A DNA stretch of 45,949 bases from Novosphingobium sp. Its GTDB lineage: Bacteria; Pseudomonadota; Alphaproteobacteria; Sphingomonadales; Sphingomonadaceae. Under the pieces are notes generated by a model. That model had not been told where the DNA came from and made no database searches. It saw only the letters and a program-made list of their open reading frames with translations. The stretch is taken from NCBI GenBank assembly GCA_017987575.1, contig JAGNTK010000006.1, positions 1-45,949 on the forward strand, written 5' to 3'. Shown here piece by piece: positions 1-45,949 of this stretch. The number at the start of each line of letters is the position of its first letter. Position 1 is the stretch's first letter. The position numbers were made by a program, and so were the translations under genes.

Positions 1-1
1 C

Positions 2-889
2 TTTCCCTACACCTGGTTCGAATGGCGCCACCAGATCGGTCCGCTGGCTGCTGCCGGTTACCGGGTGGTGGCACCCGATATTCGCGGCTTTGGACAAAGC
101 GGTAAACCTGCGCGCGCGCAAGACTACACAATGCTGCACAGCGCAGGCGATGTGGTTGGATTGGTGGCCGCGCTCGGCGAACCAGGCGCGGTGCTGGTCG
201 GGCATGATCTGGGGGCTTGGGTTGCCGCAGCAGGGGTCCGGCTCAGGCCAGACCTGTTCCGTGCTCTTGCGATTCTCAGTACCCCGGTTGGTCCGCGCGA
301 AGCGGCACGCCCAAGTTTGGGCTGGGAGCGAATTGAGCGCGAACGCGGCGGGAAAATGCACCATCACTATTTCCAGGAACCGGGCCAGGCCGAGCGCGAG
401 CTGGATGCAGACATCGCCAGTTCGCTGCGCGGAATCTATCACGCCATCTCGGGTGACGCGCGTGGGGCTGAGCGTTGGCGATTGTTGACTCGTCCCGGCG
501 AGACCATCTGCGACACGATGCCCGACCCCGGGGCGGATCGCCTGCCGGCATGGCTACCGCAGCGCGTTCTGGACGAGTATGTCCGGCAGTACGCAGAAAC
601 CGGGTTCGCGCCGCCGCTGGCGCACTATCGCTGTCGTGAGTTGACCTGGGAGCTGACCGCTTCATGGTCCGGACAGCAGATTACCTGTCCGAGCATGTTT
701 ATCGGTGGCGATGCGGACCCAGCGCTTGAATTGATTCGCGCGCAGTATGACGAGCTTGAACGTACGTACACCGACCTGCGGATCAAGGCCTTGCTTCCGG
801 CTATCGGCCACGGTGCCCCAGAGGAGGCTCCCCAAGCTGTCACCGAGGCGCTATTGCAGTTCCTTTCAGGGCTCGGAGACGGTGGATGA
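2..889 (+). CDS. alpha/beta hydrolase, epoxide-hydrolase-like (5' end cut by window)
   Basis: The reading frame is already open at base 2 (FPYTWFEWRHQIGPLAAAGY), so the N-terminus lies upstream and the first internal Met at 65 is not the start. Visible motifs are PDIRGFGQSGKP, the nucleophile elbow VGHDLGAW with Asp as nucleophile, a GGDADP segment that could carry the acid, and GHGAPEEAP near the end carrying the catalytic His. An Asp nucleophile in G-H-D-x-G is typical of epoxide hydrolases and haloalkane dehalogenases rather than Ser esterases. HGFP-type sequence before strand beta-4 also fits epoxide hydrolases. It is followed closely by an MFS transporter, and the two may be co-transcribed. 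The substrate cannot be told from sequence. Confidence 0.85.
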   Translation, partial: FPYTWFEWRHQIGPLAAAGYRVVAPDIRGFGQSGKPARAQDYTMLHSAGDVVGLVAALGEPGAVLVGHDLGAWVAAAGVRLRPDLFRALAILSTPVGPREAARPSLGWERIERERGGKMHHHYFQEPGQAERELDADIASSLRGIYHAISGDARGAERWRLLTRPGETICDTMPDPGADRLPAWLPQRVLDEYVRQYAETGFAPPLAHYRCRELTWELTASWSGQQITCPSMFIGGDADPALELIRAQYDELERTYTDLRIKALLPAIGHGAPEEAPQAVTEALLQFLSGLGDGG

Positions 890-905
890 CGGAACAAGCG
901 GCTTC

Positions 906-2147
906 ATGACCAGTTCCACAGGTGAACGCCGCACACCTTGGGGACTTGTGAGCTTTCTGTTGGCGCTGCACATTCTCAACCAGATTGACCGGCAATTGGT
1001 GAGCGCCTTTGCTGCGGATATTATCCGCGATCTGGATTTGAGCCGCGGCCAGTTCGCGCTGATCGCAGGTCTCGCGTTCTCGAGCGTCTATGCATTCGCT
1101 GCGTTACTGGCCGGGGTGCTGGCCGATCGGATCGGGCGGGTTCCGGTTCTGGCCACCGGGGTCGGCATCTGGAGCCTGTTCACTGCGCTTGCCGGAATGG
1201 CGCAAGGGTTCTGGACCCTGCTGGCGGCGCGGCCGTTTGTTGCAGCGGGAGAGGCAACGCTGGTTCCGACCGCTACCAACGTAATCCTGTCCCGCACCCC
1301 AGACCGGCACAAGGCGGCGGCGCTGGGGCTGTTCTTTGCGGGAATTCCGCTGGGGATCGGCGGAGGCTTTCTGATTGCCGGGCTGCTTGGCCCACTGTTG
1401 GGATGGCGGGGCACTTTCATTGCCATGGGATTGCTGGGGCTGATCGCGCTGTTCGCGGTGACCAGACTGAAGGACGATCCGATAGTGTCCAACGGCAAAC
1501 TGACGGTCTTGGGCGACTTGTCGGAGCTGTGGGCGGCCTTTCGGGTGAGGCCGCGCCTGCTCTATGCCTCGCTGGCGATGATCGTCGTCCATTGTCACGT
1601 CGCAACCAATCCGTTTGTCCAGCTCTGGTTGGTCGGTGAAAAGGGCCTTGATCCGGCTCATGCCGCCCGGACCTATGGGCTGATGTTCGTTGTCTTTGGC
1701 CTGATCGGAACCTTCGGAGCTGGCCTGCTTGGGGATTGGGCGAAGCGGCGGTTCGGCTGGGACCGGGCGCTCACAGTGTTTGGAACCCTGTTGGTGCTCG
1801 CGCCTTTGCTGGTGCTCTACCGGCTCGCGCCAGGCGGTTCCTGGCTACTGCTGGTCGGCATGGCCGGGTCGATCCTGTTCATGACGGTGATTTACGGCCC
1901 GCTGTTTGCTGTGATCGAGGAAGAGTTACCGCAGCGGCTCAAGGCCACCTCGACCGGGTTCAATATTCTGGCGCTGAACATCTTTGCCATCGGCGGCGTT
2001 GCCCTGGCCGTGGGCTACGCCAGCGATTTCCTCGCCCGGGCAGGCTCAGCCCATAGCTGGACCTGGCCGCTGCTGGGGGCTGACGCCTTGGCGCTCTTGG
2101 CAATTCCGCTGATTGGTCTGGCTGCGCGCAGCCAGACCAGAGTTTAA
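906..2147 (+). CDS. MFS transporter
   Basis: About 413 residues with some 12 hydrophobic segments, the normal size for the major facilitator superfamily. The loop between helices 2 and 3 has the family signature GVLADRIGRVPVLATG (D-R-x-G-R). The N-terminus reads MTSSTGERRTPWGLVSFLLALHILNQIDRQ. The ATG at 906 is chosen because it leaves a short polar tail before helix 1. An in-frame GTG at 882 would overlap the upstream hydrolase stop and is the alternative. It is an inner-membrane secondary transporter. The hydrolase neighbour suggests uptake or export of a related small organic compound, but this is only inference. Its 3' end overlaps convergent ftsK by 4 bp. Confidence 0.85.
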   Translation: MTSSTGERRTPWGLVSFLLALHILNQIDRQLVSAFAADIIRDLDLSRGQFALIAGLAFSSVYAFAALLAGVLADRIGRVPVLATGVGIWSLFTALAGMAQGFWTLLAARPFVAAGEATLVPTATNVILSRTPDRHKAAALGLFFAGIPLGIGGGFLIAGLLGPLLGWRGTFIAMGLLGLIALFAVTRLKDDPIVSNGKLTVLGDLSELWAAFRVRPRLLYASLAMIVVHCHVATNPFVQLWLVGEKGLDPAHAARTYGLMFVVFGLIGTFGAGLLGDWAKRRFGWDRALTVFGTLLVLAPLLVLYRLAPGGSWLLLVGMAGSILFMTVIYGPLFAVIEEELPQRLKATSTGFNILALNIFAIGGVALAVGYASDFLARAGSAHSWTWPLLGADALALLAIPLIGLAARSQTRV

Positions 2148-4489
2148 AGCGGACTGCCGTCCTTGTCGCGGTAGATGTCCCGCCGCCCGACGTGGTTGGC
2201 CGGGCCGACGAAGCCATCTGCCTCCATCCGCTCAACCCATTTGGCCGCGGTGTTGTACCCCACGCCGAGCTGGCGCTGGAGCCAGCTGGCCGAAGCTTTC
2301 TGGCTTTCAAACACGATCTGACAGGCCTGGCGGTATTTGCGTTCGTCCGGATTGTCGCTGGCAGTGGCATCAAGATCGTCAAAACCGAAGCCGCCGTCCT
2401 CGGGCTCCTCGGTGACGCTGTCGACATATTCGGGGCTGCCCTGCGCGCGCCAGAAATCGGCGATCCGCTCGACTTCCTCGTCGCTCACGAACGGCCCATG
2501 GACGCGCATCACCGGCTGGGTATTGGGTTTGTAGAGCATATCGCCCTTGCCCAGCAGCTGCTCGGCGCCCTGTTCGCCCAGGATGGTCCGGCTGTCGATC
2601 CGGCTGGTCACGGCAAACGAAATCCGGGTCGGCAGGTTGGCCTTGATCACCCCGGTGATGACATCGACCGAGGGGCGCTGGGTGGCCATGATCAGGTGGA
2701 TCCCCGCCGCGCGGCTCTTTTGCGACAGACGCTGGATCAGCACTTCGATTTCCTTGCCGACGGTGACCATCAAGTCGGCCAATTCGTCGACAATGATCAC
2801 GATCTGCGGCAGCGGCTGATAATCGAGCTGCTGGTCCTCGTAGAGTTCCTCGCCGGTATCCGGATCGAACCCGATCGCGATCCGGCGGCCCAACGGCTTG
2901 CCCTTGGCGGCGGCAGTTCGGACCTTGTCGTTGAAGCCGGACAGATTGCGGACCGACAGCTCGCTCATCATCCGGTAGCGGCGTTCCATTTCCTCAACCG
3001 CCCACTTCAGCGCGCGGACCGCCTTGGCCGGTTCTGTGACCACAGGCGAGAGCAGGTGCGGGATGTCGTCGTAGCTCTTGAGCTCGAGCACCTTGGGATC
3101 GACCAGGATCAGGCGGCATTGCGCCGGAGTCAGCCGGTACAGCAGCGAGAGCAGGATCGTGTTGAGCCCGACCGACTTGCCCGAACCGGTGGTCCCTGCG
3201 ACCAGCAGGTGCGGCATGGTCGCCAGGTCCGCGACAATCGGTTCGCCGGCGATATCCTTGCCCAGAATGATTGGCAGCGCGGCCTTGCTGGCGGCAAAAG
3301 CTTCGCAGGCGACCAGCTCCTTGAAGCTGACCATCTGGCGGTTGGTATTGGGCAATTCGATCCCCATCACGGTGCGCCCGGGGATCGAGGAGACACGCGC
3401 GGAAATCGCGCTCATGTTGCGGGCGATATCGTCGGCCAGCCCGATCACCCGGCTGGCCTTGATCCCGGGCGCGGGCTCCAGCTCGTACATCGTCACTACC
3501 GGCCCGGTGCGAACCGCATCAATGGTGCCTTTGACGTTGAAATCATCCAGCACCGTTTCGAGCAGCCGGGCGTTGCGCTCCAATGCCAGCTTATCCACTT
3601 TGGGCGCGGAGTTGGGCGGTGGATCGGCCAGCAGAGCCAGCGCTGGCAGTTCATAACTGTCAAACAGATCGCCCTGGCGGCTGCTCGACGTGATCTGAGC
3701 AGGTTTGGCCGGACGTGATGGGTCGGAAATTTCTGGCGCCTTGCGCGGTTCGCCCAAGGGCATCAACGGCGCGGCGCGCTCCTTCCTGGCGCGGGCGGCA
3801 GCGGGCCGGACATCTTCAAAGCTGCCTGCCAGCGCCGGACGGCGGGCGAGGAATCCGGGCAAAGTGAACAGATTTCCCCAATCGACCGCGAAGACCCGGC
3901 CAGCGATGGCGCCACCAGCGATCAGGCTGATCAGACCAGCGGCGAAAACGGCGATGGTCCGGCCAGTTTCAGGCAACAGCGCGGCGAGATAGCGCACCGC
4001 GCCTTCGCCAAGCAGGCCAGCAATGCCGCCCCAATCTGCCGGGTAATCATTGGGACGTTCGATTGCCAGCGACGCGGTGGTGGAAATCAGGCTCATCGCG
4101 AACAGCAGCAGCGCGACCGGGCGCCACCAGGCGTGATCGGCGTGATCGAGTTCCTGATCTTCCTCCTCAACCAGCCGCCACAGTCCGCGCGCCATGACAT
4201 AGAGCATCGGCAGCAGCAGCACGGCACTCCACCCGAACAAGAACAGCGCGCGCTCTGCCGCCCAGGCTCCGGCGGAGCCCATCCAGTTCTTGGCCGGACC
4301 TGCCGCTGCGGTGGAGGCAGAAGGATCGGTCTGGCTATAGCTCATCAGCGCAAAGGCCAGAAAGACCATGCCACTGAGCAACACAATCGCCCCGCCAATT
4401 TCGGCACTGCGGCGCAAGGCACGCTTCATCGCCGCGCGCCAATCAACCCGCGCGCCGCGGTGGCTGGCTGTTGCCGGACGTGATGCCAT
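2144..4489 (-). CDS. ftsK: DNA translocase FtsK
   Basis: 781 residues. The N-terminal part (about residues 30-200) holds several membrane helices, followed by a short Pro/Ala-rich linker (about 215-290), much shorter than in E. coli FtsK. The motor has Walker A GTTGSGKS at about 432-439 and Walker B IVIIVDEL at about 563-570, plus the conserved LILVDPKVLELKSYDDIPHL and MATQRPSVDVITGVIKANLP segments. The C-terminal 65 residues (YRQACQIVFESQKAS to NHVGRRDIY) are the winged-helix gamma domain that reads KOPS sites. The protein pumps chromosome ends through the septum and activates XerCD at dif. No dif-like site was identified in the window. Confidence 0.97.
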   Translation of the reverse strand: MASRPATASHRGARVDWRAAMKRALRRSAEIGGAIVLLSGMVFLAFALMSYSQTDPSASTAAAGPAKNWMGSAGAWAAERALFLFGWSAVLLLPMLYVMARGLWRLVEEEDQELDHADHAWWRPVALLLFAMSLISTTASLAIERPNDYPADWGGIAGLLGEGAVRYLAALLPETGRTIAVFAAGLISLIAGGAIAGRVFAVDWGNLFTLPGFLARRPALAGSFEDVRPAAARARKERAAPLMPLGEPRKAPEISDPSRPAKPAQITSSSRQGDLFDSYELPALALLADPPPNSAPKVDKLALERNARLLETVLDDFNVKGTIDAVRTGPVVTMYELEPAPGIKASRVIGLADDIARNMSAISARVSSIPGRTVMGIELPNTNRQMVSFKELVACEAFAASKAALPIILGKDIAGEPIVADLATMPHLLVAGTTGSGKSVGLNTILLSLLYRLTPAQCRLILVDPKVLELKSYDDIPHLLSPVVTEPAKAVRALKWAVEEMERRYRMMSELSVRNLSGFNDKVRTAAAKGKPLGRRIAIGFDPDTGEELYEDQQLDYQPLPQIVIIVDELADLMVTVGKEIEVLIQRLSQKSRAAGIHLIMATQRPSVDVITGVIKANLPTRISFAVTSRIDSRTILGEQGAEQLLGKGDMLYKPNTQPVMRVHGPFVSDEEVERIADFWRAQGSPEYVDSVTEEPEDGGFGFDDLDATASDNPDERKYRQACQIVFESQKASASWLQRQLGVGYNTAAKWVERMEADGFVGPANHVGRRDIYRDKDGSPL

Positions 4490-4540
4490 CGTGCTTCCCC
4501 TAGTCTGAAGTCGGGTTATGCGCCTGCGGGTGACTCCGCG

Positions 4541-5074
4541 TCAAGAATCCTTGAGAATCCGAGGATTCACTTCACCGCAAAAGGCGTCGATCCCGGCCCA
4601 GTGCGCGGTTTTGAGCCGCTTCGCGCTGTGCGGGTTCATCCCCCCCAGCGCGATCACTGGTATTTGCGCCCGCGCTGCGATCAGCCGCCAGCGCAAAGGT
4701 CCAAGCACTTTGCCACCGGGATGGCTGCGGGTCGGGAAAGCGGGAGACAGCAGCACTGCATCGGCGCGGGCGGCGTTGCGGAGTTCGCTTAAGGAGTGGA
4801 CCGGGACCAATTGCCCGCCCGGGCCATAGGCCTTGTCCGCCCCCCAGCGCCGGGCCTGCGCTGCACTTCCCGCCAACGCTACCAGGTGGCCGCGCGCCCG
4901 CGCGATCCGGCACAGCTGAGCGAAGCGCGCCCGCCGCTCGGCCTCACCCAGGTGGTAGTGACGATAGATGAACCCACTGCCACGCGGCAGGCGCAGCAGT
5001 GCGGTTTCCAGCACCGCATCGTTGCGGGCATCGGAAATCAGCCAGATTGCGGGCAGGGGCTGGCACTTGCGCAT
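4541..5074 (-). CDS. thiamine phosphate synthase-like protein (ThiE/TenI fold)
   Basis: About 177 residues. The pattern LSPAFPTRSHPGGKVLGP resembles the phosphate-binding GPVFPT..K segment of ThiE, and PVIALGGMNPHSAKRL is the late beta-strand plus glycine phosphate loop of this TIM-barrel family. ThiE joins HMP-pyrophosphate and thiazole phosphate. The N-terminal half is divergent, with no clear Q-x-R-x-K motif, so it may be a TenI-like relative rather than the main synthase. The start at 5074 (MRKCQPLPAIWLISD) avoids overlap with the divergent yggS gene; ATGs at 5098 and 5113 are in frame but would run into yggS. No other thiamine genes are nearby. Confidence 0.7.
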   Translation of the reverse strand: MRKCQPLPAIWLISDARNDAVLETALLRLPRGSGFIYRHYHLGEAERRARFAQLCRIARARGHLVALAGSAAQARRWGADKAYGPGGQLVPVHSLSELRNAARADAVLLSPAFPTRSHPGGKVLGPLRWRLIAARAQIPVIALGGMNPHSAKRLKTAHWAGIDAFCGEVNPRILKDS

Positions 5075-5096
5075 CGCCTCGCTATAGCAGCGCGCC

Positions 5097-5759
5097 ATGA
5101 CCGATCCAGCCATCCTGCTAGCCGATGTTCACGCCCGTATCGCGCAGGCTGCCAAGATCGCCCAGCGCAAAGCTGGCGAAGTGACCCTGATCGCAGTCAG
5201 CAAGACCCATGACGCTGCTGCTATTGAGCCGCTGATTGCAGCCGGACAGCGCGTCTTTGGCGAAAACCGGGTGCAGGAAGCCGCGGCCAAGTGGCCCGCG
5301 CTGCGCGCGGCGCATCCCGGCATCGAACTGCATCTGATTGGCCAGCTTCAATCGAACAAGGCCGACGAGGCGGTTGCGCTGTTCGACTGCATCCATTCGC
5401 TCGACCGATCCAGTCTGGTCAGCGCTCTGGCCAAGGCAATGGACAAGGCCGGCCGCCGCGTGCCGTGCTTCGTGCAGGTCAATATCGGCGCCGAAGAGCA
5501 AAAGGGCGGCTGCGCGATCGCCGAACTGCCCGCGCTGCTGGCCGAGGCGAAGGCAGCGGATCTGCCCGTGATCGGCCTGATGTGTGTGCCGCCTGAAGGG
5601 ATCGAAGCTGCGCCGTTCTTTGCCCTGCTCGACAAGCTGGCGCGTGATCACGGCCTCGATGGCCGCAGCATGGGCATGTCGGGCGATTTCGAGACCGCGG
5701 TGATGCTCGGCGCGACCCATGTGCGGGTTGGATCAGCGTTGTTTGGGGTGCGGGGTTAG
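5097..5759 (+). CDS. yggS: YggS/PLPBP family pyridoxal-phosphate-binding protein
   Basis: 220 residues, the usual length of the family. The PLP-binding lysine is in LIAVSKTHDAAAI, followed by RVFGENRVQEAAAKW. The C-terminus has the signature MGMSGDFETAVMLGATHVRVGSALFG. Members are cytoplasmic single-domain alanine-racemase-fold proteins without known catalysis. They buffer PLP and affect amino-acid and keto-acid balance. The gene starts 22 bp from the divergent ThiE-like gene, so the promoters must be compact or overlapping. A 33-bp repeat copy begins 5 bp after its stop. Confidence 0.95.
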   Translation: MTDPAILLADVHARIAQAAKIAQRKAGEVTLIAVSKTHDAAAIEPLIAAGQRVFGENRVQEAAAKWPALRAAHPGIELHLIGQLQSNKADEAVALFDCIHSLDRSSLVSALAKAMDKAGRRVPCFVQVNIGAEEQKGGCAIAELPALLAEAKAADLPVIGLMCVPPEGIEAAPFFALLDKLARDHGLDGRSMGMSGDFETAVMLGATHVRVGSALFGVRG

Positions 5760-5764
5760 AAATT

Positions 5765-5797
5765 CGTCGTCCCGGGCTTGACCCGGGACCGCTGGCC
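5765..5797 (+). repeat. REP-like hairpin repeat, left copy flanking GIY-YIG gene
   Basis: A 33-bp sequence that recurs as a perfect reverse complement at 6123-6155. Inside it, GTCCCGGG and CCCGGGAC form an 8-bp stem around the loop CTTGA. The pair of copies encloses only the GIY-YIG gene. It may act as a transcription barrier between yggS and the convergent gene. Confidence 0.9.
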
Positions 5798-5817
5798 TCG
5801 CGGCGCGACCTTGATCA

Positions 5818-6105
5818 TTAGAGCTTAGGCATCAGGTCCAGCCATTCCGGATTAGCGGCCTCGATCAATGCAATCTTCCACTCTCGCTGCCAGTTCTTAA
5901 GCTGCTTTTCCCGAGTGATTGCCTCCACAATGGTTGGGTACTCCTCAACCAGAACCAATCGGTCAAGGCCGTAGCGCCGACAAAAGGCAGAGCCTTTACC
6001 AGTGCGATGCAGCCAGATGCGTTCTTCAATGTCAGCTGTTACGCCAACATAGAGCACCCCGAACGCGCGGTTGGTGAGAATGTAGATGTAGCCGCCCTTG
6101 TCCAT
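5818..6105 (-). CDS. GIY-YIG nuclease superfamily protein
   Basis: 95 residues, a stand-alone GIY-YIG domain of the YhbQ/UPF0213 kind. The GIY strand is GYIYILTN, the YIG strand is LYVGVTADIEER, the conserved Arg falls in EERIWLHRTG, and the metal-ligand Glu is probably in EAITREKQLKNWQREWK. Stand-alone members are predicted small nucleases of unclear role. The gene sits alone between two inverted copies of a 33-bp hairpin repeat (5765-5797 and 6123-6155), with nothing else inside. The unit could be mobile or could simply be an isolated gene between two repeats. The start is the ATG at 6105 (MDKGGYIYIL), directly before the first strand. Confidence 0.88.
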   Translation of the reverse strand: MDKGGYIYILTNRAFGVLYVGVTADIEERIWLHRTGKGSAFCRRYGLDRLVLVEEYPTIVEAITREKQLKNWQREWKIALIEAANPEWLDLMPKL

Positions 6106-6122
6106 TGAGGGCAGATTGACGC

Positions 6123-6155
6123 GGCCAGCGGTCCCGGGTCAAGCCCGGGACGACG
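6123..6155 (-). repeat. REP-like hairpin repeat, right copy flanking GIY-YIG gene
   Basis: Perfect reverse complement of 5765-5797, with the same 8-bp stem and TCAAG loop on the + strand. It lies between the GIY-YIG start and the stop of the upstream pyruvate kinase gene, which ends at 6161. It could therefore also form a hairpin in the 3' end of the pyk transcript. Confidence 0.9.
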
Positions 6156-6160
6156 ATGCC

Positions 6161-7639
6161 TCACCCCCCGTGCTTGTTCAGCTCATCCCCGCTCAGCGTA
6201 ACCACATGCAGCAAATTGGTGGATCCCGGCGTGCCGAACGGCACCCCGGCCAGCGCGACCAGCTTTGATCCGGCGGTGCCAAAGCCTTGGCGCAGCGCCA
6301 TTCGCTTGCCCTTGCCGATCATTTCTTCAAAGCTGCCGATGTCCTTGGTGGTGACCGCATGGGTGCCCCAAAGCAAGGCCAGGCGGCGGGCGATCCGGCT
6401 GGACGGGGTCAACACCAACATCGGCACCCGGGGCCGCTCACGCGCCACGCGGCGGGCGGTGCTGCCCGATCCGGTGAAGATGATGATCCCGGCCACTGTC
6501 ATGGTTTCCGCAATCGCCGCGCTGGCCTGAGCCAGAGCTGAAGCGGTGGTTGGCTCGGGCCGGACCACGGTAAAGTGGATCCGCTCGGAATAGCCGGGAT
6601 CGCTTTCAACCTGGGCGGAGATCCGGTGCATGATCGTAACCGCTTCGACCGGCCAGGCCCCGCTGGCGGTTTCGGCCGAGAGCATTACGGCGTCGGCGCC
6701 GTCATAGACTGCATTGGCGACGTCAGACACTTCGGCGCGGGTCGGGGCCGGGCTTTCGATCATCGATTCGAGCATTTGCGTCGCGACCACTACCGGCTTG
6801 CCGCTGCGCCGGGTGATGGCGACAATCCGCTTCTGGATCGGCGGCACTTCCTCGGGATTGAGCTCCACCCCCAGATCGCCGCGCGCGACCATGATCCCGT
6901 CAGCCAGTTCGATGATTTCTTCCAGCCGCTCGACCGCAGCGGGCTTTTCGATCTTGGCCATCAGCGCGGTCTGCGATGTGCCCATCAACTTGCGCGCTTC
7001 GGCGACGTCTTCGGGCCGCTGGACGAACGATAGCGCGATCCAGTCCGCGCCCTGATCGAGCGCGAAGGTCAGATCGCGGCGGTCTTTTTCGGTCAGTGCC
7101 GGGATCGGCACCACGGCATCGGGGACATTGACCCCCTTGCGGTCCGAAATGACCCCGCCGACCTCGGCCGAGCAGAGGATCTTGTCGTCGCTGGCCTCGA
7201 TTACCCGCAGCCGCAGCTTGCCGTCGTCGATCAACAGCCGCTGACCCTTGTTCAGCACGCTGAACAGTTCGGGGTGGGGCAGGCAGACCCGGCTTTCATC
7301 GCCGGGGGTGGGGTCGCGGTCAAAGGTGAAGTGGCCCGAATGGCGGATCACCGCCTTGCCGTCCTTGAACTGGCCGACCCGCAACTTTGGCCCTTGCAAG
7401 TCGCACAGAACTGCAACCGGGCGGCCAACTGCCTTTTCAACCTCGCGGATCGCGGCGATCGTCGCGGCGTGGGTTTCATGATCGCCGTGGCTCATGTTGA
7501 CACGGAACGCATCGGCCCCGGCGCGGAGCAGCTTTTCGATCATTTCCGGGGTGCGGCTGGCAGGGCCAAGCGTTGCTAGGATTTTGACTTTGCGTCCGCG
7601 CGGATCGATTTTTGCCACTGTTGCCTCTTCCTGTTTCAT
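6161..7639 (-). CDS. pyk: pyruvate kinase
   Basis: 492 residues, a normal length. The N-terminus has KILATLGPASRTPEMIEKLLRAGADAFRVNMSHG, which carries substrate and K+ site residues. The family signature is MAKIEKPAAVERLEEIIELADGIMVARGDLGVEL, with the catalytic Lys in KIEKP and metal-binding Glu/Asp further on. The effector (C) domain follows from about residue 345. The enzyme converts phosphoenolpyruvate and ADP to pyruvate and ATP in the cytoplasm. The start is the ATG at 7639, preceded on its strand by a GAGCGGG stretch. It is divergent from the DUF1244 gene across a 44-bp gap. Confidence 0.97.
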   Translation of the reverse strand: MKQEEATVAKIDPRGRKVKILATLGPASRTPEMIEKLLRAGADAFRVNMSHGDHETHAATIAAIREVEKAVGRPVAVLCDLQGPKLRVGQFKDGKAVIRHSGHFTFDRDPTPGDESRVCLPHPELFSVLNKGQRLLIDDGKLRLRVIEASDDKILCSAEVGGVISDRKGVNVPDAVVPIPALTEKDRRDLTFALDQGADWIALSFVQRPEDVAEARKLMGTSQTALMAKIEKPAAVERLEEIIELADGIMVARGDLGVELNPEEVPPIQKRIVAITRRSGKPVVVATQMLESMIESPAPTRAEVSDVANAVYDGADAVMLSAETASGAWPVEAVTIMHRISAQVESDPGYSERIHFTVVRPEPTTASALAQASAAIAETMTVAGIIIFTGSGSTARRVARERPRVPMLVLTPSSRIARRLALLWGTHAVTTKDIGSFEEMIGKGKRMALRQGFGTAGSKLVALAGVPFGTPGSTNLLHVVTLSGDELNKHGG

Positions 7640-7683
7640 CCCGCTCTATGGCAAAGATGCAGCGCAAACCCAAGGAATCCCCG

Positions 7684-8007
7684 ATGAGCTGCTCTGAAAA
7701 TACGAATGCGACCGTTGGCGATCTGCTCGAAAGCCTCGACGATGCGGTCGCCGCCGCCGCTTTCCGCCGTCTTGTCCGCCATTTGCGTCACCGCCATGAC
7801 GCCCAGAACATCGATCTGATGGGCCTCTCGGGGTTTTGCCGCAACTGTTTGGCCGACTGGATCCGGGATGCCGGGGCTGAGCTCGACAAGGAGGCGGCCC
7901 GCGCGCTGATCCACGGAATGCCCAGCGCGGAATGGAAAGACCGGTTTCAAAGCGAGGCAACGCCAGAGCAATTGGAGCGGATGGCGGAGAGTTTGAAGCG
8001 GAATTGA
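7684..8007 (+). CDS. DUF1244 family protein
   Basis: 107 residues. It has the family core AFRRLVRHLRHRHDAQNIDLMGLSGFCRNCLADW, including the Cys pair in FCRNC, followed by a helical C-terminus. DUF1244 proteins are small, widespread in Alphaproteobacteria and without known function; the paired Cys may bind metal. The ATG at 7684 is chosen because AAGGAA sits six bases upstream. In-frame ATGs at 7648 and 7612 are possible, but 7612 overlaps the pyk start. A large palindromic repeat begins 3 bp after the stop. Confidence 0.85.
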   Translation: MSCSENTNATVGDLLESLDDAVAAAAFRRLVRHLRHRHDAQNIDLMGLSGFCRNCLADWIRDAGAELDKEAARALIHGMPSAEWKDRFQSEATPEQLERMAESLKRN

Positions 8008-8009
8008 GC

Positions 8010-8166
8010 TAAGTTCCTCTCCATTTTTCGCGAATGCGACAAATGGGGAGGTGGATCGTCCGCAGGACGAGACGGAGGGGCTTCGGCGCTGGCGTTGATA
8101 CCCCTCCGTCTCGGCTTCGCCGAGCCACCTCCCCATTTGCACTATGTGAAAATGGGGAGGAACTTA
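8010..8166. repeat. composite nested palindrome (sphingomonad-type intergenic repeat)
   Basis: Three nested inverted pairs are visible. The outer pair is 8010-8027 with 8149-8166 (18 bp, one mismatch). The middle pair is 8040-8054 with 8125-8139 (15 bp, perfect). The inner pair is 8069-8080 with 8101-8112 (GACGGAGGGG core, 12 bp, perfect). Small hairpins CGTCC-GCA-GGACG and CTCGGC-TTC-GCCGAG sit between them. The element lies between the DUF1244 stop and gapR and contains no ORF. It could fold as a cruciform in DNA or as a multi-arm structure in RNA. Confidence 0.85.
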
Positions 8167-8251
8167 CGATTTCCACAACCTTCGTTTTGCCTGAATCACT
8201 TGCCCTCGCTACCGCGCGGTCAACTGATTCACTTCTTACCGGAGCTTCCCC

Positions 8252-8488
8252 ATGGCCAATGCCACTGACGACCGCCTGCGCCTGTTGATCGAGCGCGTCG
8301 AACGCCTCGAGGAAGAGAAAAAGGGCATCGCCGACGATATCAAGGATGTCTACGGCGAGGCCAAGGCGGTCGGTTACGACGCCAAGATCATGCGGCAGAT
8401 TGTCCGCCTGCGCAAAATGTCCGCCGATGACCGCGCCGAAATGGAAGCGATCCTGGACACGTATAAAGCAGCGCTCGGTCTCGGCTAG
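8252..8488 (+). CDS. gapR: GapR family DNA-binding protein (DUF2312/UPF0335)
   Basis: 78 residues, all helical. The family pattern is [44 protein letters not shown], here beginning at [14 protein letters not shown], and it ends in a short [12 protein letters not shown] helix. In Caulobacter, GapR is a nucleoid-associated protein that encircles overtwisted AT-rich DNA ahead of polymerases and assists replication. A GGAG Shine-Dalgarno lies seven bases before the ATG at 8252. The gene follows the 157-bp palindromic element. The last 15 coding-end bases are repeated 41 bp downstream (8505-8519). Confidence 0.92.
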
Positions 8489-8519
8489 CGCCTGCGCCCG
8501 CTGGTAAAGCAGCGCTCGG
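8464..8519 (+). repeat. 15-bp direct repeat at the 3' end of gapR
   Basis: TAAAGCAGCGCTCGG occurs at 8464-8478 inside the gapR 3' end and again at 8505-8519 after the stop. This looks like a small local duplication of the gene end. No function is evident. Confidence 0.7.
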
Positions 8520-8585
8520 GCTGGGTTGACGCAGGCCGGCGGGGTCCTATCTCGGTGGGACCATCCACCGGGAAAGGACCCGACC

Positions 8586-8903
8586 ATGATCTCCACCACC
8601 ACTGCCGTGCTCGAAGGCCAGCCGGTCCAGCGCTATCTGGGCATTGTCACCGGCGAAGTGATCGTCGGGGCGAACATCTTTCGCGATCTGTTTGCCGGGA
8701 TCCGCGACATCGTCGGTGGCCGTTCGGGTTCCTATGAAACGGTGCTGGCCGATGCCCGCCGCCAGGCGATCAGCGAAATGGAAGCCGAAGCGGCGAAGCT
8801 GGGCGGCAACGCCGTGATCGGGGTCGATATCGACTATGAAGTGATCGGCGCCAATGGCTCGATGCTGATGGTCAGCACCTCAGGCACTGCGGTCGTCGTT
8901 TGA
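8586..8903 (+). CDS. YbjQ family protein (heavy-metal-binding domain)
   Basis: 105 residues. The fold signature is visible in [33 protein letters not shown], then [35 protein letters not shown]. YbjQ/DUF74 proteins are small oligomeric proteins; a metal-related role has been proposed but their function is not established. The ATG at 8586 is chosen because AAAGGA lies about eight bases upstream; the frame is open further 5' without good signals. The stop TGA overlaps the TTG start of the acetyltransferase gene, so translation may be coupled. Confidence 0.88.
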
Positions 8904-9394
8904 GCGACGTCGTGATCCGGCCCGCAGTGGCCGGTGATGCAGCGGCCTGCGCCGCGATTTATGCCCCGTTCGTACGCGATACCTGGGTCAGTTTTGAGAC
9001 CGAAGTGCCGGATGCAGCAGAGATGGCCCGCCGGATCGCCGCGATCAGCGCCAGCCACGCCTGGCTGGTGGCGGAGGTCGACGGCGTGATCGCAGGCTAT
9101 GCCTATGGCAGCGCCCACCGCACCCGCGCCGCCTATGGCACGTCGTGCGATGTCGCGATCTACGTCGATCCGGCCTTCGGACGGCGCGGCATCGGGCGGT
9201 CTCTCTATGCCCAGTTGCTGCCGATCCTGGCGGAGCGCGGGTTTCATGCCGCCTTCGCCGGGATTGCCCTGCCCAACGATGGCTCGATCGCGCTGCACCG
9301 GGCGATGGGGTTCGCGCCCGTAGGCGTGTACCGCGAAGTCGGCTGGAAGATGGGCGCCTGGCGCGATACCAGCTGGTGGCAAAGGTTGCTCTAA
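8900..9394 (+). CDS. GNAT family N-acetyltransferase (phosphinothricin acetyltransferase-like)
   Basis: 164 residues in the PAT/Bar subgroup of GNAT. It begins [21 protein letters not shown], has WVSFETEVP, the acetyl-CoA pyrophosphate loop in [19 protein letters not shown], and the subgroup's C-terminal [25 protein letters not shown]. These enzymes N-acetylate small amines, for example methionine sulfone or L-phosphinothricin; the native substrate is unknown. Translation probably starts at the TTG at 8900, which overlaps the upstream stop by 4 bp. Confidence 0.92.
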
Positions 9395-9448
9395 CCGCCC
9401 CGCTTGGCTAGGGCGCAGCATCCGTCCATTCAGACCGTGAAGTGATCC

Positions 9449-10192
9449 ATGGCAGGCCATTCCAAATTCAAGAACATCATGCACCGCAAAGGTGCGCAGG
9501 ATAAGAAGCGCGCCGGCTTGTTTTCCAAGCTTTCCCGCGAAATTACCGTGGCTGCCAAAATGGGCATGCCCGATCCGGACTTTAACCCGCGGCTGCGCGC
9601 AGCGGTGAATGCCGCCAAGGCGCAATCGGTGCCGAAGGACAATATCCAGCGGGCGATCGACAAGGCCAGCAAGGGCGAAGGCGATAACTACGAAGAAATC
9701 CGCTACGAAGGCTACGGCCCGGGCGGGGTTGCCTTGATTGTCGAAGCGCTGACTGACAACCGTAACCGCACCGCCACCAATGTCCGCACCGCCTTTGCCA
9801 AGAACGGCGGAAATCTGGGCGCGAGCGGCGCGGTCAGCCACGGGTTCGACCGGCTGGGCCTGATCGAATACACGATTGCGGCGGGCGACGAGGACAAGGT
9901 TCTTGAGGCTGCGATCGACGCCGGCGCCGACGATGTTGAAAGCGATGAAGACGGTCACGCGATCTGGGTCGCCATCGAAAACCTGCACCCGGTCGCGCGC
10001 GAACTCGAAAAGACGCTGGGCGAAGCTGTCGGCGTGAAGCTGGCGTGGAAGCCGGGCCTGAAGGTCGAAGTGGACGAAGCCTCGGCGGCAACCCTCCTCA
10101 AACTGATCGACGTGCTCGACGATGATGATGACGTTCAGACCGTCTGGGGCAACTATGACATCTCTGACGAAGTGATGGAAAAGCTGGGTTGA
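9449..10192 (+). CDS. yebC: YebC/PmpR family transcriptional/translation regulator
   Basis: 247 residues, standard length. The N-terminus [32 protein letters not shown] is the family hallmark, followed by [25 protein letters not shown] and [26 protein letters not shown]. An acidic C-terminal half ends VWGNYDI. Members act as DNA-binding regulators and, in more recent work on YebC/TACO1, as ribosome-associated factors for proline stretches. The gene stands directly before ruvC, the common arrangement in many bacteria. Its TGA overlaps the ruvC start. Confidence 0.97.
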
Positions 10193-10686
10193 TCATCATC
10201 GGCCTTGATCCCTCACTCAGCTGCACTGGCTGGGGGATCGTGGCCAAACAGGGCAACCGGCTGAGCCATATTGCCAATGGCCAGATCAAGACCGATCCCA
10301 AAGCCAGTCTGGCCCAGCGGCTGGTCACGCTCGATAGCGGCTTGGCCGAAGTCATCGCTCAACACCGCCCGGAAACCGGCGCGGTGGAGGAGGTGTTCGT
10401 CAACTCCAACGCCCAGTCGACGCTCAAGCTGGGGCAGGCCCGCGGGGTCTGCCTGCTAGCCTTGGCCCGCAGCGGAATGCCGGTGGCGGAATATGCCGCC
10501 CGGCTGGTCAAGAAGGCGATTGTCGGGACTGGAGCCGCAGAAAAGGCGCAGATTCAGGCCATGCTCGGCGTGCTGTTGCCGGGGGCCAAACTGGCCGGGG
10601 CCGATGCTGCCGATGCCCTGGCCGTGGCGATTGCCCACGCGCACCTGATGGGGCCGGCCAGCGCAGGTTCATCGCGGATCGGGTAG
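10189..10686 (+). CDS. ruvC: crossover junction endodeoxyribonuclease RuvC
   Basis: 165 residues. The RNase-H-fold acidic catalytic residues are visible: Asp in [14 protein letters not shown], Glu in [11 protein letters not shown], and the two Asp in [16 protein letters not shown]. It resolves Holliday junctions as a dimer together with RuvAB. The start is the TTG at 10189, which overlaps the yebC stop by 4 bp and implies coupling. It is the first ruv gene of the cluster, separated from ruvA by a small lipoprotein gene and a repeat pair. Confidence 0.96.
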
Positions 10687-10714
10687 CCGGTCGGCAACTA
10701 TTTCGGAGTCGCCC

Positions 10715-11053
10715 ATGCCGCGTTTCAAATTGCTCACTCTCGCCGCGATCGCGGGCCTGACCCTGTCGGGTTGCACCGCCAGCCGGTATCAGATTTCCGA
10801 CGCGCTGATGCGCTATGGCCTCAACGAAAATCAGGCGGGCTGCGCGGCGGAATTCCTGCGCGGGCACCTGAGTTATGGGCAGGTTGACCGCCTGACCAAA
10901 GCCGCGCGCTACTACAACAAAGACGGCCCACTGACGATGGGCGATCTGGTCCGCGTGGCGGGGCAGGTCAATGATGCCGAAGTGCTGCTGCAAGTCGGCG
11001 CGGCGGCCTTTGCCTGCAAGTTGGGCGCGGATATGCCGATCGGGCGGTTTTAG
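10715..11053 (+). CDS. small predicted lipoprotein, unknown function
   Basis: 112 residues. A signal peptide MPRFKLLTLAAIAGLTLSGC ends in the lipobox LSGC, so Cys20 would be lipidated. The rest is a helical soluble domain (YQISDALMRYGLNENQAGCAAEFLRGHLSYGQVDRLTKAARYY) with two further Cys. A GGAG Shine-Dalgarno lies six bases before the ATG. It sits between ruvC and ruvA, and nothing in it suggests a link to recombination. The family is not recognised. Confidence 0.82.
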   Translation: MPRFKLLTLAAIAGLTLSGCTASRYQISDALMRYGLNENQAGCAAEFLRGHLSYGQVDRLTKAARYYNKDGPLTMGDLVRVAGQVNDAEVLLQVGAAAFACKLGADMPIGRF

Positions 11054-11060
11054 GCAACAG

Positions 11061-11150
11061 ACCCACCCCCGACCCCTCCCGCAAGCGGGCGGGGAGCAAT
11101 TAGACGCGAGGCAATCCCCCTCCCGCTTGCGGGAGGGGTTAGGGGTGGGT
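11061..11150. repeat. inverted pair of a 34-bp GC-rich hairpin repeat
   Basis: The left copy 11061-11094 and the right copy 11117-11150 are reverse complements with three mismatches. The core of the right copy is a 9-bp stem, CCCCTCCCG against CGGGAGGGG, around the loop CTTG. It fills the gap between the lipoprotein gene and ruvA. The same repeat family occurs at 19279-19385. Confidence 0.85.
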
Positions 11151-11200
11151 GCTCCTGCGCGGGCTTGCGATTGGCGGCAAGCCAGTCCATAGAACAAACC

Positions 11201-11800
11201 ATGATCGCCAAGCTGACCGGATTGCTCGATGACTTCGGCCCTGACTGGGCGGTAATCGACGTGGGCGGGGTGGGCTATCTGGTCCAGTGCTCGGCCCGGA
11301 CGCTTGATGCGCTGGGCATTCGGGGGGACCGGGTTTCGGTCCACACCGACATGCAGGTTTCCGAAAACGATATGCGGCTGATCGGCTTTGCCAGCGGGGG
11401 CGAGCGCGAATGGTTCCGCCTGCTGACCGGCGTGCAAGGCGTCGGCAGCAAGATGGCGCTGGCGGTGCTTTCGGCGCTGACCGTCGACGAATTGCAACGC
11501 GCCTGCGCCGGGGTCGATGCCGCGATGGTCGCGCGGGCGCAAGGCGTCGGGCCGAAACTGGCCAGCCGGATCGTTAATGAATTGAAGGACAAGGCCGGTG
11601 CGCTGCCTTCGGTGGCGGGCGCAGCTTTGGCGGCGGCTCCGGCGGGTTCGGCCAGCAGCGATGCCGTTTCGGCGCTGCAAAACCTGGGGTTCAAACCGAA
11701 CGTGGCGACCGAAGCGGTGGCGCGGGCGCTGGACGAACTGGGTGAGGGTGCAGAGCTCAACGCGCTGGTGCGGGTGGCGTTGAAGAGGGCGGCGGGGTGA
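11201..11800 (+). CDS. ruvA: Holliday junction branch migration protein RuvA
   Basis: 199 residues. The N-terminal OB fold starts [20 protein letters not shown], followed by helix-hairpin-helix motifs [17 protein letters not shown] and [19 protein letters not shown]. After an Ala-rich linker comes the RuvB-binding domain III ([21 protein letters not shown]). RuvA forms tetramers on the four-way junction and loads RuvB. Its stop TGA overlaps by one base the start of an unrelated orphan gene that separates it from ruvB. The Shine-Dalgarno before 11201 is weak. Confidence 0.96.
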
Positions 11801-12291
11801 TGGAATTAGGACTATCGGAAATGCTCGCGGCATTCGTCGGCGCAGCCGCCTCAGGTGTGTTCGGGATATTTGATCGTCGGAGTAACAGGAAGCGCAACAA
11901 GGCTTCGTTGGAATCGGAAATCGCTGCACACGCAAGATTCCTCACTGCACTTATTCGAGATCAAAAGTATCATGTTGAAGCGAATCAAGTCGCACTCAAT
12001 GCATCGTCCGCTGACTGGAATGGCGATCTCCTGCACATCTTTCCGAAGCGCGAATACTTAAATGGCTTGGAGCGTGCGATTCAGCGTGTTGGCGAACTCG
12101 ATCCATGGGCCGCGGATTTGGTGGTAGAGTTTCATCACAGGTGCACACTTTTTCTAGACAGCACTAATCCAGACGAGCGATTTGAAAGATTCAGCTCAAT
12201 TGATGAAAAGCGGAGCCACGCGATCGAAACCGCACGCAACATTGATGTCCTATTGGTATTGGGCGATCGATTAAGTCAGTGGCGCAAGTGA
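11800..12291 (+). CDS. hypothetical protein inserted between ruvA and ruvB
   Basis: About 163 residues, not recognised. Residues 1-25 ([25 protein letters not shown]) look like one membrane or amphipathic anchor. It is followed by a basic patch [13 protein letters not shown] and a mainly helical cytosolic domain ending in [15 protein letters not shown]. The coding sequence is visibly AT-richer than ruvA and ruvB and uses codons (TTA, ATA-like, CGA, AGA) rare in its neighbours. That suggests acquisition. It is nevertheless tightly fitted: its ATG overlaps the ruvA stop, and its TGA overlaps the ruvB GTG start by 4 bp. No function is assigned. Confidence 0.8.
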
Positions 12292-13328
12292 CCGACAACC
12301 CCCACCTCACCCCCCAGCGCCTCCCTGACGACGCCGACGCCGCTTTGCGCCCCAAAACGCTTGCCGAATTCGTCGGGCAGGCAGCCGCTAAGGACAACCT
12401 CAGGGTGTTCATCGAAAGCGCCAAATCGCGCGGCGAGGCGATGGATCATGTCTTGTTCTTTGGTCCGCCGGGGCTGGGCAAAACCACACTGGCGCAGATT
12501 GTCGCGCGCGAACTGGGGGTTGGGTTTCGCGCCACTTCCGGCCCGGTGATCGCCAAGGCCGGCGATCTGGCCGCGCTGCTGACCAATCTGGAAGAGGGCG
12601 ATGTCCTGTTCATTGACGAGATTCACCGGCTCAATCCGCAGGTGGAAGAGGTGCTCTATCCGGCGATGGAGGACCGCGCGCTTGATCTGATTATTGGCGA
12701 GGGGCCATCGGCGCGCTCGGTGCGGATCGATCTGCCGCCGTTCACGCTGGTCGGTGCAACCACCCGCGCTGGCCTGCTGACGACGCCGCTGCGCGATCGG
12801 TTCGGCATTCCGGTCCGGCTGGCGTTCTATACTGAAGAGGAGCTCGGCCAGGTGGTTACGCGCGGCGCGGGGCTGCTCGGCATCGGGATCGATGCAGGCG
12901 GCGCGCGCGAAATTGCGCGGCGAGCACGCGGTACGCCGCGGGTCGCTGGACGGCTGCTGCGGCGGGTCCGCGATTTTGCCCATGTTGCAGGCGACGGCAC
13001 GGTTACTCGCGATATTGCCGATGCCTCACTGACCCGGCTGGAAGTGGACGCGCTGGGGCTGGATGCAATGGACCGGCGTTACCTGCACATGATTGCCGAT
13101 ATCTACAAAGGCGGGCCGGTAGGCGTCGAAACGCTCGCCGCTGGGCTCAGTGAACCGCGCGATACGATTGAGGATGTGATAGAGCCGTTCCTGATCCAGC
13201 TGGGCCTGATTGCCCGCACCGCGCGGGGCCGCTGCCTGAATGATCGCGGCTGGCAGCACCTGGGAATCACGCCGCCCAGCGGCAGCCAGGCCGGGCTGTT
13301 CGATTCGGACGATACCGCCGCAGACTAG
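12288..13328 (+). CDS. ruvB: Holliday junction branch migration helicase RuvB
   Basis: About 346 residues. The AAA+ core has Walker [15 protein letters not shown], Walker [13 protein letters not shown], the sensor 1 segment GATTRAG and the arginine/sensor 2 region [23 protein letters not shown]-terminal winged helix follows ([36 protein letters not shown]). It is the ATP-driven motor of the RuvAB complex. The GTG at 12288 gives a classic 4-bp GTGA overlap with the upstream orphan; a GTG at 12279 is in frame as an alternative. The short Asp-rich tail (FDSDDTAAD) is unremarkable. Confidence 0.97.
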
Positions 13329-13444
13329 GCCGATCTGGTAACCAAAGGTTCGGGATTCCCGGCGGTTAAGTTCCAGAATGGGACAGTCCGGGTTCTACCC
13401 ACACACAATCTGCACATTTCCCGCATTGGGACCCCGGAATCACG

Positions 13445-13467
13445 GTTAACGCGATTGTCGCTTTAAC
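13445..13467. promoter_or_regulatory. imperfect palindrome in the 231-bp gap before the PEP-CTERM-like gene
   Basis: GTTAACGCG (13445-13453) and CGCTTTAAC (13459-13467) form a 9-bp inverted repeat with one mismatch and a five-base spacer. It lies about 95 bp upstream of the next start codon. It could be an operator for the surface-protein gene or part of its promoter. No convincing -35/-10 pair was seen in 13329-13559, nor any terminator after ruvB. Confidence 0.3.
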
Positions 13468-13559
13468 GATCCTCTGCCCTTTTGGCTCTACAGGGGCCTG
13501 CAGACGACGTTCGGTCGTTCCGCAACTGCCCCAATGAGGCAATAAAGAGAGCAGAGCTT

Positions 13560-14552
13560 ATGTCGGTTCGGATGGCCCTAGTGAAGCTCGCGGCGTTTAC
13601 CGCTGGCGGTGCAGTGATTGGTGGCGGCGCAGTTCACACTGCAGAAGCCCCCGCTGCGCAGACCCAGTATGTGAAGCACGCGAAGCGCACGGCGCAGACC
13701 ACCAAGACCAAGGTCAAGCGTAAGCCGGCCGTGCGCCGGATTGCCAAGGCTGGTCCGGTCAAGCAGCGCAAGATCCGGCGCGTCGTAACCCGCTCATACA
13801 GCTGTGCCGCACCTGCGCCGCAAATGGCGGTCGCCGCCGTGCCGATGATCCCGATGCTGCCGCAGCAGCCGATGCCCGAAGGTGGCAGCGGCGGACAGAC
13901 CGTAATCGTTGGTGGCAGCGGCGGTATGGGCTTTGGCGGCGGCTTCTTTGGCGGCTTCTTCGGCGGGTCCAGCAGCGGCGGCGGCAGCGTTGTCGTCACC
14001 AGCACCACCACCGGCGGCATCACCAGCTCCAGCTCGGGCGGCTCGACCTCGACCTCCTCGGGTGGCAGCTCGACCACGACGGGCGGTGTTTCGACCTCGA
14101 CCGGCGGCGTGACCTCCAGCTCGACCACTTCCACGGGCGGCGTTTCCACCTCGACTGGCGGTGTCTCGACTTCCACGGGCGGCGTTTCGACTTCGACCGG
14201 TGGGGTGACCAGCACCACGACCTCGGGCAATGTCTCGACCTCGTCGGGCAACTACTCGTCAACCTCGTCATCGACGTCGGGCAACGTAACGTCGTCGAGC
14301 TCGACCTCGTCCAGCACCTCGTCGTCGACCAGCTCGTCCACGTCGACCAGCTCTTCAACCTCGACCTCTTCGTCGGGCTCGACCAGCTCGAGCGGCGGGC
14401 ACTCATCGGGTGGCCACACCTCTGGTGGACACACTTCGGGCGGGCACAGCTCGGGCGGACACGATGTTCCGGCTCCGCCAATGATGCTGCTGTTCGGCGC
14501 TGCCGCAGCTGCCGTCCTTGGCCGCAAGCGGCTGGCCAAGAAAGCAGACTGA
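13560..14552 (+). CDS. Ser/Thr/Gly-rich repetitive surface protein with PEP-CTERM-like tail
   Basis: About 330 residues. In order: a hydrophobic N-terminus (MSVRMALVKLAAFTAGGAVIGGG) that may be a signal or anchor; a very basic stretch, residues about 39-79 (KVKRKPAVRRIAKAGP); a Pro/Met segment; Gly-rich GGSGGMGFGGGFFGGFFGG; a long Ser/Thr-rich region, about 143-277, with STGGV repeats; five [ST]SGGH repeats, about 278-301; then VPAP and a hydrophobic helix MMLLFGAAAAAVLG followed by RKRLAKK. The last part fits the VPAP variant of PEP-CTERM sorting signals, which direct exosortase processing. The Ser/Thr tract would be a natural glycosylation target. The start was set at 13560 behind a GAGAG-type ribosome site. 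It is followed by a strong terminator. Confidence 0.8.
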   Translation: MSVRMALVKLAAFTAGGAVIGGGAVHTAEAPAAQTQYVKHAKRTAQTTKTKVKRKPAVRRIAKAGPVKQRKIRRVVTRSYSCAAPAPQMAVAAVPMIPMLPQQPMPEGGSGGQTVIVGGSGGMGFGGGFFGGFFGGSSSGGGSVVVTSTTTGGITSSSSGGSTSTSSGGSSTTTGGVSTSTGGVTSSSTTSTGGVSTSTGGVSTSTGGVSTSTGGVTSTTTSGNVSTSSGNYSSTSSSTSGNVTSSSSTSSSTSSSTSSSTSTSSSTSTSSSGSTSSSGGHSSGGHTSGGHTSGGHSSGGHDVPAPPMMLLFGAAAAAVLGRKRLAKKAD

Positions 14553-14587
14553 ATTATCAGGCGATCTTATTGATCAGCCTGGGGGGT

Positions 14588-14615
14588 AAGGGCGGTCCGG
14601 AAGGGCCGCCCTTTT
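14588..14615 (+). terminator. intrinsic terminator of the PEP-CTERM-like gene
   Basis: An 11-bp stem (AAGGGCGGTCC with GGGCCGCCCTT, one G-T pair) is closed by the stable GGAA tetraloop and followed by T residues. It lies 36 bp after the stop at 14552. Confidence 0.85.
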
Positions 14616-14641
14616 CCGTTGTGTTCACCCATCCAGCAATG

Positions 14642-14679
14642 AAAAGGCCCCGACCAGCGCGTGCCGGTCGGGGCCTTTT
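14642..14679 (-). terminator. bidirectional intrinsic terminator, mainly for acnA
   Basis: AAAAGGCCCCGACC (14642-14655) pairs perfectly with GGTCGGGGCCTTTT (14666-14679) around a ten-base loop. T-tracts on both strands make it usable in both directions. It starts 19 bp beyond the acnA stop. Confidence 0.88.
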
Positions 14680-14697
14680 TCAGCATTCGTGGCTGCC

Positions 14698-17370
14698 TTA
14701 CGCCGCCAGCTTGCGCAGCACGTACTGCAGGATCCCGCCGTTCATGAAGTATTCGACTTCGTTGGCGGTATCGATCCGGCACAGCGCGGTGAAGCTGAAC
14801 TGGCTGCCATCGCCGCGGGTTACCGCAACTTCGACATCCTGACGCGGCTTCATCTCGGCAACGCCGGTGATGGTGTAGGTGCAATCACCATCAAGCCCCA
14901 GCGAGGTGCGGCTGTCGCCGTCCTTGAACTGGAGCGGGAGCACGCCCATCCCGACCAGGTTGGAGCGGTGGATGCGTTCAAAACTCTCGACGATGACAGC
15001 CCGCACGCCGAGCAGGTTGGTGCCCTTGGCGGCCCAGTCACGGCTGGAACCGGTGCCGTATTCCTTGCCGGCAACCACGACCAGCGGGGTGCCATCGGCC
15101 TTGTGCTTCATCGCCGCATCGAACACCGGCATCACTTCGCCGCCATACTTGCTCATCCCGCCTTCGATGCCGGGAACCATTTCGTTCTTGATCCGGATGT
15201 TGGCAAAGGTGCCGCGCATCATCACTTCGTGATGGCCGCGGCGCGCGCCGTAGGAGTTGAAGTCCGCCTTGGCGACCTGATGCTGCATCAGCCATTCACC
15301 CGCCGGGCTATCGGCCTTGATGTTGCCGGCCGGGCTGATGTGATCGGTGGTGATCGAATCGCCCAGCACCAGCAGCGGCTTGGCATCGACGATGTCCTGC
15401 ACCGGGGCAGGCGTCATGGTCATGCCTTCGAAGTACGGCGGGTTTGCCACGTAGGTGGAACCAGCGCGCCACTGATAGGTTTCGCTGCCGGTGACGTTGA
15501 TCGCCTGCCAGTGCTTGTCGCCCTTGTAGACGTCGGCATAGCGGGCCTGGAACATCGCCCGATCGACGCAAGCCGTCATCGTAGCATAGACTTCTGCGTT
15601 GGTGGGCCAGATATCCTTCAGATAGACGTCCTGACCATTGCTGCCCTGACCGATCGGGGTGGTGACGAAATCTTCGATCACGGTACCCTTCAGCGCATAG
15701 GCGACCACCAGCGGCGGGCTGGCGAGGAAGTTTGCGCGCACATCCGGCGAAACGCGGCCTTCGAAGTTGCGGTTGCCCGAGATCACCGCGGCGGCGACGA
15801 GGCCGTTCTCGTTGATCGCCTTGCTGATCGGCTCGGCCAAGGGGCCTGAGTTGCCGATGCAGGTGGTGCAACCATAGCCGACCAGATTAAACCCGATATT
15901 GTCGAGGTGCTGTTGCAGCCCGGCTTTCACGAGGTAATCGGTGACGACCTGGCTGCCGGGGGCTAGCGAGGTCTTGACCCAAGGCTTGGGCTTCAGGCCG
16001 AGCTCATCAGCCTTCTTGGCGACCAGGCCGGCCGCGACCAGCACGCCGGGGTTGCTGGTGTTGGTGCAGCTGGTGATCGCGGCGATCATCACGTCGCCAT
16101 CGCCGATGGTGAAGTCCTTGCCGTCGACCGCAACGCGGGTCTGGGCCTTCTTGTAGGTTTCGGCCATGTCGCGGTTAAACACGTCATCAACATCGGGCAG
16201 CGAAACGCGGTCCTGCGGGCGCTTGGGGCCAGCGAGGCTAGGCACCACGGTGCCGAGATCGAGCTCCAGCGTGCTGGAGAAGATCGGCTCAACCGCCGGG
16301 TCGATCCAGAAACCCTGCGCCTTGGCATAGGCTTCAACCAGAGCGATCTGGCTTTCTTCACGGCCGGTCAGACGCAGGTAATCGAGTGTCTTGTCGTCGA
16401 TCCCGAAGAAGCCGCAAGTTGCGCCATATTCGGGGGCCATGTTGGCGAGTGTGGCGCGGTCCGCCAGCGTCAGGCCAGCGAGGCCGGGGCCGTAGTATTC
16501 CACGAACCGCCCGACCACGCCATGAGCGCGGAGCATCTGGGTTGCGGTCAGCACCAGATCGGTGGCGGTGACGCCTTCCTTCAGAGTGCCGGTGAACTTG
16601 AACCCGACCACTTCGGGGATCAGCATCGAAACCGGCTGGCCGAGCATTGCCGCCTCAGCCTCAATCCCGCCGACGCCCCAGCCGAGCACGCCCAGACCGT
16701 TGATCATGGTGGTGTGGCTGTCGGTCCCGACGCAGGTGTCAGGATAGGCCACGGTGACGCCGTCCTGATCGGTGCTGGTCCAGACCGTCTGGGCGATGTT
16801 TTCGAGGTTGACCTGATGGCAGATCCCGGTGCCGGGGGGCACCGCGTAGAAATTGTTGAGCGACTTTGAACCCCATTTCAGGAAGTCATAACGCTCCATA
16901 TTGCGCTGATATTCGATCTCTACGTTTTCTTCGAAAGCCTTGGGATGGCCGAATTCGTCGACCATGACCGAGTGGTCGATCACCAGATTGACCGGCACCA
17001 GCGGGTTGATCTTAGATGTGTCGCCGCCCAGCGTCGCAATCGCATCGCGCATCGCGGCAAGGTCAACCACGCAGGGTACGCCGGTGAAATCCTGCAGCAG
17101 CACGCGGGCCGGGCGGTACTGGATTTCGTTCGACGATTCGGCTGGGTTCTTCTGCCAATCGACAATCGCCTGAACATCACTGGTCGAAACGGTGAAGCCG
17201 CCGTCTTCAAAGCGCAGCAGGTTTTCCAGCAGGACCTTCATGGAGAACGGCAGGCGCGAAATATCGCCAAATTTCGCTGCGGCCTTGGCCAGCGAATAAT
17301 AGGCGAAATCCTTGCCCCCAACGTTGAGCGTGGAACGGGTTCCGAGCGTGTCCTGTCCGACCTGAGTCAT
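14698..17370 (-). CDS. acnA: aconitate hydratase A
   Basis: 890 residues, typical of AcnA. The three [4Fe-4S] cysteines are in [10 protein letters not shown] and [12 protein letters not shown]. Other family segments include [34 protein letters not shown] and [17 protein letters not shown]. It isomerises citrate to isocitrate in the TCA cycle. AGGAG lies about ten bases before the ATG at 17370. The 126-bp gap to the upstream DMT gene shows no clear promoter consensus. The gene ends at a strong bidirectional terminator and is probably its own transcription unit or the end of the upstream operon. Confidence 0.98.
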
Positions 17371-17496
17371 GCCGCGTGATCTCCTGATTTGGAGGCCCAG
17401 GGGGACTGCGCTTTGCAGCGGCAGCAGGGCCGGTTGTCGGCGCTGCCGATGCGCGGGAATCCTCCTCGCGTCAAGGGTGGGAAGCTCCGTATTAGA

Positions 17497-18378
17497 CTAA
17501 AGTGCGGTCGCCTCGATGTGCTTGCGCGATGCGATCCAGCAGCCGATCACGATCAGCCCGGCTCCGGCCACGGTCGGCAGGGTCAGGCCCTCGTCAAACA
17601 TAAACCAGCCGATCAGCGCTGCCCAGATGAAGGCAGTGTATTCCAGTGGCAACAGGACCTGCGTTTCCTCGCGGGCATAGCCCCACGAAATGAGCATCAA
17701 GGATATCGTTGCGAGTACCGCCGAACCGGCGATTCCGGTCCAGACTGGCAGCGCGGGGAATTGCGCCAACCAGGGGGCGAGCAGGCCCAGGAACAGGCTG
17801 GTGAAGACCGCCTGAAAGGTTGCGACTTCCTTGGGATCGGCCAATTGCGCTTGCTGGCGCTGCAGGATCAGGTTCCAGGCATAGAGCACCGCCGAGGCCA
17901 GTATCGCAGCGATTCCCCATGCCGCGTCGGCACTGTAGCCGCCTTCACCGAGCCGCGCGCTGACGATTACCACCACGCCGGCCAGCCCCAGCAGCGAGGC
18001 GAAGATCGCTTTGCCGCTGATCTTTTCGCCCAACATCACGGCCGCCAGATAGAGCGCGATCAGCGGCGCAATGAACGAAATCGCCATGCCTTCGGCCAAG
18101 GGCAGATACTTGATCCCCCAAAAGAAACTGGTGGCCATGGCGGCGCTGTTGAGCCCGCGAATGGCGTGGAGCCGCATGATTTCGCCGCGCGGCCAGATCC
18201 CGCCGCTGAGCTTCCAGATCGGAACCATCACCACCGCGCTCAGCAGCGATCGCCACAGCATCGCGTTATAGGCGCCGACCGCCAGACTGGCGCCCTTCAT
18301 CAGTCCGTCCATCACGGAAAAGCTGGCGATCCCCGCCAATACGGCCAGGAATGGCATCAGGCTGTGGTGGCGGCTCAT
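17497..18378 (-). CDS. DMT family (EamA) transporter
   Basis: 293 residues with about ten hydrophobic helices, forming two EamA repeats. An example is FIAPLIALYLAAVMLGEKISGKAIFASLLGLAGVVVIV, and the second half ends YTAFIWAALIGWFMFDEGLTLPTVAGAGLIVIGCWIASR. The family exports or imports metabolites such as amino acids and nucleosides; the substrate here is unknown. It lies 23 bp after mmsB on the same strand, so it could be the last gene of the valine operon and might handle a pathway-related compound. That link is inference. Confidence 0.9.
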   Translation of the reverse strand: MSRHHSLMPFLAVLAGIASFSVMDGLMKGASLAVGAYNAMLWRSLLSAVVMVPIWKLSGGIWPRGEIMRLHAIRGLNSAAMATSFFWGIKYLPLAEGMAISFIAPLIALYLAAVMLGEKISGKAIFASLLGLAGVVVIVSARLGEGGYSADAAWGIAAILASAVLYAWNLILQRQQAQLADPKEVATFQAVFTSLFLGLLAPWLAQFPALPVWTGIAGSAVLATISLMLISWGYAREETQVLLPLEYTAFIWAALIGWFMFDEGLTLPTVAGAGLIVIGCWIASRKHIEATAL

Positions 18379-18401
18379 CCTGCTTCCCGAAGGACCAAAC
18401 C

Positions 18402-19271
18402 TCAGAGCGTCTTGATGATGCCTGAAAAGTCCGTGCCCCCGTTACCCGCTGCGGTGAAGGCTTGATAGAGTGCTTCGGCGCGTGTCCCCAGTGGCACCTG
18501 AGCGCCGACACTTTGGGCGGCTTCCATTGCCAGTTTGAGGTCCTTCAGCATCAGTGCAGCGGCGAACCCGCCCTGATAGCCGTTGTCCGCCGGGCTGGCC
18601 GGGCCGACGCCGGGGACCGGGCAATAAGAGGTCATCGACCATGATTGGCCCGAGGCTTTGCTGGAAATGTCATAGAAGGTCTGCAGGTCCAGACCGAGCT
18701 TTTCGGCGAGCGCAAAGGCCTCACACGTCGCAATCATGGTCGCGCCCAGGATCATGTTGTTGCAGATCTTGGCGGCTTGGCCAGCGCCGCTTGCCCCGGC
18801 GTGGATCACGGCTTTGCCCATCGCGGCAAGGATCGGTTCGGCCCGGGCAAAGGCTTCATCGCTGCTGCCGACCATGAAGGTCAGGGTGCCGCCATTGGCC
18901 GCCGCGATCCCGCCGGAAACAGGCGCGTCGACCATGGCATAGCCTGCCGCGCTGGCGGCACTGGCTACCTTGCGGGCAGTGTCCACGTCGATGGTCGAGC
19001 AATCGAGCAACAGGGCCGCGTTTGGGGCATGGCCGATCACGTCGGCGCTGTAGACGCTCTCGACAATGGCCCCGTTGGGCAGCATCGACACGATCGCGTC
19101 TGCGCCCTGAACCGCCTCGCGCACCGAAGTGTAGGTCGCGCATCCGTTGTCTTTGGCGCGGGCGAGGGCCTCGGGTGAGAGGTCGAAGGCATGGACATCA
19201 TGCCCGGCCTTGACCAGATTTGCGGCCATCCCGCCGCCCATGTTGCCGAGACCAATGAAGGCGATTTTCAT
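18402..19271 (-). CDS. mmsB: 3-hydroxyisobutyrate dehydrogenase
   Basis: 289 residues. The NAD-binding motif is IAFIGLGNMGGGMAANLVKAGHDVHAFD, the substrate-binding signature is MVDAPVSGGIAAANGGTLTFMVG, and the catalytic Lys is in GQAAKICNNMILGATM. It oxidises 3-hydroxyisobutyrate to methylmalonate semialdehyde, the step before MmsA. The best-known alternatives in the beta-hydroxyacid dehydrogenase family (tartronate semialdehyde or GLYR types) are less likely given the valine-pathway neighbours. It is separated from the enoyl-CoA hydratase gene by a hairpin repeat pair. Confidence 0.95.
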   Translation of the reverse strand: MKIAFIGLGNMGGGMAANLVKAGHDVHAFDLSPEALARAKDNGCATYTSVREAVQGADAIVSMLPNGAIVESVYSADVIGHAPNAALLLDCSTIDVDTARKVASAASAAGYAMVDAPVSGGIAAANGGTLTFMVGSSDEAFARAEPILAAMGKAVIHAGASGAGQAAKICNNMILGATMIATCEAFALAEKLGLDLQTFYDISSKASGQSWSMTSYCPVPGVGPASPADNGYQGGFAAALMLKDLKLAMEAAQSVGAQVPLGTRAEALYQAFTAAGNGGTDFSGIIKTL

Positions 19272-19278
19272 GTCTTAC

Positions 19279-19385
19279 TCCCCTCCCGTTTGCGGGAGGG
19301 GCCGGGGGAGGGCCTGTCCCGATCAGGAATGTCGATGCGAGGGCAACACGCCCTCCCCTAACCCCTCCCGCAAGTGGGAGGGGGA
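19279..19385. repeat. inverted pair of the CCCCTCCCG hairpin repeat
   Basis: The left hairpin has CCCCTCCCG (19280-19288), loop TTTG and CGGGAGGGG (19293-19301). The right hairpin has CCCCTCCCG (19362-19370), loop CAAG and TGGGAGGGG (19375-19383). The two copies are reverse complements over more than 20 bp with a few mismatches. It is the same family as 11061-11150 and fills the mmsB/enoyl-CoA-hydratase gap inside the operon. Confidence 0.85.
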
Positions 19386-19389
19386 TTTG

Positions 19390-20175
19390 TTATCTTCCAG
19401 TCCACACCCCGGCCCGCTTCTCGATAAACGCAGCCATGCCTTCGGCCTTGTCTTCGGTCGCGGTCAGGACCTGGAAGATCCGGCGTTCGATCAGGATCCC
19501 TTGATCGAGCCCGGTTTCAAACGCGGCGTTGACCATTTCCTTGTTGGCGATCGCGGCGAGCGGCGGCATCGCGGCGATCTCGGTAGCGGTTTTCAGGGCC
19601 TCTTCGATCAGCGAAGCGAGCGGCACGACGCGGGCGACGAGGCCCGAGCGCTCGGCCTCTTCGGCACCCATCATCCGCCCGGTCAGGCACATTTCCATCG
19701 CCTTGGCCTTGCCCACTGCGCGGGTCAGCCGCTGGCTGCCGCCCATGCCGGGTGCAACGCCAAGCTTGATCTCGGGCTGGCCGAACCGGGCGTTTTCGCT
19801 CGCGATGATGAAGTCGGCCATCATCGCAAGTTCGCACCCGCCGCCCAGTGCAAAACCATTGACCGCCGCGATCCACGGCTTGCGAGTGGCCTTGACCAGA
19901 TGGCTGGTCCAGCGGCTGAAGAAGTCCTGCGCATAGAAATCGGCAGCCGGCTTTTCGGCCATTTCCTTGATATCGGCGCCGGCGGCAAACGCCTTTTCTC
20001 CCGCGCCGGTTAGCACCGCGCAGCGCTGGCCCGGATCAGCCTCATACGCGGCGAAGGCGGTTATCAGTTCTTCCAGCACCGCTGCGTTGAGGGCGTTGAG
20101 TGCCTGCGGGCGGTTGAGCGTGATCAGCGTGACTGCGCCGTGGGTTTCGGTGAGGATCTGTTCGTAAGCTGACAT
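19390..20175 (-). CDS. enoyl-CoA hydratase
   Basis: 261 residues, crotonase fold. The oxyanion-hole segment is [11 protein letters not shown]. The two catalytic Glu are placed as in mitochondrial crotonase, in [38 protein letters not shown]. It ends [11 protein letters not shown], a common end for this group. In this context it would hydrate methacrylyl-CoA to 3-hydroxyisobutyryl-CoA, though such enzymes usually also act on other short enoyl-CoAs. It is flanked on both sides by inverted hairpin repeat pairs. Confidence 0.95.
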
Positions 20176-20195
20176 TCAAACCAACTCCAAAGTTT

Positions 20196-20329
20196 GTCAC
20201 CCTGAACTTGTTTCAGGGTCCATTTCTCGTCTGGCCCTGAAGCCTTGCGTGATCAAACCGAATCCATCGGCATATCTCGTATGCACTGACCTTGCGGCAC
20301 GATGGACCCTGAAACAAGTTCAGGGTGAC
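20196..20329. repeat. inverted pair of a 28-bp hairpin repeat
   Basis: The copy at 20196-20223 and the copy at 20302-20329 are perfect 28-bp reverse complements, 78 bp apart. Each has an 8-bp stem, ACCCTGAA with TTCAGGGT, around the loop CTTGT. It fills the gap between the hydrolase and hydratase genes of the valine operon. The spacer 20224-20301 shows no ORF or motif. Confidence 0.92.
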
Positions 20330-20334
20330 GAGGC

Positions 20335-21381
20335 TTATGGCAAAGGTTTCCATTCTTCATTCGCAGGCAGCGGGGCAAAAATGCTGTCGATCAGGTCGTC
20401 TGTCACGCCTTCGGGGGTGGCCGGATCCCATTTCGGATCCATGCTCTTGTCGACAATCACCGCGCGAACCCCTTCGGCAAAGTCGGGCCGGGTCAGCACG
20501 CGCGAGGCGATGCGGTATTCCATCACCATGTTGGCGGCGAAATCGGTGCAGTTCAGACTGTCGGCCAGTTGCCGCAGCGCGACCTTGCAGGTCTGGGGCG
20601 ATTTGGTCTGCAGCGTGGCCAGTTCTTTTGCGGCCCAGTCGCCACCATCGGCGGCGAGACTGGCGAGGATGTCCTCGTAGCGATCCGAGGCAAAGTGCCG
20701 GGCGATCAGCGCTGCGTTGGCCGCGATCCGGGCTTCGGGTGGGGTTGCGGAGAGGGCGGTCAGCACCTGCTCGGGCGCCTCCCCCGCTGCAATCCGCGCC
20801 TTGGCTTCCGCCAGCGCTTCGCTCGGCAAGTAGTGCGTGGCAAGGCCCGCCCACAGGCATTCCGCCCCGTCGAGCCGCGCGCCGGTCAGCGCCAGAAACG
20901 GCCCAATCCGCCCCTTGAGCCGCGACAGGTGCCAGCCGCCGCCCACGTCAGGAAACAGGCCGATCCCGGTTTCCGGCATGGCGAAACGGGTGTTCTCAGT
21001 CGCGACGCGGTACTTCGCCGGCTGGCTGATCCCCACGCCGCCGCCCATGGTGATCCCGTCCATGAAGGCCACCACCGGCTTCGGATAGGTCATCAGCAGA
21101 TGGTTGAGCTGGTATTCTTCGTAGAAGAATTGCCGCCCCGATTGCCCGCCGTCGTTCAGTGCGGAATTGCGCAGAAAGGCGATATCGCCCCCGGCGCAAA
21201 ACCCGCGCCCTTCGGCATGGTCGATGATCACGCAGCCGACCGATGGATCATCTTGCCAGCCCAGCAGAGCCTCGGTCATCGCATGGTCCATCGGTTGCGT
21301 CAGCGCGTGGAGCGCCTTTGGCCGGTTGAGCGAGAGGAAAGCGGCGCTTCCATCCCGGCGGATCAGGACTTCGTCGGTCAT
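20335..21381 (-). CDS. 3-hydroxyisobutyryl-CoA hydrolase (enoyl-CoA hydratase/isomerase family)
   Basis: 348 residues, longer than a plain crotonase, as expected for HIBCH. It has RGFCAGGDIAFLRNS, FMDGITMGGGVGISQPAKYRVATENTRFAMPETGIGLFPDVGGGWHLSRL with the catalytic acidic residues, and the C-terminal DFAEGVRAVIVDKSMDPKWDP typical of the hydrolase branch. It releases CoA from 3-hydroxyisobutyryl-CoA, removing toxic methacrylyl-CoA by pulling the pathway forward. The start overlaps the VOC gene stop by 4 bp. Confidence 0.94.
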   Translation of the reverse strand: MTDEVLIRRDGSAAFLSLNRPKALHALTQPMDHAMTEALLGWQDDPSVGCVIIDHAEGRGFCAGGDIAFLRNSALNDGGQSGRQFFYEEYQLNHLLMTYPKPVVAFMDGITMGGGVGISQPAKYRVATENTRFAMPETGIGLFPDVGGGWHLSRLKGRIGPFLALTGARLDGAECLWAGLATHYLPSEALAEAKARIAAGEAPEQVLTALSATPPEARIAANAALIARHFASDRYEDILASLAADGGDWAAKELATLQTKSPQTCKVALRQLADSLNCTDFAANMVMEYRIASRVLTRPDFAEGVRAVIVDKSMDPKWDPATPEGVTDDLIDSIFAPLPANEEWKPLP

Positions 21382-21776
21382 GTCTTCGTTCCCGTGAGTT
21401 GCAGAAGGTCCCAGCGGTTGCCGACAAGGTCCTCAAACACCACGACAGTCCCATAGGGTTCATGGCGCGGTGCCTCGGTAAAGACCACGCCTTTGGCTTT
21501 CATCGCCTGATAGCTCGCTTCGAAATCATCGGTGTAGAGGAAGAAACCGACGCGCCCGCCGGTCTGGTTGCCGATTGCGACCGCCTGAGTCTCGTTCGCG
21601 GCCTTGGCCAGCAGTAGACGCAGGCCCGAACCGGCTTCCACTTCGACCCAGCGCTTGGTTTCGCTTTCGCGCAGGTCGGCGGCCAAGGTGAAACCCAGCT
21701 TGCCGACGAAATAGGCAATTGCCTCATCATAGTCCGGCACGACCAGCGTGATCATGCCCAGCCGAACGCCGCTCAT
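21378..21776 (-). CDS. VOC family protein (glyoxalase/bleomycin-resistance fold)
   Basis: 132 residues. It has two beta-alpha-beta-beta-beta modules, MITLVVPDYDEAIAYFVGKLGFTLAADLRE and VGFFLYTDDFEASYQAMKAKGVVF, and ends YGTVVVFEDLVGNRWDLLQL. Metal-binding residues are not all obvious, so it may be a non-canonical member. It overlaps both neighbours (HIBCH and acyl-CoA dehydrogenase) by 4 bp and is firmly part of the operon. A role as an epimerase or detoxifier for a pathway intermediate is possible, but nothing in the sequence proves it. Confidence 0.9.
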   Translation of the reverse strand: MSGVRLGMITLVVPDYDEAIAYFVGKLGFTLAADLRESETKRWVEVEAGSGLRLLLAKAANETQAVAIGNQTGGRVGFFLYTDDFEASYQAMKAKGVVFTEAPRHEPYGTVVVFEDLVGNRWDLLQLTGTKT

Positions 21777-22918
21777 TGCCGCAGCAAGTCCCGGCCCACG
21801 ATCATCCGCATCACCTGATTGGTGCCTTCGAGGATCGAATGGACGCGCAGGTCGCGCCAGAAGCGTTCGATCGGATAGTCACGCAGATAGCCATAGCCGC
21901 CGAACAGCTGCAGCGCATCGTTGACGATCTTGCTGCCGCTGTCGGTCGCGAGCCGCTTGGCCATCGCCGAAAAGCGGCTTTTGTCAGGGGCGCCCGCGCT
22001 GACTTTGGCGGCGGCGAGATAGAGCAGCGCGCGGGCCGCTTCCAGATCGGTCGCCATATCGGCCAGCATGAATTGGGTGTTCTGAAAATCGGCAATCGGC
22101 TGGCCGAATTGCTGGCGGTCCTTGGTATAGCCAATCGCCTCGTCCAGACAGCGCTGGGCACCGCCCAAAGAACAAGCCCCGATGTTGAGCCGACCGCCAT
22201 CGAGCCCTGCCATGGCGAAGCGGAACCCTTCGCCCTCTGCGCCAACCCGGTTGGCCACCGGCACGCGGCAATCCTCGAACACGACCTGCGCGGTGGGAGA
22301 CGCGTTCCAGCCCAGCTTCTTTTCCGGTGCGCCGAATGACAGCCCGGGGGTGTCCTTTTCGACCACAAGGCAAGAAATGCCCTTGGCCCGGTCATCGCTG
22401 GTCCGGACCATGCAGACGTAAATGTCGTTATAGCCCGCGCCGCTGATAAACTGCTTGGTGCCGTTCAGCACATAGTGATCGCCATCCAGCCGCGCAGTGG
22501 TTTTGAGCGCCGCCGCATCAGAGCCTGAACCTGGCTCGGTCAGGCAATAGGAGGCGATCTTTTCCATGCTGACCAGTTCGGGCAGGAAGCGATGCTTGAG
22601 GTCTGGCGAGCCGAAGGTATCGATCATCCACGCGGCCATGTTGTGGATCGAGATATAGGCGCTGGTGGCGGGGCAGCCATAGGCCATCGCCTCCATGATC
22701 AGCGCCGCATCGAGGCGGCTGAGGCCAATCCCGCCCGATTCCTCGGACACATAGATCGCGCCGAAGCCAAGCTCGCCCGCCGCCTTCCAGACGTCGACCG
22801 GATAGTGCGATTTCTCGTCCCATTCGGCGGCGAACGGCGTGATCCTATCAGCGGTGAACTTGCGCGCCATGTCTTGAATCGCAAGCTGGTCTTCGGTGAG
22901 GGAAAATTGGTCAGTCAT
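21773..22918 (-). CDS. acyl-CoA dehydrogenase, probably isobutyryl-CoA dehydrogenase
   Basis: 381 residues. FAD-binding segments include ASYCLTEPGSGSDAAALKTTA and DRQQFGQPIADFQNTQF. The catalytic Glu lies in HSILEGTNQVMRMIVGRDLL near the C-terminus, the short/branched-chain placement. It would oxidise isobutyryl-CoA to methacrylyl-CoA, passing electrons to ETF. The substrate assignment rests on the operon, which encodes all following steps. It overlaps the VOC gene and the deacetylase gene by 4 bp each, so translation is likely coupled. Confidence 0.94.
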   Translation of the reverse strand: MTDQFSLTEDQLAIQDMARKFTADRITPFAAEWDEKSHYPVDVWKAAGELGFGAIYVSEESGGIGLSRLDAALIMEAMAYGCPATSAYISIHNMAAWMIDTFGSPDLKHRFLPELVSMEKIASYCLTEPGSGSDAAALKTTARLDGDHYVLNGTKQFISGAGYNDIYVCMVRTSDDRAKGISCLVVEKDTPGLSFGAPEKKLGWNASPTAQVVFEDCRVPVANRVGAEGEGFRFAMAGLDGGRLNIGACSLGGAQRCLDEAIGYTKDRQQFGQPIADFQNTQFMLADMATDLEAARALLYLAAAKVSAGAPDKSRFSAMAKRLATDSGSKIVNDALQLFGGYGYLRDYPIERFWRDLRVHSILEGTNQVMRMIVGRDLLRQ

Positions 22919-23868
22919 TCCGGCTTTTCCTTGAGCACCCGTTCAGCGAACAGCCGTTCGAGCAGCTTCATGTCGTTGCGCGCATACCAGCGCGGTGCTG
23001 GCAGTCCTTTTCGCCAGGCGAGCGCTTCGGTCAAGGTGCCTTGCGCACTGGGATTGTCGATCGTGGCCGCTTCAGTCGCAATCGGATCGGCATAGGCGGC
23101 GTCGGCGGTGACAATGGTCCAGCCATCGGCGCGCAGGGCCCGGACTAGATCGCCGATATAGAGCGCGGCCAGGTCGGTTTCATGCAGCAGCAGAACGTGG
23201 GCAGGCGCGCGGCCAATCGCCTTGATCGCCAGAGCGTCGTAGAAATTGGCCGCTTCCACGTGGGTCTCGACATAGAGTTCGCGAAGCGCTGCACGATCAA
23301 TCACTTTGCCGGCCTGCATCGCCTTCGCCAGCATTGCTTCAAGGTGCCAATCGTTGGCGTCCACCGTGACATAGCCGTTGCGCAAACCGCGCTGCGCCAG
23401 ACCGGCCCGAACCAGGTCGCGCTTCGCCTTGTCGCTGCGGCCTTCGTTCAAATAGGGAAAGCGGAACCATGGGCGAAAGCCGGGCTGGGGACGCAGCCAG
23501 GCATGGGCCTTGTCGATATCGTCGAGGTATTCGAGCGCTGGCACCGCAGTCAACTGCCGGTGGCTCCAGCTGTGGTTGGCAATGACATGGCCAGCGCGAA
23601 CATAGGCCGCAATCCGCCGTTCGCCGCCGATCCCGTCGCCGCGGCCGATCTGTCCAGGCACCACAAAGAACACCGCCTGACGGACCTTGGCGCTGCGCAG
23701 CCCGGCGATGATTCGCCGGGTCCGCTGGTCAGGCGTTAGCAGTCCGCCGGCATCGCGCGGGACATCATCGAAGCTCAGCGCAATCCGCTTGTCGGCACCG
23801 GCTGGCACACCGGCGAGTGTGCTGGCAAGCGCAAGGGCCAGAGCCGCAAACAGGCGGAAAACCGGCAC
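22915..23868 (-). CDS. exported polysaccharide deacetylase (NodB/CE4 family)
   Basis: About 317 residues. The GTG at 23868 sits one base after the mmsA stop with GGGGTAAG before it, and gives a good signal peptide (VPVFRLFAALALALASTLAGVPAGA). The long open frame upstream of it is an mmsA shadow. CE4 motifs are IALSFDDVPRD (catalytic and metal Asp), HVIANHSWSH (His pair), FRFPYLNEG and LLLHETD. The enzyme would act in the periplasm or outside on an N-acetylated polymer. Its position inside the cytoplasmic valine pathway, overlapping the acyl-CoA dehydrogenase gene by 4 bp, is unexpected. Confidence 0.9.
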   Translation of the reverse strand: MPVFRLFAALALALASTLAGVPAGADKRIALSFDDVPRDAGGLLTPDQRTRRIIAGLRSAKVRQAVFFVVPGQIGRGDGIGGERRIAAYVRAGHVIANHSWSHRQLTAVPALEYLDDIDKAHAWLRPQPGFRPWFRFPYLNEGRSDKAKRDLVRAGLAQRGLRNGYVTVDANDWHLEAMLAKAMQAGKVIDRAALRELYVETHVEAANFYDALAIKAIGRAPAHVLLLHETDLAALYIGDLVRALRADGWTIVTADAAYADPIATEAATIDNPSAQGTLTEALAWRKGLPAPRWYARNDMKLLERLFAERVLKEKPE

Positions 23869-23869
23869 C

Positions 23870-25369
23870 TTACCCCATCGTCGGAATGACGAAGGCGTTC
23901 GATCCATCGCCGCCGCCATCGGGCCAGCGCGCGGTGATCTTCTTTTTCTTGGTCCAGAAACCGATGCCGTCCATGCCGTACTGATCGCTGTCGCCAAAGC
24001 CGGATCGCTTCCACCCGCCAAAGCTGTGGTAGGCGACCGGGACCGGGATCGGCACGTTGATCCCGACCATGCCGACATTCACGCGCGCGGCAAATTCCCG
24101 TGCAGCATGCCCGTTGCGGGTGAAGATCGCGACGCCGTTGCCATACTGGTGCTTGCTGGGCAGCGCGAGCGCCTCTTCAAAATCCTTGGCGCGGACGATC
24201 TGCAGGACCGGCCCAAAGATCTCGTTCTGATAGCTGGTCATGCCTGGAGTGACCCGGTCGAGCAGCGTCGGGCCAATGAAATAGCCCTGTTCATGACCCT
24301 GCAGGCTAAAGCCCCGGCCATCGATTACCAGCTCGCTGCCTTCGTCGACCGCGGTCTGGATCCAGCGTTCGATATTGGCCTTGTGCATCGCGGTGACGAC
24401 AGGGCCGTACTGCGCATCGGGATCGGACGAAATGCCGATCTTCAGCGCCTCGATCGCCGGGATCAGCTTGGCCTTGAGCCGCTCTGCGGTATCCTCGCCA
24501 ACCGGCACCACCACCGGCAGCGCCATGCAGCGTTCCCCGGCCGAGCCAAAGGCCGCGCCGCACAGATCGCCGACGACCTGATCGAGATCGGCGTCAGGCA
24601 TCACAATTCCGTGGTTCTTGGCCCCGCCCATCGCCTGCACGCGCTTTCCGGCGGCAACGCCGCGCGAATAGACATACTGCGCGATATCGCTGGAACCGAC
24701 AAAGCTGATCGCTGAAATCGCCGGGTGATCAAGGATCAGGTCAACCATTTCCTTGTCGCCGTGGACCACCTGAAAGATCCCGGCTGGCAGGCCGGCTTCC
24801 AGAAACAGCTCGGCGATCCGGTTGGGCACCGATGGATCGCGCTCGCTGGGCTTCAGGATGAAGGCATTGCCCACGGAAGTCGCCACCGCGCCCATCCACA
24901 GCGGGATCATCGCCGGGAAGTTGAACGGAGTGATCCCGGCGCCGATGCCCAGCGGCTGGCGCATCGAGTAAACATCGATCCCCGGACCTGCGCCGCCGCT
25001 GTAGTCCCCCTTCATCACATGCGGCAGCCCGCAGCAGAATTCGACCACTTCCAGCCCGCGTTGGATGTCACCCTTGCTGTCCGCGATCACCTTGCCGTGT
25101 TCGGCCGAGAGCATTGCGGCGAGCTCGTCCATATGGGCTTCGCACAGGCGCTTGAATTCGAACATCACCCGGGCGCGGCGCTGCGGGTTCATGGCGGCCC
25201 ATTCGGGCTGAGCGGCCTGCGCTGCAGCCACGGCACGTTCGAGCGCGTCAGCGCCGCCCAGCACAACCTCGGCCTGCTGCCCGCCATTGTTGGGGTCCAT
25301 CACCGCACCCTTGCGGGTGGCGATCAGACCGGCGGTGCCGCCGTGGATAAAATGATCGATCTGGCGCAT
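23870..25369 (-). CDS. mmsA: CoA-acylating methylmalonate-semialdehyde dehydrogenase
   Basis: 499 residues. The active-site Cys is in FGSAGERCMALPVVVPVG. The NAD-binding and family segments ITPFNFPAMIPLWMGAVATSVGNAFILKPSERDP and RVQAMGGAKNHGIVMPDADLDQ are as in MmsA. It converts methylmalonate semialdehyde and CoA to propionyl-CoA. The ATG at 25369 (MRQIDHFIHGG) is preceded by AAGGAA with six bases between; an ATG at 25408 lacks this. It is the first gene of the operon on this strand, with 77 bp separating it from the upstream monooxygenase gene. Confidence 0.96.
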   Translation of the reverse strand: MRQIDHFIHGGTAGLIATRKGAVMDPNNGGQQAEVVLGGADALERAVAAAQAAQPEWAAMNPQRRARVMFEFKRLCEAHMDELAAMLSAEHGKVIADSKGDIQRGLEVVEFCCGLPHVMKGDYSGGAGPGIDVYSMRQPLGIGAGITPFNFPAMIPLWMGAVATSVGNAFILKPSERDPSVPNRIAELFLEAGLPAGIFQVVHGDKEMVDLILDHPAISAISFVGSSDIAQYVYSRGVAAGKRVQAMGGAKNHGIVMPDADLDQVVGDLCGAAFGSAGERCMALPVVVPVGEDTAERLKAKLIPAIEALKIGISSDPDAQYGPVVTAMHKANIERWIQTAVDEGSELVIDGRGFSLQGHEQGYFIGPTLLDRVTPGMTSYQNEIFGPVLQIVRAKDFEEALALPSKHQYGNGVAIFTRNGHAAREFAARVNVGMVGINVPIPVPVAYHSFGGWKRSGFGDSDQYGMDGIGFWTKKKKITARWPDGGGDGSNAFVIPTMG

Positions 25370-25446
25370 GAAACATTCCTTCAAAACTCTGCCGCATTTT
25401 TCCTGCACCCGCTGCCGAAGCCGGACAAGGGTGGAAATCTGACAGG

Positions 25447-25749
25447 CTACATCAGCCGCCGGACTTCATCCGCTGTGTAGAGCCGCAGGTCCGCGCCTTC
25501 GCGCGTCACGGCTCCCATCGCCTTGTTGAATTCGGCCATATGCGGACTGGCCGAATGAGCGGCGAGGGCTTCCTGACTTTCCCAGCGTTCCGAAATCCGG
25601 ATCAGATCGGGGTCTGCAATATCCTGGGCAAAAGCATAGTGCAGGCAGCCATCCTCCTGATTGGTGGCCTGAACCATCGCAATCCCCTGTTCGCGGACCT
25701 TCTCAAATTCACCCGTCGCCAGCTTAATCCAGCCCTCGATCAACAGCAT
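25447..25749 (-). CDS. putative quinol monooxygenase / ABM-domain protein
   Basis: 100 residues. Family features are MLLIEGWIKLATGEFEKV, NQEDGCLHYAFAQDIADPDLIRISERWESQEALAAHSASPHMAEF and a short C-terminal helix. ABM-domain proteins are small ferredoxin-like-fold dimers; some oxidise quinols or polyketides without cofactors, many have unknown roles. The ATG at 25749 is preceded by GGAGAG. It lies just upstream of mmsA and may share its transcript, but the 77-bp gap leaves room for a separate promoter. Confidence 0.88.
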   Translation of the reverse strand: MLLIEGWIKLATGEFEKVREQGIAMVQATNQEDGCLHYAFAQDIADPDLIRISERWESQEALAAHSASPHMAEFNKAMGAVTREGADLRLYTADEVRRLM

Positions 25750-25775
25750 CGCTCTCTCCATCCTTGTTCGGTTCT

Positions 25776-26348
25776 CTAACACCACGGATCGCGGGTCCCA
25801 TGCAAGTACGGACGCACGGTTCCGGTGGCGACCAGATCGTCGGCGATCGACTGGACTGAGCCATCAGGCCGCACGCGCAACAGATGGCGTAGCTCGCGGC
25901 CATATTCATCGTGGACAACCGGGGAGGGGCCGGCCAGCGTGAACGGACCTTGGTTCACTAGCGTCAGCAGGGCCTGCGCGGCGGCCTCGCCCTGTTCGGC
26001 TTCAGCAGGGCAACGCGAGGGATGCAGCTCGGGCGCATCGATCCCGATGATCCGAATTTTTCGCGTCCCGATAATCAGCGTATCGCCATCCGGCACGCAA
26101 CCCGCCGCGCGGCCCTGACCGCAGCGCACGAACGGGCCGGAGATGGCTTCGGTTGGGCCGGGCGGCATCGCGTCTGGCGCGATCCGTCCCGGCCATTGCT
26201 GCGCGACCAGTCCCATGGCGGCGATCAGCAAGGCCGCACCCAGCCACCACTTCAGTGCCGCCCACAACCGCCCTAGGCGCGATTGGCCCTGCCAACGGTG
26301 AGTGGGCAAGACGCGTCCATAGTTTGGAGTTCGGCGGGGCCAGACCAT
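25776..26348 (-). CDS. membrane-anchored thermonuclease family protein (SNase-like)
   Basis: 190 residues. A single hydrophobic segment (WWLGAALLIAAMGLVAQ, about residues 34-50) anchors an exported SNase fold: VPDGDTLIIGTRKIRIIGIDAPELHP, QGEAAAQALLTLV and HDEYGRELRHLL, ending DDLVATGTVRPYLHGTRDPWC. The Asp, Arg and Glu of the staphylococcal nuclease site appear conserved. It may degrade extracellular or periplasmic DNA and RNA. It is 21 bp downstream of a second SNase gene, and the two are paralogous. The first 25 residues are poorly supported, and a later start cannot be excluded. Confidence 0.85.
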   Translation of the reverse strand: MVWPRRTPNYGRVLPTHRWQGQSRLGRLWAALKWWLGAALLIAAMGLVAQQWPGRIAPDAMPPGPTEAISGPFVRCGQGRAAGCVPDGDTLIIGTRKIRIIGIDAPELHPSRCPAEAEQGEAAAQALLTLVNQGPFTLAGPSPVVHDEYGRELRHLLRVRPDGSVQSIADDLVATGTVRPYLHGTRDPWC

Positions 26349-26369
26349 TGTCCGGCGGTAGGGGCACGC

Positions 26370-26759
26370 TTAACGCGCGGCAAGCATTACACACCAATCC
26401 GACCGCCGCCCGCGCCAGGGCTCAGCCAGGCCTTCGCTCACCAGTTGCTGCCCCAGCGATTGCCCACCGCGCTTGGCCACGCGCAAGGCTCGGCCGTAGC
26501 GATCGGTCGCGCGGCCTTCGGTCTCAAGGCTGAAGGGTCCAGAGTTGAGCAGTACGATCAAGCGCCGGGTTGCTTTTTCGCCCAGCGCTCGTTCGGCGGC
26601 GCAGGTGGCGCTGTGCGTCTCTGGCGCGTTGATATCGGCCAGGCGGATCTTCTCGCCGTTGATCCAAAAGGTATCACCATCGACCACGCAATTGATGCGC
26701 GGGGCGTCGGTGCAAAGTGCAAAGGTGGCGGCAGCGAGGGTGAGCAGGGATAGGGCCAT
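26370..26759 (-). CDS. secreted thermonuclease family protein (SNase-like)
   Basis: 129 residues. A short signal-like N-terminus MALSLLTLAAATFALC is followed directly by VVDGDTFWINGEKIRLADINAPETHS, then ALGEKATRRLIVLLNSGPFSL, DRYGRALRVAKRGGQSLGQQLVSEGLAEPWRGRRSDWC. The metal Asp pair and the Arg and Glu positions of SNase are kept. Both this protein and its neighbour end in a W-C dipeptide, pointing to tandem duplication and divergence. It is the smaller of the two and lacks a lasting membrane anchor. Confidence 0.86.
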   Translation of the reverse strand: MALSLLTLAAATFALCTDAPRINCVVDGDTFWINGEKIRLADINAPETHSATCAAERALGEKATRRLIVLLNSGPFSLETEGRATDRYGRALRVAKRGGQSLGQQLVSEGLAEPWRGRRSDWCVMLAAR

Positions 26760-26854
26760 GCCCGCCGCATGGCCCGCTGTGGGCGGGTAAGCCTATCCGG
26801 ACAAATACCCGGTTTTGCTCCGATCTGGAGGAACAATCCCCGCTATTCTGCGCC

Positions 26855-28081
26855 TTACAAGCTGAGGAACAGACCGGCCAAAGCCGCGCTCATCAGGTTG
26901 GACAAGCTGCCGGCGACCAGTGCTTTCAGTCCGAGCTTTGCGATCATCGGGCGTTGGTTGGGAGCGAGGCCGCCGGTGACTGCCATCTGGATCGCAATCG
27001 AGCTGAAGTTGGCGAACCCGCACAGCGCGAAAGTGACAATGCCCAAGGTCTTCTCAGACAGGCCCTGCGCCGCGCCCAGATCAATGAAGGCGACGAATTC
27101 GTTCAGCACCACTTTGGTGCCGAAAAAGCCGCCCGCCTGCATCGCTTCGGCCCAATCGGGCGCACCCAGCAACAGGAAGATCGGGGCAAAGGCATAGCCC
27201 AGGATCATCTGGAACGACAGATCAGGATAGCCGAACCAGCCGCCGATCCCGCCCAGAATCCCGTTGGCGAGCGCCACCAATGCCACAAAGGCCAGCACCA
27301 TCGCGCCGACCATTACCGCCAATTTGACCCCGGTTTGCGCGCCCTGGGCGGCGGCCATGATCACGTTTGCAGGGCGCTCTTCCTCGTCCGGAATCACGAT
27401 CTCGTCGGGTTCGACGATCACTTCGCCCTTGGGATCGGGCATGATGATCTTGGCCATCAGGATCCCGCCCGGGGCCGACATGAAGGCGGCGGCGACCAGA
27501 TAGTCGATCCGGATGCCCATTGAGGCATAGGCCGCCAGGATGGTGCCCGCGACCCCGGCCATGCCGACCGTCATCAGGCAGAACAGCTGGCTAGGGGTCA
27601 GCGCTGCCAGATAAGGGCGGATCACCAAGGGGCTTTCCGATTGGCCGACAAAGATGTTGGACGCGGCCGAGAGGCTTTCGACCTTGCTGACCCCGGTCAG
27701 CTTTTCCAAACCGCCGCCGATCCAGCGGATCACCAGCTGCATGATGCCGACATAGTAGAGCACGGAAATCAGCGCCGCGAAGAAGATGATAACCGGCAAG
27801 GCCTGAATCGCGAAGTTCTGGCCCAGATCGTCCGTCGCCAGCTTGCCAAACAGGAACTCGGTGCCCTTGCCAGCATAGCTGAGCAGCGCCGAAACCCCGG
27901 CCGCGATCCCTTGCAGCAACTGGTTGCCCGCCGGAACATAGAGCACCAGCGCCGCGAATCCGGCCTGCAAGGCAAAGGCCGCCCCGACCACTCGCAAACG
28001 GATCGCCTTGCGGTCTGACGACAGCGCATAGGCGATGGCAAGGATCAGCGTGATGCCCAGCAGGCTCATCAGGTGCGACAT
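26855..28081 (-). CDS. concentrative nucleoside transporter (NupC/CNT family)
   Basis: 408 residues with about eleven hydrophobic segments. CNT signatures include GKGTEFLFGKLA, AASNIFVGQSESPLVIRPYLAALTPSQLFCLMTVGMAGVAGTILAAYASMGI and the C-terminal TFALCGFANFSSIAIQMAVTGGLAPNQRPMIAKLGLKAL. It imports nucleosides with H+ or Na+ across the inner membrane. It lies upstream of two SNase genes on the same strand, so a nucleic-acid scavenging pair (nuclease plus nucleoside uptake) is a reasonable inference. The 142-bp gap to the divergent transporter gene must hold both promoters. Confidence 0.95.
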   Translation of the reverse strand: MSHLMSLLGITLILAIAYALSSDRKAIRLRVVGAAFALQAGFAALVLYVPAGNQLLQGIAAGVSALLSYAGKGTEFLFGKLATDDLGQNFAIQALPVIIFFAALISVLYYVGIMQLVIRWIGGGLEKLTGVSKVESLSAASNIFVGQSESPLVIRPYLAALTPSQLFCLMTVGMAGVAGTILAAYASMGIRIDYLVAAAFMSAPGGILMAKIIMPDPKGEVIVEPDEIVIPDEEERPANVIMAAAQGAQTGVKLAVMVGAMVLAFVALVALANGILGGIGGWFGYPDLSFQMILGYAFAPIFLLLGAPDWAEAMQAGGFFGTKVVLNEFVAFIDLGAAQGLSEKTLGIVTFALCGFANFSSIAIQMAVTGGLAPNQRPMIAKLGLKALVAGSLSNLMSAALAGLFLSL

Positions 28082-28223
28082 AGTGTGGTGGATTCCCCGG
28101 AAATAGTCTCGGGCGCTGTTGGTAACGGCTTGAACGGCGCAGTCAAATCCACGCGGTTACGGATTGGGGGAAGAATGGTTGCGGCACTTTGCCAATTCAA
28201 AAAACGCTCGCTAGACCTTGCTC

Positions 28224-28883
28224 ATGCAGAACCAGACCCAAGCTTTCCCGCGCTCGCTGTTTATGTTTTCGCTGCTCTATGGCGGGCTGTGCGTTCTGGC
28301 CGGGGTGATGGGGGTCAAGCTGGCCTCGCTCGGCACCTGGCCGGTACTGGGCGATCTGGCGGTCGAAAGCGGAATCTTCGCCTTCCTGTTTCTGGTGATC
28401 ATATCGAGCGCTGTCGCCGAATTGTTCGGGCAGGCGCGAGCCAATCAGCTGGTGCGCTATGGCTTTGTGCCCTTGATCGTCTCGATGGTGATGCTGACGA
28501 TTGTGATCCGGGCGGTGCCGCCTGCCTCGTTCTGGACCGATCAGGATGCCTTTGCGAAATTGCTCGGCCAAGGCGTGCGGATGCAGTTCGCCGGGCTGAT
28601 TTCCTATGGCACCTCGCAAACGCTCAACGTCTACCTGTTCAGCCGGATCGCGGGCGGACAGGGCAAGGCGCTGGTTTTCCGGGCCTGGATCGCCAGCCTG
28701 CTCAGCCAGATCGTTGACACGATTCTGTTCATCACGATCAGTTTCTACGGCCAGGACATGCCGATCGGTCAGATCATGCAGGGACAGATCCTCTCCAAGC
28801 TGGTGCTTTCAACGATCATGGTGCCGCCGCTGATCGTGGTGTTCGTCAAGCTGGGGCGCTGGCTGGATCGCTCGCCGGCCTAA
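28224..28883 (+). CDS. queuosine precursor transporter (VUT/YhhQ family)
   Basis: 219 residues, with six or seven membrane helices. The pattern FMFSLLYGGLCVLAGVMGVKLASLG, IISSAVAELFGQARANQLVRYGFVPL and FSRIAGGQGKALVFRAWIASLLSQIVDTILFITISFYG matches the DUF165 family, where YhhQ imports preQ0/preQ1 for tRNA queuosine synthesis. The ATG at 28224 is used; a TTG at 28218 is in frame. Queuosine synthesis genes are not in the window. Confidence 0.9.
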   Translation: MQNQTQAFPRSLFMFSLLYGGLCVLAGVMGVKLASLGTWPVLGDLAVESGIFAFLFLVIISSAVAELFGQARANQLVRYGFVPLIVSMVMLTIVIRAVPPASFWTDQDAFAKLLGQGVRMQFAGLISYGTSQTLNVYLFSRIAGGQGKALVFRAWIASLLSQIVDTILFITISFYGQDMPIGQIMQGQILSKLVLSTIMVPPLIVVFVKLGRWLDRSPA

Positions 28884-28926
28884 AAAAGCTTCATTTCGCG
28901 ACAAACCGGGCTAAAGCGCCCGCACT

Positions 28927-29823
28927 ATGCCGCACAATCACGATCCTGCGATCCTCGCCAAAGCCGAAACGCTGGTTGAAGCGCTGCCCTATCTGCAGCG
29001 CTATGCCGGGCGGACCTTTGTGGTCAAATATGGCGGCCACGCGATGGGCGATGCCGAACTGGCGCGCGATTTTGCCGAGGATGTGGTGCTGCTGAAAGCG
29101 GTCGGGATCAATCCGGTGGTGGTCCACGGCGGCGGGCCGCAGATCGGGGCGATGCTCAAAAAGCTCGGCGTAGAAAGCCAATTCGTCGATGGCCTCAGGG
29201 TAACCGACAAGGCCACTGCCGAAGTAGCCGAAATGGTCCTGTCGGGCGGGATCAACAAGGAAATCGTCCGCTGGATCGCCGGGGCCGGGGGCAAGGCAAT
29301 CGGCCTGTCGGGCAAGGACGGCGGGCTGGTTACTGCGCGCAAGGTGACCCGCACCACCCGCGATCCCGACAGCCAGATCGAACAGGTGGTCGATCTGGGC
29401 TTTGTCGGGGAGCCCAAGTCGGTCGATACCTCGGTGATCAAGACCATCTCGGACGCCGGGATGATCCCGGTGATCGCGCCGATTGCGGTGGGCGAGGATG
29501 GCGAGACTTATAACATCAACGCCGATACCATGGCGGGCGCGATCGCTGCGGCGCTGGGCGCAGCGCGGCTGTTCTTGCTGACCGATGTCGCTGGAGTGTT
29601 GGGCAAGGACAAGCAATTGTTGACCGACCTGAACCCCGCTGACATTGCGGTCCTGCAGGCCGACGGAACGATCAGCGGCGGGATGATCCCCAAGCTTGAA
29701 ACCTGCATCCATGCGGTCGAAGCCGGGTGCGAGGCGGCAGTTGTGCTGGATGGCCGGGTGCCGCACGCGATGCTGATCGAAGTGTTCACGGCACGCGGGG
29801 CGGGGACGCTGATCCACGCCTGA
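28927..29823 (+). CDS. argB: acetylglutamate kinase
   Basis: 298 residues. It has the amino-acid-kinase signature [12 protein letters not shown] (phosphate-binding Lys and Gly), [52 protein letters not shown] and the C-terminal [38 protein letters not shown]. It phosphorylates N-acetylglutamate in arginine synthesis. The N-terminal extension with [10 protein letters not shown] suggests the arginine-sensitive hexameric type. No other arg gene is nearby. The Shine-Dalgarno is weak. Confidence 0.97.
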
Positions 29824-29905
29824 TCAGCGCCTTGCGGCTTTCTGCATTGCTCAGGCAATACACCTTCGGCTATCAGCAACCAGCCCACGGAAAAAGGATA
29901 GGTCT

Positions 29906-30196
29906 GTGCTCTTTGTTTTGATCAGCGTGATCTCGCTGCTGGTTCAGGTTGTGATCGCGCTGGTGATCGTCCAATTTGTGGTCAGTCTGCTGTTCGCGTT
30001 CAACGTGGTGAATCCGCACAATGAGATCGCCGGGGCGATTTGGCGGACCTGCAATATGCTGCTCGATCCAATCCTGCGTCCGATCCAGAAGATCATGCCC
30101 GATACCCGCCCGCTCGATCTTTCCCCGATGGTACTGATCTTCGGGCTGACGATCCTGCAGAACGTGTTGGTCGAAGTCTCTAATCGGGGCATGTGA
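29906..30196 (+). CDS. YggT family membrane protein
   Basis: 96 residues with two hydrophobic hairpins and the family's [39 protein letters not shown] core. YggT proteins are small inner-membrane proteins linked to osmotic stress and, in some bacteria, cell-division or envelope genes. Translation begins at the GTG at 29906, with AAAGGATA shortly upstream. Its TGA overlaps the folD start. Confidence 0.93.
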
Positions 30197-31092
30197 TGAC
30201 CGCTGCGATTATTGACGGTAAGGCCTTTGCAGCAGGCCTGCGGGCGCGGGTCGCCGAATTTGCTGCTACCTTTGAACAAAGCGCGGGCCGCAAGGCTGGC
30301 CTCGCGGTAGTGCTGGTCGGCGAGGATCCCGCCAGCAAGGTCTATGTCGCTTCAAAGGGACGGGCCTGCGCCGAATGCGGTATGGCCAGTTTTGAATTCA
30401 AGCTGCCCGAAGACACCGCGCAAGACACGCTGCTGGCCTTGGTCGATCAGCTCAACGCCGATCCCATGGTCGATGGCATTCTGGTCCAGCTCCCGCTGCC
30501 CGGTCACCTTGATGAGCAGGCGGTGGTGGCGCGGATCAGTCCGGACAAGGACGTTGATGGCCTGACCCCGATCAGCACTGGACGGCTCGCGTTGGGACTG
30601 CCGGGCTTGGTTCCGTGCACGCCGCTCGGTTCGCTGATGCTGCTGAAGGACCGGCTAGGTTCGCTCTCTGGACTTGATGCCGTGGTGATCGGGCGCTCGA
30701 TCCTCGTGGGCAAACCGATGGCGCAGCTGCTGCTGGCGGAAAGCTGCACGGTCACGATCGCGCATAGCCGCACCCAGGACCTGCCCGATGTGGTCCGCCG
30801 CGCCGATATTGTTGTGGCGGCCGTTGGCCGCCCGGAAATGGTCCGGGGCGATTGGCTCAAACCCGGCGCGGTCGTTATCGATGTCGGGATCAACCGCCTG
30901 CCGCCCGAAGAGGGGCAGGCCAAAGGGCGGTTGGTTGGCGATGTCGCCTATGCCGAAGCAGTGGAAGTGGCCGCTGCGATCACCCCTGTCCCGGGCGGAG
31001 TCGGACCGATGACTATCGCAGTCCTGCTGCGCAATGCGCTGGTCGCGGCGCACCGTAACGCTGGGGTGGCGCTGGCCGACGGGGCGCTGTAA
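30196..31092 (+). CDS. folD: bifunctional methylenetetrahydrofolate dehydrogenase / methenyltetrahydrofolate cyclohydrolase
   Basis: 298 residues. It has [29 protein letters not shown] with the catalytic Tyr and Lys region, [31 protein letters not shown], the NADP motif [18 protein letters not shown] and the end [22 protein letters not shown]. It interconverts methylene- and formyl-tetrahydrofolate for purine and formate metabolism. The ATG at 30196 overlaps the yggT stop; a GTG at 30193 directly precedes it. Confidence 0.97.
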
Positions 31093-31102
31093 GTTCGGCC
31101 CC

Positions 31103-31804
31103 ATGAAACGCATGATTCTCTGGGGGCTTGCGGTTTCGCTGGCTGCCGTGCCCGCCCTGTCCCGCGATCGCAGCGATGAGCTGACCCGCGGCCACGCCAA
31201 TCCCAGTGCTGTGATCGCTGAGGAAATCGCCTTTGCCCGAATGGCGCAGGACAAGGGCCAATGGACGGCCTTCCGTGCCACCGCGACCAAGGACGCGGTG
31301 ATGTTCGTGCCTCAGATGGCCTATGCGCAGGGTTTCCTAAAAGGGAAGCCCGACCCCGCCCAAGCGGTCAAATGGCAGCCGCATCAGGTCTGGTCGAGCT
31401 GCGATGGTACCCTCGCGGTCACTCGCGGGGCCTGGCAGGATGGTTCCAAAGCAGGCTATTTCACCACCGTCTGGCAACTCCAGAAGAACGGCCGGTACAA
31501 ATGGGTGCTCGATCAGGCCGAGGAACTGCCGATGCCGCTCGATGCGCCGGACATGATCGTCGCCAAGGTGGCCGATTGCCCTGCAGGCTATAACGCGCGC
31601 CGTTCACCCAAGGTGAAGGATTTCAAGGGCAACCCGCCGCCGCTCGATCCGGCGCGCCGCACCGGACAATCGCTCGATGGCTCGCTGGGCTGGGAAGTTA
31701 CCGTTTCCCAGCAAGGCGCGCGCCGGTTTGTGGTGACGATGCAGGCTGATGGCGCGCGCGCCACAGTGCAGGATCTGCAGGTAGAGGCGCCGCCCAGCAA
31801 ATGA
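31103..31804 (+). CDS. secreted protein of unknown function (possible NTF2/DUF4440-like domain)
   Basis: 233 residues. A signal peptide MKRMILWGLAVSLAAVPALS precedes a domain with EEIAFARMAQDKGQWTAFRATATKDAVMFVPQM, then CDGTLAVTRGAWQDGSKAGYFTTVWQLQKNGRYKWVLDQ. The pattern of a single helix, AFxxxA and a later strand ending W-x-V-L-D-Q resembles SnoaL/DUF4440 NTF2-like proteins. A second less ordered region follows (residues about 165-233). It lies 10 bp after folD and overlaps marC by 4 bp, so it is probably in one operon. Confidence 0.8.
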   Translation: MKRMILWGLAVSLAAVPALSRDRSDELTRGHANPSAVIAEEIAFARMAQDKGQWTAFRATATKDAVMFVPQMAYAQGFLKGKPDPAQAVKWQPHQVWSSCDGTLAVTRGAWQDGSKAGYFTTVWQLQKNGRYKWVLDQAEELPMPLDAPDMIVAKVADCPAGYNARRSPKVKDFKGNPPPLDPARRTGQSLDGSLGWEVTVSQQGARRFVVTMQADGARATVQDLQVEAPPSK

Positions 31805-32424
31805 TGTGGGACCTGTTCCTGTCGGCCTTCATCACGCTGTTCGTGGTGATCGATCCGCCCGGCTGCGCACCGATCTATGCCGGGCTGGTCAAGGGTGCGA
31901 CCCACCGCCAAGCTACCGCCATGGCGGTCCGCGCCACGGTGATCGCCGCGCTGATCCTGCTGGTCTTTGCGCTGTTTGGCGAAGATCTGCTCGGTGCGCT
32001 GCATATTGAGCTCAATTCGTTCCGGATCGCGGGCGGGATCATGTTGTTCGTCATCGCGATGGACATGGTCTTCGAAAAACGCACCCAGCGCCGCGAGGAA
32101 CGGGCTGACAAGATCATGGCGACCCCTGAGGTTGAGGACGTTTCGGTCTTCCCGATGGCGATGCCGATGATCGCCGGCCCGGGTTCGATCGCCACGATCA
32201 TGCTGCTGACTTCGCGTGCGCAAGGGACCGAACAAACATTGGTGGTGCTGACAGCCATGGCCGCGGTGCTGGTGCTGACGCTCGGCGCTCTGGTTGCGGC
32301 GGGACCGCTGATGAAGCTGCTCGGCACCCGGGTCGAGGCGGTGATTACCCGGTTGCTCGGCGTGCTGCTGGCGGCACTGGCCGCACAATATGTGATCGAT
32401 GGGCTGAAGGCAGTGTTCCTATGA
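31801..32424 (+). CDS. MarC family integral membrane protein
   Basis: 207 residues, six predicted helices. Typical segments are FITLFVVIDPPGCAPIYAGLVKGATHRQA, RIAGGIMLFVIAMDMVFEKRTQRREE, and VSVFPMAMPMIAGPGSIATIMLL. Despite the name, MarC proteins have no proven role in antibiotic resistance, and their substrate is unknown. It overlaps the genes on both sides by 4 bp. Confidence 0.94.
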   Translation: MMWDLFLSAFITLFVVIDPPGCAPIYAGLVKGATHRQATAMAVRATVIAALILLVFALFGEDLLGALHIELNSFRIAGGIMLFVIAMDMVFEKRTQRREERADKIMATPEVEDVSVFPMAMPMIAGPGSIATIMLLTSRAQGTEQTLVVLTAMAAVLVLTLGALVAAGPLMKLLGTRVEAVITRLLGVLLAALAAQYVIDGLKAVFL

Positions 32425-32966
32425 TGATTGGTGAAGCGCAGGCGGCCATGCGGCAGGCCTTTGTGCATGGCGGCCCCGGCGCAATCGTTTCTTCGCTGGT
32501 TTGGTTCGCTGCTGCGCTGGCCCTATCGCGCACCGACCATGCGACCGCCTTTACGGTTCTGTTCATTGGCGGAATGTTGATCTTCCCGGTCTCGGCCTTG
32601 ATCGCAAAAGCGATCTTTCGCCGGAGCGCGTCTGCGGCCGGGAACCCGCTGGGGCTGTTGCCACTGGAAAGCACCATCGCGATGATCGGCTGCCTGCTGG
32701 CGGCATGGCTGCTGCTGCGGCACGATCCGCAATTTGCGTTTCCTGTCGCCGCAATCGCGGTCGGTACCCACTATCTGCCGTTCAAGACGACCTATGGCGA
32801 TCGGACTTATTGGCTGTTGGGCGCTGTCTTGACCGTGATCGGCTGCGCCGGGATATTTATGGTGGCGGGACAGACCATGGCCGTCATTCTGGGCGTGGCT
32901 GCGGCTGAATTGATTTTCGGAATTGCCCTCACCCGCGCCGGGGTCAAGGCCGCTACTGCAAAGTGA
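32421..32966 (+). CDS. DUF7010-like integral membrane protein
   Basis: 181 residues with about five or six hydrophobic helices. A distinctive part is AVGTHYLPFKTTYGDRTYWLLGAVLTVIGCAGIFMVAG. I recall this type as the small DUF7010 family, without known function. It overlaps the marC stop by 4 bp. Its 3' end overlaps the convergent LonSB gene by 14 bp. Confidence 0.75.
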   Translation: MMIGEAQAAMRQAFVHGGPGAIVSSLVWFAAALALSRTDHATAFTVLFIGGMLIFPVSALIAKAIFRRSASAAGNPLGLLPLESTIAMIGCLLAAWLLLRHDPQFAFPVAAIAVGTHYLPFKTTYGDRTYWLLGAVLTVIGCAGIFMVAGQTMAVILGVAAAELIFGIALTRAGVKAATAK

Positions 32967-33564
32967 CCTTGGGATCGTCGCTATCGCGGCGTCCGAAGAA
33001 CTGCATCAACTGGACCAGCAATTCGCACCGCTCTGCCAAAGTCGAAGCTTCGAGCAGCGCCTGCTTTGAAGCGATATCGAACGGCACGATCTGGCTGGTT
33101 CCGTCGATCAGCGATTCGTCATCGAGCCGGGTGACCGCATCCCAATCAACCGCATAGCCCTGCGCATCGGCGAACCGTCGCGCTTCGCGTTCAAACCCGG
33201 CGCGTTCGATCGGTGACAGTGCGGGAAAGTCTTCATCCGCGATAAGCTCGCCTTCGATCTGGCGGAATGGGGTGGTGGCATCCAGCTCGCGGATCAGCCG
33301 GAACCGGCTCTCACCCTCCAGCACCAGGTTGAACCGGCCGTCGTCGAGCGCCTCAACATCGGTAATCTTGCCCAGACAGCCAATCGAATAGAGCGGGGCA
33401 GCCTCATTGGCCTGCTGCGGCTGGATCATCCCGATCCGCCGGTCACGGGCTAGCGCATCCTTGACCAGCGCGCGGTAGCGCGGTTCAAAGATGTGCAGCG
33501 GCACCTGCATGCCCGGAAACAGGATTACGCCGGGCAGGGGGAAGATCGAGATGCGCATTCGCAA
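32953..33564 (-). CDS. Lon N-terminal substrate-binding domain protein (LonSB)
   Basis: 203 residues. It begins ISIFPLPGVILFPGMQVPLHIFEPRYRALVKDAL, the classic start of the Lon substrate-binding (PUA-like) domain, followed by IGCLGKITDVEALDDGRFNLVLEGESRFRL. The ATPase and protease parts of Lon are absent, which is normal for this stand-alone family. Its role is not known; an adaptor for proteolysis is often suggested. It starts 9 bp after the CnoX gene stop and is probably co-transcribed with it, a pairing that suggests protein quality control. Confidence 0.93.
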   Translation of the reverse strand: MRMRISIFPLPGVILFPGMQVPLHIFEPRYRALVKDALARDRRIGMIQPQQANEAAPLYSIGCLGKITDVEALDDGRFNLVLEGESRFRLIRELDATTPFRQIEGELIADEDFPALSPIERAGFEREARRFADAQGYAVDWDAVTRLDDESLIDGTSQIVPFDIASKQALLEASTLAERCELLVQLMQFFGRRDSDDPKVTLQ

Positions 33565-33573
33565 TGGGTCCGT

Positions 33574-34476
33574 TCAGCCGAACAGAATCAGGGAAAGCTT
33601 GCGGCGTTGGGCCGCAACCCAGGCGTCTTCCAGCCCGACCGCCTCAAAGATCTGCAGCAGCTTGGCCTTGGCCGCGCCTTCGTTCCATTCGCGGTCCTTG
33701 GCGATCATGCTGAGTAAAGTTGCGGCGGCTTCATCGCGGTCCCCGGCGGCGAACGCGGCTTCGGCATAGGCCAGCTGAGCCTCAGGCGATCCAGTGGCGG
33801 CGGCGCTCTTCAGTTCGGCCAGCACGCTGTCTTCGGGCTTGTTCTTTGCCAATTCCAGCGCGGCACGGGCGCGGCTGATTTCGGGATCGGTGGCGAGTTC
33901 AGGCGGAAGTGAGGCCAGTACCGCCTCAGCCTCTGCGGTTTCGCCCAGTAGGGTCATGGCCCGCACCACACCAGCCAGCGCCGCTGCGCTATCCGGTGCA
34001 ATCTCGGCAATTTGCGAAAAGATTGATCCGGCCCGTTCGCCGTCACCGGCCGCCAGTGCTTCTTCGCCCAGCGCCAACAGCGGCGCGATATCCTGCGCCG
34101 GTGCGCCGCCGGGCTGAACCGGCAGCTTGGCCAGCAATTGATCGAGCACGGCCTTCAGTTGCGATTCGCTGCGGGCCTGGGTTAGATCGGCGACAGGCTG
34201 GCCCTGAAACAGCGCATAGACTGTTGGGATCGACTTGACCTGAAACTGGCTGGCAATGAACTGCTCTTCGTCGACATTGACCTTGGCCAGCACCACGCCT
34301 TTGTCAGCATAGTCCGCAGCGACCTTTTCCAGCACCGGGGTCAGCGCCTTGCACGGCCCGCACCATTCAGCCCAGAAATCGAGGATAACCAGGCTGGTCA
34401 TCGAAGGTTCGACCACATCCTTGCGGAACCGGTCGACCGCCTTCTGCTCTTCCAGGTTCAACCCCATGCTTGCCAC
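33574..34476 (-). CDS. cnoX: CnoX/YbbN-type thioredoxin with TPR-like C-terminus
   Basis: About 300 residues. The N-terminal thioredoxin domain has VILDFWAEWCGPCKALTPVLEKVA with an intact CxxC, and the cis-Pro loop FQVKSIPTVYALFQGQPV. The C-terminal half is TPR-like (DIAPLLALGEEALAAGDGERAGSIFSQIAEIAPDSAAALAG). CnoX proteins are redox chaperones that protect proteins during oxidative stress and hand them to GroEL or DnaK. GGAG eight bases before the GTG at 34476 supports that start; an ATG at 34467 (MGLNLEEQKAVDRF) is the alternative. Confidence 0.92.
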   Translation of the reverse strand: MASMGLNLEEQKAVDRFRKDVVEPSMTSLVILDFWAEWCGPCKALTPVLEKVAADYADKGVVLAKVNVDEEQFIASQFQVKSIPTVYALFQGQPVADLTQARSESQLKAVLDQLLAKLPVQPGGAPAQDIAPLLALGEEALAAGDGERAGSIFSQIAEIAPDSAAALAGVVRAMTLLGETAEAEAVLASLPPELATDPEISRARAALELAKNKPEDSVLAELKSAAATGSPEAQLAYAEAAFAAGDRDEAAATLLSMIAKDREWNEGAAKAKLLQIFEAVGLEDAWVAAQRRKLSLILFG

Positions 34477-34659
34477 GTCTTCAACTCCATCCCTGCGCCA
34501 TGCTGGCGTCAATGTGGGCCTTTACGCCCAATTGTGAAGGGATAAAGCGCGCATTACGTGGTTGCGTAATTTTCCCCTTGGCAAGGGCAAGTGCCGATGC
34601 TAACCGCGCGCCTCACCCCGGCCCTGGCGCAATGCGCAAGTGGGCTGTGAAACGTTCGA

Positions 34660-34734
34660 GCGGGCGTAGCTCAGGGGTAGAGCACAACCTTGCCAAGGTT
34701 GGGGTCGAGGGTTCGAATCCCTTCGCCCGCTCCA
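34660..34734 (+). tRNA. tRNA-Gly (GCC)
   Basis: The acceptor arms GCGGGCG and CGCCCGC pair perfectly. The D arm is GCTC-AGGGGTA-GAGC. The anticodon arm is CAACC-TTGCCAA-GGTTG with anticodon GCC. The T arm is GAGGG-TTCGAAT-CCCTT. The discriminator T and encoded CCA end at 34734. A transposon is inserted six bases beyond the CCA; its 8-bp target duplication includes the last two bases of the tRNA gene, which stays intact. Confidence 0.98.
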
Positions 34735-34740
34735 GTTTTC
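34733..34740 (+). repeat. 8-bp target site duplication, left copy
   Basis: CAGTTTTC directly precedes the left terminal inverted repeat and recurs at 38215-38222 directly after the right one. Removing the element and one copy rebuilds a continuous tRNA-Gly downstream sequence. Confidence 0.95.
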
Positions 34741-34767
34741 CGGTATTAGGTAGCAAACGCACCAAGC
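34741..34767 (+). repeat. left terminal inverted repeat of the transposon
   Basis: 27 bp starting CGGTATTAGGTAGCAAACGC, identical to the reverse complement of 38188-38214. Confidence 0.95.
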
Positions 34768-34797
34768 GCTTTTGCGCGGATTTCCTACATTGTCGGC

Positions 34798-35277
34798 ATG
34801 GGAATCTCGAACCTTCGCCTAGGCCTTGAAAACCTCCACGCCACGCTGCGTGGCGAAATCAAGCAGGCTGAAAAGGACCTGAAAGGCTACCAGACGGCGG
34901 TTGATCGCCTCGAAGAGCTACATTGGCATCGGGTTCAACTTAATGAGGTCCTTTCCGCTGTCACCAAGGTCCTAATGCACGGGGACCCGGATTGGACGCC
35001 CACACTGGTGGCTCCCCGGCCCAAGCGGAAATGGACCAGCCTGTTCAAGCCCGGCGATCGTGGACGGATCGCTCTCACCATCCTTCGCGAGCATGGTGAC
35101 TGGATGCGTCCGCTCGATGTCGCCTCCATCATGCTCGATCAGATTGAACATGATCCGGAGGACAGAGTGGAGCGAACCCGGCTCGCCAACTCGCTCGGCA
35201 ATTACCTCAAAAGCCATGAAGGTGATCTCGTCGAATCACGCGGCGACTATGCCAAGGAATGGCGGGTGATTCGCTGA
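34798..35277 (+). CDS. transposon passenger: predicted coiled-coil plus winged-helix-like protein
   Basis: 159 residues, not recognised. Residues about 5-55 (ENLHATLRGEIKQAEKDLKGYQTAVDRLEELHWHRV) look like a coiled coil. A Pro-rich linker (TPTLVAPRPKRKW) follows. Residues about 85-159 (RGRIALTILREHGDWMRPLDVASIMLDQ, then RTRLANSLGNYLKSHEGDLVESRGDYAKEWRVI) have the spacing of a winged-helix domain with a terminal wing strand. A DNA-binding or regulatory role is plausible but unproven. It begins 31 bp inside the left end of the element, so its promoter would overlap the terminal repeat. Confidence 0.75.
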   Translation: MGISNLRLGLENLHATLRGEIKQAEKDLKGYQTAVDRLEELHWHRVQLNEVLSAVTKVLMHGDPDWTPTLVAPRPKRKWTSLFKPGDRGRIALTILREHGDWMRPLDVASIMLDQIEHDPEDRVERTRLANSLGNYLKSHEGDLVESRGDYAKEWRVIR

Positions 35278-35423
35278 TTGTGGAATTTGGCCCGAATCTT
35301 ATCGCTGAAAATGCGGCGGAGGCCCCTTGGAGACCCGCTGCCAATTGCCGAAACTTAATGCTGAAAAGGAGATGTTGACCGAGGGTATTTTCATGCACTC
35401 TTACGTCGCTTCAACAACTTACG

Positions 35424-36404
35424 TTGGAGCAGACGACGCAACACTTTCTTCTCTCGGCACAGGCGAGAGCGCTCAGCACGAAGCGCATTCATCGCCTATC
35501 GGATGACGCGGCTTTCGCTGAGTTTGTCGCCATCCGCTTTGCCGAGAACGATGGTGAGCCGTTCTGTCCGTGGTGCGGTCACAAGGAGGTCTACACTATC
35601 TCAACGCGGCGGACATGGAAGTGCGCTTCGAAGGTCTGCCGGCGGAATTTCTCAGCAACCTCGCGCACCATCTTCGCCAGTCGGAAGCTCCCCTACCGTG
35701 AACTGCTGCTGCTCGCTGCCCATTTCGTCAATGCGGCGAAGGGGCTCAGTGCCATCCGCATGAGCCAAGAACTTGAGGTGACCTACAAGACCGCTTTCGT
35801 GTGGAAGCATAAGCTCCGCGAAGCCATCACGACCAGCCAGCACTCGGGAACGCTTCGCGGCAAAGTCGAGATCGATGGCGCATACTTCGGCGGCCACATC
35901 CGCCCGCGCAACAACCGTCCGCTCCGTCAGGATCGCCGACGCATCACTCGCCGCGCCAGCAAGCGCCAATGTGTGACCATCTTCCGTGAACGCAACGGGC
36001 GCAGCCGGGCATTCGCGATGGACGAGCATGAGGCCGCCCGGATCGTCGAGCAGATCGTCGAACCGGGCAGCGAAATCTTCACGGATCAGGCCACCCATTT
36101 CGGACGCATCGCCGCTCGCTACGTTCTCAGGACCGTCAATCACAGCGAACGCTACGCGGACGGCGACATCTCGACCAATTGGGCCGAGTCCTATTTCTCA
36201 CGGCTGCGGCGCGCCGAGCTTGGGACGCATCACCACATCGCCGGACCCTATCTGATGGGTTACGCCAACGAGAGTTCGTGGCGAGAGGATCGGCGGCGCT
36301 ACACTAATGAGGAAAACTACGACCAACTCCTCAACCTTACGACGCACCACCCGGTGTCGCGCCAGTGGAAGGGTTACTGGCAGCGCCGGAAGGAAGCCGC
36401 GTAA
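35424..36404 (+). CDS. IS1595 family transposase
   Basis: About 326 residues. An N-terminal zinc ribbon, CPWCGHKEVYTISTRRTWKC and CRRNFSATS, is followed by a helical region LSAIRMSQELEVTYKTAFVWKHKLREAI. The catalytic domain has the first Asp in KVEIDGAYFGG, the second in SEIFTDQATHFG and the Glu in NWAESYFSRLRR, with Arg five positions after the Glu. This matches DDE-type members of IS1595. The first possible start is a TTG at 35424; no ATG in this frame lies before the zinc ribbon, so the true start is uncertain. It appears full length and active. Confidence 0.93.
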   Translation: MEQTTQHFLLSAQARALSTKRIHRLSDDAAFAEFVAIRFAENDGEPFCPWCGHKEVYTISTRRTWKCASKVCRRNFSATSRTIFASRKLPYRELLLLAAHFVNAAKGLSAIRMSQELEVTYKTAFVWKHKLREAITTSQHSGTLRGKVEIDGAYFGGHIRPRNNRPLRQDRRRITRRASKRQCVTIFRERNGRSRAFAMDEHEAARIVEQIVEPGSEIFTDQATHFGRIAARYVLRTVNHSERYADGDISTNWAESYFSRLRRAELGTHHHIAGPYLMGYANESSWREDRRRYTNEENYDQLLNLTTHHPVSRQWKGYWQRRKEAA

Positions 36405-36607
36405 TGGCAACCTTCCGCGTCTGTCTGATCGGCCAGCACCAACCGCTTGAGATTGATCTACCATTCAGCAACCTTGGCGATGTTGGCGTGGAATCGACAC
36501 GCGCCAAGTTCTTGATCGGCCACATGACGAAGCCGGACGAGGATGGTGTCTGCCGGGGCGTGTTGATCTCGACCGGGCGCATCCAGTGCGTGTTCGAAGC
36601 AGATTAG
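36404..36607 (+). CDS. small passenger ORF coupled to the transposase
   Basis: 67 residues (MATFRVCLIGQHQPLEIDLPF to GRIQCVFEAD), probably an all-beta small domain. The ATG overlaps the transposase stop TAA by one base (TAATG), which suggests translational coupling and a role tied to transposition or simple co-expression. No family is recognised. The 3' end overlaps the next, convergent gene by 4 bp. Confidence 0.65.
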   Translation: MATFRVCLIGQHQPLEIDLPFSNLGDVGVESTRAKFLIGHMTKPDEDGVCRGVLISTGRIQCVFEAD

Positions 36608-36966
36608 AAGGCGCGTTCTTTGCGATCCACCTGACATTGGCCTTGGCTGACCGGTGGCAAACCCGACAATTGCGCAAGCCTGCCGTCATTCCGCCTCCGG
36701 ATGACAAGGTTCGATCGATCAATCGAAAACGTGCCGAACGTAACTTCGTTTGGGGTGAAGATAGCAGCCGTGCGGAATGTGTCGCCATTGGCGAATGCGT
36801 AACTCGCCGTGCTGCCTTGCTCGTTCAGTTGGACGCTCATTTGCAGGGTCTTACCGGGTCCGTTGGGCATCTCGCACTTGAGAAACACAGGTGCAGCGCT
36901 TGCAGCGCTAGGCATTGCAATTCCGGCAAGCACGGCACTCGCGGCAAGATATTTCCAAGGACTCAT
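36604..36966 (-). CDS. transposon passenger: small exported protein
   Basis: 120 residues. A clear signal peptide, MSPWKYLAASAVLAGIAMPSAASAA, precedes a compact beta-rich domain with two Cys (FLKCEMPNGPG and QGQCQVDRKE) that could form a disulfide. It is not recognised. It is the only passenger on the minus strand that is well supported, and it diverges from the XRE gene. An exported passenger is unusual cargo. GGGAA lies before the ATG. Confidence 0.75.
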   Translation of the reverse strand: MSPWKYLAASAVLAGIAMPSAASAAPVFLKCEMPNGPGKTLQMSVQLNEQGSTASYAFANGDTFRTAAIFTPNEVTFGTFSIDRSNLVIRRRNDGRLAQLSGLPPVSQGQCQVDRKERAF

Positions 36967-37069
36967 TGGCGTTTCCCATGTGGCTCATCTGATCGATATA
37001 GCGCTCAAAGGTTAACAGCGGGCATCATACTCCGTGGACCGATAGTCACCCAATCAGTGACTTGGGCGC

Positions 37070-37309
37070 GTGGACCCCTATCTCGACATCCTCGGCCGAC
37101 GCATACACCAGCGGCGCAAGGAGCTTGGCCTATCGCAGGAAGGGCTGGCGCACGAGGCGGGGCTCGATCGCAGCTACGTGGGTCGGATCGAGAGGGGCGA
37201 ACACAACCTGACTTTCATCGCGTTGGTGAAGCTGGCTCGGGCGATGAAATGCGATGTGGCGGCGTTGACTTCTGGATTGCCGGCACTTGGCACAGAGGCA
37301 CGATCTTGA
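37070..37309 (+). CDS. XRE family helix-turn-helix regulator (transposon passenger)
   Basis: 79 residues. A single HTH_3 domain covers nearly the whole protein: LGRRIHQRRKELGLSQEGLAHEAGLDRSYVGRIERGEHNLTFIALVKLARAMKCDVAALT. The recognition helix is around RSYVGRIERG. The start is a GTG at 37070. Such small XRE proteins often control their own element or restriction-modification genes (C proteins). Its TGA stop lies within the -35 hexamer of the promoter for the next gene. Confidence 0.9.
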   Translation: MDPYLDILGRRIHQRRKELGLSQEGLAHEAGLDRSYVGRIERGEHNLTFIALVKLARAMKCDVAALTSGLPALGTEARS

Positions 37310-37334
37310 CATTTCAACGGAAATGGGTTATGTT
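37306..37334 (+). promoter_or_regulatory. sigma70-type promoter inside the transposon
   Basis: TTGACA (37306-37311), 17 bases, then TATGTT (37329-37334). It stands about 98 bp before the GTG of the gene at 37432. The -35 box contains the stop codon of the XRE gene, so this promoter would be in easy reach of XRE autoregulation. Confidence 0.55.
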
Positions 37335-37431
37335 CGCGACATCGAAGTGATCGCGGGTTCGTGATCATATAGTCGCTGCGTCCGGAGGATGCTCAAGGCG
37401 ACATTCCCTAAATATGTAGAAAGGACCGACC

Positions 37432-37680
37432 GTGACGGATCGGGTCATTACGCCGCTTGTCAGCGAGCGTTTGAAGCGCAGATTTCGTGAACTCGGCGTC
37501 GCTTACATTGGCGGAGCCGAGGAGATGACCGATACCGAGCTTAACGAAGCGGCTGCCAAGCTGCATGAATGGGCGGATAGGCGTCTTGTTGAAGGCGCAC
37601 CCCTGTATCCTCCCAACGTATGCGTAAAATGCTTGCATCCTCACCTTCCGCTGGAACACGGAGGGGGATGTAAGCTTTGA
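37432..37680 (+). CDS. transposon passenger: small protein with C-terminal Cys/His cluster
   Basis: 82 residues, unrecognised. A helical part (VSERLKRRFRELGVAYIGGAEEMTDTELNEAAAKLHEWADRRL) is followed by CVKCLHPHLPLEHGGGC, with Cys64, Cys67, His69, His71, His76 and Cys80, which could bind zinc. The start is a GTG at 37432 preceded by AAAGGA. A sigma70-like promoter is present upstream. Its 3' 140 bp overlap a weaker ORF on the other strand. Confidence 0.7.
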   Translation: MTDRVITPLVSERLKRRFRELGVAYIGGAEEMTDTELNEAAAKLHEWADRRLVEGAPLYPPNVCVKCLHPHLPLEHGGGCKL

Positions 37681-37966
37681 TGCAGGCATCTCGCCAAGTC
37701 ATGACTTCGGCAAAGACATAGAGTTGATTGTCTGCTGTTTTATACAGATTCCCTGAGCAGAGCCCGTTTTCGAATCTGCCAAGGTCATAAGATGCACCTT
37801 CGTTCAACCACGGACCCTGAGAAGGAAATGGTATCACAAGAGTGGCGTAACCGGGGAGCGGAGTGTTCATCACCTCGCGTATAGCTACAAGATCGAAAGC
37901 ATCAACGGGACAAGAGGAACAAAATGCGCGCAGGTCGGGTAATTTTCGCTTCACGAAATTTGGCAA
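37541..37966 (-). CDS. possible ORF overlapping both small passenger genes
   Basis: 141 residues, the only substantial frame covering 37681-37923. Its middle (PGYATLVIPFPSQGPWLNEGASYDLGRFENGLCSG, QLYVFAEVMTWRDACI) looks protein-like. Both its ends overlap genes on the opposite strand, which argues against it. A later start, MNTPLPGYATL, would remove the overlap at the 5' end. Not recognised; it may be spurious. Confidence 0.35.
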   Translation of the reverse strand: MPNFVKRKLPDLRAFCSSCPVDAFDLVAIREVMNTPLPGYATLVIPFPSQGPWLNEGASYDLGRFENGLCSGNLYKTADNQLYVFAEVMTWRDACIKAYIPLRVPAEGEDASILRIRWEDTGVRLQQDAYPPIHAAWQPLR

Positions 37967-38175
37967 TGCTGGTTGTTCAGCACGACCAAGGCTTCACCGT
38001 AGTAGAAATGCTCGGCGGTGAAGGTCGGATCGTTGTTGGAGATCAAGTGCATGGTGATTGGCTCGCTGTCGCTGGAGAACCAATTCGACAGGGTGAGGAG
38101 GTTTACGACGCATTTTTCCAAGGATGCTGGCCTAGTTCTGATGCGGCCATCCGCATTGCGCGAGGTGATCGTTAG
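37924..38175 (+). CDS. small passenger protein at the right end of the transposon
   Basis: 83 residues (MRAGRVIFASRNLAMLVVQHDQGFTVVEMLGGEGRIVVGDQVHGDWLAVAGEPI), beta-rich, like a small barrel, ending DAAIRIARGDR. Not recognised by name. The stop is 12 bp before the right terminal inverted repeat. It starts at the ATG at 37924, with no strong Shine-Dalgarno. Confidence 0.6.
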   Translation: MRAGRVIFASRNLAMLVVQHDQGFTVVEMLGGEGRIVVGDQVHGDWLAVAGEPIRQGEEVYDAFFQGCWPSSDAAIRIARGDR

Positions 38176-38187
38176 AGCCGATCGTCT

Positions 38188-38214
38188 GCTTGGTGCGTTT
38201 GCTACCTAATACCG
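38188..38214 (-). repeat. right terminal inverted repeat of the transposon
   Basis: 27 bp, perfect reverse complement of 34741-34767, ending at the duplication CAGTTTTC. Confidence 0.95.
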
Positions 38215-38222
38215 CAGTTTTC
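38215..38222 (+). repeat. 8-bp target site duplication, right copy
   Basis: CAGTTTTC, identical to 34733-34740. Confidence 0.95.
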
Positions 38223-38581
38223 CAAGCAAGAGCTGCAAGTTTGTGCGTCGGGCGCGAGTGCGTCTTTGGCCATACCTTGCCTTGAGTAATGCTGGGGCGC
38301 CAGGGTGGGAGCTATTAAACGTGCCAGCAACGGTCTGATGCCATTTGGGTCGATCCAGCAAGCTGAACGGGAACTGGGCTGTGATGCCGCAGGTTAATCT
38401 GCCGCTAATGCAACTTGTCGTCTATCGGACCTTGTGGCTTGTATGGGGCAATCATCATCACGGACGCCTGCAGGCAGGCTTCGCGCTGCTCGGCAAACGG
38501 GCGGGCTCGGCATTCGACTGATCTTTCAGTCAAAGATACACCATCTTGCCTGCGGGCAGATCAATGAACAAAAGGTCCGTT
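38223..38581. other. non-coding gap between transposon and response regulator
   Basis: About 360 bp, originally the region downstream of tRNA-Gly. The only notable frame is a 45-codon ORF at 38384-38521 (MPQVNLPLMQLVVYRTLWLV and so on), with no Shine-Dalgarno and no recognisable domain, so it is not called as a gene. The response-regulator promoter should be here but no consensus was seen. Confidence 0.5.
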
Positions 38582-39217
38582 GTGGTTACTGATCGAATTA
38601 TCGTCGCTGATGATCACCCGATGTTTCGGGACGCTCTCGCGCAGAGTCTGCGTAACGCCTATGCAGATGCCGCAGTTGCCGAGGCCGAAAATCTGCCCGA
38701 CGCGTTAAAGTTGGCACGTGATCACGGGCCGCCTTCGCTGTTTGTGCTCGACCTGGTTTTTCCCGGAATGGAAGGACCGGTCACGATCGGCGAAATTCGG
38801 CGCGAATTCCCTGCGGCATCGATTATTGTAGTGACCATGCTGGAGGATCAACTGGTCGCCAAGCAAATGCTGGATTCAGGTGCAGACGGTTATCTCGGCA
38901 AGGGGCTTTCCTCATCAGAGATCCTAAAGGGTATTCGCGCAGTGCGCGCCGGCGAGTTCGTGATCAACGTAACACCAGCGGCTCCAGTCGCAGCGTTTGA
39001 CAAGCCGGTATTCACGCCGCGTCAGGTTGAGATTCTGCGCCTTCTGCAAGACAATCGGCCAACCAAATTGATTGCCCGTGATCTGGGGCTGTCGCACTTT
39101 ACAGTGCGAAACCACATTGCGATCATCATGCGCAGCCTGAAAGTGCGCCGGCGCAGCCAGATCCATGATCGAGCGCTAGCGCTCGACTTGATCGCGCCCA
39201 GTAATGCGCATGGATGA
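38582..39217 (+). CDS. NarL/FixJ-type response regulator transcription factor
   Basis: About 211 residues. The receiver domain has the acidic pair in RIIVADDHPMFRDAL, the phospho-acceptor Asp57 in LFVLDLVFPGMEGP and the Lys in GYLGKGLSSSEI. The LuxR-type HTH is FTPRQVEILRLLQDNRPTKLIARDLGLSHFTVRNHIAIIMRSLKV. AAAAGG six bases before the GTG at 38582 supports this start; ATG 38564 is an alternative. The natural partner is the convergent hybrid histidine kinase, whose gene overlaps this one by 42 bp at the 3' ends. Confidence 0.92.
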   Translation: MVTDRIIVADDHPMFRDALAQSLRNAYADAAVAEAENLPDALKLARDHGPPSLFVLDLVFPGMEGPVTIGEIRREFPAASIIVVTMLEDQLVAKQMLDSGADGYLGKGLSSSEILKGIRAVRAGEFVINVTPAAPVAAFDKPVFTPRQVEILRLLQDNRPTKLIARDLGLSHFTVRNHIAIIMRSLKVRRRSQIHDRALALDLIAPSNAHG

Positions 39218-40888
39218 CAACACGGATCGCAGCGTGGCGGGCTGAACCGGTTTGGCAAGGACCGTGATCCCAGCTTCGAGACTCTGTTTTTTGATCACTG
39301 CTTCAGCGTGACCAGATATCAGGATCGCCGGAAGCATCTGGCCCGTCATGATCCGGATCGCGGTGATGGCGTCGGTTCCCAGGGTTTCCTGACCAAGATC
39401 ATGATCTGCGATGATCAGGTCAGCGGGTTCGACATGGGTTGGCAGCGCAAGGTGCGGCTGTACTTCGCATCCCCACTGTTCAAGCAGGGCTTGTGTGGCC
39501 GCCAGGACATCGGGGTTGTCCTCAATCAGGATGACCCGATAGCCAGACAGAGGTTTAGGCCGAGCCTGAACGGACTGTGCGCGTTCGCTCGGCGGTTCGA
39601 TGACCACTGGAATATCGTAGATGCCCGCGGTCGTTCCGGCCCCGCGACGTGATTTCAGGGCGAGTGAAAATTTGGAAAGCCGCGCCAACTTGTTGACGAT
39701 GGCAAGCCCCAGCCCAACGCCTTCAGTATCATGATCGCCCTCCACATGCGCCCGATAGAACTCTTCGAAGATATGCGGCAGTTGCTCGTCGCTGATACCG
39801 ATGCCCGCGTCATGTACTTCGATGGCAACCGTCAGGCCTTTGCGGCGGACCCCCAAAACGACCTTGGATCCGCGCGCATACTTGATCGCGTTCGAAAGCA
39901 GGTTCTGGATCATTGTGGTCAGCAAAATCGGATCGGCGGAGACTGCTACGCTGGTCCTGACATGGCGCAGTTCGACTTTGTTCCAGCTCGCACTTTGCTC
40001 GTTCTGCTGGACGATGTCAGCGAGTAGTGGCTGCAGCGCGACAACCGCAGGGTTTGCCACAACTGTGCCGCTATCAAGACGGCCAATGTCGAGCAGTGAT
40101 TTGAACAAGCGCGAAACCGATCCGATTGCGCGTTCGATCCGATCGATCAATTGCTCACGATCGGGGGTGTTGTTGGCGTTGCGAAGCAGGTCAAGATAGT
40201 ACCCGATCGCGTGGATCGGCTGACGCAGATCATGGCTGGCGTGAGCAAGGTAGCGGCTTTTCGCCTGCATCGCCGTCAGCGCCGCATCGCGTGCTTCCGC
40301 AGTCTGGCGAAGCAGCAGCCGCGCATATGCGGGCAACACAAGCGCGACAAACGCAAATGTGGTGAGCAAGTAGGGCTGCGCCCGCCAATAGGCACTGAAC
40401 AGAAAAAGGGTAAGGATCGAAAGCTGCGCCATAAAGGTTGCGAGGATCAGATAGCGCTGGCCAAAGCGCATCCCATTGCCCAGCGTCACCCAGACGATCA
40501 GCCCATACAGCGGCATTGCCAATTCTTCACCGAGCAACATGACGACGGTCAGCGAGGCGAAGTCCCCGCACATTGCGATGAGCCGTCGGAGCGGGACAAC
40601 GCCGGGATACACCCGTGTATGGAAATAGAGGGCGATAATGAAGGCCAAATGGCCTACAATGAAAACAGTGAACGCATGCAAAAGTCCGCCGGTAAGCCGC
40701 GTAAACATCCCGCTGAGATACAAATAACCAATGGCAATCAGGACGTTCCAGATTCGTGAACCCGCTTGTCTGATCTCGGATGCCGCGTCAAAATCATCGC
40801 GCACGGTTGATCCCGACGGCGCAGATCCCGCTTCCCTCGCCCGCCGAACGCGATCCAATGTAATTCGCGAAATATCTGAAAGGGCCAT
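39176..40888 (-). CDS. hybrid sensor histidine kinase with C-terminal receiver
   Basis: About 570 residues. Five or six membrane helices (about residues 45-195) make up the sensor without a large periplasmic domain. The H box is YLAHASHDLRQPIHAIGYYLDLL (His near residue 219). The N box is TMIQNLLSNAIKYA (Asn near 333), followed by VHDAGIGI and GVGLGLAIV. A receiver domain starts near residue 450 (YRVILIEDNPDVLAA), with the likely phospho-Asp in LIIADHDLG and Lys in VLAKPV. The ATG at 40888, with AAGAGCG upstream, is preferred over 40927. The signal is unknown. The HDLRQP H box is a variant seen in a set of proteobacterial hybrid kinases. Confidence 0.93.
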   Translation of the reverse strand: MALSDISRITLDRVRRAREAGSAPSGSTVRDDFDAASEIRQAGSRIWNVLIAIGYLYLSGMFTRLTGGLLHAFTVFIVGHLAFIIALYFHTRVYPGVVPLRRLIAMCGDFASLTVVMLLGEELAMPLYGLIVWVTLGNGMRFGQRYLILATFMAQLSILTLFLFSAYWRAQPYLLTTFAFVALVLPAYARLLLRQTAEARDAALTAMQAKSRYLAHASHDLRQPIHAIGYYLDLLRNANNTPDREQLIDRIERAIGSVSRLFKSLLDIGRLDSGTVVANPAVVALQPLLADIVQQNEQSASWNKVELRHVRTSVAVSADPILLTTMIQNLLSNAIKYARGSKVVLGVRRKGLTVAIEVHDAGIGISDEQLPHIFEEFYRAHVEGDHDTEGVGLGLAIVNKLARLSKFSLALKSRRGAGTTAGIYDIPVVIEPPSERAQSVQARPKPLSGYRVILIEDNPDVLAATQALLEQWGCEVQPHLALPTHVEPADLIIADHDLGQETLGTDAITAIRIMTGQMLPAILISGHAEAVIKKQSLEAGITVLAKPVQPATLRSVLSSMRITGRDQVER

Positions 40889-41218
40889 GACGCTCTTAAG
40901 CACGATCCGGTGGAGCGGTGACAGCACGATTATGCAGTGCGGTGGACACGCTCAGGATTCCTCACTGCCTCAATCTGATCGACGGTGAATTGTGCTGTTG
41001 CGACGCAATTTGCCAAGCCGCGCTGGCGCACCAGTTCTTTTCAATGCCTTGATCGCCGTTTCGTTCAACCTGAGAGCCATAACCTGTTTCGGCGGGGTGT
41101 AGCGAAAATCGCTTACAGCCAAGCGCTGGACCCTGATTGACGGAAAGGCTCAACGTTCAACATGTACTGGTATCCCCATAGGTTCGGAGCGCTGCGCGGG
41201 TTGTGGTAGCATCAAGCC
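40889..41218. other. divergent intergenic region, histidine kinase / ankyrin gene
   Basis: 330 bp with no convincing gene. It must hold promoters for both flanking genes, but I saw no clear -35/-10 pair. A short minus-strand frame (40962-41153) has no coding character. Confidence 0.5.
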
Positions 41219-41848
41219 ATGCCGATAGAGCGCGTTCTGTTTGGTTTGGCGTTCGCCATGATGGCGGTGTCTGCCCCCATTTCCACGGCCGAGGCCTGGG
41301 CCTTTGTGCCGCCTGCCCGCGAAGATGTGCATGCTGTGATTCGGCAGCAAGGCGTGGCATCGTTGCGGCGCCTAATCTCGTGGGACAAGGCGGTGGTCGA
41401 TGTGGTCGATCCAGCGAGTGGGCGGCGGCCGATTATGACTGCGATGATCGCAGGGCGGCCAGATCATTTCCGTTTCTTATTGGAATCCGGTGCGCAGCCC
41501 AATCTGACCGACGAGGCGGGGAACAGCGCCCTCCATGTCGCGGCCTTGATAGGTGAGCCACGGTATGTGTTGAAGTTGTTGAAAGCGGGCGCCGATCCAA
41601 CTCTGCGCGATGCGGAGGGCCAAACGTTTCAACACTACCTGTTCCTGCCCCCCGTCGAGTTGCTGAGTCCCAGCAAGCGCAGATGGCTAGTTGCGGTCTC
41701 CGATTGGTTGGATTCTCATGGCTTTGCGATTGAAGTTCGAGTTGCGGCTCAGCGCCACAATCGTTGGAAGGCAGTCGAGTCACGCCCGAGCACAAACGAA
41801 AGTCAATCGTCTTGGCTATCGCAATTGAAATCGCCGATGACGCAATAA
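41219..41848 (+). CDS. exported ankyrin-repeat protein
   Basis: 209 residues. A signal peptide, MPIERVLFGLAFAMMAVSAPISTAEA, is followed by about three ankyrin repeats: SGRRPIMTAMIAGRPDHFRFLLESGAQPN, AGNSALHVAALIGEPRYVLKLLKAGADPT, then a weak third. A basic, Ser-rich tail follows (about residues 150-209). Exported short ankyrin proteins bind other proteins; the partner is unknown. It begins a run of small exported orphans on the same strand (41.2-44.0 kb) that may be an operon. Confidence 0.82.
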   Translation: MPIERVLFGLAFAMMAVSAPISTAEAWAFVPPAREDVHAVIRQQGVASLRRLISWDKAVVDVVDPASGRRPIMTAMIAGRPDHFRFLLESGAQPNLTDEAGNSALHVAALIGEPRYVLKLLKAGADPTLRDAEGQTFQHYLFLPPVELLSPSKRRWLVAVSDWLDSHGFAIEVRVAAQRHNRWKAVESRPSTNESQSSWLSQLKSPMTQ

Positions 41849-41872
41849 ACTGGTTGGAGAAGCACCAATTCC

Positions 41873-42376
41873 ATGAGGGCAATCTACAGACATGCAGGGG
41901 CCGTCCTGCTCGCTGCGGTATCCAGTTCTGCGTTCGCACAACCCAAAGCCGATTTCGGCACGCTAGCTATGTGTGACAAACTGAGCCGGCTGCCAGCGGG
42001 CTACCGGGCGATCGACTGCGACAAGCGCGCTCCACTGCGCCAATGCAGCTTCTCGTTGCCGGGCGACAAGCTGCCGATCACCTATTTCGTTGAAGACGGG
42101 TTCGTGAAAAGCAAATGGCTGACGTTCGGCACCCGGACTTCGCCCATCGGACCCTTTGGCTTGAAAGGCGGCGATCGAGAAGGGGCGGCCATGGTGAAGG
42201 TCAGGCGCGGAACCGGGCTGGCATTTCAGAAATGGGACGACGAAGATGGAGGTGCTGGCGCGACCTATTACCAGTCCAGCGACATCACATGTCGGAACAA
42301 TTCCTACAATCTGCGCGTTTTCTTTGAGAATGGCGTTCTTGAACGGGTGAGCGTTTCGTCACTTCCCATGAACTGA
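41873..42376 (+). CDS. exported protein of unknown function
   Basis: 167 residues. The signal peptide MRAIYRHAGAVLLAAVSSSAFAQ is followed by a beta-rich domain with Cys in LAMCDKLSRLPAGYRAIDCDK, LRQCSFSLPGD and ITCRNNSYNLRVFFENGVL, so disulfides are likely. Not recognised. It starts 24 bp after the ankyrin gene. The coding sequence is somewhat AT-richer than the housekeeping genes to the left. Confidence 0.78.
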   Translation: MRAIYRHAGAVLLAAVSSSAFAQPKADFGTLAMCDKLSRLPAGYRAIDCDKRAPLRQCSFSLPGDKLPITYFVEDGFVKSKWLTFGTRTSPIGPFGLKGGDREGAAMVKVRRGTGLAFQKWDDEDGGAGATYYQSSDITCRNNSYNLRVFFENGVLERVSVSSLPMN

Positions 42377-42466
42377 CCCGTCAAGGCTGGGCTAAGACCA
42401 CAGCCCGTAGCAAGCATTCTGCAAAGTTGATGCGGCGGGAATTCCCGCAAGGAAAGGCAACAAAGA

Positions 42467-43189
42467 ATGAGTAGGCACTTCAAGGCGTTGACTTCGCGGC
42501 AGTGCGGCCAGCTGTTATTGCGTTCAAAGTTTGGCCTGTTCGGATTGGCCCTGATCGGTGCTGGCTGCAACGCAGACGGAACACCCGCAAATGCCATGAC
42601 CGAAAGTGCGGCTGCGACGAGCGCGGCGAAGGCCCAGCTATCTGATTCAAATACGCGGAAAACCGGTGGTGCCCAAACCGTATCAGACGCATCTGACAAG
42701 ATCAGCATGCAGGCTGCGGAAACAGCCTGCAAGCGCCAGGATCCCAAAGCTTTCTTTGATGCCTTCATCCAGTCGCGCGCGGTCCAGAGAAAGTACAGTG
42801 CCGCATCGATCGAATATGTTCAGCTCCAATCGGATTTTACGGTCGGCAGCCGGGAAGAGATCAAGGCGGAAAAGTATACGGCCTTTCCGATCACCATGGT
42901 CGATTACTATCGAAAAGCCGCCCAACCTCTGCGCAAAGGTGCCGACGAACATGTGATGATTGAGCTGAACCAGGGACAGAATGAGGCCTTCGTCGTCGAA
43001 TGGACCCGGGTTACCTATGATGGAAAATCATCAGGTGGGGATGATCTGGGCACAGCCTTTACGCTCGATGGCAAGCCCTATGCTGCAGGCGGGCCAGGCA
43101 CGGACGGGAAACTGCTGTTCGAACCCACAGCAGATTGCTGGCAGCTGGCGACGGACACGCGTCATTTCCGTGCAGGCTCGGTCAAATGA
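42467..43189 (+). CDS. predicted lipoprotein of unknown function
   Basis: 240 residues. The N-terminus has a hydrophobic stretch ending in a lipobox-like LIGAGC (LFGLALIGAGCNADG), preceded by an unusually long polar leader (MSRHFKALTSRQCGQLLLRSK). After a Ser/Ala/Thr linker comes a domain with RAVQRKYSAASIEYVQLQSDF and FVVEWTRVTYDGKSSGGDDLG, ending LLFEPTADCWQL. Not recognised. Its stop overlaps the start of the next frame by 4 bp (ATGA). Confidence 0.75.
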   Translation: MSRHFKALTSRQCGQLLLRSKFGLFGLALIGAGCNADGTPANAMTESAAATSAAKAQLSDSNTRKTGGAQTVSDASDKISMQAAETACKRQDPKAFFDAFIQSRAVQRKYSAASIEYVQLQSDFTVGSREEIKAEKYTAFPITMVDYYRKAAQPLRKGADEHVMIELNQGQNEAFVVEWTRVTYDGKSSGGDDLGTAFTLDGKPYAAGGPGTDGKLLFEPTADCWQLATDTRHFRAGSVK

Positions 43190-43976
43190 ACACCCCGGTA
43201 AGGGCGACTATGCTGGCCTTGATCGCTGCTGCCGTGGCCTCTTTTGCGTTCCTTCGGCAGCAAAGGATGCGAAGGAGCGTGTGGCCGGTCATCTGGTTAT
43301 TGTCTGGCATGTCGATGCCCGCCAGCTTTGGATTGGTCGCGGTGGCGATGCCGCCCAAATGCAAGCGGTCTTGCTGCAGCATTGCACCAAGACGATGGCA
43401 TCAGGCTGCAAGGTCGCGCTGTCGGTGTCGGGCGGCGCGGTGGTGTTTGGCCAGATGGCAAATGGCATTGCGGTGCTGATGCATTCGGCCAATTCGCTCG
43501 AAGAAGCGCAGACGGCGATGGCAGACGAATGCCGCAAACGCGCTACCGTTTGCGAGACTCTGCGGGAATTCCGGGCACCCTGGGGGAACGGCAAACCGAG
43601 CTACGAAGTGCCCAAGAATTCACCAACATTGCATCGCCGCTACGGCGCGGTCGTCTGGCAAAGCCCAGTCACCGCGCCGGTACGGGTCTGGACGGCTACG
43701 GGCCGCAAAACGTCTGAACTGGCCCGCAGTGACGCGCTTGCCAAATGCCGCGCAGATACGGGCGGAGAATGCGTAGTCGCGCAATATGGGTCGGACTCGG
43801 CGATGGTCATTTACACCGAAAACAGCACCGGCCTGGCCGTTGCGCAGGAACGCAGCCCTGAACGAGCCAAGCAGCTAGTTAAGGAAGTTTGCCAGCGCCG
43901 GAACTTCAGCTGCAAAGTGCAAGCGGTCATCAACACGGCTGCAGAAGGGACCGCAGTCCACTCCATCGTGCCATAG
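43186..43976 (+). pseudogene. exported DUF4189-like protein gene, apparently frameshifted
   Basis: The ATG at 43186 overlaps the upstream stop (ATGA) and opens a perfect signal peptide, MNTPVRATMLALIAAAVASFAF. That frame then turns to unrelated sequence, while the adjacent frame continues PSAAKDAKERVAGHLVIVWHV and runs to 43976. Adding one C to the CC at 43251-43252 would join them as AF-PSAA-KD, with an ideal signal-peptidase site. The body has two repeats with paired Cys, such as ALAKCRADTGGECVVAQYG and EVCQRRNFSCKVQAVI, resembling DUF4189. Either a real one-base deletion, a sequencing error or, less likely, programmed frameshifting explains it. Confidence 0.7.
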
Positions 43977-44014
43977 CCTTTTGGCAGCCGCTCGCAGTTT
44001 CAGCTGGCCAAACC

Positions 44015-44527
44015 CTAGTTCTTGCGCGCGCGGACGAGCCCTTGGCCCGCAACAAAGCGCAAATCGCACTTGCCGATCACGCCTGGCAGGACCCGCTTGA
44101 TTACGGCAAGATCTGTATCATCACCCTTGATTGCGGGATTGTTGAGCTGTTCACGCATGACATCGACCCCCATCACCCCGGCTCTTACAGCCTTTCCTCC
44201 GACCAGCTTCGACTTGGCCGGTTGAATCGCATAGATCTGGCTATGAAAGCTCCGCCGGTAGGCGGCCTTGTCCGGCGCTGACAGAACCAGCGTGCCTTCA
44301 ATGTCACTGCTTGATGGCGCTTTGATCGAATCAAAGAAGATCCAACTGCCAGCCGGACCTTTGATCAGCAGAAACAGGCTGAATTCGCCTGCTCCGTTCA
44401 CTTCGGCGCTTTCGCCTTCGTTCAGCAGAATGGTCGAATATTTGGAGCAGACGCGGGTTTGCGGAGCTGCCGTGGCACCTGTGGCCGCTAGTCCAAGCAA
44501 GATTGCCGCCCATGGAAGGATGCGCAT
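44015..44527 (-). CDS. exported protein of unknown function
   Basis: About 170 residues. The signal peptide MRILPWAAILLGLAATGATAA precedes a beta-rich domain, including STILLNEGESAEVNGAGEFSLFLLIKGPAGSWIFFDS, and ends GKCDLRFVAGQGLVRARKN. The ATG at 44527 is chosen because AGGTGA lies five bases upstream; a GTG at 44536 is in frame. It converges on the DUF4189-like gene, 38 bp away. Not recognised. It resembles its neighbours in being small, exported and orphan. Confidence 0.78.
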   Translation of the reverse strand: MRILPWAAILLGLAATGATAAPQTRVCSKYSTILLNEGESAEVNGAGEFSLFLLIKGPAGSWIFFDSIKAPSSSDIEGTLVLSAPDKAAYRRSFHSQIYAIQPAKSKLVGGKAVRAGVMGVDVMREQLNNPAIKGDDTDLAVIKRVLPGVIGKCDLRFVAGQGLVRARKN

Positions 44528-44689
44528 TTGGTTCACCTGTGTTGTTCTGTGATCGGATTGGGGAACGCCACAACGCAGCGAACCAGTTTCCGATCACGAT
44601 TGAAATCGCATGTAAAACTAAAATTCTTACCCAAAACTGTCTGACTGATCTGGGGCAAGTGCCTTCGGCGCCCTGATCCACCGGCCGAG

Positions 44690-45361
44690 CTAGACCGATT
44701 CCGCTCTATTGCTGCGCCCGAATGAAAGGATCATTGCAACAAGGGCCAGTGCGACCCAGCCAAGGGTCATGCCCTTCAAAACCCATTCATGGTTGGCAAC
44801 AACTCCGACTGCGGACCAGAGGCCCCCGAATATTGCCACGGCGCCGACCAGTTTGCGCCAGCCCGCCCTTTGCAAATGCAACCAGCCTGCCAGGGCCGTA
44901 ATGACTCCCAGCACAGCGAACTTGATCCTGGGTGCCAGGAACAAAGCGTCGATATCGGATTGCTGCCCAGGCAAGGATGCCAGAATCCGCAGCAGCATAT
45001 AATTTTCAAACTGGTCCGCCAATGCGGCAACCACCACGAGGCCGATCGCAAGGCGTGCCAATGCTGAGCTGGCTGCACCAGCTTCCTGTCTGAGCGCCAG
45101 TATTCCGCAAATCAGAAAGGCCGAATAGATCCAGATAAAAGCGGCAATATCCAGCCACAGCCCCTTGTACTGAGCAGCGGCAAGGGCGGAGCGGCAATTT
45201 TCCTGAAACAGTGCGTCAACATCGGCTGGTGATCGTACCATTTCAAATACGAAAATGGGATCGCCCCCGCCGCAGGCCTTCATGCCATCAATTGCCCCAA
45301 AGCCGAGCATGATCGCGATAACCCCGAGCGCCAGCAGCGCAGTCCAACGCCAATAGGTCAT
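44690..45361 (-). CDS. integral membrane protein of unknown function
   Basis: 223 residues with about five or six helices: WTALLALGVIAIMLGFGAID, GLWLDIAAFIWIYSAFLICGILAL, ALARLAIGLVVVAALADQFENYMLL, IKFAVLGVITALAGWL and LGWVALALVAMILSFG. The DQFEN segment within a helix is distinctive. No family is recognised. It starts with the ATG at 45361 and diverges from the GDT1-like gene across 160 bp. Confidence 0.78.
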   Translation of the reverse strand: MTYWRWTALLALGVIAIMLGFGAIDGMKACGGGDPIFVFEMVRSPADVDALFQENCRSALAAAQYKGLWLDIAAFIWIYSAFLICGILALRQEAGAASSALARLAIGLVVVAALADQFENYMLLRILASLPGQQSDIDALFLAPRIKFAVLGVITALAGWLHLQRAGWRKLVGAVAIFGGLWSAVGVVANHEWVLKGMTLGWVALALVAMILSFGRSNRAESV

Positions 45362-45521
45362 TCACCCAACCCCCTGCCTCAGATGAAATCAAAACAGCCG
45401 TACGGCTATCTTGGCAAACCGGCAAAGGCCAGTGCGTCAATGCACCGGTGCAACGGCACAAAGGCACTCGCCATAGCCGTGCCGCTTGACCGGCTGGCCT
45501 TGCTGTGCGCACCAAGTCGGC

Positions 45522-45949
45522 ATGACGGGATTTTTGCTGGCCTTGATCGCTACTTTCCTGGCCGGCTTTGGCGGGCGAGACCAGATGCTGGTGGCGAGTT
45601 TCGCAGCTCAGCAGGGGCAACGACCGGCCTTGTTGCTGGTCGGGCTGCTTAGTGCGGGCTTCGCGGCTGCTGCGGCGATCTGGCTCGCGGGCAGCTTTGC
45701 GCCGCAACTGGCGCCCCCGGTGCGGCGGATGCTGGCGGTCTTGGCATTGGGGCTGGCGGCGCTGGAGATGCTGCTAACCCGGCCGGGCAGACGCCTTGTT
45801 GAGCCGACCCAATCGTTGGGGGCCTTTGGCGTCGTTCTGCTTGCCCAGCAGCTGATGGATGCCTCGCGATTCTTGCTGTTTGCAATATCGGTGGCGAGCA
45901 TCCTGCCCGGTGCAACCGGGCTGGGCGGAGCACTGGGCGGCGCTGCGGT
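45522..45949 (+). CDS. membrane protein, possibly TMEM165/GDT1-like (3' end beyond window)
   Basis: The frame opens at the ATG at 45522 (MTGFLLALIATFLAGFGGRDQMLVASFAAQ) and is still open at the last base, giving 142 codons with four or five helices. FLAGFGGRDQMLVA aligns by spacing with the FLAELGDKTQLLVA motif of GDT1 Mn2+/Ca2+ transporters, and a second similar segment, LGAFGVVLLAQQLMDASRFLLFA, occupies the position of the second repeat. The key Glu and Asp are not conserved, so transport function is doubtful. The family call is tentative. Confidence 0.6.
   Translation, partial: MTGFLLALIATFLAGFGGRDQMLVASFAAQQGQRPALLLVGLLSAGFAAAAAIWLAGSFAPQLAPPVRRMLAVLALGLAALEMLLTRPGRRLVEPTQSLGAFGVVLLAQQLMDASRFLLFAISVASILPGATGLGGALGGAA

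Follow-up and report, generated by a model that had tools for sequence, protein, structure and literature searches.

An IS1595-family transposon at the 3' end of a tRNA-Gly gene in Novosphingobium sp. and its candidate swappable target selector

An IS1595-family element at the end of a tRNA-Gly gene in Novosphingobium sp. is very probably a site-selective transposon that uses a small protein, c1, as a swappable target selector. Apparently, the landing site in this element family is chosen by a DNA-binding protein that is separate and exchangeable, a sharing of tasks also seen in the larger Tn7 elements, and this would explain the place at a tRNA end; c1 is the candidate for this role. Across 97 full elements (the one under study and 96 relatives), the best reading of the sequences is that the target follows c1, not the transposase. 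Comparison of these elements shows that c1 has moved between transposase backbones, with the target changing along with c1.

The element and its insertion site

The window, the whole stretch of DNA analysed, comprises positions 1 to 45,949 of contig JAGNTK010000006.1 (Novosphingobium sp., assembly GCA_017987575.1). The transposon spans 34741-38214 (3474 bp). Its terminal inverted repeats (34741-34767 on the plus strand and 38188-38214 on the minus strand) are 27 nt each and 100% complementary. The 8-bp target duplication, CAGTTTTC, is present at 34733-34740 and 38215-38222. ARAGORN placed a tRNA-Gly(gcc) gene at 34660-34734 on the plus strand, with the CCA encoded and intact. Because this gene ends at 34734, the left copy of CAGTTTTC shares its last two bases, the CA of CCA, and the tRNA stays whole. 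An earlier note had given the coordinates, repeats, duplication, length and tRNA-Gly end from the letters of the DNA, exact to the base. Its suggestion that the element may be young and possibly active agrees with the perfect repeats. The element is present in one copy in the assembly, which is 82.62% complete; the other IS1595 transposase found there is 30% identical to that of the element.

The transposase (35424-36404, plus strand) has 326 aa, counted from the listed TTG start. It matched Pfam DDE_Tnp_IS1595 (PF12762) at 134.6 bits (cut-off 27) and NCBIfam IS1595 (NF033547) at 148.2 bits (cut-off 75), with an N-terminal zinc ribbon (PF12760) at 39.9 bits (cut-off 25.4). Residues D151, D221, E255 and R260 are unchanged in 14 aligned relatives, and the last two form the E-x4-R motif pointed out earlier. 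The DDE domain, the zinc ribbon, and the terminal inverted repeats with an 8-bp duplication place the element in the IS1595 family. Nine frames of the element, including two versions of one ORF, were scanned against Pfam and NCBIfam, and no tyrosine or serine integrase was found. The ends, the duplication, the transposase and this null result bear out the earlier note's view of a DDE transposon and not a tRNA-site integrase element.

The frame for c1 (159 aa) lies at 34798-35277 on the plus strand. A small ORF at 36404-36607 (plus strand), whose ATG overlaps the transposase stop codon, has homologues in L032, L034, L035, L038, L042 and L046. A 79-aa HTH_3 (XRE-type) regulator, recognised by Pfam, is encoded at 37070-37309 (plus strand) and is 79-81% identical in L032, L042 and L046. 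The cargo ORFs encode 120 aa at 36604-36966 (minus strand; no homologue among the relatives' elements compared), 82 aa at 37432-37680 (plus strand; 65% identical in L038) and 83 aa at 37924-38175 (plus strand; from the ORF list). The L042 element carries a candidate defence gene as cargo. The earlier note had spoken of passenger sequence; c1, whose gene is part of it, is the likely cause of the position at the tRNA.

Related elements and their target sites

Relatives were collected from genome samples in which 39 of 397 genomes matched at 1e-40, 32 of 396 at 1e-60 and 13 of 385 at 1e-80. One search kept 80 of 156, and only part of the matches in the 1e-40 sample was taken with flanks. The further copies that the earlier note had proposed to look for were found, as 96 more full elements with like ends and other 8-bp duplications. 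L147, L153 and L156 were left out before counting owing to false or weak ends. L080 (which is in comM), L146, L148 and L149 were omitted as duplicates of a transposase already included, and L154, whose c1 lies 2397 bp inside the element, was kept outside the c1 trees. Target labels were assigned from the flanks by hand for the window element, L033, L053, L084 and L120. The main counts use 67 labelled elements. The identity pairs, end-DNA counts and half tests use 68 labels, in which L150 is entered as GT_GGTSNHF though its flanks differ.

All 14 elements with a window-type c1 and a visible site adjoin a tRNA 3' end, so the tRNA position is not incidental. The earlier note had seen this position correctly and treated it as a curiosity; its recurrence among relatives makes it the main point here. 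Twelve of the 14 are at intact tRNA genes of seven isoacceptors, in both orientations, and two (L032 and L197) are at tRNA 3' fragments. The overlap between the duplication and the tRNA 3' end amounts to two bases in 11 elements and one base in L053, and L187 shows an overlap as well. Rfam detected no tRNA in the L032 flank, which holds an 18-nt tRNA-Arg 3' fragment that accounts for this null result. An empty site, also proposed earlier as a check, was found for L187 in two genomes; for the window element, the right flank had no match in 40 other related genomes searched. L131 combines a transposase from another clade with a tRNA-type c1 and is located at tRNA-Gln, and L053 reached tRNA-Gln with a c1 from another clade. 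At the excluded locus L156, an element-like end with an 8-bp spacer lies to the left and tRNA-Gln to the right.

Elements with other c1 types also have recurrent fixed sites, namely comM (two sites), two glycosyltransferase genes and the mnmE stop codon, and REP-like repeats form a further site class. Absolute site specificity is contradicted by seven chromosomal elements that are off-site despite a class-like c1 (L168, L078, L150, L144, L152, L103 and L074) and by copies on viral contigs. Such contigs held 62 loci, of which 25 have paired ends; for 14, the nearest c1 is a labelled one. None of these 14 was at its class site, although three have a c1 that is 91-95% identical to the comM type. 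L235, on a viral contig, is flanked by the tRNA-Gln fragment that also borders L197; it has no paired ends and falls outside the 14. The idea that off-target copies occur only where the target is occupied was ruled out for L168, L152 and L144, as comM is intact in their genomes. In the L078 genome, comM is split, and copy L080 is located in that stretch. Among plasmids, 226 records have transposase relatives, all below 60% identity, and c1 was not found in those 226 records at E 0.01.

Association of the target with c1

The nearest neighbour by c1 had the same target in 64 of 67 elements (the three others being L167, L041 and L053), compared with 41 of 67 by transposase and 28 of 63 by c2. Of nine new loci where c1 shares 50% identity or more with a known c1, seven were at the expected site; L198 was off-site and L203 was ambiguous.

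It is conceivable, and in our judgement improbable, that the target is read by the transposase, with c1 being a cofactor or regulator that merely correlates with the target. Target preference does reside in the sequence of some transposases, as the portion of PMC3942029 on Mutator-like enzymes describes, and transposase neighbours do share a target in 41 of 67 cases. However, the target label changes 25 times on the transposase tree and eight times on the c1 tree (least possible, seven) for the 67 elements. Cases in which the two proteins disagree favour c1 by 24 to 1 (p 1.5e-6), and by 30 to 0 and 27 to 0 after near copies were thinned. Within the 68-label set, pairs with different targets have transposases that are 95% and 93% identical and c1 proteins that are 34% and 35% identical; L165 and L166 are of the 95% type, and their targets are a glycosyltransferase gene and comM.

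We regard as very unlikely an exchange of c1 by recombination between co-resident elements, in which c1 would track the site without choosing it. This explanation draws on the location of c1 next to the element end, near shared flank. Yet the end DNA outside c1, which is closer still to the flank, fails to track the target (27 of 65 on the c1 side and 16 of 65 on the other side, 68-label set). Moreover, the tRNA elements differ in whether c1 faces the tRNA or sits at the opposite end, and the recurrence of first insertions at one base is left unexplained. Two further readings are hardly tenable, namely that the element landed near a tRNA by chance and that it is a tRNA-site integrase element mistaken for a transposon: the window by itself cannot separate chance from targeting, and the sites of L032 and L197 resemble the tRNA 3' fragments that integrases leave, but the same base was hit in twelve insertions at seven tRNA types, and the elements have inverted repeats and 8-bp duplications, with no integrase in the scanned frames.

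The preferred role for c1, that of target selector, can be set beside the features of the protein. A homologue is present in 97 of 97 full elements and is end-proximal. The AlphaFold2 model of the window c1 predicts a long helix leading into a winged helix (pLDDT 93.7), and structure and profile comparison gave general winged-helix matches only. Among 54 c1 members scanned, the commonest Pfam match was HARE-HTH, in eight (best E 0.0063). The window c1 had no match in Pfam, NCBIfam or PHROGs, and family scans of c1 gave no match to TnsD, TniQ or TnsF. A PDB sequence search returned coiled coils on top (best E 0.0004), and Foldseek gave no match at E 0.001 or better. Neither half of c1 stood out as the target reader in half tests on the 68-label set.

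Proposed mechanism, related systems and implications

By analogy with its family, the DDE transposase would act at the CGG...TTA ends and leave the 8-bp duplication that is observed. The c1 protein would bind its target and recruit the transposase to it. For the clade of the window c1, the target is the 3' end of a tRNA gene, where the duplications start at the CA of CCA whichever way the element is turned, and the tRNA stays whole; c1 may read the final 18-25 bp or so of the gene. A second, unselective route would have to account for the copies found on phage-like contigs, as well as for some of those on chromosomes. A broader reading seems to us somewhat favoured: a widespread IS1595 branch would use a small winged-helix plug-in selector with at least eight site classes and a second, unselective route for boarding phages, having invented the two-pathway lifestyle of Tn7 independently and with a single transposase.

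The subgroup may be ISNha5, the name given in the earlier note. Compared with that group of the IS1595 family, the present elements are distinguished by an end-proximal protein, found in all full elements, and by fixed targets. The family is described, in the sections cited, by zinc-ribbon and DDE domains and 8-bp duplications (PMC8101967, PMC5704250), all of which the element has. Tn7-like elements with TnsD/TniQ or TnsF resemble it in that a separate, modular selector, here proposed to be c1, sends insertion to a conserved gene. In contrast to these, the element has one IS1595 transposase and not TnsA/B/C, and c1, of about 150 aa, matched none of the TnsD, TniQ and TnsF families. Tyrosine-integrase elements use the 3' ends of tRNA genes and of mnmE and leave the host gene whole. 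The kinds of site are the same, but the present elements have inverted repeats and a duplicated target where the integrase elements rely on att recombination. tRNA genes also serve as specific insertion sites for casposons and for eukaryotic Dada transposons. Casposon target sites, in the account given in part of PMC4046053, share 4-7 nt with the 3' ends of tRNAs, and the gene stays whole; casposons differ in having a Cas1-type integrase and no c1. TnGBS and ISLre2 are likewise DDE transposons (Mutator-like), and their defined target lies upstream of sigmaA promoters; according to the relevant part of PMC3942029, specificity is tied to a transposase motif there, whereas here it appears tied to a separate protein.

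If the site is chosen by c1, a minimal DDE transposon would have its target choice in a separable module, about 150 residues long, that has been swapped many times in nature. Tests of transposase steering would then need two proteins and one pair of ends, and selectors whose targets are known would offer a natural panel. The elements would represent a further lineage converging on the comM Walker B region, tRNA ends and mnmE as landing sites, and single-copy insertion sequences of alphaproteobacteria that carry passenger genes would turn into islands whose specific sites can be predicted.

The window transposon and its relatives

The transposon in the window is complete (34741-38214, 3474 bp), with perfect 27-bp terminal inverted repeats and exact copies of the 8-bp duplication CAGTTTTC on each side, as the earlier note had described. 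The IS1595 classification in that note was correct: both Pfam and NCBIfam assigned the transposase to this family. D151, D221, E255, and R260 are invariant across 14 relatives, which bears out the reading of a DDE transposase with E-x4-R. The insertion is indeed at the very end of a tRNA. The last two bases of tRNA-Gly(gcc) (34660-34734), the CA of its encoded CCA, are the first two of the duplication, and the insertion leaves the tRNA intact. A single copy of the element was found in the window's assembly (82.62% complete, 223 contigs). This assembly also contains a distant second IS1595-type transposase (L002, G000:C22:62553-63431; 30% identity) with one internal stop.

Relatives were collected by transposase searches of genomes of the same family (39 of 397 matched), genomes of the same class (13 of 385 matched), and a genome collection (80 kept of 156 candidates). 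One match each was found in 37 of the 39 family genomes; the others had a single broken gene in two pieces (G129) and two copies (G381). Removal of duplicates gave 125 loci. Paired ends were found in 100, of which three pairs were false or weak, leaving 97 full elements that range in length from 2938 to 7610 bp.

Insertion at tRNA 3' ends and other fixed sites

The 3' ends of tRNAs are a target of these elements. Among the 97 full elements plus L033 and L053, which have one visible end each, the overlap between the duplication and a tRNA 3' end is exactly two bases in 11 elements and one base in L053. L187, an element retrieved later, shows the same arrangement at tRNA-Pro. Two further genomes from the genus carry its empty site: there the joined flanks of L187 align across the junction. 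Excluding L053, 12 tRNAs were hit: Gly-gcc, Ser-cga, Arg-tct (2), Arg-acg, Gln-ctg (5), Gln-ttg, and Pro-cgg. The elements occur in both orientations relative to the tRNA. In L034, which runs off its contig, the visible 8 bp (other strand) is CACTTTCC and starts with CA as elsewhere. A 3-Mb genome typically has about 50 tRNA genes, and on this figure the chance of one such insertion is about 1 in 60,000. Twelve insertions at the same place in the tRNA speak against an accidental position.

Fragments of tRNAs are also adjoined. L032 and L197 both have a c1 (the end-proximal protein) related to those of tRNA-end elements; L032 lies at a tRNA-Arg 3' fragment and L197 at one from tRNA-Gln. The 18 bases of the L032 fragment also form the end of an intact tRNA-Arg in the same genome; for L197, no matching duplication was found on the other side. 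As a third case, an element with a c1 of unknown type adjoins an 18-nt tRNA-like 3' fragment (L051:4838-4859). Could att remnants left by integrated elements serve these three as sites? At L156:4570-7966, the right end adjoins tRNA-Gln and the left is followed by an 8-bp spacer and the apparent end of another element, an arrangement resembling a back-to-back pair. A cargo gene of a tRNA-targeted relative (L042:8150-9385) matches the candidate phage-defence model PDC-M32A (E 3.5e-121).

Sites were grouped by translated alignment of empty sites, counting duplications as shared only when their positions agreed to within 8 bases. Target genes were named by scanning pieces of the flanks against NCBIfam and Pfam. 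Nine groups hold 62 of the 97 elements: comM at LFLDELPE^F (17) and at the ILPPL motif (15), two nearby sites in an NfrB-like glycosyltransferase (7 and 4), GGTSNH^F (6) and LDAID^YP (3) in a second glycosyltransferase, tRNA-Gln (5), tRNA-Arg (3), and the mnmE stop codon (2). The LDAID^YP flank piece matched no family in these scans and was assigned by reading because the joined frame also contains the GGTSNHF motif. In mnmE (L050:8305-8380; L060 right flank), the duplication covers the last codon and the stop; tyrosine-integrase islands also use the 3' end of this gene. Four elements with related c1 (L086, L126, L157, and L195) share GGAATGAC, a motif within a short REP-like repeat, as their insertion site, which is probably a further target class.

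Association of c1 with the insertion site

In the window element, c1 (34798-35277, 159 aa) is a proposed target selector with a predicted long helix and winged helix. Across the elements compared, the target tracks c1, not the transposase. For 67 labelled elements with eight target labels, 8 label changes were needed on the c1 tree (minimum possible 7) versus 25 on the transposase tree. Shuffled labels on the c1 tree gave a mean of 42.6 changes, and the observed low was never reached in 200 shuffles (68 labels, one wrong). The nearest neighbour had the same target in 64/67 cases by c1, 41/67 by the transposase, and 28/63 by c2; by 57 bp of end DNA, the values were 27/65 on the c1 side and 16/65 on the other (labels include one wrong). 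Where c1 and the transposase disagreed, c1 was right in 24 cases and the transposase in 1 (p 1.5e-6); thinning of close copies gave 30 to 0 and 27 to 0. The transposases of L165 and L166 share 95% identity and their c1 proteins 34%; L165 lies in the glycosyltransferase and L166 in comM. L163 and L164 repeat the pattern (93% and 35%). L131 combines a transposase of another clade with a tRNA-type c1 and is located at tRNA-Gln. Both halves of c1 track the target about equally, so neither can be singled out as the putative DNA reader. A target-selecting partner protein would best explain the tRNA-end position of the window element, a reading well supported by these sequence comparisons.

A further genome search served as an independent check. 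Of 17 new stretches, two were already in the set and two lacked c1. A site was predicted for the nine of the remaining 13 whose c1 was at least 50% identical to one in the set, the other four being too distant. The flanks showed the expected site in seven: tRNA ends (L187, L197), comM site 1 (L189, L191, L193), comM site 2 (L196, duplications differing by one mismatch), and the GGAATGAC repeat where L086 and L157 also lie (L195). The closest c1 to that of L191 belongs to the off-target L152, and the next two are of comM site 1. L198, whose transposase carries two stops, is off its expected site, and the site of L203 is unclear.

In the published text examined, the TnsF selector, the comM Walker B site, and tRNA targets of CASTs are treated in PMC10293859, casposons at tRNA 3' ends in PMC4046053, and basic features of IS1595 in PMC5704250 and PMC8101967; PMC3942029 and PMC8649781 were also covered. 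The portions of PMC7031236 and PMC11736806 examined do not link IS1595 to comM insertion. Among the papers listed in literature searches, no title or abstract opening refers to IS1595 elements that target tRNA genes or comM or that carry a target selector; subscription journals or ISfinder may have earlier notice.

Off-target copies and viral contigs

Seven chromosomal elements (L168, L078, L150, L144, L152, L103, and L074) have a c1 close to a class yet lie elsewhere. The genome of L078 has a split comM; L168, L152, and L144 come from genomes with an intact comM. Viral contigs contained 62 loci, 25 with paired ends. Of these, 14 have a labelled nearest c1, and all 14 lie away from the site of that class; in three, c1 shares 91-95% identity with a comM type. 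Viral contigs say little about chromosomal choice because they were selected as phage-like; their elements make clear that insertion does occur where the class target is absent. A second insertion route besides the class-site one may thus exist, comparable to that of Tn7. L236-L296 include full elements of this transposon family with clean 8-bp duplications in phage-like contigs, which are likely a vehicle for the spread of these elements.
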